From positions 183,840 to 247,839 of the forward strand of contig JAJCZH010000008.1 in NCBI GenBank assembly GCA_029262515.1: DNA of 64,000 nt, written 5' to 3'. Below are positions 1-64,000 of the stretch, one piece after another. Numbering within the stretch: the first letter of the stretch is position 1; every line of letters starts with the position of its first letter. The translations under genes were made by a program, and so were the position numbers. The notes beneath the pieces were generated by a model. It saw only the letters and a list, made by a program, of their open reading frames with translations. It did not search any database and was not told the DNA's origin. The DNA is from Deltaproteobacteria bacterium (lineage in GTDB: Bacteria; Desulfobacterota; GWC2-55-46; JADFVP01).

Positions 1-331
1 ACTCGTTACCGTTCGGATCGCTGAAGTGAAAACGACGGCCACCCGGAAACGGGAAGATGTGCCTGATAATAGATCCTCCCGCACCCTCAATTTTTTTTTC
101 GGTACTCTCGAGTTCATTACTATAGAAGACCACAAGAGTTGCACCGTTTGCAGTTGAAGAACACAAGTCGGATTTAAAGAAGCCGCCGTTTATTCCCTCA
201 TCTTCAAAAGCAACATAATCGGGGCCGTAGTCCACAAATGACCAGCTGAAAACAGAAGAGAAAAAAGCTTTTGTCGCCTTTATATCTTTTGCAGGAAATT
301 CAATGTAATTAATTTTTTCATGCTCGTTCAT
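1..331 (-). CDS. VOC/glyoxalase-fold protein, 3' end cut by window edge
   Basis: This gene is absent from the ORF track because it runs off the window edge. Read on the minus strand from the ATG at 331 it begins MNEHEKINYIEFPAKDIKAT and continues with a beta-alpha-beta-beta-beta pattern ending PFPGGRRFHFSDPNGNE. That is the typical vicinal-oxygen-chelate (glyoxalase/bleomycin-resistance) module, with the late 'F.DP.GN' signature. About 110 codons are present; the C-terminus lies outside. Members include isomerases, dioxygenases and binding proteins, so no substrate can be assigned. A run of eight G lies 7 nt before the ATG and can act as a ribosome-binding site. The upstream NTF2-like frame reads into this one without a stop, so a fusion or coupled translation is possible. 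Confidence 0.75.
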   Translation of the reverse strand, partial: MNEHEKINYIEFPAKDIKATKAFFSSVFSWSFVDYGPDYVAFEDEGINGGFFKSDLCSSTANGATLVVFYSNELESTEKKIEGAGGSIIRHIFPFPGGRRFHFSDPNGNE

Positions 332-802
332 TATTTTACCCCCCCCAAAAAAGAAAAACATACTGTTGCACAAACTATCACTTGCCGGGTGATCGCTGTT
401 CATTAACCTACCAGATGATTTCCATACCTCTTCATCCACTCGTCTATTCTCTTTGATAAGGTCACCCTCAAATAGGTATCTCGCCTCGCCTTCTATCACG
501 AGATCCGGCGTTTCGGCAAGTGTAAACGTACAGCGCCACCTTCGAGATAAACTATTTCCATCGACTTTTGGCGGTGTGAGCGCGATAAGGGTCCGCGTAT
601 CGAAACGTCGATCAGTATTCGAAACGTCTTCTTTTAGGTAGGTAGTAACAGAAGCGCGCCCTTTACACTTAGGATCCGGCCCGCCAACATTCACATATGT
701 AGCGTCCTCTGCGAGATACTTCTCAAGCCTCAACCAATTGTCGTCTCTTACGGTTATCTCAAGATCTGCAGCAAAACTCTTGAACAAATCGACTATTCCC
801 AC
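332..802 (-). CDS. NTF2-like (SnoaL-type) small protein upstream of the VOC gene
   Basis: An open minus-strand frame starts at a GTG (802) with a GAGGT Shine-Dalgarno 5 nt upstream. It reads VDLFKSFAADLEITVRDDNW, then a Trp/Arg-rich beta-sheet region and LVIEGEARYLFEGDLIKE. A helix followed by a curved sheet with an 'AEDATY' early motif is the usual look of SnoaL-like/NTF2-like proteins, which are diverse hydrolases, isomerases or binding proteins; no substrate can be named. It lies just after ggt. There is no stop between it and the VOC ATG at 331. The last residues (a Phe4-Gly3 stretch encoded by homopolymers) look like untranslated leader, so the true C-terminus may be a frameshift or sequencing issue: one extra G would create TAA just before the VOC start. 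A TTG at 787 and a GTG at 862 are alternative starts. Confidence 0.55.
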
Positions 803-836
803 TTCGTACCTCAGTGCTCTTAAAGCATACTTTAGA

Positions 837-2567
837 TCAATATCCCGAGGCCTTTCCTTCACGCCTCGGGTCGGAGGCGCCGTAGAGAATTCCGCCTTCA
901 TTATCAACCAGTATGCTCGATGCCGCCCCCATGCTCTCCTTCACAGCAACGTTATGCCCCATACCTTCGAGTATCTTTACCGTATCGATACCGAGGCCCT
1001 CTTCTACCCTGACCACATCCGGCAGCCACTGGTGGTGAACCCTTACGGCGTTTACGGCCTCCTGAATATTCATTCCGTGATCGATCACATTCATAATAAC
1101 CTGCAGGGTCGTAGTGATAATTCTGGAACCTCCGGGACTTCCGGTAACTATGAAGGGTCTATTCTCTTTGAGAACAATGGTGGGCGACATGGAACTTAAC
1201 ATACGCTTTCCGGGCTCTACCGCGTTAGCGACTCCGCCGATAAGACCGTATGCATTCGGCACTCCGGGCTTTGAGCTGAAATCGTCCATCTCGTTATTGA
1301 GAAGAAAACCGGCCCCCTTGACTGCAATGCCGGAACCGTAACTGAAGTTGATGGTGTATGTGTTCGAGACGGCATTACCCTCGGAGTCAACCACGGTGAA
1401 GTGGGTAGTCTCGTTGCTCTCATAACCTGGAGGCTTTCCGGGTGATATTTTTTTACTATCGCTTGCAACTTTACTATCAATCTGGCGGCGTATTTTTGCC
1501 GCGTACTCTTTTTGTATTAATCCGTTTACCGGAACTCTTACAAAGTCCGGGTCTCCCAAATACTTGGAACGGTCCGCATAAGCCCGTTTCATGGCCTCGG
1601 TCATATAATGGATTGATTGAGCCGAGTTATGTCCGAGTGAGCCGATATCATAACCTTCGAGAGCATTCAGGATCTGAACGATATGGACGCCGCCCGAACT
1701 CGGTGGGGACATGGAGTAGATATCATAACCCCTATATGTGCCTTTTACCGGTTGCCGCAAGACCGGTCCATAGCTCCTCAGGTCCTCTCTGGTAATTAAC
1801 CCGCCGTTCGACTCCATCTCGCTGACAATAAGCTCTGCGATCTTTCCTTCATAGAAGGCCTCCTTACCCTTAGCGGCAATCGTCTTTAACGTCTCTGCAA
1901 GCTGCTTCTGTATAAAAAGTTCGCCCGGTTCATAATTGCTGCCGTCGGGATGAAAGTAGAGCTGCCGTGTCGAGGGCCAACTGCCAAGCCTCTTTGCGCT
2001 CGACTTGATCGAGTTACTAAAGTCAGGGGTAACCACAAACCCCTCTTCAGCAATCTTGATGGCCGGCGCGAGCGCTTCAGCGAGTGAGATACTACCGAAC
2101 TCTTTAAGCGCAAGCGCGAGCCCGGAGACCGTACCCGGAACCCCGGCTGAGAGGTGGCTGAATCTGCTCAGCCTGTTATCGGGATTACCGGCTTTATCGA
2201 GAAACATATCACGACGAGCCAGAGCCGGAGCTCTCTCGCGGTAATCTATTGCTACCACCTTTTCTGTCTTCGCCGAATAGACAAGCATAAAACCACCACC
2301 GCCGACATTACCGGCTCGCGGTAGCGTAACAGCCATTACAAAACCGATGGTAACTGCCGCGTCAATAGCGTTACCGCCATTTTTCAAGACCTCAAGACCG
2401 ATATCTGCGGCAGTGCTCTCACCTGTTACCACCATGCCGCTCCTGCCCTGAATAGGAGTATAGATATCACGATTACTAATAATCGGCGGCTGTGCCCCGA
2501 GAGTGCCGACAGTAAAGAAGAGGAGCACGAGTGTGCCAAAGAGAGTCTTTAAATAGATCATAAGCAT
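837..2567 (-). CDS. ggt: gamma-glutamyltransferase (glutathione hydrolase), secreted
   Basis: This is a 576-residue N-terminal-nucleophile hydrolase that cleaves the gamma-glutamyl bond of glutathione and related peptides, normally in the periplasm. Residues 1-25 form a signal peptide (hydrophobic GTLVLLFFTVGTLGAQ). The large-subunit start STAADIGLEVLKNGGNAIDA is typical. The autoprocessing site is NETTHFTVVD, with the nucleophile expected to be Thr387, the first residue of the mature small subunit. The substrate-loop motifs SSMSPTIV and GSPGGSRI are present and length is normal for the family. It is the first gene of a minus-strand run followed closely by the NTF2-like and VOC genes. Two tandem TGTCAAACTG repeats lie 30-50 bp upstream of the start. 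In anaerobes the enzyme usually serves sulfur or amino-acid scavenging from peptides (family knowledge). Confidence 0.95.
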   Translation of the reverse strand: MLMIYLKTLFGTLVLLFFTVGTLGAQPPIISNRDIYTPIQGRSGMVVTGESTAADIGLEVLKNGGNAIDAAVTIGFVMAVTLPRAGNVGGGGFMLVYSAKTEKVVAIDYRERAPALARRDMFLDKAGNPDNRLSRFSHLSAGVPGTVSGLALALKEFGSISLAEALAPAIKIAEEGFVVTPDFSNSIKSSAKRLGSWPSTRQLYFHPDGSNYEPGELFIQKQLAETLKTIAAKGKEAFYEGKIAELIVSEMESNGGLITREDLRSYGPVLRQPVKGTYRGYDIYSMSPPSSGGVHIVQILNALEGYDIGSLGHNSAQSIHYMTEAMKRAYADRSKYLGDPDFVRVPVNGLIQKEYAAKIRRQIDSKVASDSKKISPGKPPGYESNETTHFTVVDSEGNAVSNTYTINFSYGSGIAVKGAGFLLNNEMDDFSSKPGVPNAYGLIGGVANAVEPGKRMLSSMSPTIVLKENRPFIVTGSPGGSRIITTTLQVIMNVIDHGMNIQEAVNAVRVHHQWLPDVVRVEEGLGIDTVKILEGMGHNVAVKESMGAASSILVDNEGGILYGASDPRREGKASGY

Positions 2568-3100
2568 ATAATCACTTTATCCCTGCTCATCTCCTTTGTC
2601 AAACTGTGTCAAACTGATACAGAGTCACTAGTACACCTACAAAGAGAGCATCGGTATACTCTTAGATGTGCCGATTTCCACTTGAAATATTGTGCCTTGA
2701 ATATCACAACTCTATCAAACCAAAAATTATTGAGATATCTCTATACTGTTGGCTTTTTCTCCAAAAAAAAATACAAAAACGACCGCACATAACCAATGGA
2801 GTCTTATTAGTGTATATCTCTGTATGACAGTGTATAATTACGTTACACCAGTTAGCGAACAACTAACCTCCTGAAGTTTATCGGAGGCTACACTACGAAC
2901 TCTAACTACATCCTAGGTCAAACATATGTTCCAGGGGCATCTTTACTAAATCCTTTTTAAGATAATCCAAAACGCTTACAATTGGAAAGTAGCATAAGAA
3001 ATATACAACATATTGGCAAGATTCACAATTATCAACTACAGGAAGTACTCGACAAGAACTGTACCCCACTTTGCACCCCACTTCTATTCTCAACAACAGA
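2568..3100. other. gene-poor intergenic stretch
   Basis: No convincing gene, RNA or mobile element was found between the ggt start and the tRNA-associated hairpin at 3101. The sequence is AT-rich and has only short ORFs without family resemblance (for example the 64-aa minus frame at 2902-3096). It contains the ggt upstream repeats and some AT-rich promoter-like sequence. Confidence 0.6.
2597..2616. repeat. tandem 10-bp direct repeat upstream of ggt
   Basis: TGTCAAACTG occurs twice head to tail with no spacer, starting about 30 bp upstream of the ggt start codon. On the ggt strand each copy contains TTTGACA, a -35-like hexamer. It could be an operator or overlapping promoter elements; function is inferred only from position. 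Confidence 0.4.
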
Positions 3101-3126
3101 GGGGGTAAGGCTTATGCCTTACCCCC
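3101..3126 (-). terminator. strong hairpin after the second copy of the tRNA-Pro 3' end
   Basis: A perfect 11-bp stem with a 4-nt loop (GGGGGTAAGGC-TTAT-GCCTTACCCCC) lies just downstream, in minus-strand transcription, of the duplicated tRNA-Pro 3' end at 3140-3164. There is no U-tract, so termination is uncertain. It may be a processing or stability hairpin for the tRNA-derived transcript. Confidence 0.4.
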
Positions 3127-3139
3127 CTGTCTTTACTAC

Positions 3140-3164
3140 TAATACTGGTCGGGGCGAGAGGATT
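3140..3164 (-). repeat. 25-bp duplicated 3' end of tRNA-Pro (second copy 3324-3348)
   Basis: The 25 bases at 3140-3164 are identical to 3324-3348. The latter span the acceptor 3' strand, encoded CCA and six following bases of tRNA-Pro. The two copies are 184 bp apart in direct orientation, with this one downstream of the tRNA. This resembles either an attachment-site duplication from a lost element or the rtT-type repeats known downstream of E. coli tyrT. A 16-bp T-arm-like sequence at 3256-3271 is inverted relative to 3344-3359. Confidence 0.7.
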
Positions 3165-3282
3165 ATCTTGCCCATCCGTGGACTCGACCCTGCGGGCTTA
3201 CACGCCTGTCGGCGCGGACGTTCCATTTTGCTGTCCTGAAAATGGCCAAACCTCCTCGGAGGTTCGAATCCACCACAAAAGT

Positions 3283-3324
3283 AAAAGAGCGGAAACACGG
3301 CAAAAACCGTGCTCCCGCTCTTTT
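3283..3324 (-). terminator. rho-independent terminator of tRNA-Pro
   Basis: A long hairpin with outer stem AAAAGAGCGG/CCGCTCTTTT and inner stem CACGG/CCGTG lies immediately downstream of the encoded CCA of tRNA-Pro. On the minus strand it ends in TTTT-ACTTTT. Position and shape fit an intrinsic terminator for the tRNA transcript. Confidence 0.75.
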
Positions 3325-3329
3325 AATAC

Positions 3330-3406
<77 letters not shown>

Positions 3407-3438
3407 ACATAAGAAATATAAAATTGTTACGGAAAAGT

Positions 3439-3801
3439 TCAGTCGGCAAGAATCTTCTTGAGACTCTTCAACTCTCTTGTAATGGACTTTATCGCCTTCG
3501 AGTACTTATCATCAGGAAAGGTTATACCGAGCTGGTTCTTTGCCTTAGCCTCTTTCTGAATCTGCCTGATCCGTTTCTTGGCTCCCTCAAGCGTATACTT
3601 CTCTTTATACAGCAGTCTCTTGATCTCAAGAATAAGGTCCACATCACCGCGACTGTATACCCTCTGCCTGGTCAGCGACTTCTTGGGACTTATTATCTTA
3701 AACTCCGACTCCCAGTATCTCAAGACATACGGCTTTACACTGGTAAGGGTGGCCACCTCACCGATCTTGAAGTACAACTTGTCAGGGATCTGCTGTGCCA
3801 T
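3439..3801 (-). CDS. MerR-family transcriptional regulator
   Basis: The N-terminal winged helix-turn-helix reads [25 protein letters not shown] followed by [11 protein letters not shown], the MerR DNA-binding signature. A coiled-coil tail ([20 protein letters not shown]) would mediate dimerisation. I prefer the internal ATG at 3801 ([10 protein letters not shown]); the track's GTG at 3855 adds 18 residues unlike the family. There is no metal-binding cysteine cluster or ligand domain, so no effector can be predicted. It is the last gene of the thrS-infC-rpmI-rplT-pheST-ihfA series. A MerR gene after ihfA is a common arrangement in deltaproteobacteria-like genomes, and its targets are generally unknown. 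Confidence 0.88.
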
Positions 3802-3995
3802 AATCGACCGGGATTGTCTGTTTAAAGGTTTAACGCCACACATACCCTCGCGCACTGTTTAAACATTCAAGTCTATAGATAAAAAAATAACTACTTCTAA
3901 TGGAGCTGCTCAGGCGGTGAAAGGAAAAGGATACGAAGAGAGCATCCCTGTTGTTATAAAAGAGAACGCTCCGTCATGCCGCCTCCAACGAAGTG

Positions 3996-4307
3996 CTAAA
4001 CCTGCGGCTCAGCGGAGACCGGTTTGCTCGCTTTTGAGTTTATCGACTTCTTCAGAAGCTGGCTCGCCTTAAAGGTCATCACCTTTCTCTCGTCAATAGT
4101 AATCTCGCCTCCGGTCTGCGGATTACGTCCCCTGCGGGCCCGCTTCTGCCGGACACTGAAGTTGCCGAAACCTGATATTTTAACCTTTTCACCCTCTTCG
4201 AGAGTTACCTTCAGGGCCTCAAATATCTTCTCAATCACGGTCGCAACGTCTTTTTTCGAATAACCAACTTTTTCATACACAATTTCTACAATATCCGCCT
4301 TTGTCAT
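3996..4307 (-). CDS. ihfA: integration host factor alpha subunit / HU-family DNA-bending protein
   Basis: This is a 103-residue DNABII protein. It has the N-terminal helices MTKADIVEIVYEKVGYSKKD and the DNA-wrapping arm GFGNFSVRQKRARRGRNPQTGGEI, with the Pro that intercalates DNA. Its position directly after pheT is the conserved location of ihfA. IHF bends DNA at promoters and recombination sites. The ATG at 4307 is preceded by a run of eight G and one T. The track's extra residues MSGGG come from reading a TTG through that G-run, so the shorter start is preferred. The Lys/Ser-rich tail KASKPVSAEPQV is somewhat longer than in E. coli. Confidence 0.93.
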   Translation of the reverse strand: MTKADIVEIVYEKVGYSKKDVATVIEKIFEALKVTLEEGEKVKISGFGNFSVRQKRARRGRNPQTGGEITIDERKVMTFKASQLLKKSINSKASKPVSAEPQV

Positions 4308-4350
4308 ACCCCCCCCTGACAAATTAGATAATCAGTCTTGCTAATCAAGA

Positions 4351-6783
4351 CTATTGTCCCCGTATCTCGGCACCGAACCGAGACGTCAAATCGCTCTGTA
4401 CCTTAGAATGCACACTATCGACTTCTGCCTGCTTCAATGTTCCTGCGAGGCTCCTGTAAGTAATACGCAGAGCAATAGAGCGACTGCCCTCCGGTATTTC
4501 GTTTCCACAGTATACATCAAACAAGTCAACCTTTTCAATAAGTTTTGTGTCTATCTTCTCAATAGATGAGAGAATCTTACTATAAGCGACTGTTGAGTCG
4601 ACTATAAATGCCACATCCCTTACAGAACCCGGGTAGCGCGCCAGAGGACGGTACTTCTTCTTAGATGATGCAACAGCCGAGAGGATCTCTATATCCAATT
4701 CAAAGAGATAGGCCGGTTTTAAAAGCCCATACCTGCTCTGTATATCCGGGTGAACCTCTCCAAAGAGGCCGGCAGAGGCGGAACCGAGTTTAATTAAGGC
4801 CGATTTGCCTGGATGAAAAAGCCGCGCATCGTCTTCACCCACACTCTTAAACCGCATAGGGATTCTCACGCCTACTCCATCCAAAACTCTTTCAACTATA
4901 CCTTTTATATCATAAAAATCAACCCACTCCTTGGGAGAATTCCAACTTATACCCCATCTGGAGCCATACAGCACCCCTGCAACCTTCCAGCTCTGATCCG
5001 GCAGCATCTCCGAAGAGTCCTCTTCCACCGCATTAAGAGCAAAGACCGGAGCCACCTCAAAGAGCGCCACGTCATCGTTTTTAACCTGCAAGTTACGCTT
5101 AAGGCACTCCATAAGCGAAGGCATCAGGCTTCTGCGCATGATCGACTGATCTACGCTTAGCGGGTTCATAACTTCAAGGGGCAACGCGCCAACCGGGCCC
5201 GTTACCTCAAACTCTTCCCTGGAGACGAAGCTGTAGTTGAGCGCCTCGGCAAGACCCGCGCTTGAGAGCAGTTCAGTTATGCGCCTCTTGATACCCAGCA
5301 TCGAAGTCGCGCCACCTGGCATAAGTCCGGCCACCGGCAAAGTCGTCGGAATATTATCATAACCGAACAGACGCGCAGCCTCCTCAAGCAGGTCTTCCTC
5401 AATAATAATATCCCTCCTGTAAGCAGGCGGCGTCACCTCCAGCACACTCGCCCCGTTGTCCTTGCCGGATACCACGCTCATACCGAGCCTGGTAAAGACT
5501 TCGGCAACCTCTTTAGAGTCAACCGGAATACCGAGCAACTGTTCTGCGCGCTTTACCCTGAAAACAAGCGGTTTCGCTTCATACTTCGCCGGGTAGAGAT
5601 CAACTCTACCCGTAGCAACCATACCGCCGGCAATCTTCAGTATAAGCGCCGTTGCGTGGTCCAACGCCTCGGTAACAGCATCTATATCAACGCCGCGCTC
5701 GAACCTGTAAGAAGAGTCGGACGAAAGACCCAGGGCTTTCGATGTGCGGCGGACCGAAGTCGGCTCAAAGTAAGCGGACTCGATAAGGACGCGAGTAGTC
5801 GTCTCGTCCACTTCGCTCGACTTACCGCCCATAACGCCCGCAACTGCCACCGGACGCGATTCGTCGGCAATAACGCACATACCCTCAGTCAGATTACGCA
5901 CGGTATTGTCTATAGTCTCAATCGTCTCGCCGCTCTTGGCCGGACGTACGATGATCTTAGAACCTTCTATTTTGTCCAGGTCGAACGCATGAAGGGGTTG
6001 GCCAAGTTCGAGCAGCGCATAGTTTGTTATGTCAACTACGTTATTGACGCTGCGAAGCCCGTTGACCTCAAGACGCTTAACTATATAATCCGGAGTCGGG
6101 CTTATTTTAACTCCCTCTATCACACGCGCAGAGTACCGCGCACACGGCGCACCATCTTCAATCCTTACGTTGACCAGACTCTCGACACTGCCGCCTCTCT
6201 CTTCAACCGTTATACTTTTACAGGTGAACGTAGCGTCGGTTACCGCAGCTACTTCACGCGCAAGACCGCGCATGGAGAGAAGATCGGGCCGGTTAGGGGT
6301 AATGCCCGCGTCGAGTATAAAATCCTGGATACCAAGAACGTCGAGAGCATCGAGGCCGACCGGGGTATCAGGAGGAAGAATCATTATACCGTCAGACTCT
6401 TTGGCTATTCCGAGTTCAACCTCGGAGCACATCATGCCGTTGCTCTCAACACCTCGAATCTTGGATCTCTTTATCTTAAAGTCTCCGGGAAGGCGCGCGC
6501 CGTGTACGGCGAGCACGACCTTGTCGCCCGGAGCCATGTTCTTCGCGCCGCAGACTATCTTCAGCTCACCTTCCGCGGTCTTAACGTCACAGAGGCTTAA
6601 CTTGTCAGCATTAGGATGAGGCTCGACAGTAACGACCTCAGCCGTTACGACGCCTGTGATACCGCCGGAGAGATCAGTAACGGTCTCTATCTCGGTACCG
6701 GTTATCGTCAGCCTGTCGGCGAGAGTCTGTACCGGTTCAAGACCGTCTACAAACTCACTCAACCAGTTGTAGCTAAATAACAT
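4351..6783 (-). CDS. pheT: phenylalanyl-tRNA synthetase beta chain
   Basis: This 810-residue beta subunit forms an alpha2-beta2 enzyme with PheS that charges tRNA-Phe in the cytoplasm. In order there is an EMAP-II-like tRNA-binding domain (about 40-150, VVTAEVVTVEPHPNADKLSLC), the B3/B4 editing domain that clears mischarged tyrosine, B5 DNA-binding-like modules, a core catalytic-like domain (FHPGKSALIKLG), and the C-terminal anticodon-binding FDX-ACB domain (KKYRPLARYPGSVRDVAFIV). Length is normal. It follows pheS with a 122-bp gap and precedes ihfA with a short gap, the conserved operon order. The long plus-strand ORF at 5656-6600 is its antisense shadow. Confidence 0.97.
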   Translation of the reverse strand: MLFSYNWLSEFVDGLEPVQTLADRLTITGTEIETVTDLSGGITGVVTAEVVTVEPHPNADKLSLCDVKTAEGELKIVCGAKNMAPGDKVVLAVHGARLPGDFKIKRSKIRGVESNGMMCSEVELGIAKESDGIMILPPDTPVGLDALDVLGIQDFILDAGITPNRPDLLSMRGLAREVAAVTDATFTCKSITVEERGGSVESLVNVRIEDGAPCARYSARVIEGVKISPTPDYIVKRLEVNGLRSVNNVVDITNYALLELGQPLHAFDLDKIEGSKIIVRPAKSGETIETIDNTVRNLTEGMCVIADESRPVAVAGVMGGKSSEVDETTTRVLIESAYFEPTSVRRTSKALGLSSDSSYRFERGVDIDAVTEALDHATALILKIAGGMVATGRVDLYPAKYEAKPLVFRVKRAEQLLGIPVDSKEVAEVFTRLGMSVVSGKDNGASVLEVTPPAYRRDIIIEEDLLEEAARLFGYDNIPTTLPVAGLMPGGATSMLGIKRRITELLSSAGLAEALNYSFVSREEFEVTGPVGALPLEVMNPLSVDQSIMRRSLMPSLMECLKRNLQVKNDDVALFEVAPVFALNAVEEDSSEMLPDQSWKVAGVLYGSRWGISWNSPKEWVDFYDIKGIVERVLDGVGVRIPMRFKSVGEDDARLFHPGKSALIKLGSASAGLFGEVHPDIQSRYGLLKPAYLFELDIEILSAVASSKKKYRPLARYPGSVRDVAFIVDSTVAYSKILSSIEKIDTKLIEKVDLFDVYCGNEIPEGSRSIALRITYRSLAGTLKQAEVDSVHSKVQSDLTSRFGAEIRGQ

Positions 6784-6905
6784 TAGTAAATAACCTTTAT
6801 AGGTTTGAATTCGTACTCAAGAACTCCGAATCACCTGATAGCAACAGAGACCGTCACTCTCCCTTACCTCCCGAACTCAACGGGTTGAGAAAAACCGGCC
6901 GGCGG

Positions 6906-7928
6906 TCAGTACTGTGAGAGAAAACGTAGATCGTTATCGAAAAAGAGGCGTATATCGTCTATGCCGTACTTGAGCATCGCCATGCGTTCAATACCGAGTC
7001 CAAAAGCAAAACCGGAGACCTTCTCCGGGTCGTACTTGACGGACTTGAAGACCTCGGGGTGGATCATACCGCTTCCGAGGACCTCGAGCCACCCGCTGCC
7101 CTTGCAGACCCTGCAGACAGCACTCTTGCCCTTGCAGATAACGCAACGTATATCGACCTCTGCGCTAGGCTCGGTAAAAGGGAAGAAACTCGGACGAAAA
7201 CGTACCTCAATATTTTCGCCGAAGAATGAGTGGAGAAAGTGGGTCAGGACGCCCTTTAAGTTGCTGAAGGTTACATTGGTATCGACCATAAAACCTTCAA
7301 CCTGATGGAACATCGGCGTGTGGGTTACGTCGGAGTCGCGTCTGTAAACGGTGCCAGGAGCGATAATACGAAGCGGCGGCGGGTGCTCTTCCATAACCCG
7401 AATCTGCACCGGTGACGTATGGGTCCGCAAGAGGACCTCTTCATTAATATAGAAGGTATCTTGCATGTCGCGGGCCGGATGGTCGCGCGGAATATTCAAG
7501 GCCTCGAAGTTGTAGTAATCGACCTCGACCTCGGGCCCTTCGGCAATGCCGAAACCGAGAGAGGCGAATATATCTTCAACCTCGTAGAGAACACGGGTGA
7601 CAGGGTGGATAGAGCCGAGAGAACGAGCGCGGCCCGGAAGCGTAACATCGAGCCGTTCGGTCTTTAACCTCTCGGCCTGCTCTGCGGCGTGGATACTGGC
7701 GAGGCGAGTCTCTATCTCGCTCTCAAGACTGGTCTTGACCGTATTTATAAACTCACCCGCCCTCTTTCTTTCGTCAACGGCAAGCGCACCGATGTCTTTG
7801 AAGAGACCCTGCAACACACCTTTTCTACCTAAATACTTCGACTTGACCGTAAGCAGAGAGCCCTTTACGCCTGACTTTTCAATCTCGGCGCGGGCTTCGT
7901 TCAGGAGTTCTTCAAGCCTCTCCCTCAT
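6906..7928 (-). CDS. pheS: phenylalanyl-tRNA synthetase alpha chain
   Basis: This is the 340-residue class II catalytic subunit. The N-terminal coiled coil, residues 1 to about 85, binds tRNA-Phe. Class II motif 2 is [22 protein letters not shown] and motif 3 is [10 protein letters not shown]-like ([21 protein letters not shown]). Four cysteines ([16 protein letters not shown]) lie in an insertion before motif 3; they are not in every PheS and could bind zinc. The start ATG overlaps the rplT stop by 4 nt (ATGA), indicating translational coupling. Confidence 0.97.
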
Positions 7929-8284
7929 GCGGCAAGGCTTTCCTTAGCTATATTTACCACGCGGGTGAATCCTGCCGGGTCTTTGACGGCCATGTCAGCT
8001 AGCACCTTACGGTCGAGCGAAACGTTGGCTTTAATGAGACCGTTGATAAGTCTCGAATACGTTATGTCATTAGACCTTGCGGCGGCATTGATACGGACTA
8101 TCCATAGGCGCCTGATTTCGCGCTTCTTTGTCTTACGGTGCGCATATGCGTAGCAGAGCGCCCTGTCTACCGCCTCTGTGGCTATACTGTAAAGACTACC
8201 TCTGGCACCCCTGTAACCCTTGGAGGCCTTCAGAACTTTTTTTCTCTTCTTGTTGGCGTGTACGCCCCTCTTTACTCTTGGCAT
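7925..8284 (-). CDS. rplT: 50S ribosomal protein L20
   Basis: This 119-residue basic protein starts [20 protein letters not shown] and has the [21 protein letters not shown] region typical of L20. L20 binds 23S rRNA early in 50S assembly and in many bacteria represses its own operon by binding the mRNA leader. It lies between rpmI and pheS in the conserved infC operon and its stop overlaps the pheS start. Confidence 0.98.
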
Positions 8285-8383
8285 CTTGTACTGCTCCTTT
8301 CACAACTTTTTTCTATAGTATAAAAATATCCGGCTAACGGGACTGTCTGGAACCCTGCTTTAGACATGCTCCCTACTGCACCG

Positions 8384-8581
8384 TTAGGCGTACGGAATCA
8401 TCTTTCTTACGTTGCTGACATCGGCCTTATCAACCAGAACACCCTTGCCGAGCGTACGCTTGCGGTCGGTTCCCTTGGGCGTAAGTATGTGCCTGAGCCC
8501 TGATTTCCTGCGCTTTATCTTTCCTGTGCCGGTAAGCTTAAAACGCTTGGCCGCACCCCTGTGTGTCTTTATCTTCGGCAT
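8384..8581 (-). CDS. rpmI: 50S ribosomal protein L35
   Basis: This 65-residue, highly basic protein starts [20 protein letters not shown] and ends NVRKMIPYA, a standard L35. It sits between infC and rplT. The 190-bp gap from infC holds an inverted repeat (GGAAGA...TCTTCC) on the transcribed strand that could be part of an L20-type autoregulatory leader, by analogy only. Confidence 0.97.
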
Positions 8582-8773
8582 CTGTACTACCCTCTCATTT
8601 ACTTACTGTTTTTAACTATCTTAATAACCCGGTGGCAATCTCTACCGGACAGGCCGACACGGCCTTGGAAGAATCGGCAACTCATACTCTTCCAACAACC
8701 TCGGTTCTACGATTCAAAAATAGGCCCAATATCATAATTAGACCCCATATATCAAAAACAGGCACCGCCAGCC

Positions 8774-9313
8774 TTACTTTGCCTGTAACGGAGCGAGCAT
8801 CATCGTCATGTTTCTGCCTTCAAGCCGAGGGTGGACTTCTACCGTAGCAACATCCTTAAGCTCTTCCCCTACTCTCTTCAACTTCTCTCTTCCGAGTTCT
8901 GTATGGGTAATCTCACGCCCCCTGAACATAAGGATAACCTTCACCTTGTTACCGTCATCAAGGAACCTTTTGATGTTACGCACCTTGAACTGAAAGTCGT
9001 GCTCGTCGGTCTTTACTCTGAACTTCATCTCTTTTACTAGAATGACCGTCTGCTTCTTCTTTGCATCACGTGCCTTCTTCGACATCTGATACTTGTACTT
9101 GCCATAGTCCATAATACGACAGACAGGAGGCTTTGCAGTAGCAGCTACCTCGACAAGATCCAATCCCTTGTCTTCGGCCACAGTGATCGCATCCACAGTC
9201 TCCATAACACCAAGCTGCTCACCATCGGCATCAACAACCCTAACCTGAGGTACCCTGATCAATGCATTAATTCTTACCTGATCCTTTTTACCTCTTTCGT
9301 TATTCCTTGCTAT
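8774..9313 (-). CDS. infC: translation initiation factor IF-3, apparent AUA start
   Basis: IF-3 binds the 30S subunit, keeps subunits apart and rejects non-standard start codons. The protein has the N-domain (RINALIRVPQVRVVDADGEQ), linker and C-domain (FRGREITHTELG) in full. The track starts at TTG 9262, which would delete the conserved 'RIN..IR' beginning. Upstream in frame there is no ATG, GTG or TTG before a TGA. The reading frame instead opens at ATA 9313 (then ARNNERGKKDQVRIN), 7 nt after AGGGGGTG and overlapping the thrS stop as ATAG. An ATT at 9271 is the second choice. Non-AUG starts (AUU) are known for infC and allow self-repression by IF-3. Product is 179 aa, normal length. Confidence 0.93.
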   Translation of the reverse strand: MARNNERGKKDQVRINALIRVPQVRVVDADGEQLGVMETVDAITVAEDKGLDLVEVAATAKPPVCRIMDYGKYKYQMSKKARDAKKKQTVILVKEMKFRVKTDEHDFQFKVRNIKRFLDDGNKVKVILMFRGREITHTELGREKLKRVGEELKDVATVEVHPRLEGRNMTMMLAPLQAK

Positions 9314-11241
9314 GAAAGTACACCCCCTCGCGGTATTCTCTTTTGTTCTATAAGTTCAATAAATTCTTCCACTGCCATCGCATCCATTGCACCGGTCTCC
9401 TTGGAGCGCGGTGAAACGGAACCCATCTCTGTCTCCTTGTCTCCAATGACCAGAGAGTACGGAACCTTTTGTAACTCGGACTCCCTTATCTTGAAGCCGA
9501 GTTTTTCATTCCTTATATCAAGCTCCACCCTGAGTCCAGCCTCTTTGAGCCTTTTAGAGACCTCTTCGGCGTAGTCGTTGTTTCTATCGGTGACGGTTAA
9601 GATTACTACCTGTACAGGTGCGAGCCACAGAGGAAACGCGCCGGCGTAATGCTCTACAAGGCAGCCGAAGAAGCGTTCTAACGAACCCATCAGCGCCCGG
9701 TGTATCATTATCGGACGACTCTCGCCTCCATCTTCATCCCTGTAAGTAACGTTGAAGCGTTCAGGCAAGTTGAAGTCAACCTGTATTGTCGAACACTGCC
9801 ACGACCTGCCGATTACGTCCTTGATCTTTATATCGATCTTTGGACCATAAAAGACGCCTTCGCCGGGGTCTACCATATAATCGAGCCCGGAAGACTCAAG
9901 CGCGCCCTTCAGGGCGCCTTCTGCACGCGCCCAGTCGTCCAGGGAACCGACATACTTTTCCGGCCGTGTACTTAAGTATATATCAAAATCATTAAATCCA
10001 AAAGACTTTAATATGTAAAGGGTAAAATCGAGCACACCGCCTATCTCACCCTCAAGCTGACCAGGAGTGGTAAAGAGGTGGGCATCGTCCTGCGTAAAAC
10101 CCCGCACCCTCAAAAGACCGTGAAGAACACCTGAGCGTTCGTACCTATAGACCGTGCCGAGCTCGGCATACCGAATAGGCAGGTCGCGGTAGCTCCTAAG
10201 GTGCGACTTGTATATCTCTATATGGAACGGGCAGTTCATCGGCCTTACGATATACTCCTGCCCGTCCAGATCCATGGGAGAAAAAAGATTCTCCTGATAG
10301 AAGTCCCAGTGCCCGGACGTCTTCCAGAGATCCACACGCGCCAGGTGAGGTGTATAGATTATATCATAACCGGACCTTCTGTGCTCACTCCTCCAGAAAT
10401 CCTCTATAATGCCGCGAACCGTTGCACCTTTAGGGTGCCACAAAACAAGGCCGGAGCCTATGTCTTCGCTCGTGGAGAAGAGGTCGAGTTCGCGCCCGAG
10501 TTTTCTATGGTCGCGCTTTTTCGCTTCTTCGAGCCTCCTCAGGTGCTCTTTAAGTTCGGCCTTGGTGCCCCATGCGGTAGCATAGATCCTCTGGAGCATC
10601 CTGTTCTTCTCATCCCCGCGCCAGTACGCGCCTGCTGCTCCGGTGAGCTTAAAAGCCTGAATATAACCGGTACTCGGCAGATGCGGGCCGCGACAGAGAT
10701 CGGTAAAATTGCCCTGAGTATAGATGCCGACGGTGTCGTCCGTCAGTTCTTCTATAACCTCCTCTTTATAGACCTCTCCTGCCTCTTTAAAGTACTTAAG
10801 CGCCTCAGCCTTACCCATACTCTTCGGTTCAAAAGCATGGTTACCCTTGATTATCTCACGCATGCGAGCGTCGATCTTGTCGAGGTCTTCGGGTGTAAAA
10901 GGCTTCTCAACATCAAAATCGTAATAAAAACCATTATCTACAGTAGGGCCGATAGCCAGCTTGGCCTCTTCGAAAAGCGACTTTACGGCCTCGGCCATAA
11001 CATGGGCGGTAGAGTGGCGATAGATATCGAGCCCTTCCGGCGATTCGAGCAGAATCGGCTCTATCTCCACACTCTCTAACGTGGCATCGGGAATAGACCT
11101 CAGGTCTTTTGCAACACCATTTACCTTAAGAGCAACACTCTTTTTGAGAAGCTTCTTGTCAAACGTCTTTATTATTTCAAGAAAGCTCTCGCCTTGAGAG
11201 TACTCAACAACAGACCCGTCAGGGAATATAACATGCGGCAT
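9310..11241 (-). CDS. thrS: threonyl-tRNA synthetase
   Basis: This is a 643-residue class II synthetase. It has a TGS domain (residues 1-60), an editing domain with zinc-type histidines (YRHSTAHVMAEAV and LCRGPHLP), a catalytic core with MNCPFHIEIYKS and motif 2 RYERSGVLHGLLRVRGF, motif 3 PIMIHRALMGSLERF, and an anticodon-binding domain (PVQVVILTVTDRN). It heads the conserved thrS-infC-rpmI-rplT-pheS-pheT operon. Its TAG stop lies inside ATAG shared with the putative infC start. In E. coli thrS is autorepressed through a tRNA-like leader; I did not identify an equivalent in the 217 bp upstream. Confidence 0.97.
   Translation of the reverse strand: MPHVIFPDGSVVEYSQGESFLEIIKTFDKKLLKKSVALKVNGVAKDLRSIPDATLESVEIEPILLESPEGLDIYRHSTAHVMAEAVKSLFEEAKLAIGPTVDNGFYYDFDVEKPFTPEDLDKIDARMREIIKGNHAFEPKSMGKAEALKYFKEAGEVYKEEVIEELTDDTVGIYTQGNFTDLCRGPHLPSTGYIQAFKLTGAAGAYWRGDEKNRMLQRIYATAWGTKAELKEHLRRLEEAKKRDHRKLGRELDLFSTSEDIGSGLVLWHPKGATVRGIIEDFWRSEHRRSGYDIIYTPHLARVDLWKTSGHWDFYQENLFSPMDLDGQEYIVRPMNCPFHIEIYKSHLRSYRDLPIRYAELGTVYRYERSGVLHGLLRVRGFTQDDAHLFTTPGQLEGEIGGVLDFTLYILKSFGFNDFDIYLSTRPEKYVGSLDDWARAEGALKGALESSGLDYMVDPGEGVFYGPKIDIKIKDVIGRSWQCSTIQVDFNLPERFNVTYRDEDGGESRPIMIHRALMGSLERFFGCLVEHYAGAFPLWLAPVQVVILTVTDRNNDYAEEVSKRLKEAGLRVELDIRNEKLGFKIRESELQKVPYSLVIGDKETEMGSVSPRSKETGAMDAMAVEEFIELIEQKRIPRGGVLS
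9321..9328 (-). promoter_or_regulatory. Shine-Dalgarno that decides the infC ATA start
   Basis: AGGGGGTG on the minus strand lies inside the last codons of thrS, 7 nt before the ATA at 9313. It differs by one base from the ideal AGGAGGTG and is the only strong site near the required N-terminus of IF-3. Confidence 0.7.
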
Positions 11242-11458
11242 TTCGATACCCGGTACTTAAACAAAAATAGAACAGGCTCTGAGGTTGCTCCTGCACATAA
11301 AGAGCTTATCGCAGTTCATTACCTGTTATTAACAGAAAAAAAGAGCAGTACCGGCATTTCCACTCCGGACTGCCAAGCAAAACAGAGAGGTTCCTATATA
11401 CCAACCAACATAAAAGGACCTGCAAAACAACAAACTAACGGCCCGAGCTGAATTAAAA

Positions 11459-11533
11459 TGGTAGGCGCGGGCGGTTTCGAACCGCCGACCTCTTCCGTGT
11501 CAGGGAAGCGCTCTCCCACTGAGCTACGCGCCT
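11459..11533 (-). tRNA. tRNA-Val (anticodon GAC)
   Basis: The minus strand folds as a full cloverleaf. It has acceptor AGGCGCG/CGCGCCT, D-arm GCTCAGTGGGAGAGC, anticodon stem CTTCC/GGAAG around loop CTGACAC (anticodon GAC), T-arm GGCGG-TTCGAAA-CCGCC and encoded ACCA. Length is 75 nt. It lies upstream of thrS in the same orientation. Confidence 0.95.
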
Positions 11534-12168
11534 CTACTCTTGCAATGTCGTTACCTGAAGGCCGCTCGTAGCCTTACAGGCCAACCTGCCTTCACCTACA
11601 ATCGCACCCAGGAAGCAATGGGCAAAAAAAAGCTCATAGACAACCAGAGGCTCACACCCATAAACGTATCCGGGTGCGTGAGTTCCGGAATGACAATAAG
11701 CACAAAATTTTACCATATTCAAAGAGACTGTCAAGGCAAATATCTAAATATATCAAGAGGATGCTAAAAAAGTCGAACACATGTCACTCTCGTGCCAAAA
11801 GTTTTATTACGCTTTCAAGGGTCGAGCATTCAAATCGGTATCCGGCTGCATGGAGTAACTACACAAGAGTACAACTAGGGACTACGATGAAAAAACCTAA
11901 AGTCTATAGGCCTATTAACCGATAGTATAACTGTCAGAGCAATAAAATATTACAATCAGCAGACACAAAGAGGAAAAAATATCTGGTATGCCGGATCATG
12001 CTCTAAGCGGGGTACTGGCAAGCTCGCAGGGAAAATGATTTCGAAGATTTCTGCTCAACTAAATAGAAAATTCAATCAATAACCATAATAGATATTTAAA
12101 ACTTAATCGATTTTATAAACTAGTTATACCTAACACAAGGTGTGGCAGCCTGCAAAGGAGTACTTGAC
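11534..12168. other. long intergenic stretch before the chemoreceptor
   Basis: No supported gene is seen in these 635 bases. Short ORFs (11534-11734 minus; 11540-11767 and 11674-11925 plus) show no family resemblance and codon use unlike neighbours. The distal part is AT-rich and would hold the promoter of the chemoreceptor gene and, on the other strand, that of tRNA-Val. Confidence 0.6.
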
Positions 12169-14226
12169 ATGAGCTTACAATCAGTAAAAACACGATTCAT
12201 GGGCAGTTATTTATTCCTCGTAATCCTCTTTGTTATACAGATACCTATAATCTTCTTAATTCTTGGCGGAATGGGCAAGAAGTATACTCAGGTAGATGTT
12301 GCTGGAGAGTTGCAGGCAAAGGCACTTGAAATAACTGAAGTTCTCAACCGTCACATTTTAACCGGCAATGAGTCACTCGAACAGGTCTTCCAGGACATGA
12401 AGGTCGAGTACGACCAGTCAATCGCGGATCTGCGCAGAGGCACAGATACTCTTGCAGCCGTTAAAGACCCTGTGGTGCTCACTAATCTAAATACTGTAGA
12501 GAGCAATTGGAAGACCTTAAGGGACGAACTCGACAAAAGCATGTTAGCCGGTGATGCGCAGAATGAAGCGCGATTAATCATAGAAGAGACTACCTTCCCG
12601 CTTGTTGCGCTGCTCAACAAGGTAATTGCCGCCGAGCAGGCAATAGGCAGCCCGGACGTAACCAAATTTATAAATGTGACCGGGCTACAGAGGATGCGTA
12701 CCGTTAAGCTTAGCTACCTGATCGAGCAGTACTTCGTTTCATACGGTGAAAAGTCGGCTGCCGCAAATGAGATCAGAAAGACGGCGAGTGAATTTGAGGG
12801 TACGCTGCTCGAACTCAAGAGAGCAGCTGAAGGTAAAACAGACCTTGGCGCCAAAGGACTCAACTTCTTAAATGGCGTCAAAAACGTTGAAGAGATGTGG
12901 GCTACGCGCAAAGCCACAATTGAGCAGGCAATAGTATCAAGCGACAAATACAGTTCCTCAACCATTGAACTCGCGGAGGTACACACCCCTGCACTCGTCA
13001 ACGCTGCCATCGGGCTGACACAGGCGTTTATTGACAATGCCAGCGCATCAGCCAAGAGAGGCCTCGGTATCATGGCGCTCTCGGTGCTCATTTCAGCAAT
13101 AATTGCAGGCTTCTTCATGTGGAGCGCCAACTCCATGATTATTCGTCCGATTGTCCGGATCAAGGAGACGGTTGAAAAATTCGCCCTTGGTGACCTGACT
13201 AACAGGTGTGCTGTAAAGGTCAGCCTCTTTGGGCGCGAGCTCAATGACGAGGTAACCGGCCTCGGCGACTCCGTAGACAAAATGGCTGACAGCATGTCGG
13301 ATGTTATCGGCAACATAACCGATTCCGCCAACCGTCTTGCCACCTCCTCGAGCACCGTCTCAGCCACATCCATGATCATAGCCGACGGAGCATCGCAGCA
13401 GTCTACACAGACGGCACAGGTAGCAACCGCAATGGAAGAGATGAGCGCAACGGTAATAGAGGTTGCAAAGAACGCGCAACAGGTATCGGAGTCTTCAACA
13501 GAAGCGCAGGAGATAGCCACAAACGGAGGGGAGATCGTACAGCAGGCTATCACAGCCATGCAGGAGGTCTCTGACTCAACAACCTCTACAGCCGACACAA
13601 TAGGCAAACTCGGCAGGAGCTCCGAGGAGATCGGCTCTATCGTCTCGGTAATCAACGACATTGCTGATCAGACCAACCTGCTTGCACTCAATGCGGCCAT
13701 AGAGGCTGCGAGAGCCGGAGAGCAAGGACGCGGGTTTGCGGTCGTCGCGGATGAAGTCAGGAAGCTGGCAGAACGGACAACCACTGCCACCAAGGAGATC
13801 AGCGGAATGATCGGCTCTATTCAGACAGAGACCAGCACCGCAGTAGACGCAATGGGCGCCGGGATACAGAAGGTCGACAACGGTGTGCGACTCGCAAACG
13901 AAGCTGGCGAGGCGCTCTCCAGGATCGTTGACGGAATCCAGAATGTAACCGACATGGTTCGCCAGATAGCAACCTCGACCGAAGAACAGAGTGCTACCTC
14001 GGACGAGATATCGAGAAACATGGACTCCATCTCGGAGGTGGCAACGGCCAACGAAGAGGCTATCGGCGGAGTAACGGGCGCAACGGATGAAATGGGAGGC
14101 CTTGCCGCTGAACTCAAGCAACTGGTAGCCAACTTCAAGGTCAACAATCAGATCAACACAAACCGGAACTCCGTTAAAGGCAGCTCAAATATAACTCCGA
14201 TACACAAGCATAACAAGGTTGCATGA
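12169..14226 (+). CDS. methyl-accepting chemotaxis protein
   Basis: This is a 685-residue transmembrane chemoreceptor. TM1 is [21 protein letters not shown] large periplasmic, mostly helical sensor of about 270 residues follows (four-helix-bundle type by appearance). TM2 is [20 protein letters not shown], then a HAMP domain ([19 protein letters not shown]). The cytoplasmic coiled coil ends in the conserved hairpin tip [43 protein letters not shown], which docks CheA and CheW. I chose ATG 12169 because AAGGAGT lies just upstream; the track start adds nine residues. It stands alone, about 28 kb from the che genes at 40.6-44.9 kb. No C-terminal CheR-tethering pentapeptide is seen (ends KHNKVA). 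The ligand is unknown. Confidence 0.95.
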
Positions 14227-14248
14227 CCGGTTACAATAGATACTGCAT

Positions 14249-14290
14249 AAAGAGGCCGCACGGCATTCGCCGTGCGGACTCTTTATCTTA
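14249..14290 (+). terminator. intrinsic terminator after the chemoreceptor gene
   Basis: The stem AAAGAG-GCCGCACGGC / GCCGTGCGG-A-CTCTTT with an ATTC loop begins about 20 nt after the stop and ends in CTTTATCTT. The hairpin is symmetric enough to also serve the convergent folK transcript. Confidence 0.8.
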
Positions 14291-14315
14291 TATCCTGTCA
14301 AACCCTCTACTTTAC

Positions 14316-14882
14316 CTAAATGCCAAGCTCTACTCTAATCGTGTCGGTAAAAACTTCAAGCGCTTCCATCTTGAGTATCGCCGGCCTGGATGACTGCTGC
14401 GCAACCCCGTTTTCCGCACTCCGTTGCTCAAGCATAACCTTTACAAGATTGGCAATCTTCACACCTGAATCCGGAAGAACAAGTCCGGGGCATAATTCGT
14501 AAAGGGGTATCAGAATAAACGGGCGTACGGTTATGTCGGTATCTGGCAGAACGAGGCCCTCTTCTTCAATCAAGGCATCTCCGTACAGTAACAGGTCCAG
14601 GTCTATTGTCCTCGGAGAGTACTTGTCGTCATTTCTGATACGTCCAAGCCTCTCTTCCACTCTACGCAAGACAGTATGCTTCAACTCACCCGGCGCAATT
14701 GCAGTCTCTATTTCGACCACTCCGTTAACGTATTCAGGGGTATCCAACCTGCCTATCGGTTCTGTACGATAAAAGGTTGAGATCGCAACAACCCTGACCT
14801 CACGCCCGAGCAACTTCAACGCGCCGAGCACACTCTTTTCGGGATCGAGGTTTGAACCGACCCCGACAAAGACCCTCTCCAT
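14316..14882 (-). CDS. folK: HPPK, 6-hydroxymethyl-7,8-dihydropterin pyrophosphokinase
   Basis: This enzyme transfers pyrophosphate from ATP to hydroxymethyl-dihydropterin in folate synthesis. The N-terminus VFVGVGSNLDPEKSVLGAL and the signature KYSPRTIDLDLLLYGD (metal-binding Asp pair) are clear, followed by LPDTDITVRPFILIPLYEL. The 188-residue length is slightly above average because of a C-terminal tail (EVFTDTIRVELGI) of no recognised function. It is last in the operon SDR-folB-folK, so it acts on the product of the neighbouring aldolase. Confidence 0.95.
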   Translation of the reverse strand: MERVFVGVGSNLDPEKSVLGALKLLGREVRVVAISTFYRTEPIGRLDTPEYVNGVVEIETAIAPGELKHTVLRRVEERLGRIRNDDKYSPRTIDLDLLLYGDALIEEEGLVLPDTDITVRPFILIPLYELCPGLVLPDSGVKIANLVKVMLEQRSAENGVAQQSSRPAILKMEALEVFTDTIRVELGI

Positions 14883-14912
14883 ATCCTAAACCTACCGTAC
14901 CTTACCTGCAAC

Positions 14913-15266
14913 TTACCGTTTTTGCCGCTCAATCTCTACGGCAACGCTGCGGGCAAACCTGAGTGCACCCGGTTTGTCTACAGTAACCAAAACCTTTGAG
15001 ACTCCATTGCGTGAAAGGCATAACTCTGAAACACGCTCGGCAAGGGTCTCAATCAGAAAAAAACTTGAGGACTCAACCATCGCTACTATCTCTTTCTTGA
15101 TTGCCCTGTAGTCAACGGTATCTTCAAAGTTATCACTCTTGCCGGCCCGCTCAAGGTCAACATGAAGCAAGATATTAAAGAGCACGTCCTGCCTGTTTAC
15201 CCGCTCATCATCATTGATGCCGACGATACATCGGACCATCAAATCCCTGATATAAATCTTATCCAT
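14913..15266 (-). CDS. folB: dihydroneopterin aldolase
   Basis: This 117-residue FolB/FolX-type protein starts MDKIYIRDLMVRCIVGINDDER, with the VNRQDVLFNILLHVDLE strand and the active-site region TVDKPGALRFARSVAVEIER; the Lys in DKPGA is the expected catalytic residue. It converts 7,8-dihydroneopterin to hydroxymethyl-dihydropterin and glycolaldehyde. Its start overlaps the end of the upstream SDR gene by 8 nt and folK follows after about 30 bp. The canonical 'GVxDWERE' is GINDDERV here, a modest divergence that leaves FolX-like epimerase activity possible. Confidence 0.92.
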   Translation of the reverse strand: MDKIYIRDLMVRCIVGINDDERVNRQDVLFNILLHVDLERAGKSDNFEDTVDYRAIKKEIVAMVESSSFFLIETLAERVSELCLSRNGVSKVLVTVDKPGALRFARSVAVEIERQKR

Positions 15267-16017
15267 TTATCCCTTCCCTTACATGGCGTCCGCCATCGAC
15301 ATAAATAATCTGACCCGTAATAAAAGAACTCGACAGTAAAAAGAGTACGGCCTCTGACACATCTTCCGGCGCCCCGTGCTTTTTAAGAGGCAGCCCTTCA
15401 GCCGCCCTCTCCATATAACCCGATCCCGCACTTCCATCATAACCGACCGGAGGCAGTACAAGCCCTGGAGCGACTCCGTTAACGGCGACAGACGGCGCGA
15501 ACTCCATGGCAGAGAAACGGGTAAGAAGCGCGAGCTGGTGTTTGCTCAGATGATATGCTGCGTGAGAATAATCGAAGTCCGTTATACGGCTATCTAGAAG
15601 ATTGACGATACCGCCGCTCTCTACTCGTGCCGCGAAGGAGCGACTTAGAGCAAAGGGAGCCCATGCATTTACTAACATATTTGTATTGAGGTCGCTTAAC
15701 GTAATGTCTCCGAGAGTATTGGCCGGAAAGATAGATGCGCTATTGACCAACAGGTCTAACCTGTTGTCTAGCTTAAAGGCTGCTTCTATGAGCCGTTCCG
15801 CCTCCCCGTCAACTGAAAAGTCCGCCTGTAGTACCTCGGCATTGACCCCGAAAGAGAGCAACTCGCTTTTAACGGCTTCGGCCTCTGCTCCGGAGCTGTT
15901 ATAGTGGATTATAACATCAACGCCAGCACATGCAAGACCGAGCGCTATCGACCTTCCAATCCTCTTTGCAGCCCCTGTTACTAGCGCGACCCGTCCCTTC
16001 AGTTCACCAACAGACAT
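15259..16017 (-). CDS. short-chain dehydrogenase, FolM/pteridine-reductase-like
   Basis: This is a Rossmann-fold SDR. The NADPH motif TGAAKRIGRSIA carries the basic KR-IGR pattern typical of pteridine reductases and FolM. The structural motif is LVNSASIFPANTLGD and the catalytic pair YHLSKH (Tyr-x3-Lys). The C-terminal LSSSFITGQIIYVDGGRHV is normal for the family. I take ATG 16017 (MSVGELKGRVALVTG) as the start; the track TTG adds residues lacking similarity. It overlaps folB and leads a folate operon. A role reducing dihydropterins (dihydrofolate or dihydromonapterin reductase) is therefore likely, although generic SDR activity cannot be excluded by sequence alone. Confidence 0.85.
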   Translation of the reverse strand: MSVGELKGRVALVTGAAKRIGRSIALGLACAGVDVIIHYNSSGAEAEAVKSELLSFGVNAEVLQADFSVDGEAERLIEAAFKLDNRLDLLVNSASIFPANTLGDITLSDLNTNMLVNAWAPFALSRSFAARVESGGIVNLLDSRITDFDYSHAAYHLSKHQLALLTRFSAMEFAPSVAVNGVAPGLVLPPVGYDGSAGSGYMERAAEGLPLKKHGAPEDVSEAVLFLLSSSFITGQIIYVDGGRHVREGING

Positions 16018-16148
16018 AAGCGTTTTACCGATCATTTTATTATATGTGATTATTCTCAATAAGGATAAAAGGTCTTTCCAACAATGTCAACGAAATAGCC
16101 GTAAAGACAATAGTCGTTTCAGGCCGTGCAGAACCTGCTCTACTTGCG

Positions 16149-16185
16149 AATACATACCGGCTGCTGTAGTATGACGGTATGTATT
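16149..16185. promoter_or_regulatory. inverted repeat upstream of the ABC efflux operon, possible operator
   Basis: AATACATACCG (16149-16159) is the exact reverse complement of CGGTATGTATT (16175-16185), with a 15-nt spacer. It lies between the divergent SDR and ABC genes, ending about 38 bp before the ATPase start. Two 11-bp arms about 26 bp centre to centre could bind a dimeric repressor or form an RNA hairpin. Confidence 0.45.
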
Positions 16186-16223
16186 GAGGCGTTAAAAAAA
16201 GAGTGACCGCACCTTAACACCGG

Positions 16224-16994
16224 ATGATAATGGTGGCTGATAAGACGAAACTTTCAGGCGATGAGACAAGCAGGCCTAACGGCAGCCCGGTCGAAGCGGT
16301 CTTTAGCGCACGCGGACTTACAAAAGTCTACGACATGGGAGAGGTGCAGGTAAATGCGCTTCGCGGAGTAGACCTGGACCTCTACAGCGCAGAACTCGTT
16401 GTGCTGCTCGGGGCCTCTGGATCGGGAAAGAGCACACTGCTCAATATCCTTGGCGGCCTCGATACCGCTACCGCCGGCAAGGTCACATACCGGGGCCGCG
16501 ACCTCAGTAACGCAACCGAACGCGAACTGACCGAGTTCCGCCGCTTTCACATAGGGTTCGTCTTCCAGTTCTACAACCTCATTCCGAGCCTGACCGCACG
16601 AGAGAATGTCACCGTAGTAACGGAGATATCTAACGACGCCATGAAGCCGGAGGAAGCCCTCGAAATCGTCAACATGGGCAACCGGCTCGACCACTTTCCG
16701 AGCCAGCTCTCCGGAGGCGAACAGCAGCGCGTAGCAATAGCCCGCGCCATTGCAAAAAAGCCTGCGGTACTGCTCTGCGATGAACCGACAGGTTCACTCG
16801 ACTCCGTTACTGGCACAATCGTCTTAGAGGCCATAGAAATGGTCAACCGTACCCTCGGCACGACTACCGCGCTTATTACCCACAATGCAACTATAGCAAG
16901 CATGGCCGACCGTATTGTCCGGCTCAACGACGGACAGATTATAGATATAAAAGAGAATAAAGAGAAAGTGAGCCCCGAGAAGCTCCGCTGGTAA
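16224..16994 (+). CDS. ABC transporter ATP-binding protein (MacB/LolD/DevA class)
   Basis: This 256-residue nucleotide-binding subunit has Walker [18 protein letters not shown]-loop [21 protein letters not shown] signature [15 protein letters not shown], Walker [13 protein letters not shown] and H-loop ALITHN. The sequence class is that of ATPases partnering FtsX-like permeases in LolCDE, MacB and DevBCA systems. A 25-residue N-terminal extension ([20 protein letters not shown]) precedes the domain. It is first in the plus-strand operon with the FtsX-like permease and a HlyD adaptor. Together they would form a mechanotransmission-type efflux or export pump. Confidence 0.95.
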
Positions 16995-17027
16995 AGAGGC
17001 CGCTGTTACGAAACTGCTGATACATCT

Positions 17028-19406
17028 ATGAATCAACTCGATAAAAAGATTTTTCGAGACCTCAGCTCTATGCGAGGAGCGGCAACGGCAATTGCGCTTA
17101 TCATTGCCTGCGGGGTCGCAACCTTTATTATGTCCACAAGCACGCTCGACTCTCTTACCGAGACACGTAACGCATTCTACGGAGAGTTCCGTTTCGCCGA
17201 CGTCTTTGCCAGACTAAAAAGAGCTCCAGAGACGCTACAGAAAAGGATAATAGAGATACCCGGTGTCTCTAGCGTTGAGACACGCGTAATAGCTGCCATA
17301 AAGATCGACATAGAAGGCTTTGAAGAGCCGATCACCGGCGAGTTGATCTCCATGCCGGATGAGTCGCCCTCTCTGCTCAACGCCCTCTACTTCAAAGCCG
17401 GACGCGCTCCGTCCCCAAACAGCAGCAACGAGGTCGCGGTGGTGGATACCTTTGCCACGGCCCACTCTCTCCATGTCGGAGACTCGATCAAGACAGTTAT
17501 CAACGGCCGGTACAGAGAGCTGGCAATCGTCGGCATAGCGCTCTCCCCTGAGTTCGTCTTTCAAATAAGCCCCGGCGCTATCTTCCCCGACTTCGAGCGA
17601 TACGGTATCCTATGGATGGGCAAGAGCGCCCTCTCGGCCGCTTACGATATGGAAGGCGCCTTCAACAACGTCACGCTTTCGTTAAACACGGATATAAAAG
17701 ATAGCAACTCCGCCCTTGCCGATGTGATAGACAGGCTCGACCACCTGCTCGCTCCGTACGGCGGAATCGGCGCGCACGGGCGCAAAGACCAGGTATCTCA
17801 CCATGTTCTCTCTGAAGAGTTTAAGATGCTCGAAAACATGAGCGTGCTCTTCCCGGCAATCTTTCTCTCTGTTGCCGCCTTCTTACTAAATATTGTGGTC
17901 AAGAGGCTCATCACAACGCAAAGAAACCAGATAGCGATACTCAAAGCGTTCGGCTACGGCAACACAGAGGTCGGCCTCCATTACGTCAAGCTCGTCTCTA
18001 TCATTACTATCGTCGGCGCAGTCGGCGGGATACTGTTAGGGGGATGGCTCGGGGACGGGCTGAGCAACCTCTATATGAATTTTTACCGTTTCCCGTACCT
18101 GAAATACCAGCTCGGCACGGATACGGTATTGACAGCTATTCTCATCTGTTTCGGAGCCGCGCTTACAGGCACACTCAGCGCTGTAAGAAAGGCCGTACTC
18201 ATGGCCCCTGCCGATGCAATGCGCCCGGAACCGCCTCGAAACTACAGGGAGACCATTTTAGAACGGGCCGGGTTAAAAAGACGCATAAGCGAACCGACGC
18301 GCATGATACTGCGCCACATAGAGCGGCAGCCGGTGAAATCGCTCCTCACGATTATCGGAATCTCTCTTGCCTGCGCGATAATGATGGTAGGCTCGTACCA
18401 AAAAGACGCAATTGACTATATGGTAGACGTACAGTTCAATAGAAGCCAGAAGGAAGACCTCTCTGTCGTATTCACGGAGCCGACATCAAGGAGCGCGCTC
18501 TTTGAACTCAATAATTTAGAAGGCGTAAGGTACGCAGAGCCGTACCGCTCGGTTCCGGCAAGGCTAAAGTTCGGCCACCGGAGCTACCGCACCAGCATAG
18601 AGGGCGTGGACCCGGTTGGCAACCTCCACCGTATATTAGACACGGACCTGAAACGGATCAAACTTACCAGCGATTCCGTTGTACTCACGGATCACCTAGG
18701 CAAAATTCTCGGTATTGGCCCCGGAGACACCCTTGAGGTTGAGGTGCTTGAAGGCCGCCGCCCTACCCTTCACATAAAAGTCGGAGGCCTTACAAAGCAG
18801 TATATGGGGCTCTGGGCCTACATGGATATAGATTCGCTCAACCGATTGATGCGCGAGGGAAGCTCCATATCTGGTGCGCACATAGCCGCACAAAAGAGTT
18901 CCACCAATTCAATATATAAGAGGCTCAAGGAAATGCCGCGCGTGGCAGGGGTAATAGTCCGACTCAACTCCATAAGAAACTTTTACGATACCATGGCCGA
19001 AACGATGCTCATGTTCACTTCAATAAATACGCTTCTTGCCGCTACAATCGCATTCGGGGTCGTCTACAACAGCGCACGCATTGCGCTCTCGGAACGTTCA
19101 CGAGAACTTGCCAGTCTGCGTGTGATGGGATTTACTCGCGCCGAGATTTCGTATATACTCATAGGTGAACTTGCGGCGCTGACCCTGATAGCCATCCCGT
19201 TCGGTTTTCTTATAGGCAGAATACTCTGCGGTGTGGTATCTAAATCCATCGAGAGCGATCTCTACAGAGTGCCCCTTATTATCGACATAAGCACATACTC
19301 GTTCGCATCAACGGTGGTGCTGCTTTCAGCCGTTGTTTCAGCTATTATAATACGTATAAAACTGGACCGACTCGATCTTGTCTCGGCACTTAAAACGAGA
19401 GAGTAA
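17028..19406 (+). CDS. ABC transporter permease with two FtsX domains
   Basis: This 792-residue membrane protein has about eight TM segments. There is an N-terminal TM (AATAIALIIACGVATFIMS), a periplasmic domain of about 200 residues, three TMs at roughly 275-390, a fifth (SLLTIIGISLACAIMMVGSY), a second periplasmic domain of about 190 residues, and three C-terminal TMs ending at VVLLSAVVSAIIIRIKL. The duplicated MacB-like periplasmic plus FtsX core marks a full-length 'putative ABC transport system permease' that may work as a monomeric pair. It lies 33 bp after the ATPase and 28 bp before the adaptor gene. The cargo is unknown; lipids, peptides or toxic small molecules are all possible. Confidence 0.92.
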   Translation: MNQLDKKIFRDLSSMRGAATAIALIIACGVATFIMSTSTLDSLTETRNAFYGEFRFADVFARLKRAPETLQKRIIEIPGVSSVETRVIAAIKIDIEGFEEPITGELISMPDESPSLLNALYFKAGRAPSPNSSNEVAVVDTFATAHSLHVGDSIKTVINGRYRELAIVGIALSPEFVFQISPGAIFPDFERYGILWMGKSALSAAYDMEGAFNNVTLSLNTDIKDSNSALADVIDRLDHLLAPYGGIGAHGRKDQVSHHVLSEEFKMLENMSVLFPAIFLSVAAFLLNIVVKRLITTQRNQIAILKAFGYGNTEVGLHYVKLVSIITIVGAVGGILLGGWLGDGLSNLYMNFYRFPYLKYQLGTDTVLTAILICFGAALTGTLSAVRKAVLMAPADAMRPEPPRNYRETILERAGLKRRISEPTRMILRHIERQPVKSLLTIIGISLACAIMMVGSYQKDAIDYMVDVQFNRSQKEDLSVVFTEPTSRSALFELNNLEGVRYAEPYRSVPARLKFGHRSYRTSIEGVDPVGNLHRILDTDLKRIKLTSDSVVLTDHLGKILGIGPGDTLEVEVLEGRRPTLHIKVGGLTKQYMGLWAYMDIDSLNRLMREGSSISGAHIAAQKSSTNSIYKRLKEMPRVAGVIVRLNSIRNFYDTMAETMLMFTSINTLLAATIAFGVVYNSARIALSERSRELASLRVMGFTRAEISYILIGELAALTLIAIPFGFLIGRILCGVVSKSIESDLYRVPLIIDISTYSFASTVVLLSAVVSAIIIRIKLDRLDLVSALKTRE

Positions 19407-19437
19407 CTAACTCGGTCAATTAAAGAACAGGAGAATG

Positions 19438-20631
19438 ATGTCGCGCAGAACCGTATACATACTTATTGGAGCTCTTATAATCGTTGCTGCCGTGCTCTAC
19501 GGTTTTTCACCAAAACCGATTTCAGTTGATACGGCAACCGTGCTACGTGCTCCTTTAAAGGTAACGGTAGACGAAGAAGGCAAGACCCGCGTAATGGACC
19601 GCTTTGTTCTAAGCGCCCCGGTAACCGGTTTTGTGCTCAGAACGGGATTGAACGTCGGCGACTCCGTAAAAAAAGGTCAGACTCTCATTGAGATAGAACC
19701 GAGCATGAGCGAGGTGCTCGACCCGAGAACACTGGCGAAGGCCAAAGCGCGCGTGGAGGCCGCAGGCGCCGCTCTAAGCGCGGCACGCGAAGATTCAAAA
19801 GCAGCCAAGGCTGAAAACGGTTACACCCAGAATGAACTCAAACGTATAAAGAAACTGCATGCGGAAGGTTATACGACCGAAGAGCGGCTCGACAAGAGCG
19901 TGACCGATGCGCGCAGAAGCGCAGCCTCCGAACGATCCGCCGAGTTTGTGGTAAAGGTGGCACACTATGAACTTGATGCTGCAAAAACCGCGCTTAAGTA
20001 CTCCGGTGGAAAACCTGCGGTAAAGAGCAACGGACCGGTAAAGATATCTGCCCCTGTAAACGGAAGTATTCTAAAGATACTGCATAAGAGCGAAGGTACG
20101 GTAGTCTCAGGTGAAGACCTCATGGAACTCGGAGACCCGGGCGCGCTTGAAGTTGAGGTCGATGTGTTGAGCGAAAATGCGGTGCGTATCACTACTGGCA
20201 CCCCCGTGCTCTTTGAACGCTGGGGCGGAGCCAACCCGTTAAAGGGAGTGGTCAGACTGGTGGAGCCGGCGGGGTTCACGAAAGTATCCGCCCTCGGAGT
20301 AGAGGAGCAGCGCGTGCTGGTAATCGCCGACATAACGTCTGCGCGCGAAGAGTGGCAACGGCTAGGAGACGGATACCGAGTAGAAGCGAGTTTTATACTC
20401 TGGGAAGGCGAAGAGGTTCTTCAGATACCGACAAGCGCAACATTTACACACAACGGCTCACACGCCGTCTTCACATACTCTGATTCAACAGCCGTGCTTA
20501 CTCCTGTTACGCTCGGACACAGCAGCGGCCTTACGGTAGAGGTCGCTTCCGGGCTTACCGAAGGTATGAGCGTAATCACTCACCCTGACGATACGATCGA
20601 TAACGGAACAAAGGTACGTGACAACGAATAG
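19438..20631 (+). CDS. HlyD-family periplasmic adaptor of the ABC efflux system
   Basis: A signal anchor (TVYILIGALIIVAAVLYGF) is followed by the barrel-sandwich hybrid (VLSAPVTGFVLRTGLNVGDSV), an alpha-helical hairpin rich in Ala/Lys/Glu at about 95-185, the second half of the lipoyl domain (KISAPVNGSILKILHKSEGTVV), a beta-barrel domain and a membrane-proximal domain. That is the standard membrane fusion protein order. The second of two adjacent ATGs fits the AGGAG spacing best. It should link the FtsX-like permease to an outer-membrane channel; no TolC-like gene is present in the window. A short helical hairpin suggests a MacA/DevB-like rather than RND-type partner. Confidence 0.93.
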   Translation: MSRRTVYILIGALIIVAAVLYGFSPKPISVDTATVLRAPLKVTVDEEGKTRVMDRFVLSAPVTGFVLRTGLNVGDSVKKGQTLIEIEPSMSEVLDPRTLAKAKARVEAAGAALSAAREDSKAAKAENGYTQNELKRIKKLHAEGYTTEERLDKSVTDARRSAASERSAEFVVKVAHYELDAAKTALKYSGGKPAVKSNGPVKISAPVNGSILKILHKSEGTVVSGEDLMELGDPGALEVEVDVLSENAVRITTGTPVLFERWGGANPLKGVVRLVEPAGFTKVSALGVEEQRVLVIADITSAREEWQRLGDGYRVEASFILWEGEEVLQIPTSATFTHNGSHAVFTYSDSTAVLTPVTLGHSSGLTVEVASGLTEGMSVITHPDDTIDNGTKVRDNE

Positions 20632-20789
20632 AACAGGCTTGAGACCAAACGCGATTGACTCAAGTCTCACGTATTTGATAAATCCGTGGAGCAATGTTAA
20701 ACTCTACAATACCAAGCTCTAGCGAACGAGAACGGCAGATACTGGTTTTCTTTCCGCCGAGCACAAAACTTACGGAGGGATCAAATTCT

Positions 20790-21356
20790 ATGCGCTACCT
20801 GCTTATAACTCTAACAGTCGCCTTAACCACCCTCTTCGTAATCGGCGCTCCGGCACAGGCCGGCTGGAACCCGCTGGCAAAGGAGAAGGCGGAGAAGCAG
20901 GGCGTAACAGACAGTACGGTCGCCCAAACAATCGCGGACTTCAAGAACAGCGACCCGAGCATGAGGGTCTTCTTCCGAAAGGCGTACGGTTATGCGGTAT
21001 TTCCTACGGTAGGCAAGGCCGGCATGGGTCTCGGCGGAGCGCACGGCAAAGGCAAGGTGTACAAGAAAGAACAGCTCATAGGCCTCACGAGCCTGACACA
21101 GGTCACCATAGGTTTTCAACTCGGTCTGCAGTCGTACAGCGAGATAATCTTCTTCAGGGATAAAACAGCGCTAGACAACTTTACCGACGGCAACTTCGAG
21201 CTCGGTGCGCAGGCCTCTGCCGTAGCGGCTACTTCCGGGGCTTCTGCCAATGCCGACTACGACGACGGGGTGGCTATCTTTACGGTAACAAAGGGCGGGT
21301 TGATGTACGAGGCCTCGGTAGGCGGGCAGAAGTTCAGCTTTCACCCGTTAAAGTAA
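20790..21356 (+). CDS. SYLF (Ysc84-like) lipid-binding domain protein, secreted
   Basis: The chosen ATG (20790) follows GGAGGG and gives a signal peptide (LLITLTVALTTLFVIGAPAQA, cleaved near AGW). The track start adds 32 residues that would precede the signal and is unlikely. The mature part has the SYLF signature: FFRKAYGYAVFPTVGKAGMGLGGAHGKGKVY, SEIIFFRDKTALDNFTDGNFELG and DYDDGVAIFTVTKGGLMYEASVGGQKF. Bacterial SYLF proteins are periplasmic or envelope proteins, some binding phospholipids; the physiological role is unclear. It follows the ABC efflux operon in the same direction and may be co-expressed. Confidence 0.9.
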   Translation: MRYLLITLTVALTTLFVIGAPAQAGWNPLAKEKAEKQGVTDSTVAQTIADFKNSDPSMRVFFRKAYGYAVFPTVGKAGMGLGGAHGKGKVYKKEQLIGLTSLTQVTIGFQLGLQSYSEIIFFRDKTALDNFTDGNFELGAQASAVAATSGASANADYDDGVAIFTVTKGGLMYEASVGGQKFSFHPLK

Positions 21357-21383
21357 AAGAACAGTCTGGCTAACCACCCTGCG

Positions 21384-23099
21384 TTAAGCGCTTACGCCCT
21401 TAACGCTCTTTAGCACCTCTGCAACGGCATCTCCAATAGAGACGAGCCGCTCTTCACCGCTTCTGCGCTCCTTGAACTCGAGCTTGCCGTCTTTCAGGTT
21501 CCGCTCTCCTACGGTAATACGAAGCGGTATACCGATAAGGTCGGCATCCTTGAACTTAACGCCCGGCCTCTCGTCCCGGTCGTCTATAAGGCAATCGAGC
21601 CCGGCTTCCGTCAGTTCGGTATAGAGCGCAAAGGCCGCCTTTCTTACCTCTATGTCCGATACCTTGATAGGAAGTATCTCGACATCGAACGGAGACAGGG
21701 GCGCCGGCCATGTAATCCCGGCGCTGTCGTGGTTCTGCTCTATTGCCGCCGCCGCCACCCTGCCGACTCCGATTCCATAACAGCCCATTATCATCGGCTG
21801 CTCTTTACCGTTCTCATCAAGAAAGTTGGCGCTCATAGACACGGAGTACTTGGTGCCGAGCTTGAAGATATGACCGACCTCGATACCCCGGCAGACTTGC
21901 AGCTTGCCAGAGCACCTTGGGCAGTGATCCCCCTCCACTGCGCTTCTAATATCCGCGTACTCTGCCTCGAAGTCGCGCGCCGGGTTGACGTTGAGCAGAT
22001 GGGTATCCTCTTTATTGGCGCCGGTCACGCAATCGGCCATTACACGCAGACCGTAATCGGCATAGAGCTTTGCTTTTAAACCGACAGGGCCGGCAAAACC
22101 TACAGGCGCACCGGTTATTTCAACCACCGCCTCATCGTCGGCAAGCTCTAAGTACTCGCAGCCTATCGCGCGCTTAAGCTTGACCTCATTCAGTTCCGCG
22201 TCTCCCCTCACCAGCGCGGCAACAAAGCCATGATCTGTCTTATAGATGAGCGTCTTTATAAGCTTTGCAGGCTCAACACCGATAAACTCGCTTACCTCCT
22301 CAACGCTCTTCATGCCCGGAGTAGAGACCGTGTCGATTTCTTTTTCAACGCCATGCCCATCCGAACTCTTCGCCTCATACGGTTTTATCTCGGCACGCTC
22401 AAGATTAGCGGCGTACTTGCAGGTATCGCAAGTCGTTATCGCGTCCTCTCCTGTCTCTGCCATGACCATAAACTCATGGGAGAAGTTACCGCCGATATTG
22501 CCCGTATCGGCCTCAACTGCCCTGAACGACAGACCGCACCGTTCGAATATTCGCGAATAGGTCTCGTGCATTTTACGATACTCTTCCTCGGCGCTCTCTT
22601 CGGTGGCATGAAAAGAGTAGGCGTCCTTCATGATAAACTCCCTGCCTCTCATAAGGCCGAAGCGGGGCCGTATCTCATCGCGAAACTTGCCCTGTATCTG
22701 ATACAGGTTTAAAGGAAGCCCTTTATAAGAGTTGACATCGCGCCGCACTATATCGGTAACTACCTCTTCGTGCGTTGGCCCCAGGCAGAAGTCGCGCCCG
22801 TGCCTGTCTTTTATCCTTAGTAGCTCCGCACCGTACTGCTCCCACCTGCCGCTCTCACTCCAAAGCTCGGCCGGAAGAACCGAAGGCATCAGTATCTCCT
22901 GCGCCCCGGCCCTGTTCATCTCCTCGCGGATAATCTTCTCAACGTTACGTATTACACGCACGCCGAGCGGCAGAAGATCGTATATACCTGCTGCGACTTT
23001 GCGAATCATGCCCGAACGAACCATTAACTTCTGGCTTATCACGTCGGCATCGGCCGGAATCTCTTTTAACGTAGGTAGAAGCATTGTAGAAAAACGCAT
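21384..23099 (-). CDS. proS: prolyl-tRNA synthetase
   Basis: This is a 571-residue bacterial-type class II ProRS. Motif 1 is around GVRVIRNVEKIIREEMNRAGAQEILMP, motif 2 FRDEIRPRFGLMRGREFIMKDAYSFH and motif 3 MGCYGIGVGRVAAAAIEQ. Between motifs 2 and 3 lies the YbaK-like editing insertion (VEEVSEFIGVEPAKLIKTLIY), which removes mischarged alanine. The C-terminal anticodon-binding domain begins FDVEILPIKVSD. A CDTC...CPRC cysteine set brackets the insertion, as in many homologues. It is convergent with the SYLF gene, with a 27-bp gap. Confidence 0.97.
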   Translation of the reverse strand: MRFSTMLLPTLKEIPADADVISQKLMVRSGMIRKVAAGIYDLLPLGVRVIRNVEKIIREEMNRAGAQEILMPSVLPAELWSESGRWEQYGAELLRIKDRHGRDFCLGPTHEEVVTDIVRRDVNSYKGLPLNLYQIQGKFRDEIRPRFGLMRGREFIMKDAYSFHATEESAEEEYRKMHETYSRIFERCGLSFRAVEADTGNIGGNFSHEFMVMAETGEDAITTCDTCKYAANLERAEIKPYEAKSSDGHGVEKEIDTVSTPGMKSVEEVSEFIGVEPAKLIKTLIYKTDHGFVAALVRGDAELNEVKLKRAIGCEYLELADDEAVVEITGAPVGFAGPVGLKAKLYADYGLRVMADCVTGANKEDTHLLNVNPARDFEAEYADIRSAVEGDHCPRCSGKLQVCRGIEVGHIFKLGTKYSVSMSANFLDENGKEQPMIMGCYGIGVGRVAAAAIEQNHDSAGITWPAPLSPFDVEILPIKVSDIEVRKAAFALYTELTEAGLDCLIDDRDERPGVKFKDADLIGIPLRITVGERNLKDGKLEFKERRSGEERLVSIGDAVAEVLKSVKGVSA

Positions 23100-23224
23100 T
23101 CATTTCTCTCCTGAAAAAAACAGCCAACCATAAGCCCTGCCACAGTAACGTGTACAGAAACTCTCAATGAGTATATCTAAAAGAAACAACTTAACGCTCT
23201 ACGATCATAGACTACAACCAGAGA

Positions 23225-25150
23225 CTACAGGCGCTCGTCGTAGACCAGGATCTCCGAACCTTTGCGGAGCCCTTCGAGCCACACCCCAAGGGCCTTATCA
23301 TCCTTCTCGGCCTTTAATGCGGAACTCATCCTGCCAACAAACTCAGGCTCCTCCAGGCGTGCCAGGTCCGGGTCATTAAGATTCGAGAGCTTTAACACGT
23401 AATACTTTCCATTGGACGCTAAAACGTTACCGTACAGCGGCGAGTCCATAGTCAGCTCAAAGAGCGCCCGGTTCTCTTGAATGGATGCACCGATAACAGG
23501 CACGATCTGCTGTGCCTTTCCAAAGAGGCCGGTCTGCTTAAAGGGGGAACCTCCCTCTACCTTAGTCGAATCAAAATCAGCCCCGCCTTGCACCCTCTTA
23601 AGAAACTCTTCGGCCTTTTCAGAAGCGGCATAGCGCGCCTTAGTGGCCACTAAAGCTTCTTGTACTTTATCGGAAATCTCAGCATAAGCCGGAACATGCG
23701 GTTCAACACGATCTATAACCCTAAGTATATAGATTCCGGTATCGGTCTCTATGGCCTTAGACGCTTCGCCCTTATTCATAGTGAAGACAACCCCTTTCAA
23801 TGTCTCGTTGCCGAGCAACTCAACAGAAGGGTCGTCGGATGAGAAGAGCGGCGTAGAGCCCCACTCTACTTCCGGGTGAGAGGTGACAACCTCGCGCAAC
23901 GCCGACTCGTCGACAGCGTCCATAAAAGGCCCTTCGAGAGCGCGAACAATATCATCGGCCTTCGAACGCGCCTTCATATAACGAAGCTCGGAAGTGATCT
24001 CAGACTTCACCTCAGCCAACTCCTTTACGCCGGCATCATGCTGATCGAGAAGCTGAATTATATGAAAACCGAAAGGGGTCTCAACAAGCCCGCTGACCTC
24101 GCTCTTGTTGAGCGTAAAGGCCGCCTCTTCAAACTGCTTTACCATTACTCCCCTTGCAAACCATCCGAGGTCACCTCCCTTCGACGCTGAACCCGGATCT
24201 TCGGAGTACCTTATGGCAAGCCCTTTAAAGCCTTCGCCTTTCTTTATTCTCTTTAAAATCCCCGATGCCTTGCGCCTGGCCTCGGTCTTGGCAACCTCGG
24301 GGTCAGGGTTATCATAAGCCGGACGAATCAGTATATGGCGCGCCTTAACCTCCGGCGGTTTCTGAAAACGCTGAATGTTCCTGTCATAAAAATCCTGCAA
24401 ATCCCCGGCAGTAACTTCCACCGAGTCCTCTATCTTTTCGTAATCGGCATGCGCGTAAAAAGCCTGTACCTTTAACGGAACCATAAAGAGTTCCGCATTA
24501 GCCTCCATGTACTTGCCGGCCTCTTCATCCGTCACCGAAACACCGGCCTTAAACGAAGTCGGATCAAAACCTACAAACTTCAAGTCTACCTCTCTGAACT
24601 CTAACAGGTAGGCCTGCTTTATCTCTTGATCACTCACCGTCACACCAGCCGTAATACTCTCTCTTATCTTTTCAGAGACGATATCGTCCCCTACGCTCTT
24701 TTCGAACGGCCCGGGTTTCATCCGGTTTGCACCGAGAACTTTTATGTACTGCTCCTTGTTAAAGACACCATCCACCTGAAAGGCGCCAATATCGGCAATC
24801 TGCGCCTGAACCTCCTCTACCGTGGCCTTAATGTCTAGCTCCTCTGCCGCCCTGAGAGCCATAGTCCTGTTGATCAAAATATCGAGCGTAAGGTACTTGA
24901 GGTTCATCTGCTCGGCCATCTCTGCTGTAAAAGCGTCCTTAAACGTATTCTTGTAATAATCGACCTGCCTCTGGTAAAGTTCCATATAATCTTCTATCAT
25001 AATGGGGTCGCCGTCGATCGTGGCCACTATACGATCATCGAGCTTTTTACCACCCGGGGTAGCTCCCCAGAAGACGAATACGAGAATAATGGCTCCAAAA
25101 ATAAAGAGCACGGTCAGAGATTTTGTTCTTTTTCTTATTCCTTCAAGCAT
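23225..25150 (-). CDS. PpiD-like membrane-anchored peptidyl-prolyl isomerase / SurA-N chaperone
   Basis: This 641-residue protein has one N-terminal TM (LTVLFIFGAIILVFVFWG), a SurA/PpiD N-terminal chaperone region (IATIDGDPIMIEDYMELYQRQVD), a first parvulin domain at about 265-370 (VKARHILIRPAYD to GGDLGWFARGVMVKQFEEAAF) and a degenerate second region to the end. That is the PpiD architecture: a periplasmic foldase anchored in the inner membrane that meets outer-membrane proteins leaving the Sec translocon. It is divergent from mreB and upstream of proS by 125 bp. Confidence 0.92.
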   Translation of the reverse strand: MLEGIRKRTKSLTVLFIFGAIILVFVFWGATPGGKKLDDRIVATIDGDPIMIEDYMELYQRQVDYYKNTFKDAFTAEMAEQMNLKYLTLDILINRTMALRAAEELDIKATVEEVQAQIADIGAFQVDGVFNKEQYIKVLGANRMKPGPFEKSVGDDIVSEKIRESITAGVTVSDQEIKQAYLLEFREVDLKFVGFDPTSFKAGVSVTDEEAGKYMEANAELFMVPLKVQAFYAHADYEKIEDSVEVTAGDLQDFYDRNIQRFQKPPEVKARHILIRPAYDNPDPEVAKTEARRKASGILKRIKKGEGFKGLAIRYSEDPGSASKGGDLGWFARGVMVKQFEEAAFTLNKSEVSGLVETPFGFHIIQLLDQHDAGVKELAEVKSEITSELRYMKARSKADDIVRALEGPFMDAVDESALREVVTSHPEVEWGSTPLFSSDDPSVELLGNETLKGVVFTMNKGEASKAIETDTGIYILRVIDRVEPHVPAYAEISDKVQEALVATKARYAASEKAEEFLKRVQGGADFDSTKVEGGSPFKQTGLFGKAQQIVPVIGASIQENRALFELTMDSPLYGNVLASNGKYYVLKLSNLNDPDLARLEEPEFVGRMSSALKAEKDDKALGVWLEGLRKGSEILVYDERL

Positions 25151-25355
25151 GAGAACTCCTTATTTGTACAATGTCCGTCTTTGTATCTATTGTCACAGAT
25201 TCAATTTGCTATTTAGGGCTACCATGGTAATGAATTTTCGATGTAAATACAACTTTTTTTATGCTACTTTACACTTGTAAGAATACTGCCCGATCTGTTA
25301 GTATCTGACAAACCCAGCGCTATTAATCGATAAACAATAAGGACTAGACAATAAT

Positions 25356-26387
25356 ATGTTCAACCGCTTACTCGGAATTTTCTCAAACGATCTTGCTATA
25401 GACCTCGGCACGGCAAGCACTCTTATATACGTTAAAGGTAAAGGCATTGTCTCTAACGAGCCGTCTGTCGTTGCAGTTAAGAAAGATGGCCGTGGCAGAA
25501 GGGTGCTGGCAGTCGGTAAAGAGGCCAAAGCGATGCTCGGTAAAACGCCCGGAAATATCGCAGCCATCCGCCCGCTCAAAGACGGTGTCATAGCAGACTT
25601 CGAGATAACCGAAGAGATGTTAAAATACTTCATCACCAAGGTACACAACAGGCGCCTGCTTGTAAGACCGAGGATTATAGTCGGAGTGCCTTCCGGAATC
25701 ACGCAGGTGGAGAAAAGGGCAGTCAAGGAGTCCGCATACTCAGCCGGAGCCGCAGAGGTCTACCTGATAGAGGAGCCGATGGCCGCCGCAATCGGCGCGG
25801 GTCTTCCTATCACCGAACCATCGGGCAATATGATAGTCGACATCGGAGGCGGCACCTCTGAGATTGCGGTTATCTCACTAGCCGGAATCGTTCAGGCGAA
25901 ATCGATCAGGATCGGAGGAGACAAGCTCGACGAGGTGATCGTTCAATACATCAAAAGAAAGTACAACCTCTCCATAGGCACCGGTGTCGCAGAGACTATA
26001 AAGAAAGAACTCGGACTCCCGATGCCGCAAGACTCTGACAAGACCTTCGAGATCAAGGGGTCAAACCTGATAACCGGTATACCGACCACGCTTGAGATCG
26101 AGGCCGGTGAGATACGCGAGGCCCTCAACGAACCGATAAACGCTCTTACCGAGGCGATAAAACACGTACTCGAAATTACGCCTCCCGAACTCGCGGCAGA
26201 CCTTGTGGATAAAGGTATAGTGCTCGCAGGTGGCGGAGCGCTCATAAAGAACCTCGACGTCATCATCAGAGAAGAGACCCAGTTACCGGTCACAATCGCC
26301 GACGACCCGCTCACCTGCGTGGTAAAGGGCGCCGGCAAGGTACTTGATGAAATAAAACTGATCAAGGAAGTGACCATCCCCAACTAA
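25356..26387 (+). CDS. mreB: rod-shape determining protein MreB
   Basis: This 343-residue bacterial actin has phosphate-1 ([22 protein letters not shown]), the connect regions, phosphate-2 ([17 protein letters not shown]) and adenosine ([13 protein letters not shown]) motifs in order. It forms membrane-associated filaments that orient the elongasome (MreC, MreD, PBP2, RodA), which all follow in the same operon. Length and sequence are standard. A candidate promoter with TAGTAT lies about 50 bp upstream but is weak. Confidence 0.98.
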
Positions 26388-26426
26388 TCAAACCTTTTAG
26401 GCAGACCGGAGCCCTGAGTAGACAAA

Positions 26427-27299
26427 GTGCTTAATAACAACCTTATAGATAAAAAAAGAACCCGCACCTATGTCAGGAGGCACAGGGTCATCCTCGTCTC
26501 TGCCCTGCTTCTTATATTCTCTCTGCACCTCGCCCTTACCGACAACAGGGGAGCAGAGCGCGGCATTGTAGTAAAAGAGTTCATCTCAATCGCAATCTCT
26601 CCCATACAGAACGCCATAATAGGGACCTACGGCGCAATAACCGAAGTTTTTGGAAACTATATTATACTGATCAACCTCAAGTCCGACAATGACTCGTTAA
26701 ATGAAACGGTAATACAGCTCAAGGCCGAAAACAACAAGCTCAAGGAGGAGGTCGGGCTCAACAGTCGCCTCAAAGAGGTACTGGAGTATAAAGAGGCTGA
26801 ACCGTTTGAGACGGTAACTGCCTCCATACTAGCTTTTAACATGGACCGCTGGACGCGTACCGTAACAATAGACAAGGGTGTGGACGACGGCATTGAAAAG
26901 GACATGGCCGTTATTACGCCGCTCGGCATCGTCGGCAAGGTGATAGAGACCGGGCCCCACAGCTCAATGGTGCTTCTGAGTACCGATCTTCGCTCCAATA
27001 TCGAAGCGATAGTACAGAGGACCAGAGTAAAGGGCGTGATTGAGGGCAACGGCAAAGACGGGCTAAGGCTCAAGTACGTTCTCCAGCTTGATGATGTACT
27101 GCTCGGCGACCAGATAGTGACCTCCGGTTTCTCAGGCCTATTTCCCAAAGGGCTTATTCTGGGTGAAGTCGTAAAGGTAGAAAAGGGTAAAGACAACTTC
27201 TTCAAAGAGATCGAAGTGCTGCCCAGGGTTGATTTTTCTAGACTCGAAGAGGTTCTGCTGGTAAAGAGCAGCGCAATAGCAATAGAAGCCGCGCAGTAG
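26427..27299 (+). CDS. mreC: rod-shape determining protein MreC
   Basis: This is a 290-residue bitopic protein: cytoplasmic basic tail, TM at about 20-40 (VILVSALLLIFSLHLAL), coiled coil (IQLKAENNKLKEEVGLNSRLKEVLEY) and two beta-barrel periplasmic domains with TIDKGVDDGIEKDMAVITPLGIVGKV. MreC couples MreB filaments to PBP2 in the periplasm. It starts at GTG 26427, 39 bp after mreB. Confidence 0.96.
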   Translation: MLNNNLIDKKRTRTYVRRHRVILVSALLLIFSLHLALTDNRGAERGIVVKEFISIAISPIQNAIIGTYGAITEVFGNYIILINLKSDNDSLNETVIQLKAENNKLKEEVGLNSRLKEVLEYKEAEPFETVTASILAFNMDRWTRTVTIDKGVDDGIEKDMAVITPLGIVGKVIETGPHSSMVLLSTDLRSNIEAIVQRTRVKGVIEGNGKDGLRLKYVLQLDDVLLGDQIVTSGFSGLFPKGLILGEVVKVEKGKDNFFKEIEVLPRVDFSRLEEVLLVKSSAIAIEAAQ

Positions 27300-27346
27300 A
27301 GAGAACCTGACTTAAACCGCAACGCCTGGAGAGATTACCCTGCAAG

Positions 27347-27826
27347 ATGAAAGACTTTATTATATTCATTCCCATTACCGTGCTCTACCTTGTGCTCAAA
27401 AGCACGATCTTCATCTCCATACCTATACCGGACTTACCGCTTATTATCGTACTCTTCATCGCATATAACAGGGCCTCGATTGAGGGCGCGGTACTCGGTT
27501 TTGTCATAGGGTACTTGGAGGACGCATTTACCGGCGGTGTCTTCGGCTCTACATCATTCGCGCTTATGGTTATCTTTATCGTAGTCTACCTGCTCTCTAA
27601 AAGGGTCACCTTCTCTACACCGTTTATCCGCGCTCTGGCAGCGGGGCTCTTGACCGTACTGAAAGGACTGCTGATCTATACCGTACTTCATCTGACTCAC
27701 TTCGATGCGCCACTGCTCGGCTCAATTCTGATTGCGGCTGTCGTGACCGGAGCCTTCACCCCTGCGATAATTCTTCTTCTCACCCGAATTTCCGGAACCG
27801 TCGACCCTCAGACGCTTAAGAGGTAA
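27347..27826 (+). CDS. mreD: rod-shape determining protein MreD
   Basis: This 159-residue integral membrane protein has about five TM segments (for example FIIFIPITVLYLVLKSTIFI, FALMVIFIVVYLLS, ILIAAVVTGAFTPAIILLL) and the family pattern PDLPLIIVLFIAYNRASIEGAVLGFVIGYLEDAFTG. It is a component of the elongasome between mreC and mrdA in the usual order, ending 7 bp before the next gene. Confidence 0.94.
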   Translation: MKDFIIFIPITVLYLVLKSTIFISIPIPDLPLIIVLFIAYNRASIEGAVLGFVIGYLEDAFTGGVFGSTSFALMVIFIVVYLLSKRVTFSTPFIRALAAGLLTVLKGLLIYTVLHLTHFDAPLLGSILIAAVVTGAFTPAIILLLTRISGTVDPQTLKR

Positions 27827-27833
27827 CGGGACC

Positions 27834-29675
27834 TTGAGCGACTACTTCGACAATAAAGACCCTAGAGAACTGAAGCAGAGAATCTTCTACGTAACCGTGT
27901 TGGTGGTAATCCTCTTCTCGGGGCTCGCCGTACGCTTCTGGTACTTGCAGGCGCTGCACGGCGCCCACTTCAAGGAACTCTCTGAGAATAACCGTATCCG
28001 TACGGTCAAATCGGTTGCGCCACGCGGCATTATCTACGATCGCAACGGCACGAAACTGGCCGACAACCGCCCGGGGTTCGATCTCTACATAGTTCCCGAA
28101 GACGTCACCGACTGGAAGGCCACAAAAGAGCGGCTCAGCAACCTGATAGAGCTTGACGAAGAGAGTATCAACAAAAAGCTGGACAAAGCGAAATCGAGGC
28201 CGAAGTTTCAGGCAGTAAAGCTCAAAGAGGATCTCACATGGGAAGAGACCGTAAAGATAGAGAGCTACAAGTTCGAGATAGAGGGAGTCTTCCTGGAGGT
28301 TGCGCCAAAGAGACAGTACCTCTACGAAGAATCTATCGCCCATGTTCTCGGTTACCTCGGAGAGGTAAATGAACGGGAATTGAAGAGGCTTAAAGAGCAG
28401 GGTTACACGAGCGGAGACCTTATAGGCAGGTACGGGCTGGAGAAGAGCCATGAACAGGTACTCAAGGGCAAGAGCGGCATCAAAGAGATTGAGGTGGATG
28501 CGGTCGGGCGTAAGGTCAAGGTCGTAAACTGGTCGCCACCTTATCCAGGTAACGACCTCGTCCTTACAATCGACCTGCCAACACAGATGGCGGCCTTTGA
28601 AGCGATGTCCGAAGTTGCCGGCGCCGCTATCGCAATAGAGCCTTCCACCGGCCGGGTGCTCGCCATGCTCTCCACCCCTTCATTCGACCCGAATCTCTTA
28701 AGCTCCGGAATATCACAGACGCAGTGGAAGGAACTTATTGAGAACCCCCTGGACATACTTACCAACAGGGCTATTCAGGGCCAATACCCACCGGCCTCAA
28801 CCTTCAAGCCGATCCACGCAGTAGCAGCGCTCGAAGAGGGTGAACTCGAAGTCGATACGATAATACACGCTGGCCCCTCTTTCTGGTTCGGCGGGCGGGA
28901 ATACCGCGACTGGAAAGCAGGTGGGCACGGAGAGATCAACGTCCACACGGCTATAGTAGAATCCTCGGACACGTTCTTCTACCAGGTAGCTCTTAAACTC
29001 GGCATAGACCGGCTTGCGGATTACTCCGGCAGGTTCGGGTTGGGCGCAAAGACCGGAATAAAGCTTCAGAACGAAAAAGCAGGGCTTGTTCCGAGCGTTG
29101 AATGGAAGAAGAAGACATTCAATAAAAAATGGTATAGAGGCGAAACCATAAACGCCGGGGTTGGACAGGGTTATATTCTCACAACCCCGCTGCAACTACT
29201 CAACGCCTATGCGGCAATAGCCAATAACGGAACGCTCTACAGGCCCCATCTTGTAACCGAAGAGCACTCTCCAACAGGAGAGACTTTAAAGAAGATCAGG
29301 CCAATAGTGCTTGACCGTGTTGAGCTTAAACCGGAAAATCTTAATCTCGTAAAGCGTGCCTTGCTCGGTGTGGTTGAGGAGGAGGGCGGAACTGCTCGCT
29401 TCCTGAGGTGGTCGAAGCTCGGTATTGCAGGAAAGACCGGAACAGCGCAAGTAGCGAAGCTCGGCAAGATCAGGCCCGAAGATATTGAAGACGTGCCGTA
29501 CAAACTCCGCGACCATGCGTGGTTCGCCGGTTTCGCACCTTATGATGACCCGAAAATAGCCGTAGTGGTTCTCGTTGAGCACGGTGGATTCGGCTCAACT
29601 GCAGCCGCGCCCGTAGCGCAGAAGATTTTCAAGGCATACCTCGAACGCGAAACAGACGGCAAAAAGAGAGAATAG
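27834..29675 (+). CDS. mrdA: penicillin-binding protein 2 (elongasome transpeptidase)
   Basis: This is a 613-residue class B PBP. It has an N-terminal TM (IFYVTVLVVILFSGLAVRFW), a dimerisation domain (SVAPRGIIYDRNGTKLADNRPGF) and a transpeptidase domain with catalytic PPASTFKPI (SxxK), ESSDTFFYQ (SxD, as in E. coli PBP2) and KTGTAQ. It crosslinks peptidoglycan during lateral growth and is the target of mecillinam-type beta-lactams. It starts at TTG with AGAGGT upstream. It works with RodA encoded 92 bp downstream. Confidence 0.97.
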   Translation: MSDYFDNKDPRELKQRIFYVTVLVVILFSGLAVRFWYLQALHGAHFKELSENNRIRTVKSVAPRGIIYDRNGTKLADNRPGFDLYIVPEDVTDWKATKERLSNLIELDEESINKKLDKAKSRPKFQAVKLKEDLTWEETVKIESYKFEIEGVFLEVAPKRQYLYEESIAHVLGYLGEVNERELKRLKEQGYTSGDLIGRYGLEKSHEQVLKGKSGIKEIEVDAVGRKVKVVNWSPPYPGNDLVLTIDLPTQMAAFEAMSEVAGAAIAIEPSTGRVLAMLSTPSFDPNLLSSGISQTQWKELIENPLDILTNRAIQGQYPPASTFKPIHAVAALEEGELEVDTIIHAGPSFWFGGREYRDWKAGGHGEINVHTAIVESSDTFFYQVALKLGIDRLADYSGRFGLGAKTGIKLQNEKAGLVPSVEWKKKTFNKKWYRGETINAGVGQGYILTTPLQLLNAYAAIANNGTLYRPHLVTEEHSPTGETLKKIRPIVLDRVELKPENLNLVKRALLGVVEEEGGTARFLRWSKLGIAGKTGTAQVAKLGKIRPEDIEDVPYKLRDHAWFAGFAPYDDPKIAVVVLVEHGGFGSTAAAPVAQKIFKAYLERETDGKKRE

Positions 29676-29767
29676 AGACTCCGAAAAGCTTGTAAAGAGC
29701 TTTCGGTTCTGAGAAACTCGCAGGAGAAGGCTTAACAGCCAACGCTACAAAAGAGGACACTCACTAG

Positions 29768-30859
29768 ATGATAGACAGACGGCTACTGACCCACTTCGAC
29801 TGGATAACTTTGATGGTGACTGTTGCGCTCGCGGCCTCAGGTTTCGCTACGATCTATTCTGCGACCTTTACCGGAAGCAACACCATATATATGAAAGAGA
29901 TCTACTGGCTGATAATAGGCACCGTATTTTTAATCCTCGCAATCTCTCTCAACTACTCAATTCTAGAACGCTTCGCTTACCCTATATACGGCGCCTCGTT
30001 GCTTCTCTTAATAGCCGTGCTGCTCTTCGGAAAGGCCACGGGAGGCGCCACCCGGTGGCTCGACTTAGGATTTATCTCATTTCAGCCTTCCGAGCTTGCA
30101 AAACTGGCGCTCATAGTCGCACTAGCCAAGCACTTCAGCTCCAGGGCCATCCCGCCCCGCGGGCTGGGCTTGAAAGAACTCGGCCCTCCTTTCGCTTTGA
30201 TGCTGGTTCCCTTTGCGCTCATTGCAAAAGAGCCCGACCTCGGCACAGCGCTCATCACCTGGATGATCTTCTGGTCGATTGTTCTGACTATAAAAGTGCG
30301 CCGTAGAATAATCGCCGGCATACTGCTATTAATCTGCGCATTTATTCCTGTAGCGTGGATGGGCCTGAAAGGGTACCAGAAGGCCCGTATTACCGGTTTT
30401 CTCACGCCGGAGACAGACCCTCTCGGAGCCGGTTATCATCTGATTCAATCAAAGATCGCGATCGGTTCCGGCGGTTACTTCGGCAAAGGTTTTACAATGG
30501 GAACACAGGGCAAGTTGATGTTCCTGCCCGAACAGCACACGGACTTCATCTTCTCGGTACTATCAGAAGAGTGGGGTCTCGCAGGCTCTCTTATAGTGCT
30601 TGCGCTCTTTTTAATACTGATACTGCGAGGGCTCAACTGCGCCGAGAACTCGAAAGACAAGTTCGGCTTTCTCGTAGCGCTCGGTATCTCAGCAATGCTA
30701 TTCTGGCACATGATCTTCAACCTCGGCATGGTCTCCGGGCTTCTGCCTGTCGTAGGCGTGCCACTGCCCTTTATCTCCTACGGCGGCTCCTTTCTGATCT
30801 CGTCGATGATTGCGGTAGGCCTGCTGATAAATATAAAGATACGGCGTTTTATTTTCTAA
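29768..30859 (+). CDS. rodA: SEDS glycosyltransferase RodA
   Basis: This 363-residue polytopic protein (about ten TM) has the SEDS signature motifs GGATRWLDLGFISFQPSELAKLALI, KEPDLGTALI, QSKIAIGSGGYFGKGFTMGTQ and LPEQHTDFIFSVLSEEWG. It polymerises lipid II glycan strands with PBP2. It is the last canonical gene of the mre operon. Confidence 0.97.
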   Translation: MIDRRLLTHFDWITLMVTVALAASGFATIYSATFTGSNTIYMKEIYWLIIGTVFLILAISLNYSILERFAYPIYGASLLLLIAVLLFGKATGGATRWLDLGFISFQPSELAKLALIVALAKHFSSRAIPPRGLGLKELGPPFALMLVPFALIAKEPDLGTALITWMIFWSIVLTIKVRRRIIAGILLLICAFIPVAWMGLKGYQKARITGFLTPETDPLGAGYHLIQSKIAIGSGGYFGKGFTMGTQGKLMFLPEQHTDFIFSVLSEEWGLAGSLIVLALFLILILRGLNCAENSKDKFGFLVALGISAMLFWHMIFNLGMVSGLLPVVGVPLPFISYGGSFLISSMIAVGLLINIKIRRFIF

Positions 30860-30937
30860 GCCCTCACATATAAACCGCTATCCGAACAGCTTCTGACACG
30901 GACAGCCCTAACATGGCCAAGTCTAATATGGGTAAAG

Positions 30938-31390
30938 ATGAGAAATAAGATTATAATATTCCTGGCCACAGCCACCTATACAGGTTACGTACCCAAGGCC
31001 CCCGGCACGGTCGGCACGCTCTGGGGTGTTGTTATCGCATACTTTATCTCAGGACTCGGTCCAGTTCCGCAGGCGCTGATAATAACAGGCGTTCTTCTGC
31101 TATCTATCTACACCGCCGGAGAAGCCGCAAAGATCTTCAACCAGAAAGACCCGAGCAGGGTTACCATCGATGAAGTCTCCGGCGTGCTTTTCGCCTTCTT
31201 TCTCGTTCCGTTCACTCCGGTAAACGTTATTTTTGTATTCCTTCTTTTCCGGATATTTGATATTCTGAAACCCTGGCCGGCCTCAAAGATCGACAAAGAG
31301 CTCGGAGGTGGCGCAGGAATAGTGCTCGACGACGTTGCATCCGGCATTTATGTCAATATAATCGCACACATACTGCTTCAGGTACTCTAA
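30938..31390 (+). CDS. pgpA: phosphatidylglycerophosphatase A
   Basis: This is a 150-residue membrane enzyme that dephosphorylates phosphatidylglycerol phosphate. The family start YTGYVPKAPGTVGTLWGVVIAYFISG and the motif KDPSRVTIDEVSGVLFAFFLVP, with FRIFDILKPWPASKIDKELGGGAGIVLDDVASGIYVNI, are diagnostic. Acidic residues in DEVSG and DD bind Mg2+. Its TAA overlaps the ATG of the CinA-like gene by one base, implying coupling; thpR follows in the same chain. Confidence 0.96.
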   Translation: MRNKIIIFLATATYTGYVPKAPGTVGTLWGVVIAYFISGLGPVPQALIITGVLLLSIYTAGEAAKIFNQKDPSRVTIDEVSGVLFAFFLVPFTPVNVIFVFLLFRIFDILKPWPASKIDKELGGGAGIVLDDVASGIYVNIIAHILLQVL

Positions 31391-31926
31391 TGGGCAACGC
31401 CACGAAAAAGGGTCCGGCAATCTCGGCAGAAGAACGATTATCCCGCCTGCTCACAAACCTTGACGGGGTAAAACTTGCTGTGGCAGAGAGCTGCACCGGA
31501 GGACTCGTAGCGAGCCGCATAACCGATATTGCAGGAAGTTCCGCCTTCTTCGAAGGCGGCGTAATCGCCTACTCAAACGACCTTAAAAAGGGCCTGCTTG
31601 GCGTACGGGTTACCACTTTAAAGAATCACGGCGCCGTCTCTAAGGAGGTTGCCGCCGAGATGGCCTCCGGAATCGCAAAAAAAACAGGAGCAAACATAGC
31701 CATTTCTCTTACGGGTATTGCTGGGCCTGAAGGCGGTACAGAAGAGAAACCGGTTGGAACGGTCTGTATCGGAATCACTATCCGAACGGAAGTAAAAAAG
31801 AGTGGCGAGATTAAAGAAGCCAACTTCGTACGCCTCTTCAATTTTAAAGGTACGCGCAGAGCCATAAAACGGCAGAGCGCGACCGCCGCGCTCACCTCCT
31901 TGGCAGATTTTCTGGAGGAGCTATAA
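31390..31926 (+). CDS. CinA C-terminal domain protein (nicotinamide-nucleotide amidase, PncC-like)
   Basis: This 178-residue stand-alone CinA-C domain has KLAVAESCTGGLVASRITDIAGSSAFFEGGVIAYSNDLKKGLLGV, then SLTGIAGPEGGTEEKPVGTVCIGI. Ser/Tyr/Lys in AESCTGG and the following segments match the NMN deamidase active site known from PncC. It recycles nicotinamide mononucleotide to nicotinate mononucleotide for NAD. The MocF/COG1058 N-terminal domain of full CinA is missing, a common state. Its C-terminal GGAGGAG is the ribosome-binding site for thpR and its TAA lies in ATAA shared with the thpR start. Confidence 0.93.
   Translation: MGNATKKGPAISAEERLSRLLTNLDGVKLAVAESCTGGLVASRITDIAGSSAFFEGGVIAYSNDLKKGLLGVRVTTLKNHGAVSKEVAAEMASGIAKKTGANIAISLTGIAGPEGGTEEKPVGTVCIGITIRTEVKKSGEIKEANFVRLFNFKGTRRAIKRQSATAALTSLADFLEEL
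31914..31920 (+). promoter_or_regulatory. Shine-Dalgarno that decides the thpR ATA start
   Basis: GGAGGAG lies within the penultimate codons of the cinA-C gene, 2-5 nt before the ATA at 31923. No other strong site exists near the family's N-terminus, so it supports initiation at this non-standard codon. Confidence 0.7.
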
Positions 31927-32573
31927 GAGCCTTTATCGCAATACCGCTTCCGCCCGCCGTAACAGGGCAAATAAGCGGACTTCAGGCCTCTCTCAAAGGC
32001 ACTGGTGGTCGGCAAGAGACCGGGTTTAATAGAACAGAGCACTTCAAGGCCTCATGGGTCAAGACCGAGAATCTCCACCTGACGCTTAACTTTCTCGGAG
32101 AAATAACAGAACAAGAGGTTGAAAGAGTAACCGGCATTATGGAAGAGGTCTCCATAGGACTCTACCCGTTCGACCTTACCGTCGGAGGCCTTCAGGGGGT
32201 TCCTAACCTGAAGAGCCCAAAGCTTCTATGGCTCGGTTTTAATAATGCTACCAGGTGTACCGGAGGTATCGGTCTCGAAAAACTTAAGGAACTGAAACAG
32301 AGACTCGACCGCGAACTGGATAAAAGAGGTATAAGAGTAGAAAAAAGGGACTTCAAACCTCACCTGACGCTATGTAGAATAAGAGACAAAAAAGAGAGGC
32401 ACGCGGCAGGCAGACGTTTAGCAGGCATGACCAGAGATAAGTCAAATGAGATAATTAAAAAAGAGATAGACTTTACAGTAGACTCTTTCGTACTATTCAG
32501 TAGCAGGCTCAACCCGGGCGGAGCGCTCCACAGACCGATAGTCGTTGTACAGCTTAAAGGCCCGGCACCTTAA
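31923..32573 (+). CDS. thpR: RNA 2',3'-cyclic phosphodiesterase (LigT/ThpR), apparent AUA start
   Basis: This is a 2H phosphoesterase of 216 residues. Both catalytic motifs are present: HLTLNFLGE and HLTLCRIRD. The track's ORF begins at ATG 32139 and loses the first motif and half a domain, so it cannot be right. Reading upstream in frame gives RAFIAIPLPPAV, the exact family N-terminus, preceded by ATA (31923), which overlaps the cinA TAA as ATAA. GGAGGAG lies just before it. No ATG, GTG or TTG is available near that point. A single G-to-A change from ATGA would explain it, or the ATA is really used. The enzyme hydrolyses 2',3'-cyclic phosphates or 2'-5' linkages in RNA. Confidence 0.92.
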   Translation: MRAFIAIPLPPAVTGQISGLQASLKGTGGRQETGFNRTEHFKASWVKTENLHLTLNFLGEITEQEVERVTGIMEEVSIGLYPFDLTVGGLQGVPNLKSPKLLWLGFNNATRCTGGIGLEKLKELKQRLDRELDKRGIRVEKRDFKPHLTLCRIRDKKERHAAGRRLAGMTRDKSNEIIKKEIDFTVDSFVLFSSRLNPGGALHRPIVVVQLKGPAP

Positions 32574-32609
32574 AAGATATAATAAACCACCCAACGGAGG
32601 GATTAAAAG

Positions 32610-33653
32610 ATGGCTGCTTCAAATAAAAATAACAGTGGAGACAAGAGCAAAGCGATAGATATGGCGATAAGCCAGATAGAGAAGCAGTTCGGCAAGGGGT
32701 CGATAATGCAGCTCGGTAAAGACAAACCGATTGTCAGTGTAGAGTCGATCTCAACAGGTTCTCCCGGACTCGACATCGCACTCGGCATAGGAGGCGTACC
32801 AAAGGGCAGGATAGTTGAGATATACGGCCCTGAAAGTTCAGGCAAGACAACGCTGGCGCTCCACATAACGGCAGAGGCACAGAAGACCGGAGGTACGGTC
32901 GCTTTTGTCGATGCCGAGCACGCCCTCGATATGGAGTACGCAAAGAGGCTAGGAGTAGGTGTGGACGAACTCCTGCTATCGCAACCAGACACCGGAGAGC
33001 AAGCCCTTGAAATCACTGATGTTTTAATCAGAAGCGGGGCCGTTGACCTTATTGTGATTGACTCTGTTGCGGCGCTCGTGCCGCGCGCTGAACTCGAAGG
33101 CGACATGGGAGATGCGCACATGGGCCTCCAGGCCCGGCTCATGAGCCAGGCGCTTAGAAAACTTACCTCTACAATCGGAAAATCTAACACCTGCGTTATC
33201 TTCATCAACCAGATACGCCATAAAATAGGGGTCTTCTTCGGCTCCCCGGAGACTACTACCGGCGGCAACGCACTAAAATTCTACGCCTCCATCAGGCTCG
33301 ATATCAGAAGGATCGGGCAGATAAAGCAGGCCGACGAGGTTATTGGCAACAGGGTACGCGTCAAGGTTGTAAAAAACAAACTCGCCCCGCCATTCAAAGA
33401 CGCCGAGTTCGACCTCATGTTCAACGAAGGTATCTCCTGGGAGGGTGACTTGATTGATCTCGGTGTAAAAGCCGATATAGTAGAAAAGAGCGGGTCGTGG
33501 TTCTCGTATAATGGTGACAGGCTCGGTCAGGGAAAAGAGGCTGCCAGAACCTTCCTCAAGGAAAACCCCGAAGCCGCCGAAGAGCTTGAAAGAAAGATTT
33601 TCACGCATCACGGCATAGGCATTCAGGAACCTGCACAAACCGAAGGAGTTTAA
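32610..33653 (+). CDS. recA: recombinase RecA
   Basis: This is a 347-residue DNA strand-exchange protein. Walker A is [13 protein letters not shown], the polymerisation helix [21 protein letters not shown], Walker [21 protein letters not shown]1 region [21 protein letters not shown]2 [21 protein letters not shown], and a C-terminal acidic-rich domain. It also triggers LexA cleavage. GGAGGG precedes the ATG. No LexA-type box was recognised upstream. It heads recA-pilT-recX-alaS. Confidence 0.98.
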
Positions 33654-33657
33654 CTTT

Positions 33658-34836
33658 ATGGCCGAGATAGACCTGACTTCAATACTCAATATCGCAGTCA
33701 AAGGCAGGGCATCGGATGTCCACCTTAAGGCCGGAGTACCGCCTATATTGAGGATAAACGGAAACCTTGTTCCGGTAAAAAACCACGAACGGCTAGCTCC
33801 GGATGAAGTCTCCAAGATGGCCCTCAGGCTGATGAACGAGGCGCAGAAGGAGACCTTCAAAGAGCTGCATCAGGTAGACATGGCCTACTCCGTGCCGGGG
33901 CTCGGACGTTTCAGGGTCAATATCTTCCAGCAACGCGGAGCCGTCGGCGTGGTGCTCAGGGTGATACCTATAAAGATACAGGACTATGTGGAGCTGAACC
34001 TGCCGAAGGTTATTGAGAAGATCGGCGAGGAACGGCGTGGACTTATACTTGTAACAGGCGTAACCGGAAGCGGTAAGTCGACCACTCTTGCCGCAATAAT
34101 GGATAAGATAAACTCCAACAGAAGCGGCCATATTATCTCGATTGAAGACCCGATAGAGTTCCTCCACCGCGACCGCCGCTGCATAATCAACCAGCGCGAA
34201 ATCGGCGTAGACGCAAACAACTTTTCAGAAGCCCTGCGCGGAGCATTACGCCAGGACCCTGACATTATAATGGTCGGTGAGATGCGCGACCTTGAGACGG
34301 TAGAGATCGCCCTGACAGCAGCAGAGACCGGACACCTGGTACTCTCTACACTCCACACCATCGACGCAATGGAGACGATCAACCGCATAGTCTCGGTCTT
34401 TCCCCCATACCAGCAGAAGCAGATCAGGTTACAACTCGCCGGAGTATTAAAAGGTATCATCTCTCAACGACTCATACCTACCAAGGACGGAAACAACCGC
34501 GTTCCGGCAGTTGAGGTTATGGTTACCACTTCGAGAATTCGCGAATGCATAGAGGATAAGGACAAGACAAAGGATATTATGGACGCCATTGCCAAGGGTA
34601 ATACAACCTACGGCATGCAGACTTTCGACCAATCTATCATGTCCCTGCTCGACAAAGGTTTCATTACCAAGGAAGAGGCCCTTAGCCAGGCCTCGAATGC
34701 AGATGACTTCGATCTGAAAGTCAAAGGTATAACCTCGACAAGCGACATGGGCTGGCAGGATACCGAACAGAACGCTGAAAAGTCGGATGAGAAAGAGCCT
34801 GCTCCCAGCGAAGATTCAGACATCGAACGTTTTTAG
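33658..34836 (+). CDS. pilT: type IV pilus retraction ATPase PilT
   Basis: This 392-residue secretion-type ATPase has an N-terminal PAS-like domain (RASDVHLKAGVPPILRINGNL), Walker A GVTGSGKSTTLAAIMD, Asp box, Walker B DPDIIMVGEMRDLETVEIALTAAETGHLVLSTLHT (with His box), and the AIRNLIRE-like C-terminal region (KQIRLQLAGVLKGIISQRL). The extended acidic tail (SDEKEPAPSEDSDIERF) is longer than in E. coli-type PilT. It lies 4 bp after recA, the usual neighbourhood in several deltaproteobacterial genomes. It implies twitching motility; the rest of the pilus machinery is elsewhere. Confidence 0.95.
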   Translation: MAEIDLTSILNIAVKGRASDVHLKAGVPPILRINGNLVPVKNHERLAPDEVSKMALRLMNEAQKETFKELHQVDMAYSVPGLGRFRVNIFQQRGAVGVVLRVIPIKIQDYVELNLPKVIEKIGEERRGLILVTGVTGSGKSTTLAAIMDKINSNRSGHIISIEDPIEFLHRDRRCIINQREIGVDANNFSEALRGALRQDPDIIMVGEMRDLETVEIALTAAETGHLVLSTLHTIDAMETINRIVSVFPPYQQKQIRLQLAGVLKGIISQRLIPTKDGNNRVPAVEVMVTTSRIRECIEDKDKTKDIMDAIAKGNTTYGMQTFDQSIMSLLDKGFITKEEALSQASNADDFDLKVKGITSTSDMGWQDTEQNAEKSDEKEPAPSEDSDIERF

Positions 34837-34845
34837 AAGAGACAT

Positions 34846-35328
34846 ATGGCCTTTGACGCCAAACAGCCGGACCCGTTGACAGTGGCCCTGAGGTTCCTCT
34901 CTTACCGTGAACGTACGGAGTATGAGATGAGAGAGAAGCTTGAGAGCAAGGGCGTGTACGACCCTCAGGACATCGACTCAACCATAAACTACCTCATAGA
35001 AGCAAGCTACCTCGACGATCGGCGCTTCGCCGCTCAACTTGCTGGCTCGCGTTTAAGAAATAAGTTCTGGGGCAGGCACAAAGTCGCCCTCGATCTTAAG
35101 AGACGCAAGATAGCCGAAGAGATTATTAAAGAGGTCGTAGCTGATATAAATGATGAGTTAGAGGTACAGACGGCCGAAGCGGCTTTACGGAGATGGCTCC
35201 GAAAAAGCGGTATAGAGTCATCTTCCCTCTCTCAAAAAGAGTTTGAACGGGCCTTCAGGCACCTCGCCTCCAGAGGTTTTTCTGCTGGAACCGCCATGAA
35301 GATCCTTGCAGGTCACAAACAACCTTGA
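34846..35328 (+). CDS. recX: RecX-family regulatory protein
   Basis: This 160-residue, mostly helical protein has repeated three-helix modules: ALRFLSYRERTEYEMREKLESKGVY, INYLIEASYLDDRRFAAQLAGSRLRNKFWGRHKVALDLKRRKI and FERAFRHLASRGFSAGTAMKIL. RecX binds RecA filaments and limits their activity. It is placed two genes after recA, separated only by pilT, in the same operon. Confidence 0.92.
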   Translation: MAFDAKQPDPLTVALRFLSYRERTEYEMREKLESKGVYDPQDIDSTINYLIEASYLDDRRFAAQLAGSRLRNKFWGRHKVALDLKRRKIAEEIIKEVVADINDELEVQTAEAALRRWLRKSGIESSSLSQKEFERAFRHLASRGFSAGTAMKILAGHKQP

Positions 35329-35355
35329 AACAATAACAGTGGAACCGGCTACAAC

Positions 35356-38019
35356 ATGAAATCCGACGACATAAGAAAAAGCTTCCTGAACTACTTTGCA
35401 TCAAAAGGGCATACTGTTGTCAACTCGTCATCGCTGCTGCCACAGGCCGACCCTACCCTCCTCTTCACCAATGCCGGCATGAACCAGTTCAAGCCTGTTT
35501 TTTTAGCCGAAGAGAAACGGGAGTACAGCACCGCTGCCTCCAGCCAAAAGTGTATGAGAGCCGGCGGCAAGCATAACGATCTGGAGAACGTCGGACGTAC
35601 TGCGCGCCACCATACCTTCTTCGAGATGCTCGGAAACTTCTCCTTCGGCGACTACTTTAAAGAGACGGCAATCGAGTACGCATGGGATTTCCTGGTAAAT
35701 ATAATGGGCTTGGAGGCAGACAAGCTGTATGCAACCGTCTTTACTGATGATGATGATGCAGCAAAAATATGGAAAGAAAAGGTCGGCCTGCCGCCAGAGC
35801 GCATAATTCGTCTCGGAGAGAAAGACAACTTCTGGAGCATGGGTGACGTCGGCCCTTGCGGTCCATGCTCTGAGATACTTATCGACCAGGGCGAGGAACT
35901 TGGCTGCGACTCACCGCAGTGCGCGCCCGGGTGCGACTGCGACCGCTACCTCGAAATCTGGAACCTCGTCTTTATGCAGTACAACCGTGACGAGGATGGC
36001 AACCTAACGCCTCTTCCGGCCCCGTGCATAGATACCGGCATGGGCCTCGAACGCCTCTCAGCGGTAATGCAGGGCAAACTCAACAACTACGATACCGACC
36101 TCTTCACACCTATAATCGATAAGATAGAAGAGGTCTCGAAAGTAAAGTACGGGGCCGACCCGGAGACCGACTTTTCTATTAAGGCGGTAGCGGACCACGC
36201 CCGCGCAATAACCTTTATGATAACGGATGGAATCCTGCCGAGTAACGTAGACCGGGGTTACGTGCTGCGAAGGATCATCCGCCGCGCTGCGCGCCATGGC
36301 CGTCTACTCGGCATACGTGAACCCTTCCTCTATAAAGTCACCGCCGCCGTAACCGAGCGGATGGGGGGCGTCTATACCGAACTGAGGGAATCCAACGACT
36401 TTGTTGCGCGCGCCACGATGAATGAAGAGAAACGTTTTCTTGAGACACTCGAACGCGGGCTGGCGCTTCTGGAGACAGAGGTCGAAAACCTTAAAAAGAC
36501 CAAGAGTACGGTACTGCCGGGCAATACCGCCTTCCGCCTCTACGACACCTTCGGCTTTCCGGTAGATCTGACCGCGGATATAATCGAGAAAGACGGGCTC
36601 AGTGTTGATGAAGAGGGTTTTGAGACGGAAATGGAGGTTCAACGCACGAGTGCGCGCAGAGCAAGAGACAAGGCAATGGCTGAGCTCGGCGCCGGAACCG
36701 ATGAGGGCGAACTGTATGAGGCTATGGCAAAGAGCGGAATCGAGTCCACATTCGTCGGTTACCATATGGAGGCTGTCGGCGCTAAGGTACTGAGCATTAT
36801 CAAAAACGGTAAAGAGCTCGACTCGGTCGATAGTTCAGGCAGCGAAACAGTGCAGGTAGTAACCGACCAGACGCCTTTCTACGGTGAGTCAGGCGGACAG
36901 GCAGGAGACACGGGAACTATTATAGGTCCCAGTTTTACAATCGACGTAATAGAGACAAAACGGCCAGTACCGACAATAACTGTACACTACTGCAAGGTCA
37001 ACGAGGGCAGCCTCAAAGTAAATGATACGATTGAGCTGCTTCCTGATATGGAACGCAGGCGTGCTATCATGCGCAGCCATACGGCAACGCACCTGCTCCA
37101 GTCCGCTCTCAGACACACCCTCGGCGAACATGTAAAGCAGGCTGGCTCGCTCGTTACTCCCGGGCACCTCCGCTTCGACTTCAACCACATCGAATCGACC
37201 GCCCCAAAGGACTTAAAAGAGATAGAAGAGTTTGCCAACAACGCCGTGCTCGATAACATCGAAGTCACAACCGATACCCTCTCGTACGACGAAGCGATTG
37301 AGCGAGGCGCGCTCGCCTTCTTCGGCGAAAAGTACTCATCAGAGGTCCGCATGGTTCAAGTGCCCGGGGTCAGCACGGAATTATGCGGCGGAACCCATGT
37401 TAAGAGAACCGGAGATATCGGCCTCATTAAGATCGTGGCCGAAAGCTCTATAGCCGCCGGCATAAGAAGGATTGAGGCGGTAACGGGCCACGTTGCGCTC
37501 CAAAAAGTAGAAGAGACCGAGAGGACACTCAAGGAGAGTGCGCGCCTGCTTCGAGTACCAGCATCAGACGTTCCCGTAAAGATAACACGTCTAATAGAAC
37601 GGCAAAAAGAGATTGAACGGGAGTTAGAAGAGTTTAAGGGGCGGAGCAAGGCAACAGAAGCCGGGTCGCTGGCTGACGAGGCAAAAGAGATAAACGGTAT
37701 AAAGGTCATCACTAAAGTAATTGAGGCCGACGACCCGAAGGAACTGCGACAGATTGCCGATACCCTTCGGGTAAAACTCGGCTCAGGTCTGATACTGCTT
37801 GGCAGTGCCAAAGACGGCAAGGCCTTTTTGCTTGCAGCCGTCACAAAGGATCTTACGAATAGGTTGCGCGCCGGAGATATAATAAAAAGAGTGGCCCCGA
37901 TAGTCGGCGGACGCGGCGGCGGCAAACCCGAACTCGCACAGGCCGGAGGCACGGAGCCTGAGAACCTGGATAAAGCGATGGCCGAGACCATCAAAATAGT
38001 TGAGGAGCTTAGCCAGTAA
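35356..38019 (+). CDS. alaS: alanyl-tRNA synthetase
   Basis: This is an 887-residue class II synthetase. The catalytic domain (residues 1 to about 460) starts MKSDDIRKSFLNYFASKGHTVV, with QKCMRAGGKHNDLENVG and DNFWSMGDVGPCGPCSEI. The editing domain has the zinc motif HTATHLLQSALRHTLG and CGGTHVKRTGDIG. The C-terminal C-Ala oligomerisation region ends GGRGGGKPELAQAGG. It ends the recA operon. Just after its stop three 15-bp imperfect tandem repeats fill the gap to the convergent methyltransferase. Confidence 0.98.
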   Translation: MKSDDIRKSFLNYFASKGHTVVNSSSLLPQADPTLLFTNAGMNQFKPVFLAEEKREYSTAASSQKCMRAGGKHNDLENVGRTARHHTFFEMLGNFSFGDYFKETAIEYAWDFLVNIMGLEADKLYATVFTDDDDAAKIWKEKVGLPPERIIRLGEKDNFWSMGDVGPCGPCSEILIDQGEELGCDSPQCAPGCDCDRYLEIWNLVFMQYNRDEDGNLTPLPAPCIDTGMGLERLSAVMQGKLNNYDTDLFTPIIDKIEEVSKVKYGADPETDFSIKAVADHARAITFMITDGILPSNVDRGYVLRRIIRRAARHGRLLGIREPFLYKVTAAVTERMGGVYTELRESNDFVARATMNEEKRFLETLERGLALLETEVENLKKTKSTVLPGNTAFRLYDTFGFPVDLTADIIEKDGLSVDEEGFETEMEVQRTSARRARDKAMAELGAGTDEGELYEAMAKSGIESTFVGYHMEAVGAKVLSIIKNGKELDSVDSSGSETVQVVTDQTPFYGESGGQAGDTGTIIGPSFTIDVIETKRPVPTITVHYCKVNEGSLKVNDTIELLPDMERRRAIMRSHTATHLLQSALRHTLGEHVKQAGSLVTPGHLRFDFNHIESTAPKDLKEIEEFANNAVLDNIEVTTDTLSYDEAIERGALAFFGEKYSSEVRMVQVPGVSTELCGGTHVKRTGDIGLIKIVAESSIAAGIRRIEAVTGHVALQKVEETERTLKESARLLRVPASDVPVKITRLIERQKEIERELEEFKGRSKATEAGSLADEAKEINGIKVITKVIEADDPKELRQIADTLRVKLGSGLILLGSAKDGKAFLLAAVTKDLTNRLRAGDIIKRVAPIVGGRGGGKPELAQAGGTEPENLDKAMAETIKIVEELSQ

Positions 38020-38025
38020 CCCCCT

Positions 38026-38070
38026 GCCTCTTCCTTAACGCCCTCTTCCTTAACGCCCCTTTCCTTACAC
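38026..38070. repeat. three 15-bp imperfect tandem repeats
   Basis: GCCTCTTCCTTAACG, CCCTCTTCCTTAACG and CCCCTTTCCTTACAC follow head to tail between two convergent stop codons. Period 15 exactly. The first two differ only at the first base; the third has further changes. Function unknown; replication slippage is a sufficient explanation. Confidence 0.6.
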
Positions 38071-38074
38071 CCGG

Positions 38075-38773
38075 TTATACCTTAAAGATAACCACCGACT
38101 CCTCGACAAACTGAAGTCCAACACCGAACCTTCCGGCAAGCCATAAAAAAGTCTCCTTCGAGTAGAAAGTTACATGTGTCGGGTCGTCCTTGTATCTCCA
38201 TGAGCAGAAGGCGTCTGGATCAATCGGTAAGAATGTGGTCATCACTCCGAGGACTCCGCCATCGCGTACAAGCGAAAAGAGAAGCTCCCAGTCTAGAGCC
38301 GGGGCGCAAAAGTGCTCAACCGTCTCTGTAGAAGTTACAAAGTCGTACTTAGAGTCTAGAAGCATTTGATCGGGTGCGTAAAATGGATCGTAGTTAAGAA
38401 CCTGGAAACCGCGCTCTTCAAAAAGTATCGATAACGTAGGGCCGGGCCCTGAGCCGAAGTCAAGCCCAACCGCTCCGGGAGCGACGAGTTCAATAAGCGG
38501 TTCTATAATCCTGGAAAGAAAAGTCCGGTAACCGGCGTCTTCGGGACTGTTTCTGTGGAGGTCGTAACGGCTCTTCTGCTCCTGAATGCTAAGATGATAA
38601 ATGGCCGGAACAAAAACGAGTGTACAAGAAACACAGCGAAAGTACTCTCGCATGCGATCTTTATGAAAAGGTCTGGCAGAGGGTGTCGCACAGAGCGGAC
38701 AATCAACAGAAGAGTCCAGCGGAGAATCCAGGCCGGCAGGAGTGGAGCGAGCATTCAAACCGGACTTAACCAT
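38075..38773 (-). CDS. class I SAM-dependent methyltransferase with zinc-ribbon N-terminus
   Basis: Two CxxC pairs (CPLCATPSARPF and FRCVSCTLVFV) form an N-terminal zinc ribbon. A Rossmann-type methyltransferase follows (VGLDFGSGPGPTLSILFEERGFQVLNYDPFY, then FVTSTETVEHF and LLFSLVRDGGVLGVMTTFL). This architecture is widespread in sugar- or natural-product-modifying methyltransferases, but substrates vary. It is a single gene convergent with alaS, and the TPR gene lies upstream on the same strand. Function beyond methyl transfer cannot be read from the sequence. Confidence 0.85.
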   Translation of the reverse strand: MVKSGLNARSTPAGLDSPLDSSVDCPLCATPSARPFHKDRMREYFRCVSCTLVFVPAIYHLSIQEQKSRYDLHRNSPEDAGYRTFLSRIIEPLIELVAPGAVGLDFGSGPGPTLSILFEERGFQVLNYDPFYAPDQMLLDSKYDFVTSTETVEHFCAPALDWELLFSLVRDGGVLGVMTTFLPIDPDAFCSWRYKDDPTHVTFYSKETFLWLAGRFGVGLQFVEESVVIFKV

Positions 38774-38804
38774 TCGTCTGCCGACAAAAAAAGAGACTCA
38801 TCGG

Positions 38805-39515
38805 CTACCCGTTAGACGGGGCGTTGAGCAACGTCATGTACATAGATGCCATTGAATCTTCAGGGTGCTCTTCCAACACCTTCGTCCACTCCTGACGCGC
38901 ACGTTCATTATCACCCATAGTATAATACGTAAGACCGAGTTGCACCCTCGGATGGGGGTAGGCCGGGTTGATCTCAACAGCCTCGGTCAGCTCTCTTATA
39001 GAACTTTCAAAGTCTTTCATATCACGATACGCCGAACCGAGTTCCGTTTTTATATCTATAAAATCCGGCCTCAGATCAAGAGCCTTCTTGCACTCCTCAA
39101 CCGCCTGGCTATAGATACCGAGATCCTTATAGATCATACCTAAAGAGGCGTGCATATTGGCAAGGCGTCCCTTTACGTACGGGTCGAGATAACTCTCGGA
39201 CTGCTTGCGCGACTGGCGCGCAAGCATATAGGCGTCCTTCGATTTATCAAACCGGCCAAGGTCGTTGTAGACCACGGTCAGACTCAATGAAGCCTCGGTG
39301 TAGTTGGGATTTATTTCAAGGGCGGTGCTGAATGCATCGGCAGCATCACTGAGCCGGCCATTGTTGTAATAGATAAGCCCGAGCATATTGTAGACGTCGG
39401 CATAGGTATTCTTTTCGCTTGAAACCTTTTCCAGGTAGAGAAGGGCAAGGTCATACCTCTTCTCTTCAAAGGCCTTTCTGCCACAGTCGTAATTGTGCTG
39501 CCAACCCCTATCCAT
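38805..39515 (-). CDS. tetratricopeptide repeat protein
   Basis: This has about six TPR units in 236 residues (for example DVYNMLGLIYYNNGRLSDAADAFSTALEINPNY, IDIKTELGSAYRDMKDFESSIRELTEAVEINPAY, PRVQLGLTYYTMGDNERARQEWTKVLEEHPED). I set the start at ATG 39515, where ACAGGAGA precedes; the track start adds 45 residues unlike TPR. There is no signal peptide, so it is probably cytoplasmic. It lies directly downstream of bamD-like on the same strand and may be a protein-protein scaffold. No specific partner is evident. Confidence 0.85.
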   Translation of the reverse strand: MDRGWQHNYDCGRKAFEEKRYDLALLYLEKVSSEKNTYADVYNMLGLIYYNNGRLSDAADAFSTALEINPNYTEASLSLTVVYNDLGRFDKSKDAYMLARQSRKQSESYLDPYVKGRLANMHASLGMIYKDLGIYSQAVEECKKALDLRPDFIDIKTELGSAYRDMKDFESSIRELTEAVEINPAYPHPRVQLGLTYYTMGDNERARQEWTKVLEEHPEDSMASMYMTLLNAPSNG

Positions 39516-39591
39516 AAAATCTCCTGTTATATTCTGGTCAAATACGATTACAGAGCAGCCTCTAAATGCCCGAGTTATCCCATAACACGAC

Positions 39592-40398
39592 CTATCCTTC
39601 CGGTTCACCCGGCATAAGGGTTTTGAGCGCAGAGCGTGCCTGATCCGCATACGAGCTATCAGAGTACTCTTGAATCAAAGACTTATAGGTCTGCTTGGCC
39701 ATTTCATTTTCGCCTAGTTTTCTATAAGACTCACCTACATAGTAAAGCGCCTCGGGATTTAGTCCGGCTTCCGGGTACTGCTTTAAAAGATCGCCAAACC
39801 TGGCAAGCGCTCCCTTATAATTTTTGCCTTTAAAGTAGAACCGTGCTATGTATAACTCTCTTTCTGCCAGACGGCGGCGAAGAAAGGTAATAAGTTCAGC
39901 AGCCTTTTCATGGTAAGGCGAGCCTTCATAATCACGCCTCAGGTCTTCGAAAGCGAATAGCGCCTTTCTGGTAGAGGTCTGGTCCCTGTCGACGCTGAGC
40001 ACGTCTTTAAAGAGGCTCATACCTTTTTGAAAGAGTGCATAAGCGGCATCGGGGTGCGATGGATGAAGCGCGACGAATGTAGTATAGTATGCAGCAGACG
40101 AATCGTACTCTTCGCGCGCATAATAAAGGTCTGCCAGCTTTAGCTGAGCCTTTACCGCATAGGGACTCAGCGGGTAATCGTCCATGAGTTGCTTAAAACC
40201 AGACTCAGCCTCTGTCAACCGCTCGCCTATCTGATTCTCAAGCGCGCTTTCGAATAGCTGCCTGTCCGTCCTCTGCTTTTGCAGGTGTTTCGAGGAACTG
40301 CAACCTGTCAGAAAACCGGATGAAAATATAACGGCAATGAGAAGAATAAGTACTTTAATGGTAAACCCGGACTTATACTGATTTTTTATGAAGGTCAT
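39592..40398 (-). CDS. bamD: BamD-like outer-membrane assembly lipoprotein
   Basis: The signal peptide ends in lipobox LTGC (Cys33), so the mature protein is a lipoprotein. Five TPR-like helical pairs follow: LFESALENQIGERLTEAESGFKQLMDDYPLSPYAVKAQLKLADLYY and so on to LMPGEPEG. Length (268) and repeat spacing match BamD/ComL, the essential BAM-complex lipoprotein that works with BamA. Other TPR lipoproteins look similar, so the gene name is likely rather than certain. Confidence 0.85.
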   Translation of the reverse strand: MTFIKNQYKSGFTIKVLILLIAVIFSSGFLTGCSSSKHLQKQRTDRQLFESALENQIGERLTEAESGFKQLMDDYPLSPYAVKAQLKLADLYYAREEYDSSAAYYTTFVALHPSHPDAAYALFQKGMSLFKDVLSVDRDQTSTRKALFAFEDLRRDYEGSPYHEKAAELITFLRRRLAERELYIARFYFKGKNYKGALARFGDLLKQYPEAGLNPEALYYVGESYRKLGENEMAKQTYKSLIQEYSDSSYADQARSALKTLMPGEPEG

Positions 40399-40578
40399 GT
40401 CTTGCTTTATACTCCGGGTTACTTTTAGTCCGGTTATCCACCTAACTCAAAGGAGGCTGGCTAACCCCTGCAAACCGATAACGAACAGGGCGAAAAATGA
40501 GAGTTACTGTAGACAGAAATTACCATAAAAGTGCGCTGTTACTCAAGCAAATTAGCACCACTGCGTCCATACTTTCGA

Positions 40579-41631
40579 CTAACCGGCACAAGGGACGCTT
40601 CTGTTTTCATAAATCCACTCGCCTATCTCTCCGGCAGTCAGAATCTCGTCTACGCGTCCAGTGGAGATAGCGGACTCGGGCATCGAAAAGATAGCCGAAC
40701 TACGCTCAGACTCAGCGATAACATACCCGCCTTGCTCTTTTATATCAACGACTCCCTTCTGCCCATCATTACCCATACCGGTCATTATGACACCAACGAG
40801 CGAGTTACCCCATACGCTCGCTGCGCTTGAAAACATCCTGTCGATTGACGGCGCGCAACCCTCTTTAGGTGTGCCCTTATTAAGAGTAGTCACTATGTCT
40901 GCGCCTCTGCGCTCGAAACCGATATGGTAACCACCGGGTGTCACAGTAACGCATCCACTCTTAATGGCCTCTGAGTCACGCGCTCTTCGTACCTCAATAG
41001 ACGAACCCACTGCAAGTGCCTCTCTCAACCTGTTTATAAAAGATTCCGTCACCCAACCGGGAATATGCAGTGTAACTATTACAGCAAATGGAAGCTCTCC
41101 AGGTAACATACTTACAATTCTGGAAACCGCCTTAGGCCCACCGGTTGAGGCTCCGATTACAATCGCTTCAACACCTGGGCCAGTTGATGCCAACCCTTTG
41201 TGTCCAGCACAGCCGTGGCCGCCAAATTTATGAGTGGTGCGCGGCAACGCGCTCACTACGGCATTGATACTCTTAACAAGTTCATCTCGCACTAAAGAGA
41301 GTCTCTTGGAAGGAGCCATAGAGGGCTTAGGCACAAAACCATCGGCCCCTAGACTTACAGCCTTAAGACCATCCGGTTCGTACTCCAGGCCGCTTACGAC
41401 AATAACAGGGGTGGAACGGTATCTGCGCAATAATCTGAGAAAGGTAAAACCGTCCATATTAGGCATCTCAAGGTCAAGCACTATCAGATCGGGGCCGGTC
41501 TTCATAACCTGGTTAAATGCATCAACACCGTCTACCGCGCTACTGACAGAAGTAACAAAACCGAGCGAAGCGAGCAACTCGGTAAGAACTTGCCGGTTAT
41601 AGGCTGAATCGTCTACTACAAGTATCTTCAT
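40579..41631 (-). CDS. cheB: chemotaxis response regulator / protein-glutamate methylesterase CheB
   Basis: The receiver domain (residues 1-120) has phospho-acceptor Asp53 (IVLDLEMPNMDG). A linker leads to a methylesterase domain with catalytic Ser162 (IGASTGGPKAVS), His189 and Asp289 (MTGMGNDGQKG). It removes methyl groups from chemoreceptors when phosphorylated by CheA. The usual QHMPxxFT around the catalytic His reads LHIPGWVT here, a moderate deviation. It is last in the cheA-cheW-cheW-cheB run; no cheR or cheY is adjacent. Confidence 0.95.
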   Translation of the reverse strand: MKILVVDDSAYNRQVLTELLASLGFVTSVSSAVDGVDAFNQVMKTGPDLIVLDLEMPNMDGFTFLRLLRRYRSTPVIVVSGLEYEPDGLKAVSLGADGFVPKPSMAPSKRLSLVRDELVKSINAVVSALPRTTHKFGGHGCAGHKGLASTGPGVEAIVIGASTGGPKAVSRIVSMLPGELPFAVIVTLHIPGWVTESFINRLREALAVGSSIEVRRARDSEAIKSGCVTVTPGGYHIGFERRGADIVTTLNKGTPKEGCAPSIDRMFSSAASVWGNSLVGVIMTGMGNDGQKGVVDIKEQGGYVIAESERSSAIFSMPESAISTGRVDEILTAGEIGEWIYENRSVPCAG

Positions 41632-41646
41632 CTCTGGAACCGTTTT

Positions 41647-42192
41647 TTATGTATGCGTTCTAAATAACGGAGACTTTAAGACAGCAAGCTCCTCATCGGT
41701 AAGAAGTCTGCTAAGATCAACAACATAAACGCTACCGGAACCGGTCTCAACAACCGCTTCGACACATCCGTCCCAGACTCTTGTGCGTTTGGACTTCGTC
41801 TTTATCATCGCCTCCTTGCAGCCCATGGCAATGTCGTTTATCTCGTCTATAATAAGACCGGTAATTATGCCTCTTTCCGTCACGCTTCCCTTGACACTTT
41901 CATGCGCGCCGCCCGTTTCCATACCATTGATAACGACTATCATTATCTGTACTGAGTCGTTAAAGACTGTTTCCAGTGAAAAACGGTGCCTCAGGTCTAT
42001 AACCGGAACCGACATGCCGCGAAGATTGATACTGCCCTTGATAAAGTTAGGTACGTCTGGAACCGTTGTAATATCAGTATAGCGGAGCATCTCCTTTACG
42101 TTACCGATGTCAACGCCGAAATCTATTCCACCGAGCTTAAAGCGTGCGAATCTGAAGTCCGGGTTCGAGTACTTGGACCTGATCTTCTCCAT
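41647..42192 (-). CDS. cheW: chemotaxis coupling protein CheW (first of two)
   Basis: This 181-residue two-lobed beta-barrel protein has FRFARFKLGGIDFGVDIGNVKEMLRYTDITTVPDVPNFIKGSINLRGMSVPVIDLRHRF, the usual CheW core, and ends LLTDEELAVLKS. It links chemoreceptors to CheA. It lies between the second CheW-like gene and cheB. The insert 'MIVVINGMETGGAHESVKGSVTERGIITGLI' is longer than usual. Its coexistence with another CheW suggests two receptor subsets or a specialised array. Confidence 0.93.
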   Translation of the reverse strand: MEKIRSKYSNPDFRFARFKLGGIDFGVDIGNVKEMLRYTDITTVPDVPNFIKGSINLRGMSVPVIDLRHRFSLETVFNDSVQIMIVVINGMETGGAHESVKGSVTERGIITGLIIDEINDIAMGCKEAMIKTKSKRTRVWDGCVEAVVETGSGSVYVVDLSRLLTDEELAVLKSPLFRTHT

Positions 42193-42249
42193 TACCGCTT
42201 CTCCAGGTTGAAAATCTCTCTAAAAGCAGTACCTGTAAGAACATCTCTC

Positions 42250-42786
42250 TCAGGCCGCCTTATTCGGGTTGAGTAGCTTTTCCAGATCGAGCAGCCTAAT
42301 TGTACTGCCGGTACCGGAAGTACAGATACCTTTCAACAGGCCTCCAAGTACGTCGGTCGGTTTCACGGAGCCGGCGCGCAGCTCCTTCACTCCGCCCATA
42401 CCGTCAACCAGAAAACCGGTCCTATCCTCATCATCCTCATAACCTGCTACCAGTATCCGGGCCAAAAGTTCATTCGTGCCGCTCGAACCGATATTGAGCC
42501 GCTTCTTTATATCCATTATAGAGACCATCTCTCCTCTTACCGAGAGGAGCCCGAGGATATGATCAGGGACTCTTGGAACCTCTGTAATAGGCCTCGGTTT
42601 CAAGACCTCCACTGCGTCCCCTACCTCAAAGGCGTACTCATCACCGTTTAAAAAGAAAGAAATTATCCTGAGTGTTTCGACTTCGCCCTTAACGTGTTCA
42701 AGGCTCTGAAGGTAGTTCTCTTCAGTCGGGGCAATACTCGACTGAACAAACTTTGCGTCCCTGCCACTCAACTCTTCATTAGACAC
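42250..42786 (-). CDS. cheW: chemotaxis coupling protein CheW (second of two)
   Basis: This 178-residue CheW domain has LRIISFFLNGDEYAFEVGDAVEVLKPRPITEVPRVPDHILGLLSVRGEMVSIMDIKKRL. It starts at GTG 42786, with GAGGGA upstream. An N-terminal extension of about 35 residues (ELSGRDAKFVQSSIAPTEENYLQ) distinguishes it from the first copy. It lies 43 bp after cheA and 57 bp before the other cheW. Sequence is clearly different from the first, so they are not a recent duplication. Confidence 0.93.
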   Translation of the reverse strand: MSNEELSGRDAKFVQSSIAPTEENYLQSLEHVKGEVETLRIISFFLNGDEYAFEVGDAVEVLKPRPITEVPRVPDHILGLLSVRGEMVSIMDIKKRLNIGSSGTNELLARILVAGYEDDEDRTGFLVDGMGGVKELRAGSVKPTDVLGGLLKGICTSGTGSTIRLLDLEKLLNPNKAA

Positions 42787-42828
42787 TGTAATCCCTCAAA
42801 AAAATGTTCGCCTCATGCAGACCGACTG

Positions 42829-44868
42829 CTAAACAGCCTCGTCACCCGACATGTACGCCGTGCGTCCAACAAGTAAAAGCTCAAGAATACCGGTAACATC
42901 GGCAACGAGCATGGTTCCTTCATCTCCAACATCGGTTGCGCCGGCCACACCGTCAACTCTCAATATCTTCGGAAGAGGTTTAACGACAACATCGAGCTCT
43001 TCGAGCAGCTTGTGCACTATAATGCAGAGCCTGTGCTCGGCGAGGCCAACAACGATGCCGTAGCAGGTATCGTTCTGCACACCGTTCTGTCTGTTTTGTA
43101 CCGACTCTTTACGGTAGAAGAACTCTCCTAGCCTGATGTACAAAATATCCCTGTCATTGACCTTTACGTACTCAGGGTCCTCATCTACGGTGGAGCTATG
43201 CAGTTCCGCAATTTCTATGACCGAGCTGAGCGGAATCGCGTACTGGGTTCCAAACTCTTCAACTATTAAGGCCTGAACAATGGCTAGGGTTATAGGTATC
43301 GTCAGGCTGAACTTCGTACCGGCTCCCTTGGACGTCTCAATATCTATAATACCGCTTAACCGGGTTATGTTCTCCTTTACGACGTCCATGCCGACTCCTC
43401 TGCCCGAGGTTGAACTTACGGAGTCTCTGGTTGTAAAACCAGGTTTGAAGATCAGTTCCAGAAGCTGGTGCCTGGTAAGCGTCGTGGCATCCTCGGTAGA
43501 GAGTATACCCTTTTCGAGCGCTTTTCTCTTTATAAGCTTCTCATCTATACCGACGCCGTCATCAATAACATCTATTACGACATGGTTGCCGGACTGAAAG
43601 GCCTTAAGCGATATAGTACCGTAACGCGGTTTGCCGAGCTTCTCCCTCTCTGAGGGATGTTCGAGGGCGTGATCAACGATATTCCTTATGATATGCATCA
43701 GCGGGTCGGCAAGCTCCTCGACTATAAGCTTATCTATCTCGGTATCACCCCCTGTGGTTTCGAGCCTGATCTCCTTACCCGTCTCTCTTGCCAGTTTGGT
43801 TATAAAGGTTTCAAAACGGTTGAAGAGCTGACCAATGGGAACCATCCTTATATCAAGCACAGAGTCACGAAGCTCACCGAACTTACGCTCAAGGTAAGTC
43901 TCTATTCTTGAAAGCTCAATACCGTAAAAAGAGTGCTTGGTATCGTTCTTAAGCTCAGCGCTCAGGCGCGCCACACTGGATTTCAGTACGCCCAGTTCAC
44001 TGACTATATTCATTATACTATCGAGCTTGTCTATGTCCACTCTGACGGTGTCCGAGACCCTGCGCAGGGTCTCGGGAGCCATCGGCGACTGAAGCGGTTC
44101 AACACCCTTTATTGATACCGGCTCCGAACCGGAAAGCGGTCCTGCAATGCGCCTGACTTCGACCGCGGCTATTTGTCCTGCAAGTTCTTTTATGCTGTTG
44201 TCATCATTTACCGTACCGATGAGGATATCGAAAGATATCATCTCCGGAACCGTCTCGGAGGATGGAAGAGTGGCGATAACTTCGGAGCTGGTTTTGAGCA
44301 GATCGATCAGAGCCGCATACCCCTTGTCAAAGCTGATAATAGGAAATCTAACGGCAACTATCAGGATATTCTTGGACTGTTTGAGGTTGTCTCTAAGCCT
44401 GTGGGCCTCATACTCGGTCAGCGTGGCAAGTATCTTCTTGTCTATATTGAGGTCGTCTTTCGGTTTCTTGACCTGACACGAACCGACGAGGTGAGCCTTA
44501 AGCTCTTGTACCGGAAGTGTAAAGTCTTCGGTGCCTCTGGAGGCTATTATACCGACTAGCATCTCATGGGCGCCCATTATATATCCGAGCAGATCATCGC
44601 TTAGGTTGACCCGGTCGAGCCGCAACATATCGAGGGTATCTTCGAGTGCATGGCTCAGAACAGCCATATCCTTAAAATCGTACAGGCCGGAGATGCCTTT
44701 GAGGGTATGTGCGGAGCGGAAGATCGAGTTCAACACGGCAGGGTCGATCAGACCTGCCTTAACGCCCTTGCCGAGCTTTAAGAGGTCGCGCCCCATGGAG
44801 TTGAGGATATCTTCGGCCTCAACCAAAAACTCTTTGAAGCGATCACCTTTTTTATTCCTTTTTACCAC
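42829..44868 (-). CDS. cheA: chemotaxis histidine kinase CheA
   Basis: This is a 679-residue hybrid-free CheA. The Hpt domain has phospho-accepting His54 (FRSAHTLKGISGLYDF), followed by a P2-like region, dimerisation helices (VDKLDSIMNIVSELGVLKSSVARL), an HATPase domain (IIRNIVDHALEHPSE, VIDDGVGID, STSGRGVGMDVVKENI) and a C-terminal CheW-like domain. It starts at GTG 44868. It phosphorylates CheB and a CheY encoded elsewhere. A perfect 24-bp palindrome lies 150 bp upstream of the start. Confidence 0.96.
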   Translation of the reverse strand: MVKRNKKGDRFKEFLVEAEDILNSMGRDLLKLGKGVKAGLIDPAVLNSIFRSAHTLKGISGLYDFKDMAVLSHALEDTLDMLRLDRVNLSDDLLGYIMGAHEMLVGIIASRGTEDFTLPVQELKAHLVGSCQVKKPKDDLNIDKKILATLTEYEAHRLRDNLKQSKNILIVAVRFPIISFDKGYAALIDLLKTSSEVIATLPSSETVPEMISFDILIGTVNDDNSIKELAGQIAAVEVRRIAGPLSGSEPVSIKGVEPLQSPMAPETLRRVSDTVRVDIDKLDSIMNIVSELGVLKSSVARLSAELKNDTKHSFYGIELSRIETYLERKFGELRDSVLDIRMVPIGQLFNRFETFITKLARETGKEIRLETTGGDTEIDKLIVEELADPLMHIIRNIVDHALEHPSEREKLGKPRYGTISLKAFQSGNHVVIDVIDDGVGIDEKLIKRKALEKGILSTEDATTLTRHQLLELIFKPGFTTRDSVSSTSGRGVGMDVVKENITRLSGIIDIETSKGAGTKFSLTIPITLAIVQALIVEEFGTQYAIPLSSVIEIAELHSSTVDEDPEYVKVNDRDILYIRLGEFFYRKESVQNRQNGVQNDTCYGIVVGLAEHRLCIIVHKLLEELDVVVKPLPKILRVDGVAGATDVGDEGTMLVADVTGILELLLVGRTAYMSGDEAV

Positions 44869-45017
44869 GGCGCTCTACTCTTAAAGCTTTCTTCGTTTGC
44901 GAAAAGGAAGACCTTCGGTCTCTGCAATTGCATAATGGCCCAAGGTGCGCGTATCCGCCCCAATAGAAAAAGCCGAACTTGCCGAAACATACCGTACTGG
45001 TGAAAAAATATTGCCGT

Positions 45018-45041
45018 ACTTATATAGCATGCTATATAAGT
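45018..45041. promoter_or_regulatory. perfect 24-bp palindrome upstream of the che operon
   Basis: ACTTATATAGCATGCTATATAAGT is its own exact reverse complement. It lies in the 257-bp gap between the gph-like gene (ends 45126, minus) and cheA (starts 44868, minus), about 150 bp before cheA. Such a perfect AT-rich dyad may be a regulator-binding site or cruciform-prone hairpin; it is not a standard intrinsic terminator, because the next T-run is 9 nt away. Confidence 0.55.
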
Positions 45042-45125
45042 TCAATCTTTAAATTTAGCATAGAGGTGCTATCTTGTAAAGCCTTTAATCTGCACTAACA
45101 AGAACTTACATCACTCAAAGTGGCG

Positions 45126-45776
45126 TTACCCTACTATAGACTTGAGCTCGCTAATGGCCGGTATAACAATATCGAAACCCGCAGACTCGATCTCATGAAG
45201 AACGCCACCGAAGCCGTAACTGACTCCGACAGTGTAGGTGCCGGCTAACCTGCCTGTTTCGGCATCTATACCGCTATCTCCTATATAGACCGTAGAAGCG
45301 ACAGTAGCACGCATAGAACCGATGGCCCCTAACAGTGGTTCAGGGTTCGGTTTTCTGCTTCCGTAAGTATCCCCGCCGACCACCACGGAGAAGAATCTGG
45401 CTATACCTAGTTCATCTAAAATCGGATAGGCGAGCAGTTCCGGTTTATTGGTAACGATTGCCATACTCTTTCCGAGGGCCTCAAAGTGGGCCAATGTATC
45501 GTAGACGCCTTCATACAGAACCGTATCCACTACGGTATGGCCGCTATACTCCTTGATAAAAAGAACCCTCGCTTCTTCAATCCCCCGAGGAGACATGTCC
45601 GGCATAAGCCTTTCAAGCAGAACCCGAACACCGGAGCCGATCTTGGAACGGACCGACTCCAGACTCTGTCCCTCTCTACCGAGAGTTTTCAGCACCCTGT
45701 TGGCAGCCCATGTTATATCTCCACTCGAATCGATCAACGTGCCGTCCAGATCGAAAGCGAGAAACTCATAATCCAC
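45126..45776 (-). CDS. HAD-family phosphatase, phosphoglycolate-phosphatase-like
   Basis: This is a 216-residue HAD hydrolase. Motif I is FDLDGTLIDSSGD with nucleophile Asp, motif II VTNKPE, the Lys region is SRKPNPEP and motif IV GDSGIDAETGRLAGT. A helical cap domain lies between motifs I and II (about 15-90). It matches Gph and related phosphatases, which clear phosphoglycolate or serve pyrimidine and sugar phosphates; exact substrate is not decidable. It is alone between the che operon and a divergent HAD gene. Confidence 0.88.
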   Translation of the reverse strand: MDYEFLAFDLDGTLIDSSGDITWAANRVLKTLGREGQSLESVRSKIGSGVRVLLERLMPDMSPRGIEEARVLFIKEYSGHTVVDTVLYEGVYDTLAHFEALGKSMAIVTNKPELLAYPILDELGIARFFSVVVGGDTYGSRKPNPEPLLGAIGSMRATVASTVYIGDSGIDAETGRLAGTYTVGVSYGFGGVLHEIESAGFDIVIPAISELKSIVG

Positions 45777-45996
45777 CTTTACCTCCGATTAAGATATTGT
45801 ATATATCGGATGAAGTACTTATGCAGTATAGCACTAATGTAAAACGATAAAAAGCCTCACGTATCCAGAAACAGCAAGTATAAATAGATTGAATTATAGA
45901 ATGTTACAGGATATAGGTAGTGCCGTACAGACTCATCGACGCATGCGCAATCAGGCAAGCTACATCTTGAGAGTAATCAGGTCTGAGGCAACAGAT

Positions 45997-46617
45997 ATGG
46001 TAACAGGTCATAAAACAGAAGCTGTGCTTTTAGATATAGGCGGAGTGCTGCTAGACTTCGACCACATGAAGAGTTGCAGACAGCTCGCTCCTGTCTGCGG
46101 ACTCGCGCCTGAAGAGGTCTACAAACAGCTCTTTGCGAGCGGGCTTGAAACAGACTTCGATCTCGGCATGGACTCATCCCTCTTTTACGCAGAGGTCCTG
46201 GCCAGGCTCAACATTTCGCCTGACAAGCTCCCTTTTGAGCATTTCAGTACGGTCTGGGGCGCCATCTTCGCGGAGAAACCGGAAGTGACAGAGATCGTAC
46301 AGGGGCTTCAGGGCTCTACGCGGCTCTTTGTGCTCTCCAATACCAATACCATACACTACTCATATATAGAAGAGAACTTTGCCTTCTTCCAAAAGAGCTT
46401 CGAGGCCCAGTTCCTCTCTTTCAGGCTGGGGTTGAGAAAACCGGACCCGGCAATCTTCTCTTCGGTAATAGATACCACAGGACTCGCCCCGGCCTCGATC
46501 CTCTACTTCGATGATATGGAGGAACACGTAGAGGCCGCAAAAGAGCTCGGAATAGACGCCAGACTCTTCACCTCGGTTAACATCATGAAAGCGGAACTCA
46601 AAAGCGCCGGACTCTAG
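45997..46617 (+). CDS. HAD-family hydrolase (YihX/epoxide-hydrolase-type)
   Basis: Motif I is LLDIGGVLLDFD, where GG replaces the usual DG; this class uses D-x-GG-V-(L/I) and the protein is active in related members. Motif II is VLSNTN, motif III GLRKPDPAIF and motif IV YFDDMEEHV. I set the start at ATG 45997, with GAGG 8 nt before; the track's first 36 residues look unlike the family. It is most similar in motif set to alpha-D-glucose-1-phosphate phosphatase YihX-type proteins. It is divergent from the gph-like gene and upstream of the Memo gene. Confidence 0.87.
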   Translation: MVTGHKTEAVLLDIGGVLLDFDHMKSCRQLAPVCGLAPEEVYKQLFASGLETDFDLGMDSSLFYAEVLARLNISPDKLPFEHFSTVWGAIFAEKPEVTEIVQGLQGSTRLFVLSNTNTIHYSYIEENFAFFQKSFEAQFLSFRLGLRKPDPAIFSSVIDTTGLAPASILYFDDMEEHVEAAKELGIDARLFTSVNIMKAELKSAGL

Positions 46618-46838
46618 GCCGACGGGTACCAGGTTTTCACCCCGCTTCCCTCTGGGCCGCAAAGGCCGCAAATCCTTCGATTCTTTACAATCAAAGTACC
46701 TTCTGGTAAGATTCTCAATACTATTTGTGCTCTGATATCTGGAACCGGTAAACACCCTAGCTGCCAGTAGGCAGGCTGGAGGCCTGCTCTGTTCTTCCGG
46801 CACACAAGTATTGAATAGAGTCGAACAGGAGGTACCTG

Positions 46839-47651
46839 ATGATCAGAAAAGCATGCGTGGCCGATCAATTCTACCCTGCGAACGCCGGAGAACTGGGCAA
46901 CATGATCGATGCCTTTCTCCACCTGGATGATAAAGATAAAAGAAAAGAAAGGGCAACAGCGATAGTAGCCCCGCACGCAGGATACATCTACTCCGGCGGT
47001 GTAGCCGGCAGCGTCTACTCTTTGGTAGAGATACCCGAGAACGTAATTCTGATAGGGCCGAACCATACCGGCATAGGAGAGAGGGTCTCTATGATGGCAG
47101 AGGGCGCCTGGGATATGCCCTTTGGGTCGGTTGAGGTAAACGAAGAGCTTGCTTTAAAGCTCGCCTCTTCGACACCGCTTCTTACGGTAGATAACTCCGC
47201 GCATATTTCCGAGCACTCTCTGGAGGTTCAGCTGCCGTTTCTCCAGCGCTTAAACCCGTCGGTAAAGATCGTGCCGATAACCGTAATGGCGGCAAACCCG
47301 GACGAATGCGTACGTATCGGAAACGCAATCGCAGGGTGCATAGAAGAGTACGGACATGATGTTCTTATTGTTGTCAGCTCTGACATGAACCACTACGAAA
47401 GCGAAGAGAGTACAAGAGTAAAGGACCATCTGGCAATCGAGAAGGTGCTCGCACTCGACTCCCGCGCGCTTTTGGAGACTACCGGCAGCAACAAGATTAC
47501 CATGTGCGGAGTCCTGCCTACCGCAATAGCGATAGAGGCGGCACTCTCGCTAAATGCCGGTAAAACCCGACTCGTGGAATACGCCACCTCCGGAGAGGTT
47601 AGCGGAGACTACGACCATGTGGTAGGCTACGCCGGAATAATCATACAGTAA
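46839..47651 (+). CDS. amrB: AmmeMemoRadiSam system protein B (Memo family)
   Basis: This is a 270-residue Memo-like protein: IRKACVADQFYPANAGELGNMIDAFL, IVAPHAGYIYSGGVAGSVY, LIGPNHTGIGERVSMM, GSVEVNEELALKL, SEHSLEVQLPFLQRL, VVSSDMNHYESEES and MCGVLPTAIAIEAAL. Conserved His and Asp residues in PHAGY, GPNHTG, EHSLE and SDMNHY form the metal site in related extradiol-dioxygenase-fold proteins. The partner AMMECR1 domain and radical SAM protein are not next to it here. The biochemical role remains unknown in the literature I know. An inverted repeat (CGGTACTC, 47658; GAGTACCG, 47686) follows the stop. Confidence 0.9.
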   Translation: MIRKACVADQFYPANAGELGNMIDAFLHLDDKDKRKERATAIVAPHAGYIYSGGVAGSVYSLVEIPENVILIGPNHTGIGERVSMMAEGAWDMPFGSVEVNEELALKLASSTPLLTVDNSAHISEHSLEVQLPFLQRLNPSVKIVPITVMAANPDECVRIGNAIAGCIEEYGHDVLIVVSSDMNHYESEESTRVKDHLAIEKVLALDSRALLETTGSNKITMCGVLPTAIAIEAALSLNAGKTRLVEYATSGEVSGDYDHVVGYAGIIIQ

Positions 47652-47788
47652 AAGAACCGGTACTCACCCAGGTCCTTTTTGCCCGGAGTACCGTAAACTA
47701 TTTATCAATGAAGCACAGGAACTGATGAAGTGCAATAACCAGAAGCACAGTCACTGAAGTGAAGTAACGCAACAGGAGGTCTACAAAA

Positions 47789-49219
47789 GTGTCCGTACGC
47801 ACCAGGTTCGCACCAAGCCCAACAGGTTATCTCCACATAGGAGGCGCAAGAACCGCACTCTTTAGCTGGCTCTACGCCCGCCAGCATGGGGGAAAATTTA
47901 TTCTTCGCATCGAAGATACCGACGCCGAGCGCTCTACGGATGAGTCAACTCAGGCTATACTCGACGGAATGGAGTGGCTCGGACTCGACCACGACGAAGG
48001 GCCCTTCTTCCAGAGCGAAAGAGGCGATATCTATAGAGCCGAAATAGAAAAGCTACAGAACTCTGGCCATCTCTACCGCTGCTACTGCACCACCGAAGAG
48101 CTTACCGCCCGTCGTGAGGAAGCACGCATAAAAGGTCTACCCCCAAAATACGACGGCAGGTGCAAAAGCCGCACCGATACATTGGACATGGCGAACGCGC
48201 CATATGCACTCCGATTTCGCGTACCGGAGGGCTCTGTTATCTTCAAGGACATGATAAAGGGCTCGATCAAGATACAGAACTCCGAGATCGAGGATATGAT
48301 ACTTCTCAGGAGCGACTCGACCCCGACCTATAACTTCTGCGTCGTAGTAGACGACGCAACCATGAGTATAAGCCACGTTATTCGGGGCGACGACCACATC
48401 AGCAATACGGCGAAACAGATACTGCTCTATAACGCTCTCGGTTTTGAACTACCGGTCTTCGCCCACCTGCCGATGATACTCGGTGCCGACAAGGCGCGCT
48501 TAAGCAAACGGCACGGCGCTACATCCGTAATCGCCTACAAGGCCGAAGGATTCCTGCCCCACGCGCTCGTAAACTACCTCGCGCGCCTCGGATGGTCGCA
48601 CGGAGACCAGGAGATATTCTCCACAGACGAGTTAATAAAACTCTTTTCATTCGATAACGTCGGCAAGGCCGCCGGGGTCTTCAATCCGGAAAAACTTCTG
48701 TGGCTCAATGCACACTACATAAAAGAGAGCCCTAACTCGGAACTGACCACACTGCTGCTCCCGTTCCTGCAAGAGCTCGGTGTCGATGGAGCCGAAGCTA
48801 ACGCGCGATTAGAGGCTATAGTATCTACGCTTAAAGAGAGAGCAAAAGACCTGAAAGAGATGGCCGAGAGCGCCCTCTTCTACTTCAAAGAGAGTGTTGA
48901 GTATGAAGAGAAGGCGCGGAACAAATTCCTTAAAGAAGAAAAGCTTCCTATCTTCATATATCTCAGAGATAAACTCGGCGCACTCGCCAACTTCAATACA
49001 ACGGAAATAGAAGTTGTCTTCAACGCCCTTATGGAAGAGATGGATCTCAAGCTCGGCAAGGTTGCCCAGCCGGTCCGCGTGGCCCTTACCGGTGGAACAG
49101 TAAGCCCGGGCATCTTCGAGACACTCGAGGCAATGGGTAAAGAGATGGCCATAAGCAGGCTCAATGCTGCCATAACCTATATTGAGAACCCTCACGGCAG
49201 AGACGACATGATGTATTAA
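47789..49219 (+). CDS. gltX: glutamyl-tRNA synthetase
   Basis: This 476-residue class I synthetase has the HIGH motif (SPTGYLHIGGARTALFSW), the KMSKS equivalent LSKRHGATSV, a YCTTEELTARREEARIKG region, and the C-terminal helical anticodon-binding domain (LPFLQELGVDGAEANARL to ENPHGRDDMMY). It starts at GTG, with AACAGGAGG upstream. In bacteria lacking GlnRS it would also charge tRNA-Gln for later amidation; that cannot be told here. Confidence 0.96.
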   Translation: MSVRTRFAPSPTGYLHIGGARTALFSWLYARQHGGKFILRIEDTDAERSTDESTQAILDGMEWLGLDHDEGPFFQSERGDIYRAEIEKLQNSGHLYRCYCTTEELTARREEARIKGLPPKYDGRCKSRTDTLDMANAPYALRFRVPEGSVIFKDMIKGSIKIQNSEIEDMILLRSDSTPTYNFCVVVDDATMSISHVIRGDDHISNTAKQILLYNALGFELPVFAHLPMILGADKARLSKRHGATSVIAYKAEGFLPHALVNYLARLGWSHGDQEIFSTDELIKLFSFDNVGKAAGVFNPEKLLWLNAHYIKESPNSELTTLLLPFLQELGVDGAEANARLEAIVSTLKERAKDLKEMAESALFYFKESVEYEEKARNKFLKEEKLPIFIYLRDKLGALANFNTTEIEVVFNALMEEMDLKLGKVAQPVRVALTGGTVSPGIFETLEAMGKEMAISRLNAAITYIENPHGRDDMMY

Positions 49220-49311
49220 TAAAAGATATAATTAAGGTTCTATCTTAACAAGAAAAACAGACGAAAAGACCTATAAAACAGAAGGTTACCGCAGGTAAGC
49301 CTCTTATTTAC

Positions 49312-49341
49312 TTGACTTATTGGCTAAATACTGACTAAAAT
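49312..49341 (+). promoter_or_regulatory. sigma-70-like promoter before pycA
   Basis: TTGACT, an 18-nt spacer and TAAAAT form a good match to the -35/-10 consensus. The predicted start of transcription (about 49348) lies 140 nt before the biotin carboxylase ATG, leaving a long leader. The sites are consensus-based only. Confidence 0.5.
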
Positions 49342-49490
49342 ACAGGCTTGCCATCTGTTCACCGATAGAGTCCGGGGTCCAAATACCCGTCATCAAAACA
49401 GTTCAGGGCGCTAAATAAAAACCGGTTCAAGGTTCGCTTACAGCGTTCCGACTCCAGGCCATAAGGCCGAGTACCGGCAAGAAGGAAATC

Positions 49491-50909
49491 ATGTTCAAAA
49501 AACTGCTTGTAGCAAATAGAGGTGAAATCGCCACAAGAGTAATCCGCGCCTGCATGGAACTCGACATCGAAACCGTCGCGATCTATTCCGAAGAGGATAC
49601 CACTTCGCTCCATGTCAAGAAAGCGGACGAAGCGTATATGGTCGGGCCGGGGCCTATACAGGGCTACCTCAATATCCATCGTATCGTTGATCTCGCGATA
49701 AAGGTTGGTGTGGATGCTATCCACCCCGGTTACGGTTTCCTCTCTGAAAACCCGAAATTTCCACTGCTTTGCGAGAAGAAGGGCATCACATTCATCGGCC
49801 CGTCATCCAAGACAATAAGTGAAATGGGCCATAAGATTCAGGCCCGTGAGATGATGATAAAAGCCGGGGTGCCGGTGCTTCCAGGAACAGACCACGCCAT
49901 CTCCGACACCGATGAAGCGATCAAGCTGGCCGAAGAGATCGGTTACCCCATAATGGTTAAGGCAGCAGGAGGCGGAGGCGGTCGTGGACTCAGGGTGGCT
50001 CGCGATCAGAAAGAGCTTATCGCAGCCCTTGAAACCGCAAAGAAAGAAGCAGCAGCGGCATTCGGGGTTTCAGAAGTCTTTCTTGAGAAATTCCTCGACA
50101 AACCTCACCACATAGAGTTCCAGATTCTGGCCGACACGCACGGCAATATTATCCACCTCGGCGAAAGAGACTGCTCCATACAGAGACGCCACCAGAAGCT
50201 CGTTGAGATAACCCCCTCGCTGATGCTCGACGAGGACCTGAGAGCCCACATGGGAGAGGCCGCCGTAAATGCCGCCCGTGCAGCCAACTACGTAAGCGCA
50301 GGCACGGTCGAATTTCTTGTAGATAATGACAGGAACTTCTACTTCCTCGAAATGAACACGAGGATACAGGTTGAGCACCCGGTCACTGAGGAGGTCACTG
50401 GGATCGACCTTCTTAAAGAGCAGATAGAGATCGCGGCTGGCAAGGAACTCGCCTACAAACAGGAAGATATCAGAATAAACGGCTACGCCATGGAGTGCCG
50501 TATCTGCGCTGAAGATCCTAAAAAGAGTTTTATGCCGAGCTTTGGCCGCGTAACGTCGTACTACTCCCCGGGAGGCATAGGCGTACGCATAGACGGCGCT
50601 ATATACAAAGACTACGTAGTCTCAAGCTGCTACGACTCGTTGATTGTCAAACTGATCGTCAGCGGCGGCACATGGGACGAAACAGTAAAGAGAATGCAAC
50701 GCAGCCTCGACGAGTTTAAAATAAGAGGCATTAAAACAACGATACCGTTTTTAGAGATGATAATGCACGACCCTGATTTTATGGCCGGAAAGTTCGATAC
50801 CGGTTACATAGACCGCAAGCCGGAACTTATGGAGTACCAGGAAGGGTGGGAGCCGTCAGACCTTGTCGCTTCAATTGCGGCAGCCATTGCGGCCCACCAC
50901 GGCCTGTAA
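49491..50909 (+). CDS. pycA: pyruvate carboxylase subunit A (biotin carboxylase)
   Basis: This is a 472-residue ATP-grasp biotin carboxylase. The N-domain starts MFKKLLVANRGEIATRVIRACMELDIETVAIYSEEDTTS. The central ATP loop is MVKAAGGGGGRGLRVA, the catalytic region KFLDKPHHIEFQILADTHGNIIHLGERDCSIQRRHQKLVEI and the C-domain EMNTRIQVEHPVTEEVTGIDLLKEQIEIA. The next gene encodes the carboxyltransferase with biotinyl domain, so the pair is a two-subunit pyruvate carboxylase that makes oxaloacetate. A homologous role in acetyl-CoA carboxylase is less likely given that neighbour. Confidence 0.93.
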   Translation: MFKKLLVANRGEIATRVIRACMELDIETVAIYSEEDTTSLHVKKADEAYMVGPGPIQGYLNIHRIVDLAIKVGVDAIHPGYGFLSENPKFPLLCEKKGITFIGPSSKTISEMGHKIQAREMMIKAGVPVLPGTDHAISDTDEAIKLAEEIGYPIMVKAAGGGGGRGLRVARDQKELIAALETAKKEAAAAFGVSEVFLEKFLDKPHHIEFQILADTHGNIIHLGERDCSIQRRHQKLVEITPSLMLDEDLRAHMGEAAVNAARAANYVSAGTVEFLVDNDRNFYFLEMNTRIQVEHPVTEEVTGIDLLKEQIEIAAGKELAYKQEDIRINGYAMECRICAEDPKKSFMPSFGRVTSYYSPGGIGVRIDGAIYKDYVVSSCYDSLIVKLIVSGGTWDETVKRMQRSLDEFKIRGIKTTIPFLEMIMHDPDFMAGKFDTGYIDRKPELMEYQEGWEPSDLVASIAAAIAAHHGL

Positions 50910-50948
50910 AGCAGAGTGAAAATCTAGACATACGGAGGCGATTCATCT

Positions 50949-52823
50949 ATGCCGTCAGAAAAGAGTACACAGAATGCGCTAAAGGGACATAAGGCGCGAA
51001 TTACCGATACCATACTCAGAGACTCGCACCAGTCACTTCTGGCCACGCGCATGAGGACGGAAGATATGCTGCCTGCCGCCAAGATGCTCGACAGGGTCGG
51101 TTACTGGAGCCTCGAGGTCTGGGGCGGGGCTACATTCGACGCCTGCCTGCGCTTCTTGAAAGAAGATCCGTGGGAAAGACTTAAGACGTTAAGAAAGGCG
51201 ATACCTAACACAAGGCTCCAGATGCTTCTGCGCGGACAGAACCTTGTCGGTTACAGGCACTATAGCGACGACGTTGTGAAGAAGTTTGTGGAACGCGCGG
51301 CAAAGAACGGTATAGACGTCTTCAGGATATTTGACGCCCTTAACGACCTCAGGAACCTGGAGGTGGCAATACGCGCGGCAAAAGAGACAAAGGCTATGGT
51401 AGAAGCGACAATCTGCTATACCACAAGCCCCGTACACACCCACGAAGGTTTCGTTGAGAAGGCGAAAAAGCTTGTAAACATGGGAGCCGACACGATTTGC
51501 GTTAAGGATATGGCCGGGCTTCTGACCCCGTGGGCGGCTTACGACCTTGTGGCCAAACTTAAAGCTACGATCGATGTTCCTATCCATATCCACTCGCACG
51601 GAACATCCGGGCTCGCCTCCATGAGCTACATGAAGGCGATTGAAGCCGGAGCCGAGATCATAGATACGGCCATATCAAGCCTTTCGTCAGGCACGTCGCA
51701 ACCACCTACCGAGAGCCTTGTTGCCGCGCTGCGCGACACACCTTACGACACTGGACTCGACCTCGCGCTGCTCGACGAAATTGCCGACCATTTCAGAGAA
51801 GTCAGAAAAAAATACAAGCAGTTCGAGAGCGAACATACGGCGATAAATACCAAGATACTTGTCTCGCAAATTCCCGGAGGTATGATCTCGAACCTCGCAA
51901 ACCAGCTCAAGGAACAGAATGCCCTTGACAAGATGACTGATGTGCTTGACGAAATACCGCAAGTAAGAAAAGAGATGGGCTACCCGCCGCTCGTCACGCC
52001 GTCTAGCCAGGTGGTCGGCACGCAGGCCACGCTCAATGTCTTGATGGGTGAGAGGTACAAGGTCATTACAAGCGAGACCCGTAGCTACTTTAAAAACATG
52101 TACGGCTCGCCTCCAGGCGAGATAGATGAAAAGGTCCGCAAACTGGCCATCGGCGATGAGCGCCCGATTACATGCCGCCCGGCAGACCTGTTAGAGCCTG
52201 AACTCGATAAGCTGACAAGGGAGTTGAGTTCCAAGACCAAATCGATAGACGACATTCTGACCTATGCACTCTTTCCTGTTGTCGCCCTCGAATTCTTTGA
52301 GCAACGAGAAGCCGGCACGCTCGAACCGGAGCCGCTAGAACAAACAGAGAAGCCGGAGGGCGAGTTACAGAGCGTACGCCACCTCGCTCCCAGCGAATTC
52401 AACGTCACGGTGCATGGCGAGAGTCACAATATAAAGGTAGCCGGGGCCGGGCACAAGGTCGAAGGCAAGAGACCTTTCTTCATTATGGTAGACGACTGTC
52501 TCGAAGAGGTGGTTGTCGAGTCGCTGACAGAGGTATTGCCGACCACGGCCGGTGAAATTGAGCGTTCCTCTGTTGCAGAGTCATCAAGGCCGAAGGCGCG
52601 CAAAGACGGCGACGTTACAACGCCGATACCGGGCAAGGTCACATCGATAAAAGTTACCAAAGGCCAGAGTATCTCTGACGGCGATGTGGTGCTTACCGTC
52701 GAAGCCATGAAGATGGAGAACGAAGTACATACTCCGATAAGCGGTATAGTTAAGAGGATACTGGTAAAGATTGGAGATACCGTAAACCCGGATGAGACCC
52801 TTATAGAGGTAGAGGCTGAGTAG
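50949..52823 (+). CDS. pycB: pyruvate carboxylase subunit B / oxaloacetate decarboxylase alpha-type carboxyltransferase
   Basis: This is a 624-residue protein. The HMG-CoA-lyase-like TIM barrel (ITDTILRDSHQSLLATRMRTEDMLPAAKMLD, ATICYTTSPVHTHEGFVEKAKKLVNMGADTICVKDMAG) carries the carboxyltransferase. The conserved carboxylase domain follows, and the last 70 residues are a biotinyl domain with VEAMKMENEVHTPISG. A linker rich in Glu, Pro and Thr separates them. It transfers carboxyl from biotin to pyruvate. The lack of OadB/OadG genes next to it argues against a sodium-pump decarboxylase. GGAGGCG precedes the ATG. Confidence 0.94.
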   Translation: MPSEKSTQNALKGHKARITDTILRDSHQSLLATRMRTEDMLPAAKMLDRVGYWSLEVWGGATFDACLRFLKEDPWERLKTLRKAIPNTRLQMLLRGQNLVGYRHYSDDVVKKFVERAAKNGIDVFRIFDALNDLRNLEVAIRAAKETKAMVEATICYTTSPVHTHEGFVEKAKKLVNMGADTICVKDMAGLLTPWAAYDLVAKLKATIDVPIHIHSHGTSGLASMSYMKAIEAGAEIIDTAISSLSSGTSQPPTESLVAALRDTPYDTGLDLALLDEIADHFREVRKKYKQFESEHTAINTKILVSQIPGGMISNLANQLKEQNALDKMTDVLDEIPQVRKEMGYPPLVTPSSQVVGTQATLNVLMGERYKVITSETRSYFKNMYGSPPGEIDEKVRKLAIGDERPITCRPADLLEPELDKLTRELSSKTKSIDDILTYALFPVVALEFFEQREAGTLEPEPLEQTEKPEGELQSVRHLAPSEFNVTVHGESHNIKVAGAGHKVEGKRPFFIMVDDCLEEVVVESLTEVLPTTAGEIERSSVAESSRPKARKDGDVTTPIPGKVTSIKVTKGQSISDGDVVLTVEAMKMENEVHTPISGIVKRILVKIGDTVNPDETLIEVEAE

Positions 52824-52853
52824 TAGACTCGAGCTGCCCCTCATTCGTAAAAA

Positions 52854-53735
52854 ATGCCCGTGCTCATAAAAACACTCGGTATCGTCTTTCCCGTCTTCGC
52901 CATTATAGGCATCGGCTATATCTTTGCCTCGTTCAAAAAGATCAGCCTCGATCCCTTAATCGATATACTGCTCTACCTTACTATTCCTGCGCTCGTAATC
53001 TCCGCACTTCTGAAAAAAGACCTTAACCCGACTGACCTCTACACTGTCGCACTCTCTGCCGGTGCAGTGGTCATCGGTACAGGAGTAATCGGTTACATCT
53101 ATCTAGGAGCAATAGGACGACGAGACCTAAAGGGCTTTTATCTGCCTACCATGTTCATGAACTCCGGCAACATGGCCTTTCCACTTGCTCTGCTCGCCTT
53201 CGGTACCGACGGGCTTACCGTAGCCGTACTCTACTATATTCTAATCGGAGTAATGGTTTACACTCTCGGCATCTATATTGCCAAGGGCAAGGGCGGGCTC
53301 AAGGAGATTTTCAAGCTGCCGCTTATATATGCCGCAGTAATAGCAATAGCACTTAACCTTGCAAATATTGAAATTCCATCACCTATCTTTTCCGTATTCG
53401 ACATGCTCGGAGCGGCAACAATACCTCTAATGCAGATAAGCCTCGGTTACAGGCTCTACTCCGTAAAGCTCTCATACCCCGGAATATCGATTGCAAGCTC
53501 TGTTATAAGAATTGCCGGAGGGCTTGCTATCGCCTACGGAATAACTACTCTTCTAGGTATTGAGGGGATCAATCAGAAGGTCATACTACTCTCTTCCGCA
53601 ATGCCGTCCGCCGTAATTAATTTTGTCATCAGCCACCGTTACAACATGCAGAGCGATCTTGTTGCCTCAATTATCGCAACAAGCACGCTTATAAGTATAG
53701 TAACAACCCCGGCTGTAGTAATGTTAATTCTTTAG
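52854..53735 (+). CDS. AEC-family (auxin efflux carrier-type) transporter
   Basis: This 293-residue polytopic protein of about nine or ten TM has the AEC features: IGYIFASFKKISLDPLIDILLYLTIPALVISALLKKDL, NSGNMAFPLALLAFG in the first half, and a second half ending VVMLIL. Bacterial AEC members export or import organic acids (malate, malonate); the position 30 bp after pycB makes a C4 or pyruvate-linked acid plausible, but this is inference. It is possibly co-transcribed with pycAB. Confidence 0.88.
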   Translation: MPVLIKTLGIVFPVFAIIGIGYIFASFKKISLDPLIDILLYLTIPALVISALLKKDLNPTDLYTVALSAGAVVIGTGVIGYIYLGAIGRRDLKGFYLPTMFMNSGNMAFPLALLAFGTDGLTVAVLYYILIGVMVYTLGIYIAKGKGGLKEIFKLPLIYAAVIAIALNLANIEIPSPIFSVFDMLGAATIPLMQISLGYRLYSVKLSYPGISIASSVIRIAGGLAIAYGITTLLGIEGINQKVILLSSAMPSAVINFVISHRYNMQSDLVASIIATSTLISIVTTPAVVMLIL

Positions 53736-53869
53736 AATACATCCAGTCAAACCCCAGATATATCAACTGCCCACAGATGTGACAAAAAGCCTTTAAATAA
53801 ATTCAAAAATGCCGTTATATACATAAGGGGCCAGAATTACGACAACGCTCCTTAAGAGTGCGGTTTTCC

Positions 53870-53895
53870 ATCTTGCTCGGCAATATGAGCAAGAT
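53870..53895 (+). other. perfect hairpin in the leader of the pseudopilin gene
   Basis: ATCTTGCTC and GAGCAAGAT pair perfectly (9 bp) around the loop GGCAATAT, ending about 26 nt before the pseudopilin ATG. It is not followed by T-rich sequence. It may be an RNA element affecting translation or mRNA stability. Confidence 0.4.
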
Positions 53896-53921
53896 CACAT
53901 TATAGGCGGCATTAAAAGGTA

Positions 53922-54452
53922 ATGATACAAAGGTTAAAAAAAGAGAGCGGTTTCACGCTGGTCGAGTTGCTGGTAGTTGTGGCCATTGTATCCATAATTG
54001 CGGCCATAGCTCTACCGCAGTACACGAAGCACCTCAATAAGTCTAAGGCCATTGCAGAGCTTGCCATGCTGCAGAGGTCGCTTAAACTGCTTGCCTCAGA
54101 CACCAGTCTTTTCCCTGGCGGACACCTGCCGTTCAGCAGCCCGCGCAATGCAACACCATCCACAAACGGAGCGGAATATGGAGACCTGACCGCCGACGAT
54201 ATGGGGCTTTTCAACAGTAACGGTTCAGTATTCAGTCCGGCAAACGGGTGGGACGGACCGTATGTACAGAGTCAGTACCTCGACTCGGGAACCAGCAAGT
54301 TTATCGACCCATGGGGAACAAATTACTGGATAGATTTCGACTATGATACCGGAGGCGGTGTCTACATAGTTGCGGTCGTCTCCTCAGGACCCAATAAGAG
54401 CGCAGTAAACGTCTACGACTCAGACAACATCTACGTCCCTGTGGGCGGATGA
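53922..54452 (+). CDS. type II secretion/type IV pseudopilin, GspG-like
   Basis: The prepilin peptidase site is KKESG|FTLVELLVVVAIVSIIAAIALPQYTKH, with Glu at position 5 of the mature protein and the usual hydrophobic helix. The C-terminal domain (SKFIDPWGTNYWIDFDYDTGGGVYIVAVVSSGPNKSAV) has the 'DPWG..Y' and 'SSGPNK' motifs typical of major pseudopilins (GspG). It carries the calcium-binding type of loop. No other gsp or pil gene adjoins, so it is either an orphan or a pilus-tip component for the system implied by PilT. Confidence 0.9.
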   Translation: MIQRLKKESGFTLVELLVVVAIVSIIAAIALPQYTKHLNKSKAIAELAMLQRSLKLLASDTSLFPGGHLPFSSPRNATPSTNGAEYGDLTADDMGLFNSNGSVFSPANGWDGPYVQSQYLDSGTSKFIDPWGTNYWIDFDYDTGGGVYIVAVVSSGPNKSAVNVYDSDNIYVPVGG

Positions 54453-54509
54453 TCGCCTCCTCCACTCTGCTCAAAAGAGTTTTGTCTTTTTATAATCAAC
54501 TACCAAGGC

Positions 54510-55031
54510 CTACACTTTCTTCAACTCGGTCTCCAGCGGTATCGGGTTTGTAAGACAGTAGACCGCCGGACACCTTTGAGTAGCAAGGTCTTCGAGTTCC
54601 TGAAGCTTTTGCGCACTTGCATCACTCTCAACCTCAAGCGTAAACTTCACTCCCTCGGCTATAGGGTTGTCACTCAGCCCCAGTACTTTGGAAAAGTCCA
54701 CTGAAGCCTCTGCTATCAACCTGAACCGCTTAAGCTCTACCCCCTCAAGAGCCGCCATAGTAGCAAATGTTGCAGCATAACAAGAGGCCGAACCGAAGAG
54801 ACAGTAGACCATGGGGCCTGGCACCGTACCTCCACCACCGAGAAAACCCGGCTGGTCACTCTCAAGCGTAACCTTGCCATTCTCAAACCCTACGGTAGCA
54901 GAGAACTGGCTGCCCTCACCTGAGTTCCAATCACCCTCAATTCTATTAACCTTCTTTGCCTTGCTTAAGTCCGCCCTGATCTCTTCTTCGACCTTTTTCA
55001 ACTTATCGACATCAACATTGTTCAGTTTCAT
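54510..55031 (-). CDS. OsmC-family protein
   Basis: This 173-residue OsmC/Ohr-type protein has the first active-site Cys in FGSASCYAATFATMAALEGVEL and a later conserved Cys in QRCPAVYCLTNPIP. OsmC proteins reduce organic hydroperoxides through two Cys thiols; many 'OsmC-like' paralogues are uncharacterised. It lies 66 bp downstream of selD on the same strand, so it could be co-transcribed. A Gly-rich loop (FLGGGGTVPGPM) before the first Cys is a mild peculiarity. Confidence 0.87.
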   Translation of the reverse strand: MKLNNVDVDKLKKVEEEIRADLSKAKKVNRIEGDWNSGEGSQFSATVGFENGKVTLESDQPGFLGGGGTVPGPMVYCLFGSASCYAATFATMAALEGVELKRFRLIAEASVDFSKVLGLSDNPIAEGVKFTLEVESDASAQKLQELEDLATQRCPAVYCLTNPIPLETELKKV

Positions 55032-55097
55032 TCAACCCCTCCGTTATCGTAATAATACCCTGTTATTTTCAGCGTATAAAACCTTCAACTCAAGAGA

Positions 55098-56150
55098 TTA
55101 CTCTACCCTTATTCTCCATGCCTGCTCTTTGCCTACAACCGAGCCTATAACAGAAGCCTGAACGCCATGTTCGAGCAACATTCTAACAAGCCTGTCTACC
55201 TTCGCCTGTTGAACGGAAAGCAGCAGACCTCCGGAGGTCTGCGGGTCATACAGGAGGTAAGCAACCTCTTGCAATACCGATTCGGATATTTGCACCGATT
55301 CATCCAGGTACTCCCGGGTCGTGGTTATGGCTCCGGGCCTGTTAGGCCTGTTGGCAGCAAGTTCAATGGTACCGTCAAAGAACGGAACGGCCTCGGCATT
55401 AATCACGAAGTTAACCCCTGAACCTGAAGCCATCTCATAAGCATGCCCCAGAAGTCCGTAGCCGGTAATATCGGTGCAGCCCTTCACGCCGAGCTTTACG
55501 GCAACCTCGGAGGCTGACCTGTTAAGCGTAGTCATCGAAGATATGACGGGAGCGGCCTCTTCCAGACTGATACGCCGGCCTTTAAGCGCATTGGCAACCA
55601 CACCCGTACCTATGGGCTTGGTAAGTACCAGAGTATCACCGACAGTAGCACCGCTATTTGTCATCAGGTCTACCGGGTCTATAAAACCGGTAACTGCCAG
55701 ACCGTATTTTATGCCATCGTCCTCTATCGTGTGGCCGCCAACGAGCGTACAACCTGCTGCGTCGAGCTTAGCCATTGCCCCTGAGATTATCTCGCCAAGT
55801 ATCGAAATATCAAGCGCACGCGGAAATGCAACCACATTCATAGCCGTCGCAGGCCTTGCGCCCATAGCATAGACATCACTTAGCGCATTGGCGGCGGCAA
55901 TTGCGCCGAAATCGCCAGGGTCATCTACAATAGGAGGAAAAAAATCTACGGTTGTAACCATTGCAAGCCGGTCTGAAATACGATAGACCGCCGCATCGTC
56001 GGCACTTTCAAAACCGACCAGTAGATCCTTATCCCTAACCTTAGGTAACTGATGCAGAACCTGCATCAGGGCCTTTGAGCCGAGTTTAGAGGCTCAACCG
56101 GCACAGTTGGCATAACTGGTCAGACGTATCTGCTTTCCACTCTTTACCAT
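55098..56150 (-). CDS. selD: selenophosphate synthetase, itself a selenoprotein (UGA at codon 19)
   Basis: The ORF track starts at ATG 56066 and cuts off the active site. An upstream ATG at 56150, with AAAGGA before it, opens the frame MVKSGKQIRLTSYANCAG, then TGA (56096-56094), then ASKLGS and on to the annotated frame without a shift. The position of the TGA is that of the catalytic Cys/Sec of SelD. Just after it, GAGCC/GGCTC and CTGATGCAG-GTT-CTGCATCAG hairpins could be the bacterial SECIS; the G-starting loop is 33 nt downstream. The rest of SelD is normal (SADDAAVYRISDRLAMVTTVDFF, LVGGHTIEDDGIKYGLAVTGF). It makes selenophosphate for Sec-tRNA and lies 61 bp after selB. Length 350 aa. Confidence 0.95.
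56049..56096 (-). promoter_or_regulatory. candidate bacterial SECIS of selD
   Basis: Downstream of the in-frame TGA two stem-loops form on the minus strand: TGAGCC/GGCTCA (loop TCTAAACTC) and CTGATGCAG/CTGCATCAG (loop GTT). The second has a perfect 9-bp stem and its loop starts with G, at 33 nt from the UGA, within the 16-37 nt range known for bSECIS. SelB would bind it. Confidence 0.65.
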
Positions 56151-56211
56151 GTAATCCTTTCAGAAGTCCTGTTTAGATAATCTTAGCACAAAAGAAGCCA
56201 AAAACACTCGA

Positions 56212-58284
56212 CTACCGGAGAATTCGCTCATCGCCTCTTCTAAGCGTTACCTTCTCTTTGTCAAAGTACTCAAGTAACTCAATGGCAAGCTTACGACCGC
56301 AACCCAGCAGGTCCCTGAACTCTTTCACCTCAATACACGGGTTAATGGAAAGAAAGTGCCTCAGATGCTCTTCGGCTCCATTTACGGTCTCTGCCAAAAA
56401 GAAACCTCCCCTCCTCACCTCGACAATAGAACCGGTACTCTGTAAAAACCGTACAACAGAATCGATACGCTCCGGAGTGAAAGGCAGTGCCGAAAGGTCA
56501 CCTCTTGTTGTTGTCTTGAGACCGTTTTTCCTTAATAGCTCAAGAAGCGCAGTCTCAACCTCAAAATCAGCACTAGTAACTTTGCTATTATGCCCCGGCA
56601 GGCTTAGCAGACCGGTTCGACCACGATTAATCTCTTCGCCTGTTATCATCGACTCTGCAATAGATTTTATTACTACCCTGGCGCGTTCAAACCCCAACCC
56701 GCGCGAAAGAGCCGGCAAGAGGAGCTGAAGTAAAACCTCCTCGTCCATACCGTCTACCGCAACATTGGCGGCGTGAAAGTTTTGAATGGCCTCTTTAATA
56801 AGGGCACGCGCAGACTCAACACCTGACAGACTCAATATATAACCGTTACTAGCAGAAAACCGAGCGCCTTTTTTCAGCCTATCACTACTACCTTCGAGTA
56901 TGGATTGTAACGACTGCTCTTTAATATTGAGCATTACACAGAGACCTGCGGCCTCGAAACCGAGACCACCCTCTGGCAAAAGAGCACCGAGTACCGCAAT
57001 TATGTCATCTACGCTACCGGCAGTACCATGACGGGGCGGAGCCTCTATCAGTGAGGAGATGTGCGGCATCAACCCCTTATCCATATACGGTATTGCCACC
57101 CTGCCGCCACCGACCGTGCGGTTAGTCGCAGGGTCACGAAGCACAAAGAAGTCACCTCTTAAAACCACAAGCGGAGTAGTAAAGAGCAGACGCGCCGAGG
57201 CGTTTTCTCCCGGAAGAAGAGCCTTTATATCTGAAAATCTAATACGAACCAGAGAGGTGCCGGTTAGGTGGTGCAGCATAAGGGTAGAGTTGTTCTTTAC
57301 CTTTCCTACAGACCTTACTCCAGGGGCATTCTTTAGAAGTACCACAGAGACATCGGCCCGTAACTTCTCTCTCTTCTGACCAAAGAAAGTAAAAGCGGCC
57401 AGCTCTATTGAGGTCAAGACCTCCCCGCGAGAGAGTTCCTTATAACCTATGCCGCTCAGATTCAGCGCAGCTCTCTCACCCCGCTCGACCCTGTCCACAT
57501 CCATACCGAGGCTCTGAATACCGCGTGCCTTTACAGGCCTGCCTCCTGGAAAGGTCTCTACCACATCCTCTTTTACTATACCGCCCGAAGCGACCGTACC
57601 GGTAACAACCGTACCGAAACCCTTTATCGTAAAAGACCGGTCTATCGGCAGGCGAAAGAACTCATCCTCGATAGCGCGCGCCCGTGCGCCGACATTTCCA
57701 GCACCGCAGTCGAATACGCAAGAGGCGAGTTTATCTTTTATTTCATCGAGACCAGTACCTCTTAAGCTCGAATACCTGACCATTGGGGCGTCCTCAAACG
57801 AAGTACCCGCAAGCAGTGCCGCCACCTCGCCCTCTACCTCGTCCAAACGCTTTTCTTCAACAAGGTCGCATTTGGAGATAACAACAAGGCCGGAGGCGAC
57901 ACCAAGCAGATTGAGAATATCGACATGTTCAACCGTTTGCGGCATTACTCCGTCATCGGCTGCAACGACTAAAAGAGCTACATCTATGCCGGTAGCCCCG
58001 GCGAGCATAGTGCGAATAAAGCGTTCGTGCCCGGGCACATCAACAATTGCCGCACGCACTACCCCCTCACCCTCTGAGGACACTCTTTCCACTGAACCGG
58101 GAATCTCTCCGGAATACTCAAAATCGATATATGCGAAACCGAGTTCAATGGAGACCCCGCGCCTCTTCTCCTCGGCGAGCCTGTCGGTTTCCATACCTGT
58201 AAGTGCGGCAATAAGCGTGCTCTTGCCGTGATCGACATGGCCTGCGGTGCCAATTATAGAAGAAATTCGCCTGATTCGTTGCAT
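56212..58284 (-). CDS. selB: selenocysteine-specific elongation factor SelB
   Basis: This is a 690-residue specialised EF-Tu-like GTPase. The G-domain motifs are GTAGHVDHGKSTL, DVPGHERF, and SKCDL, with the elongation-factor domains 2 and 3 (GFGTVVTGTVASGGIV). The C-terminal half holds four winged helices (for example VETALLELLRKNGLKTTTRGDLSALPFT and NPCIEVKEFRDLLGCGRKLAIELLEYFDKEKVTLRRGDERIL) that bind the SECIS RNA. It delivers Sec-tRNA to UGA codons. It is immediately upstream of selD. selA and selC are not in the window. Confidence 0.96.
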   Translation of the reverse strand: MQRIRRISSIIGTAGHVDHGKSTLIAALTGMETDRLAEEKRRGVSIELGFAYIDFEYSGEIPGSVERVSSEGEGVVRAAIVDVPGHERFIRTMLAGATGIDVALLVVAADDGVMPQTVEHVDILNLLGVASGLVVISKCDLVEEKRLDEVEGEVAALLAGTSFEDAPMVRYSSLRGTGLDEIKDKLASCVFDCGAGNVGARARAIEDEFFRLPIDRSFTIKGFGTVVTGTVASGGIVKEDVVETFPGGRPVKARGIQSLGMDVDRVERGERAALNLSGIGYKELSRGEVLTSIELAAFTFFGQKREKLRADVSVVLLKNAPGVRSVGKVKNNSTLMLHHLTGTSLVRIRFSDIKALLPGENASARLLFTTPLVVLRGDFFVLRDPATNRTVGGGRVAIPYMDKGLMPHISSLIEAPPRHGTAGSVDDIIAVLGALLPEGGLGFEAAGLCVMLNIKEQSLQSILEGSSDRLKKGARFSASNGYILSLSGVESARALIKEAIQNFHAANVAVDGMDEEVLLQLLLPALSRGLGFERARVVIKSIAESMITGEEINRGRTGLLSLPGHNSKVTSADFEVETALLELLRKNGLKTTTRGDLSALPFTPERIDSVVRFLQSTGSIVEVRRGGFFLAETVNGAEEHLRHFLSINPCIEVKEFRDLLGCGRKLAIELLEYFDKEKVTLRRGDERILR

Positions 58285-58547
58285 AGATAGAATATGTGCT
58301 TGTGCTCTGATGTGGCATCCAAATAGATAGAGTATAATAAGACCGAATTAAAAAATAGAATATACCGCTCTTTTTGTCCAGGTTAATCTGTTCTAAAATT
58401 GTGCTGCGAATATAAAGAAAATTACTTGGCCGATAGATTTACAGACTCTCACTATTGTGTTAATCTTGTTTCAGTAACTACTGATACCAAAGTCGTCATA
58501 CTATAGTCAAACCTACTATCCACTCTTTAAGTGTATCGGAGACGGCA

Positions 58548-59324
58548 ATGCCGTACAGTAAAAGGTACAAAGTAGCCTTCTTCTCCATGACTAGCTGCGA
58601 GGGCTGCCAGCTCTTGGTCCTTAGCTGCGAAAATGAATTGCCGGATATACTCACGCATGTCAATATCGTCTACTTCAGAGAGGCGATGTCGGAGAAATCG
58701 ACCGACTACGATATAGCCTTTATAGAGGGCTCAGCCACTACCGCCAAAGAGGTTCGTAAACTCCGTAAAATTCGAAAACAGGCCAAGATTGTAATAACCC
58801 TCGGGGCATGCTCCTCCACAGGCGGACTCAACAGGCTCAAAAACCGTTTTAAAATAGATGATTTGAAAGAGAGCGTCTACGGTAAAGAGGCGCTCGGTTC
58901 TCAAGCTTTCGACACAAAGCGCGTACGCGCGGTAGACGAGATAATCGAGGTCGACCACCACTTGCACGGCTGCCCGATCTCCAAAGAAGAGTTCTTGAAA
59001 AGCTTCAACGACCTTCTTCTAGGGCTCAAACCTCATGCCCCTAACTACCCGGTCTGCACAGACTGCAAGATAGCCGGGAACGTCTGTGTCTTTAAAAAGG
59101 GCGAAACGTGCCTGGGACCGGTAACAAGGGCCGGATGCAGCGCCGTCTGCGTAACCTACGGGTCAATCTGCTGGGGTTGCCGGGGTTTTGTGGACGCGCC
59201 TAATATTGCAGCCCATACGGAGACCCTGCAGAGACACGGCATGAAAAAAGAGGAGGCCTTGAGTTTTCTCTCGCTCTACTCGACAGGCCTGACAGGCAAA
59301 AAAGAGAAAAAGATTGTGCGGTAG
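58548..59324 (+). CDS. NiFe hydrogenase small subunit, group 3-like (sulfhydrogenase delta / MvhG type)
   Basis: This 258-residue electron-transfer subunit lacks a Tat signal, so it is cytoplasmic. The proximal cluster ligands are TSCEGCQLLVLSCENE and GACSSTGG, with HGCPISKEEF. The C-terminal part has extra Cys (VCTDCKIAGNVCVFKKGETCLGPVTRAGCSAVCVTYGSICWGCRG) for further [4Fe-4S] clusters. This is the cytosolic, group 3 (3b/3c) layout, with NADP, F420-less or heterodisulfide partners. It is followed by the large subunit. Neither the beta/gamma diaphorase subunits nor maturation genes are adjacent. Confidence 0.9.
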   Translation: MPYSKRYKVAFFSMTSCEGCQLLVLSCENELPDILTHVNIVYFREAMSEKSTDYDIAFIEGSATTAKEVRKLRKIRKQAKIVITLGACSSTGGLNRLKNRFKIDDLKESVYGKEALGSQAFDTKRVRAVDEIIEVDHHLHGCPISKEEFLKSFNDLLLGLKPHAPNYPVCTDCKIAGNVCVFKKGETCLGPVTRAGCSAVCVTYGSICWGCRGFVDAPNIAAHTETLQRHGMKKEEALSFLSLYSTGLTGKKEKKIVR

Positions 59325-59393
59325 CAGCGCAAAGAGTTTAAGAGATTCCGGGAGACTTTTGGCCAATAAAAACCGGCAAGCGGGGCGAACCGA

Positions 59394-60683
59394 ATGAAGA
59401 AAGAGCTCAATATAAGGGTAAAAGAGCTGACCAGGGTCGAAGGGCACGGCAACATTGTCATCGACGTAAAAAAAGGGGTTGTGAAAGAGGTTAAGCTGGA
59501 GATTGTAGAGTCTCCCCGCTTCTTTGAAGTGATGCTTCGAGGTAGAAGGTACGATGAGGCGCAGCATATAATGGCGCGTATCTGCGGCATCTGCGCCACT
59601 TCACACTCTTCGGCCTCTTTAAAGGCAATAGAAATGGCCATGGGCATCAGAATAACGCCCCAGACAAAACTACTCAGAAGGCTCGCCTTCTGCGGAGAAA
59701 ACCTGCAGAGCCATCTGCTCCACCTCTTCTTTCTCGTCCTGCCAGACATCTTTGGCGTAGACTCCATAGTACCGCTGATGCAGAGCCATCCGGACTTAAT
59801 AAAGACCGCTCTCGAACTCAAGAGGGTTTCAAATGAAATCTGCACCGTCATCGGCGGACGCGCCGTACACCCGATCTCTTTAGCTCCCGGAGGCATGCTC
59901 CACATACCGGCCCAAGACGAACTGAAGAGACTCAAGAGCGAAATAACAGGAACATTCGATAAGCTTCAGGGCATGCTGGAGTTCTTCAAGGAGGTTCCAA
60001 TACCGGATTTCAAGAAACCTCGAGAGCTAATTGCGCTCAAAAAACGAGGCGAGTACAGCATCTATGACGGCATTGCGACATCGAGCAATAAGTACTCGAT
60101 AAAGACAGAAGAGTACACGAAAAAGATTAAAGAGTACGTGGTGCCTTACTCTACTGCAAAGCAGGCCGTAAGCCCGAAAGGCACCTTCATGGTAGGGGCA
60201 ATGGCGCGAGTCAATAATAACTTCCGCTCTCTTAGCCCGCGCGCGCAAAAAGCAGCTAAAGAGGCCGGTTTAAAACCGCCTCTAGAAAACCCATTTCTTA
60301 ATAACATCGCCCAGTTGATCGAGTGCTTTCATTTAAGCGAAGAGGCGCTAGGCCTCATAGATACTGCCTTAAAAACCGAACTTAAAAAAGAACCTCTAAG
60401 GAAACCTAAGAGCTGGGGGCGCGGTGTCGGCATTGTAGAAGCGCCTCGTGGCACGCTCTTCCACGACTATACGATAGACAAAAGAGGCATTATAACGGAT
60501 GCCAACTGTGTTATTCCGACTGCAACCAATCTGCACTCTATTGAGGAAGACCTGAAGGCCTTTGTTCTTACGCTTCTTGACCGGCCCAAGGCGGAAATAC
60601 AGAACAGGGTAGAGACGCTCGTTAGGGCATATGACCCGTGCATCTCTTGCTCGACACATATAATGGATGTTACTTTTATCTGA
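59394..60683 (+). CDS. NiFe hydrogenase large subunit, group 3-like
   Basis: This is a 429-residue catalytic subunit. The L1 motif is ELTRVEGHGNIVID and L2 ARICGICATSH (Cys64, Cys67); the C-terminal nickel ligands are DPCISCSTH (Cys416, Cys419). Both CxxC pairs are intact and there is no selenocysteine. Only seven residues (IMDVTFI) follow the final His, whereas hydrogenases normally have a longer C-terminal extension that is cleaved after nickel insertion. It activates H2 for soluble electron carriers with the preceding subunit. It ends 111 bp before the best start of the GGDEF gene; a possible ATG of the latter overlaps its end. Confidence 0.93.
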   Translation: MKKELNIRVKELTRVEGHGNIVIDVKKGVVKEVKLEIVESPRFFEVMLRGRRYDEAQHIMARICGICATSHSSASLKAIEMAMGIRITPQTKLLRRLAFCGENLQSHLLHLFFLVLPDIFGVDSIVPLMQSHPDLIKTALELKRVSNEICTVIGGRAVHPISLAPGGMLHIPAQDELKRLKSEITGTFDKLQGMLEFFKEVPIPDFKKPRELIALKKRGEYSIYDGIATSSNKYSIKTEEYTKKIKEYVVPYSTAKQAVSPKGTFMVGAMARVNNNFRSLSPRAQKAAKEAGLKPPLENPFLNNIAQLIECFHLSEEALGLIDTALKTELKKEPLRKPKSWGRGVGIVEAPRGTLFHDYTIDKRGIITDANCVIPTATNLHSIEEDLKAFVLTLLDRPKAEIQNRVETLVRAYDPCISCSTHIMDVTFI

Positions 60684-60793
60684 CAAGAGTGCCGGAAAAT
60701 AAAGTTAGTTTTATTTCAACTTTGTCCGATAATAACAGGTGTAGGTGTAGTAGAGTCCATATAAATAAAAGAGCATTAAACAGGAGCCACGTT

Positions 60794-61903
60794 ATCTCTA
60801 CAGTAAGAATAAATATTGCGAACAAGTCGATTATAGAGACCATACTCGAGCGGAAGAAACGAGAGTATATGTGCGCCCAACAGGTTGACACAAAGGGGAT
60901 GCTCAAGAACATACTCTCATGGGCCAACCAGTTCGTTCCTTCAGAGTCAGGCTCCATACTCTTTGATGACCCTACGGTAAAACATGGCAAGAACCGCTCT
61001 AACTACCTCTATTTCGTCTCCTGCTTCGGAAAAGGCTCATCCAAACTGATCGGCACGGCCATTCCGGCAGAGACCGGTATCGTTGGCAAGGTCTACACCT
61101 CCGGCAAGCCGTATATAAGCAAGAAAGCGAGAGAGGATATAAACTTCTACTCTGCAATAGACAAAAAAACACAGTTCCAGACAAAGAGCATTATCTGCGC
61201 TCCGATCAAGATCAACAAGATAACCATAGGAGTAATTGAGCTTATCAACAGGCTCGACCAGATCAATTACAACAATGACGATCTGACCCTTTTGAAGATT
61301 TTCGCCGAGCATACCTCAACGCTGCTTCAAAATTCGCTCGACGCAAAACGCTTTGCCGAACTGTCGATAAGGGACAACCTGACAGGACTCTACAATGACA
61401 GGTACTTTTACGACGCTATTACTCACGAAGTGACCAAGGCCATAAAGAAAGAGACTGAACTGAGCCTTATCTTTCTCGACCTCGATCACTTTAAAGAGGT
61501 TAACGATACCTATGGACACCTGGCCGGCAGCCGGCTGCTCTCTGAGGTGGGTGTTATTCTTGGCAGCGGGCTAAAAGGATTTAGCTTAATTACATCAAGG
61601 TACGGTGGTGACGAGTTCGTTTGCATACTTCCGGGGTCGGATACAAAAGCAGCAACAAGGTATGCCGAACACCTGCGTAAAACCATTGAAGAGTACGTCT
61701 TTCTTACTCGCAGGTTCAGGGGGCAGAAGAAGGCAATCAGGCTCTCGGGCCAGATAACCGCAAGTATCGGAGTCGTCTCCATGAAACACGGCCAGAAACA
61801 GGCTACCGTTACCGCCGTGAGAGATACGCTGATCAGGGATGCGGACAAAGCGATGTACAGCTCAAAAGAGAATGGCAGAAACAAGGTTACCGTTACGAAG
61901 TGA
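60794..61903 (+). CDS. GAF-GGDEF diguanylate cyclase, uncertain start
   Basis: A GAF domain (about 40-200 of this model: ILSWANQFVPSESGSILFDD, TGIVGKVYTSGKPYIS, ICAPIKINKITIGVIELINRLD) is followed by a GGDEF domain (LTGLYNDRYFYD, LDLDHFKEVNDTYGHLAG, SRYGGDEF, ASIGVVS, ADKAMYSSKENGRNKV). It should make c-di-GMP from two GTP. The RxxD inhibitory site five residues before RYGGDEF is absent. The track ATG at 60638 overlaps the hydrogenase and adds unlike residues. The ATG 60869 lacks a good RBS. AGGAG at 60782-60786 points to ATC 60794 (STVRINIANKSII), another non-standard start candidate; 60869 is the conservative alternative. Confidence 0.88.
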   Translation: MSTVRINIANKSIIETILERKKREYMCAQQVDTKGMLKNILSWANQFVPSESGSILFDDPTVKHGKNRSNYLYFVSCFGKGSSKLIGTAIPAETGIVGKVYTSGKPYISKKAREDINFYSAIDKKTQFQTKSIICAPIKINKITIGVIELINRLDQINYNNDDLTLLKIFAEHTSTLLQNSLDAKRFAELSIRDNLTGLYNDRYFYDAITHEVTKAIKKETELSLIFLDLDHFKEVNDTYGHLAGSRLLSEVGVILGSGLKGFSLITSRYGGDEFVCILPGSDTKAATRYAEHLRKTIEEYVFLTRRFRGQKKAIRLSGQITASIGVVSMKHGQKQATVTAVRDTLIRDADKAMYSSKENGRNKVTVTK

Positions 61904-62009
61904 TTTAAGAAGTTATTAAAAAATCACTCAATACCGAAGAGACAGAAAAGCGCCTCACGCAAACCTTACCGTACGACCATAACCTCCTGCACTTACCCTG
62001 CGTCTACCT

Positions 62010-62363
62010 CTACTTCTCTATCAACTCTTTCAACAACCGTCTGTGGCACCGCTCTTGCTTTTTACAAGTACAGAGCAGGATAACTCTGCCACCCGCCTTG
62101 TTGTTTTTTTCACGAAGCGCACAGAGCGCTGCTATTGCTTCATCACTTTTTAGTCCGCTGATATACCTTTTAGAGAAGTCTTCCCAATCGACACTGCCGC
62201 TCTTCCACTCGGTTATTAAACCGGGCTCCGTACCAAGCTCCTTCAACCACAAGTCTATAGCCCCCTTTTTCACGCCGCGCGGCCAGTACCTCGTTACCAG
62301 AATACGTACTCCTGTATCGGCTTTAAGAGAATCGCTATCGTATACGGAGCCGGTTAATATCAT
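62010..62363 (-). CDS. DUF488 family protein (YeaO-like)
   Basis: This 117-residue protein has the DUF488 signature LVTRYWPRGVKKGAIDLWLKELGTEPGLITEWKS near its N-terminus and the C-terminal LLCTCKKQERCHRRLLKELI, with invariant Cys and CHR. Biochemical function is unknown in the family; a DNA- or nucleotide-binding role has been suggested. It lies downstream of the DsrE-like gene in the same orientation but beyond an intrinsic terminator, so it likely has its own promoter. Confidence 0.88.
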   Translation of the reverse strand: MILTGSVYDSDSLKADTGVRILVTRYWPRGVKKGAIDLWLKELGTEPGLITEWKSGSVDWEDFSKRYISGLKSDEAIAALCALREKNNKAGGRVILLCTCKKQERCHRRLLKELIEK

Positions 62364-62378
62364 AAATCACCTTATCAC

Positions 62379-62416
62379 AAAAAAATCCCGGACCTCTCGT
62401 TTTGAGAGGCCCGGGA
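62379..62416 (-). terminator. rho-independent terminator after the DsrE-like gene
   Basis: On the minus strand TCCCGG-GCCTCTC / GAGAGG-TCCGGGA pairs around a short loop and is followed directly by seven T. It lies between the DsrE-like stop (62428) and the DUF488 start (62363), ending the hemerythrin-DsrE transcript. Confidence 0.85.
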
Positions 62417-62427
62417 CGCAAAAAGAA

Positions 62428-62856
62428 TTATATATATAAAACCTTATCAGCTTCCTTAACGAGTTCGAGAAAAGAGACAAGCCCCATAGAAGCGTCGACA
62501 AGCTCTATCAACTCGTTGCGCGCTACATTGAGCACAGCCATAGAGGCCGTACAGGCATAGATATGAAAGTTCCCGAAACGGTGCGCAGTCTCAAGCAGCT
62601 CGGAGAGATGGTCGAGCGTGCCACGGTCGAGGTTCTTCTCCAGCACCTCTTTAAACGGCCCGGGCTCTCCCTCAACAACAACATCATCCGTACGCCCTTT
62701 CACCATCCTCAAGAGACCTCCGTAACTACAGAAGATATGAACTTCGCCGCCCATAGCAAGGACAACCGTACTGATACTTATAGCCTGATATACCCTGTCA
62801 TACGATCCGGAATGCAGAAAGATACAGTACCTATAGCCCTTCTTTCCATCGCTCAT
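62428..62856 (-). CDS. DsrE/DsrF-like family protein
   Basis: This 142-residue DsrE-like (sulfur-relay fold) protein has YCIFLHSGSYDRVYQAISISTVVLAMGGEVHIFCSYGGLLRM and the last Cys in HIYACTASMAVLNVA. The DsrE family includes sulfur-transfer subunits and peroxiredoxin-like or TusD proteins, with the Cys in the 'ACTASM' loop as the expected acceptor. Its start overlaps the hemerythrin stop (ATGA). The pair may handle oxygen- or sulfur-stress signals, but this is inference. Confidence 0.85.
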   Translation of the reverse strand: MSDGKKGYRYCIFLHSGSYDRVYQAISISTVVLAMGGEVHIFCSYGGLLRMVKGRTDDVVVEGEPGPFKEVLEKNLDRGTLDHLSELLETAHRFGNFHIYACTASMAVLNVARNELIELVDASMGLVSFLELVKEADKVLYI

Positions 62857-63338
62857 GCACTATTCCTTACTGTTTCAGCCCACTCAAGCAGCCCTACGCC
62901 CTTCTCTCTCGCCTCCATGAACCGGTCTCCCAACGCATCGAGTTCTGCCTGCTCTATGCGCTCGGAAAGGATCGCAAGCCCGTCACAGTTGCTGACATGA
63001 ATCAACATGGCCATAGCTGCCTTCTGAGCGTCTGCACTCTCGGCATCAGTAAGCTCATCCTTTGACAGAAGCTCTGCACAGACCTTGGCCGTCTCGATAA
63101 CGTTATTATGCTCACTAAGTAACTGATCTACATACTCTCCGAGATACTCCTTCATCATAGGGTAAAGGTACTCTTCTTCGTATCTGAAATGCGGTCCTGT
63201 CAGGTCATTAAGCTGACCGAGTATTTCTCTAGCTTTTACCATATCCTTGGCCTTAAGCGCTGCGGTTATATCGAGTATCCCGTCGCGCACCAGGCGGTGA
63301 TCTTCCCTGAACTCTGCTATCGGATCCAACTGTGCCAT
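62853..63338 (-). CDS. hemerythrin HHE-domain protein
   Basis: This is a 161-residue four-helix bundle with di-iron ligands of the HHE type: EFREDHRLVRDGIL, HFRYEEEYLYPMMKEYLG and SEHNNVIETAKV, then LIHVSNCDGLAILSERIE. Bacterial relatives bind O2 or respond to iron/NO. It lies upstream of, and overlaps, the DsrE-like gene by 4 nt, so the two are expressed together. Confidence 0.88.
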   Translation of the reverse strand: MAQLDPIAEFREDHRLVRDGILDITAALKAKDMVKAREILGQLNDLTGPHFRYEEEYLYPMMKEYLGEYVDQLLSEHNNVIETAKVCAELLSKDELTDAESADAQKAAMAMLIHVSNCDGLAILSERIEQAELDALGDRFMEAREKGVGLLEWAETVRNSA

Positions 63339-63551
63339 GACATAACTCCTCTATTTACGTAGGTTAGCAACCAGTACTACTAAGATTGCATAAACAACTA
63401 CAGAAATTACCGACAGTCCCCTACCTGCATTATTACAGTATAGCAGATATATAAAAGTTGACTACAAAGGGGAATAAATAAAATATGAGCTATAAGCTAA
63501 ACAGAGAGAGCATACAGCCGCGAGTGGCCGGCCCGACACCTCGGTCTATAG

Positions 63552-64000
63552 TTATAAAATCGCCCCGACTGCCCCGCTAAAGTACTTGATGGTCCTCTGG
63601 AGCCCGTCGTTAAGCTCTATAGTTGGAACCCATTTCAACTTTTCAGATGCAAGGGAAATATCGGGTTGGCGCTGTTCCGGGTCATCCTGAGGCAGGTCTT
63701 TATAGATAACCTTCGACTTACTGCCTGTAAGCCTCAGTACCGTCTCCGCAAGCTCCATAACGGTAAACTCGTTCGGGTTGCCGAGGTTGACAGGCCCGGT
63801 AAAATCTTCGGACTCCATCATCGCTACAAGTCCGTCCACAAGGTCATCTATATAACAGAAGGAGCGGGTCTGAGAACCGTCTCCGTAGACGGTGATATCG
63901 GCTCCCTTAAGGGCCTGCACTATAAAGTTGGAGACGACTCGCCCGTCGTGCTCCAGCATGCGGGGACCGTAGGTATTACATATCCTGACGACCTTGATAT
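63552..64000 (-). CDS. NAD-dependent UDP-glucuronate decarboxylase-like protein, N-terminal part outside the window
   Basis: The C-terminal half of an extended SDR is visible. It has [10 protein letters not shown], the substrate-binding loop [42 protein letters not shown], and [25 protein letters not shown]. These match UDP-xylose synthase (UXS) and similar dTDP-sugar enzymes. The coding frame continues across the right edge; the NAD-binding Rossmann half and the YxxxK are not visible. It belongs to surface-polysaccharide sugar supply. Confidence 0.87.

Follow-up and report, generated by a model that had tools for sequence, protein, structure and literature searches.

Several bacteria are known to begin infC, the gene for translation initiation factor IF-3, at a codon other than the canonical ones. 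The start is AUU in Escherichia coli and Bacillus subtilis (PMC1805508) and ATC in Streptomyces, where IF-3 is autoregulated (PMC5472188), and retapamulin profiling (Ribo-Ret) gives AUA for infC of Staphylococcus aureus (PMC13009471). Four-nucleotide overlaps between the stop codon of one gene and the start codon of the next are described, in the accessible text of a survey that defines them as ATGA or TGATG, as coupling termination and reinitiation tightly (PMC6728339). Such coupling was lowered by IF-3 overexpression in E. coli (Yoo & RajBhandary 2008), while other work finds that IF-3 is needed for reinitiation (both as summarised in the review PMC12548453); given these conflicting reports, an effect of IF-3 on reinitiation between thrS and infC could take either sign.

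The window, i.e., the whole 64-kb stretch of DNA that was analysed, contains a minus-strand operon with the gene order thrS-infC-rpmI-rplT-pheS-pheT, in which pheS and pheT are named from their translations. The features around the thrS-infC junction are the following.

9310–11241, minus strand: thrS, threonyl-tRNA synthetase, 643 aa (TIGR00418, 730.7 bits)
9356–9358, minus strand: TGA, the last in-frame stop 5′ of infC (from the sequence)
9321–9328, minus strand: Shine-Dalgarno (SD) sequence AGGGGGTG, within the coding end of thrS (predicted duplex −14.6 kcal/mol)
9311–9313, minus strand: ATA, predicted start codon of infC (ATA throughout, in 40/40 from the order and 13/13 from elsewhere in the class, with 0 changes across the tree)
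9310–9312, minus strand: TAG, stop codon of thrS, sharing ATAG (9313–9310) with the infC ATA (from the sequence)
8774–9313, minus strand: infC, IF-3, 179 aa when read from ATA (TIGR00168, PF05198, PF00707, PDB IF-3 chains)
9269–9271, minus strand: ATT, Ile codon of the RIN motif, rival start (SD −7.6 versus −14.6 for ATA)
9260–9262, minus strand: TTG, first canonical codon, rival start and likely the automatic annotation (SD −3.9)
8384–8581, minus strand: rpmI (L35), downstream of infC in the operon (PF01632)
7925–8284, minus strand: rplT (L20), downstream in the operon (PF00453)

On the minus strand, thrS ends with ...CCG CGA GGG GGT GTA CTT TCA TAG, and the infC frame across the same junction reads ...AGG GGG TGT ACT TTC ATA GCA AGG AAT AAC. 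The preliminary description of this locus had proposed that infC opens at the ATA at 9313 within the ATAG shared with the thrS stop, that AGGGGGTG is placed 7 nt before it, and that only non-canonical codons occur between the last in-frame TGA and the first TTG. All three points are borne out: the SD sequence occupies 9328–9321 and is separated from ATA by the 7-nt spacer TACTTTC, there is no ATG, GTG or TTG in the infC frame from TGA (9358–9356) to TTG (9262–9260), and translation from ATA (IARNNERGKKDQVRINALIRVPQVRV...) yields a complete IF-3 in an unbroken frame, with the RIN motif at residue 14, aligned to residue 14 of E. coli IF-3, and IF3_N from residue 15. The product matches TIGR00168 at 237.5 bits (cut-off 60), PF05198 at 109.9 and PF00707 at 123.2; it thus has both the IF3_N and IF3_C domains of the infC equivalog, and it matches IF-3 chains in the PDB down to E = 6.5e-52. 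Stop and start codon share nucleotides and the SD sequence lies inside the upstream gene, as in overlapping termination-reinitiation pairs, but the overlap takes the form ATAG (ATAA in some relatives) and not the canonical ATGA or TGATG. A canonical four-nucleotide ATGA overlap occurs in the same operon at the rplT/pheS junction (7928–7925, minus strand), in contrast to the ATAG junction.

The predicted RNA structure at the junction is unremarkable (z = −1.5). An Rfam search around the operon returned only a tRNA, and the L20 leader was not found. A tRNA-Val(gac) gene (11459–11533, minus strand) precedes thrS by some 220 nt in the same orientation, and the 192-nt gap between infC and rpmI (8582–8773, minus strand), which has no Rfam match, is a possible site for L20-type control.

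The locus resembles that of E. coli in the gene order thrS-infC-rpmI-rplT, in a non-AUG AUH start with a good SD sequence right at the end of thrS, and in the position of RIN at residue 14. It differs in that the start is AUA instead of AUU and in that thrS and infC overlap, whereas in E. coli K-12 the thrS stop is 3 nt upstream (TAA GGT ATT); furthermore, autoregulation is proven for E. coli infC, while here we infer it. With S. aureus infC, it shares an AUA start preceded by an SD sequence, albeit in a different phylum and known here from the sequence alone, whereas initiation was measured in S. aureus; the available text of that report does not mention an overlap with thrS (PMC13009471). 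In Streptomyces, infC (ATC) and sigR (GTC) likewise have non-canonical starts and are repressed by IF-3, but the codons are different and sigR is a regulated target, not IF-3 itself (PMC5472188). The four-nucleotide stop/start overlap with an SD sequence inside the upstream gene is reminiscent of ATGA/TGATG reinitiation pairs (PMC6728339), but it combines AUA as the start with TAG as the stop, and it is not conserved.

We located IF-3 in 40 of the 48 genomes of the order and in 13 further genomes of the class. In the other eight order genomes (G004, G007, G019, G025, G036, G041, G044 and G046), there was neither a complete IF-3 gene nor a full IF3_C match, also when searched with the Pfam model, likely due to assembly gaps. 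In each gene, every codon in frame from the last stop to RIN was ranked as a start by SD duplex energy, calculated with the standard 16S tail (anti-SD) in place of the 3′ end of this genome's own 16S rRNA. Exact-match scoring miscalled six order genomes, mostly because of G-U wobble in AGGGGGTG; these were resolved by duplex energy. The best-SD start codon is ATA in 40/40 order genomes and in 13/13 from the rest of the class, with duplex energies between −11.7 and −20.0 kcal/mol in the order (standard 16S tail), and relatives carry AGGAGGTGA or GGGGGTGA at the SD site. Most genomes of the order have a TGA in frame three codons 5′ of ATA (GGNGG-TGA-nnn-TTY-ATA-GCN-ARR), so that the start is tightly bounded. 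The comparison with relatives, suggested in the preliminary description, hence finds the ATA conserved, and neither of two observations that it held to count against this start, a canonical start in relatives or a frame error, was made: ATA is the best-SD start in 53 of 53 genomes, and its presence in all of these, together with the same layout in two same-genus relatives, excludes an assembly or frame error at 9313. As there is no canonical in-frame start before RIN, and an AUH codon with an SD sequence is conserved in its place, it appears close to certain that infC starts at AUA 9313.

A maximum likelihood tree of IF-3 and the ThrRS C-terminus from the 53 genomes, in which deep branches are weakly supported, requires 0 changes of the infC start codon, compared to at least 15 changes of the conserved Ile codon at RIN+15 and at least seven changes of the overlap. 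In the order, the start site is ATA in 40/40 genomes, compared with 25/40 for RIN+15, the fully conserved Ile that follows (Fisher p = 1.2e-5), and the same test restricted to the 23 genomes without detected overlap (one of them undetermined) gives p = 4.5e-4; both p-values ignore relatedness, for which reason the change counts on the tree are given. The synonymous argument is slightly weakened by the fact that ATA is already the commonest Ile codon of the order (~61% in thrS plus infC). That ATA is the majority Ile codon in thrS and infC of the order, despite a third-position GC of ~0.69, is an unusual combination. Outside the class, there was no significant link between an ATA start and ATA codon use (p = 0.11).

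The pattern extends beyond the class. Of 57 infC loci from the wider phylum, sampled at roughly one per family, 26 have ATA as the best start, 20 have ATC, eight ATT and three CTG; none has ATG, GTG or TTG. A set of 74 loci from mixed phyla has ATA as the best start in 30, ATC in 24 and ATT in 13, along with seven others that are less certain. By these counts, non-canonical AUH starts are the rule for infC, with AUA as one common form.

The explanation to which we give high confidence is that infC has a class-fixed AUA start at 9313, positioned by its SD sequence and self-repressing through IF-3, to which the overlap with thrS possibly adds reinitiation. Codon, SD sequence, frame, conservation and independence from the overlap are evident from the sequences. 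Initiation with fMet at AUA, self-repression by IF-3 and any coupling are read by analogy with other bacteria. The strong SD sequence would position AUA 9313 in the ribosomal P site, where the initiator fMet-tRNA would read it with a third-position mismatch. As with AUU in E. coli, IF-3 would destabilise 30S complexes on such a codon and, for that reason, limit its own synthesis; the lowered initiation at AUA would thereby provide homeostatic control of IF-3. In this genome, ribosomes finishing thrS would stop on top of the infC AUA, and some of them may reinitiate there, adding to or replacing de novo initiation, a step that is perhaps also dampened by excess IF-3. The AUA is thus likely a self-repression switch of IF-3, a variant of the E. 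coli AUU. As proposed in the preliminary description, the ATA within the overlap can be seen, by analogy, as a version of the E. coli switch; an AUA start for infC had, however, already been reported in S. aureus (PMC13009471).

One could also suppose that the functional core is the ATAG overlap itself, with the overlapping TAG forcing AUA and most infC translation coming from ribosomes that have terminated on thrS. When the stop is TAG or TAA, a four-nucleotide overlap is compatible with NTA starts only and could by itself fix bases 2 and 3 of the start codon. The overlap is exact in this genome and in both same-genus relatives, it is rare outside the class (only 1/55 and 1/46 loci), and overlaps of this length couple termination to reinitiation tightly elsewhere (PMC6728339). 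Of the 39 order genomes in which the thrS stop could be located, 17 have the overlap, as ATAG in 15 and ATAA in two. In the other 22, the stop is further upstream, by 9 to 283 nt and in many cases by over 50 nt, but each of them retains ATA; elsewhere in the class, where the overlap is found in 3/13, the 10 genomes without it have ATA too. The strong SD sequence is also kept where the overlap is absent, implying that de novo initiation is sufficient there. Taken together, we consider it unlikely that the overlap is the core of the arrangement; judged by these genomes, the infC ATA is independent of it.

Most of the early branches in the order include overlap carriers (in a tree with weakly supported deep branches), suggesting that the overlap is probably ancestral in the order and has been lost repeatedly. 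Since the overlap comes and goes while the ATA stays, the codon-based feedback would be the conserved part, and the stop/start coupling of thrS and infC a possible optional layer. The coupling of IF-3 to ThrRS translation, put forward in the preliminary description, therefore finds little support as a general principle: the overlap is not maintained among relatives (17 of 39 order genomes and 3 of the 13 others in the class have it, and it changed at least seven times), and ATA is unchanged without it.

A search of the window for other ATAR overlaps brought up a second gene with an apparent ATA start.

31923–32573, plus strand: LigT/thpR-type 2′,3′-cyclic phosphodiesterase, apparent ATA start, next to an upstream CinA-domain gene (PF02834 and PF02464 for the pair)

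Its ATA overlaps the stop codon of an upstream CinA-domain gene (31390–31926) as ATAA and is preceded by GGAGGA, and the window gene lacks any canonical codon ahead of its N-terminal motif. Of 30 order genomes, 20 carry ATA at the corresponding Met site, and in 18 of the 30 no canonical codon occurs from the preceding in-frame stop to the site (15 ATA, two ATC, one ACG), with the in-frame stop just two codons upstream of the site in three of these 18. Outside the order, a canonical codon stands at the site, or only a little upstream of it, in all readable members. In much of this order, LigT/thpR apparently starts at ATA. That AUA starts in the order mark a small IF-3-sensing set (infC, LigT/thpR), often with ATAR overlaps, in which the IF-3 level would control both de novo initiation and reinitiation, is a speculative extension that we regard as improbable.

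LigT/thpR, apparently AUA-started both here and in a large part of the order, might also indicate that AUA is an ordinary start codon of this lineage, used by many genes, and that infC is not specially regulated. An ATAR overlap as such is unremarkable, given that 14 of the 61 TAR stops of long ORFs in the window have an A immediately before them. Among the 2,297 ATA triplets on both strands of the window, only the infC start and one more have both at least 100 open codons and SD pairing as strong as −14.6 kcal/mol; the other one, at 43737 (minus strand), is located deep inside a long gene and was rejected as a start. An ATA near infB was not convincing either. In a genome scan of 20 stretches plus the window (460 kb, 385 predicted genes), infC alone stands out as a clear gene whose sole start candidate is a strong-SD ATA, and no SD enrichment is seen at ATA (0.05) of the kind seen at ATG (0.21), TTG (0.19) and GTG (0.11). 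General use of AUA as a start codon is therefore very improbable.

There is scarcely any probability left for an IF-3 that begins at TTG 9262 (or at ATT 9271) and is shorter for lack of the N-terminal tail. In favour of it, the infC frame has its first canonical codon at this TTG, and many relatives of one family have ATG at that site. But the site reads CTT in one same-genus genome (G002/L003), CTC in a same-family genome and AGG, AAC or GCT elsewhere (two of the relatives with these five codons being of the same family), the SD sequence is weak (−3.9), and the protein would lose RIN and the start of IF3_N. The ATT at 9271, regarded as a competitor in the preliminary description, is present as described, but it has the weaker SD sequence (−7.6) and gives way to GTA, GTC, ACT and others in relatives.

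AUH starts of infC, including AUA, were already known; the class-wide fixed AUA with an optional ATAG overlap is a lineage-specific version of the E. coli feedback. Gene finders restricted to ATG, GTG and TTG will misplace the infC start here, and overlap surveys restricted to ATGA and TGATG, the definition given in the available text of PMC6728339, will miss junctions of the ATAG type. The overlapped and non-overlapped operons form a natural series in which start-codon feedback and translational coupling are experimentally separable. Across a class of mostly uncultivated bacteria, what appears to be a self-limiting non-AUG start of IF-3 has been fixed as AUA, and it is kept separately from the stop/start overlap with thrS.
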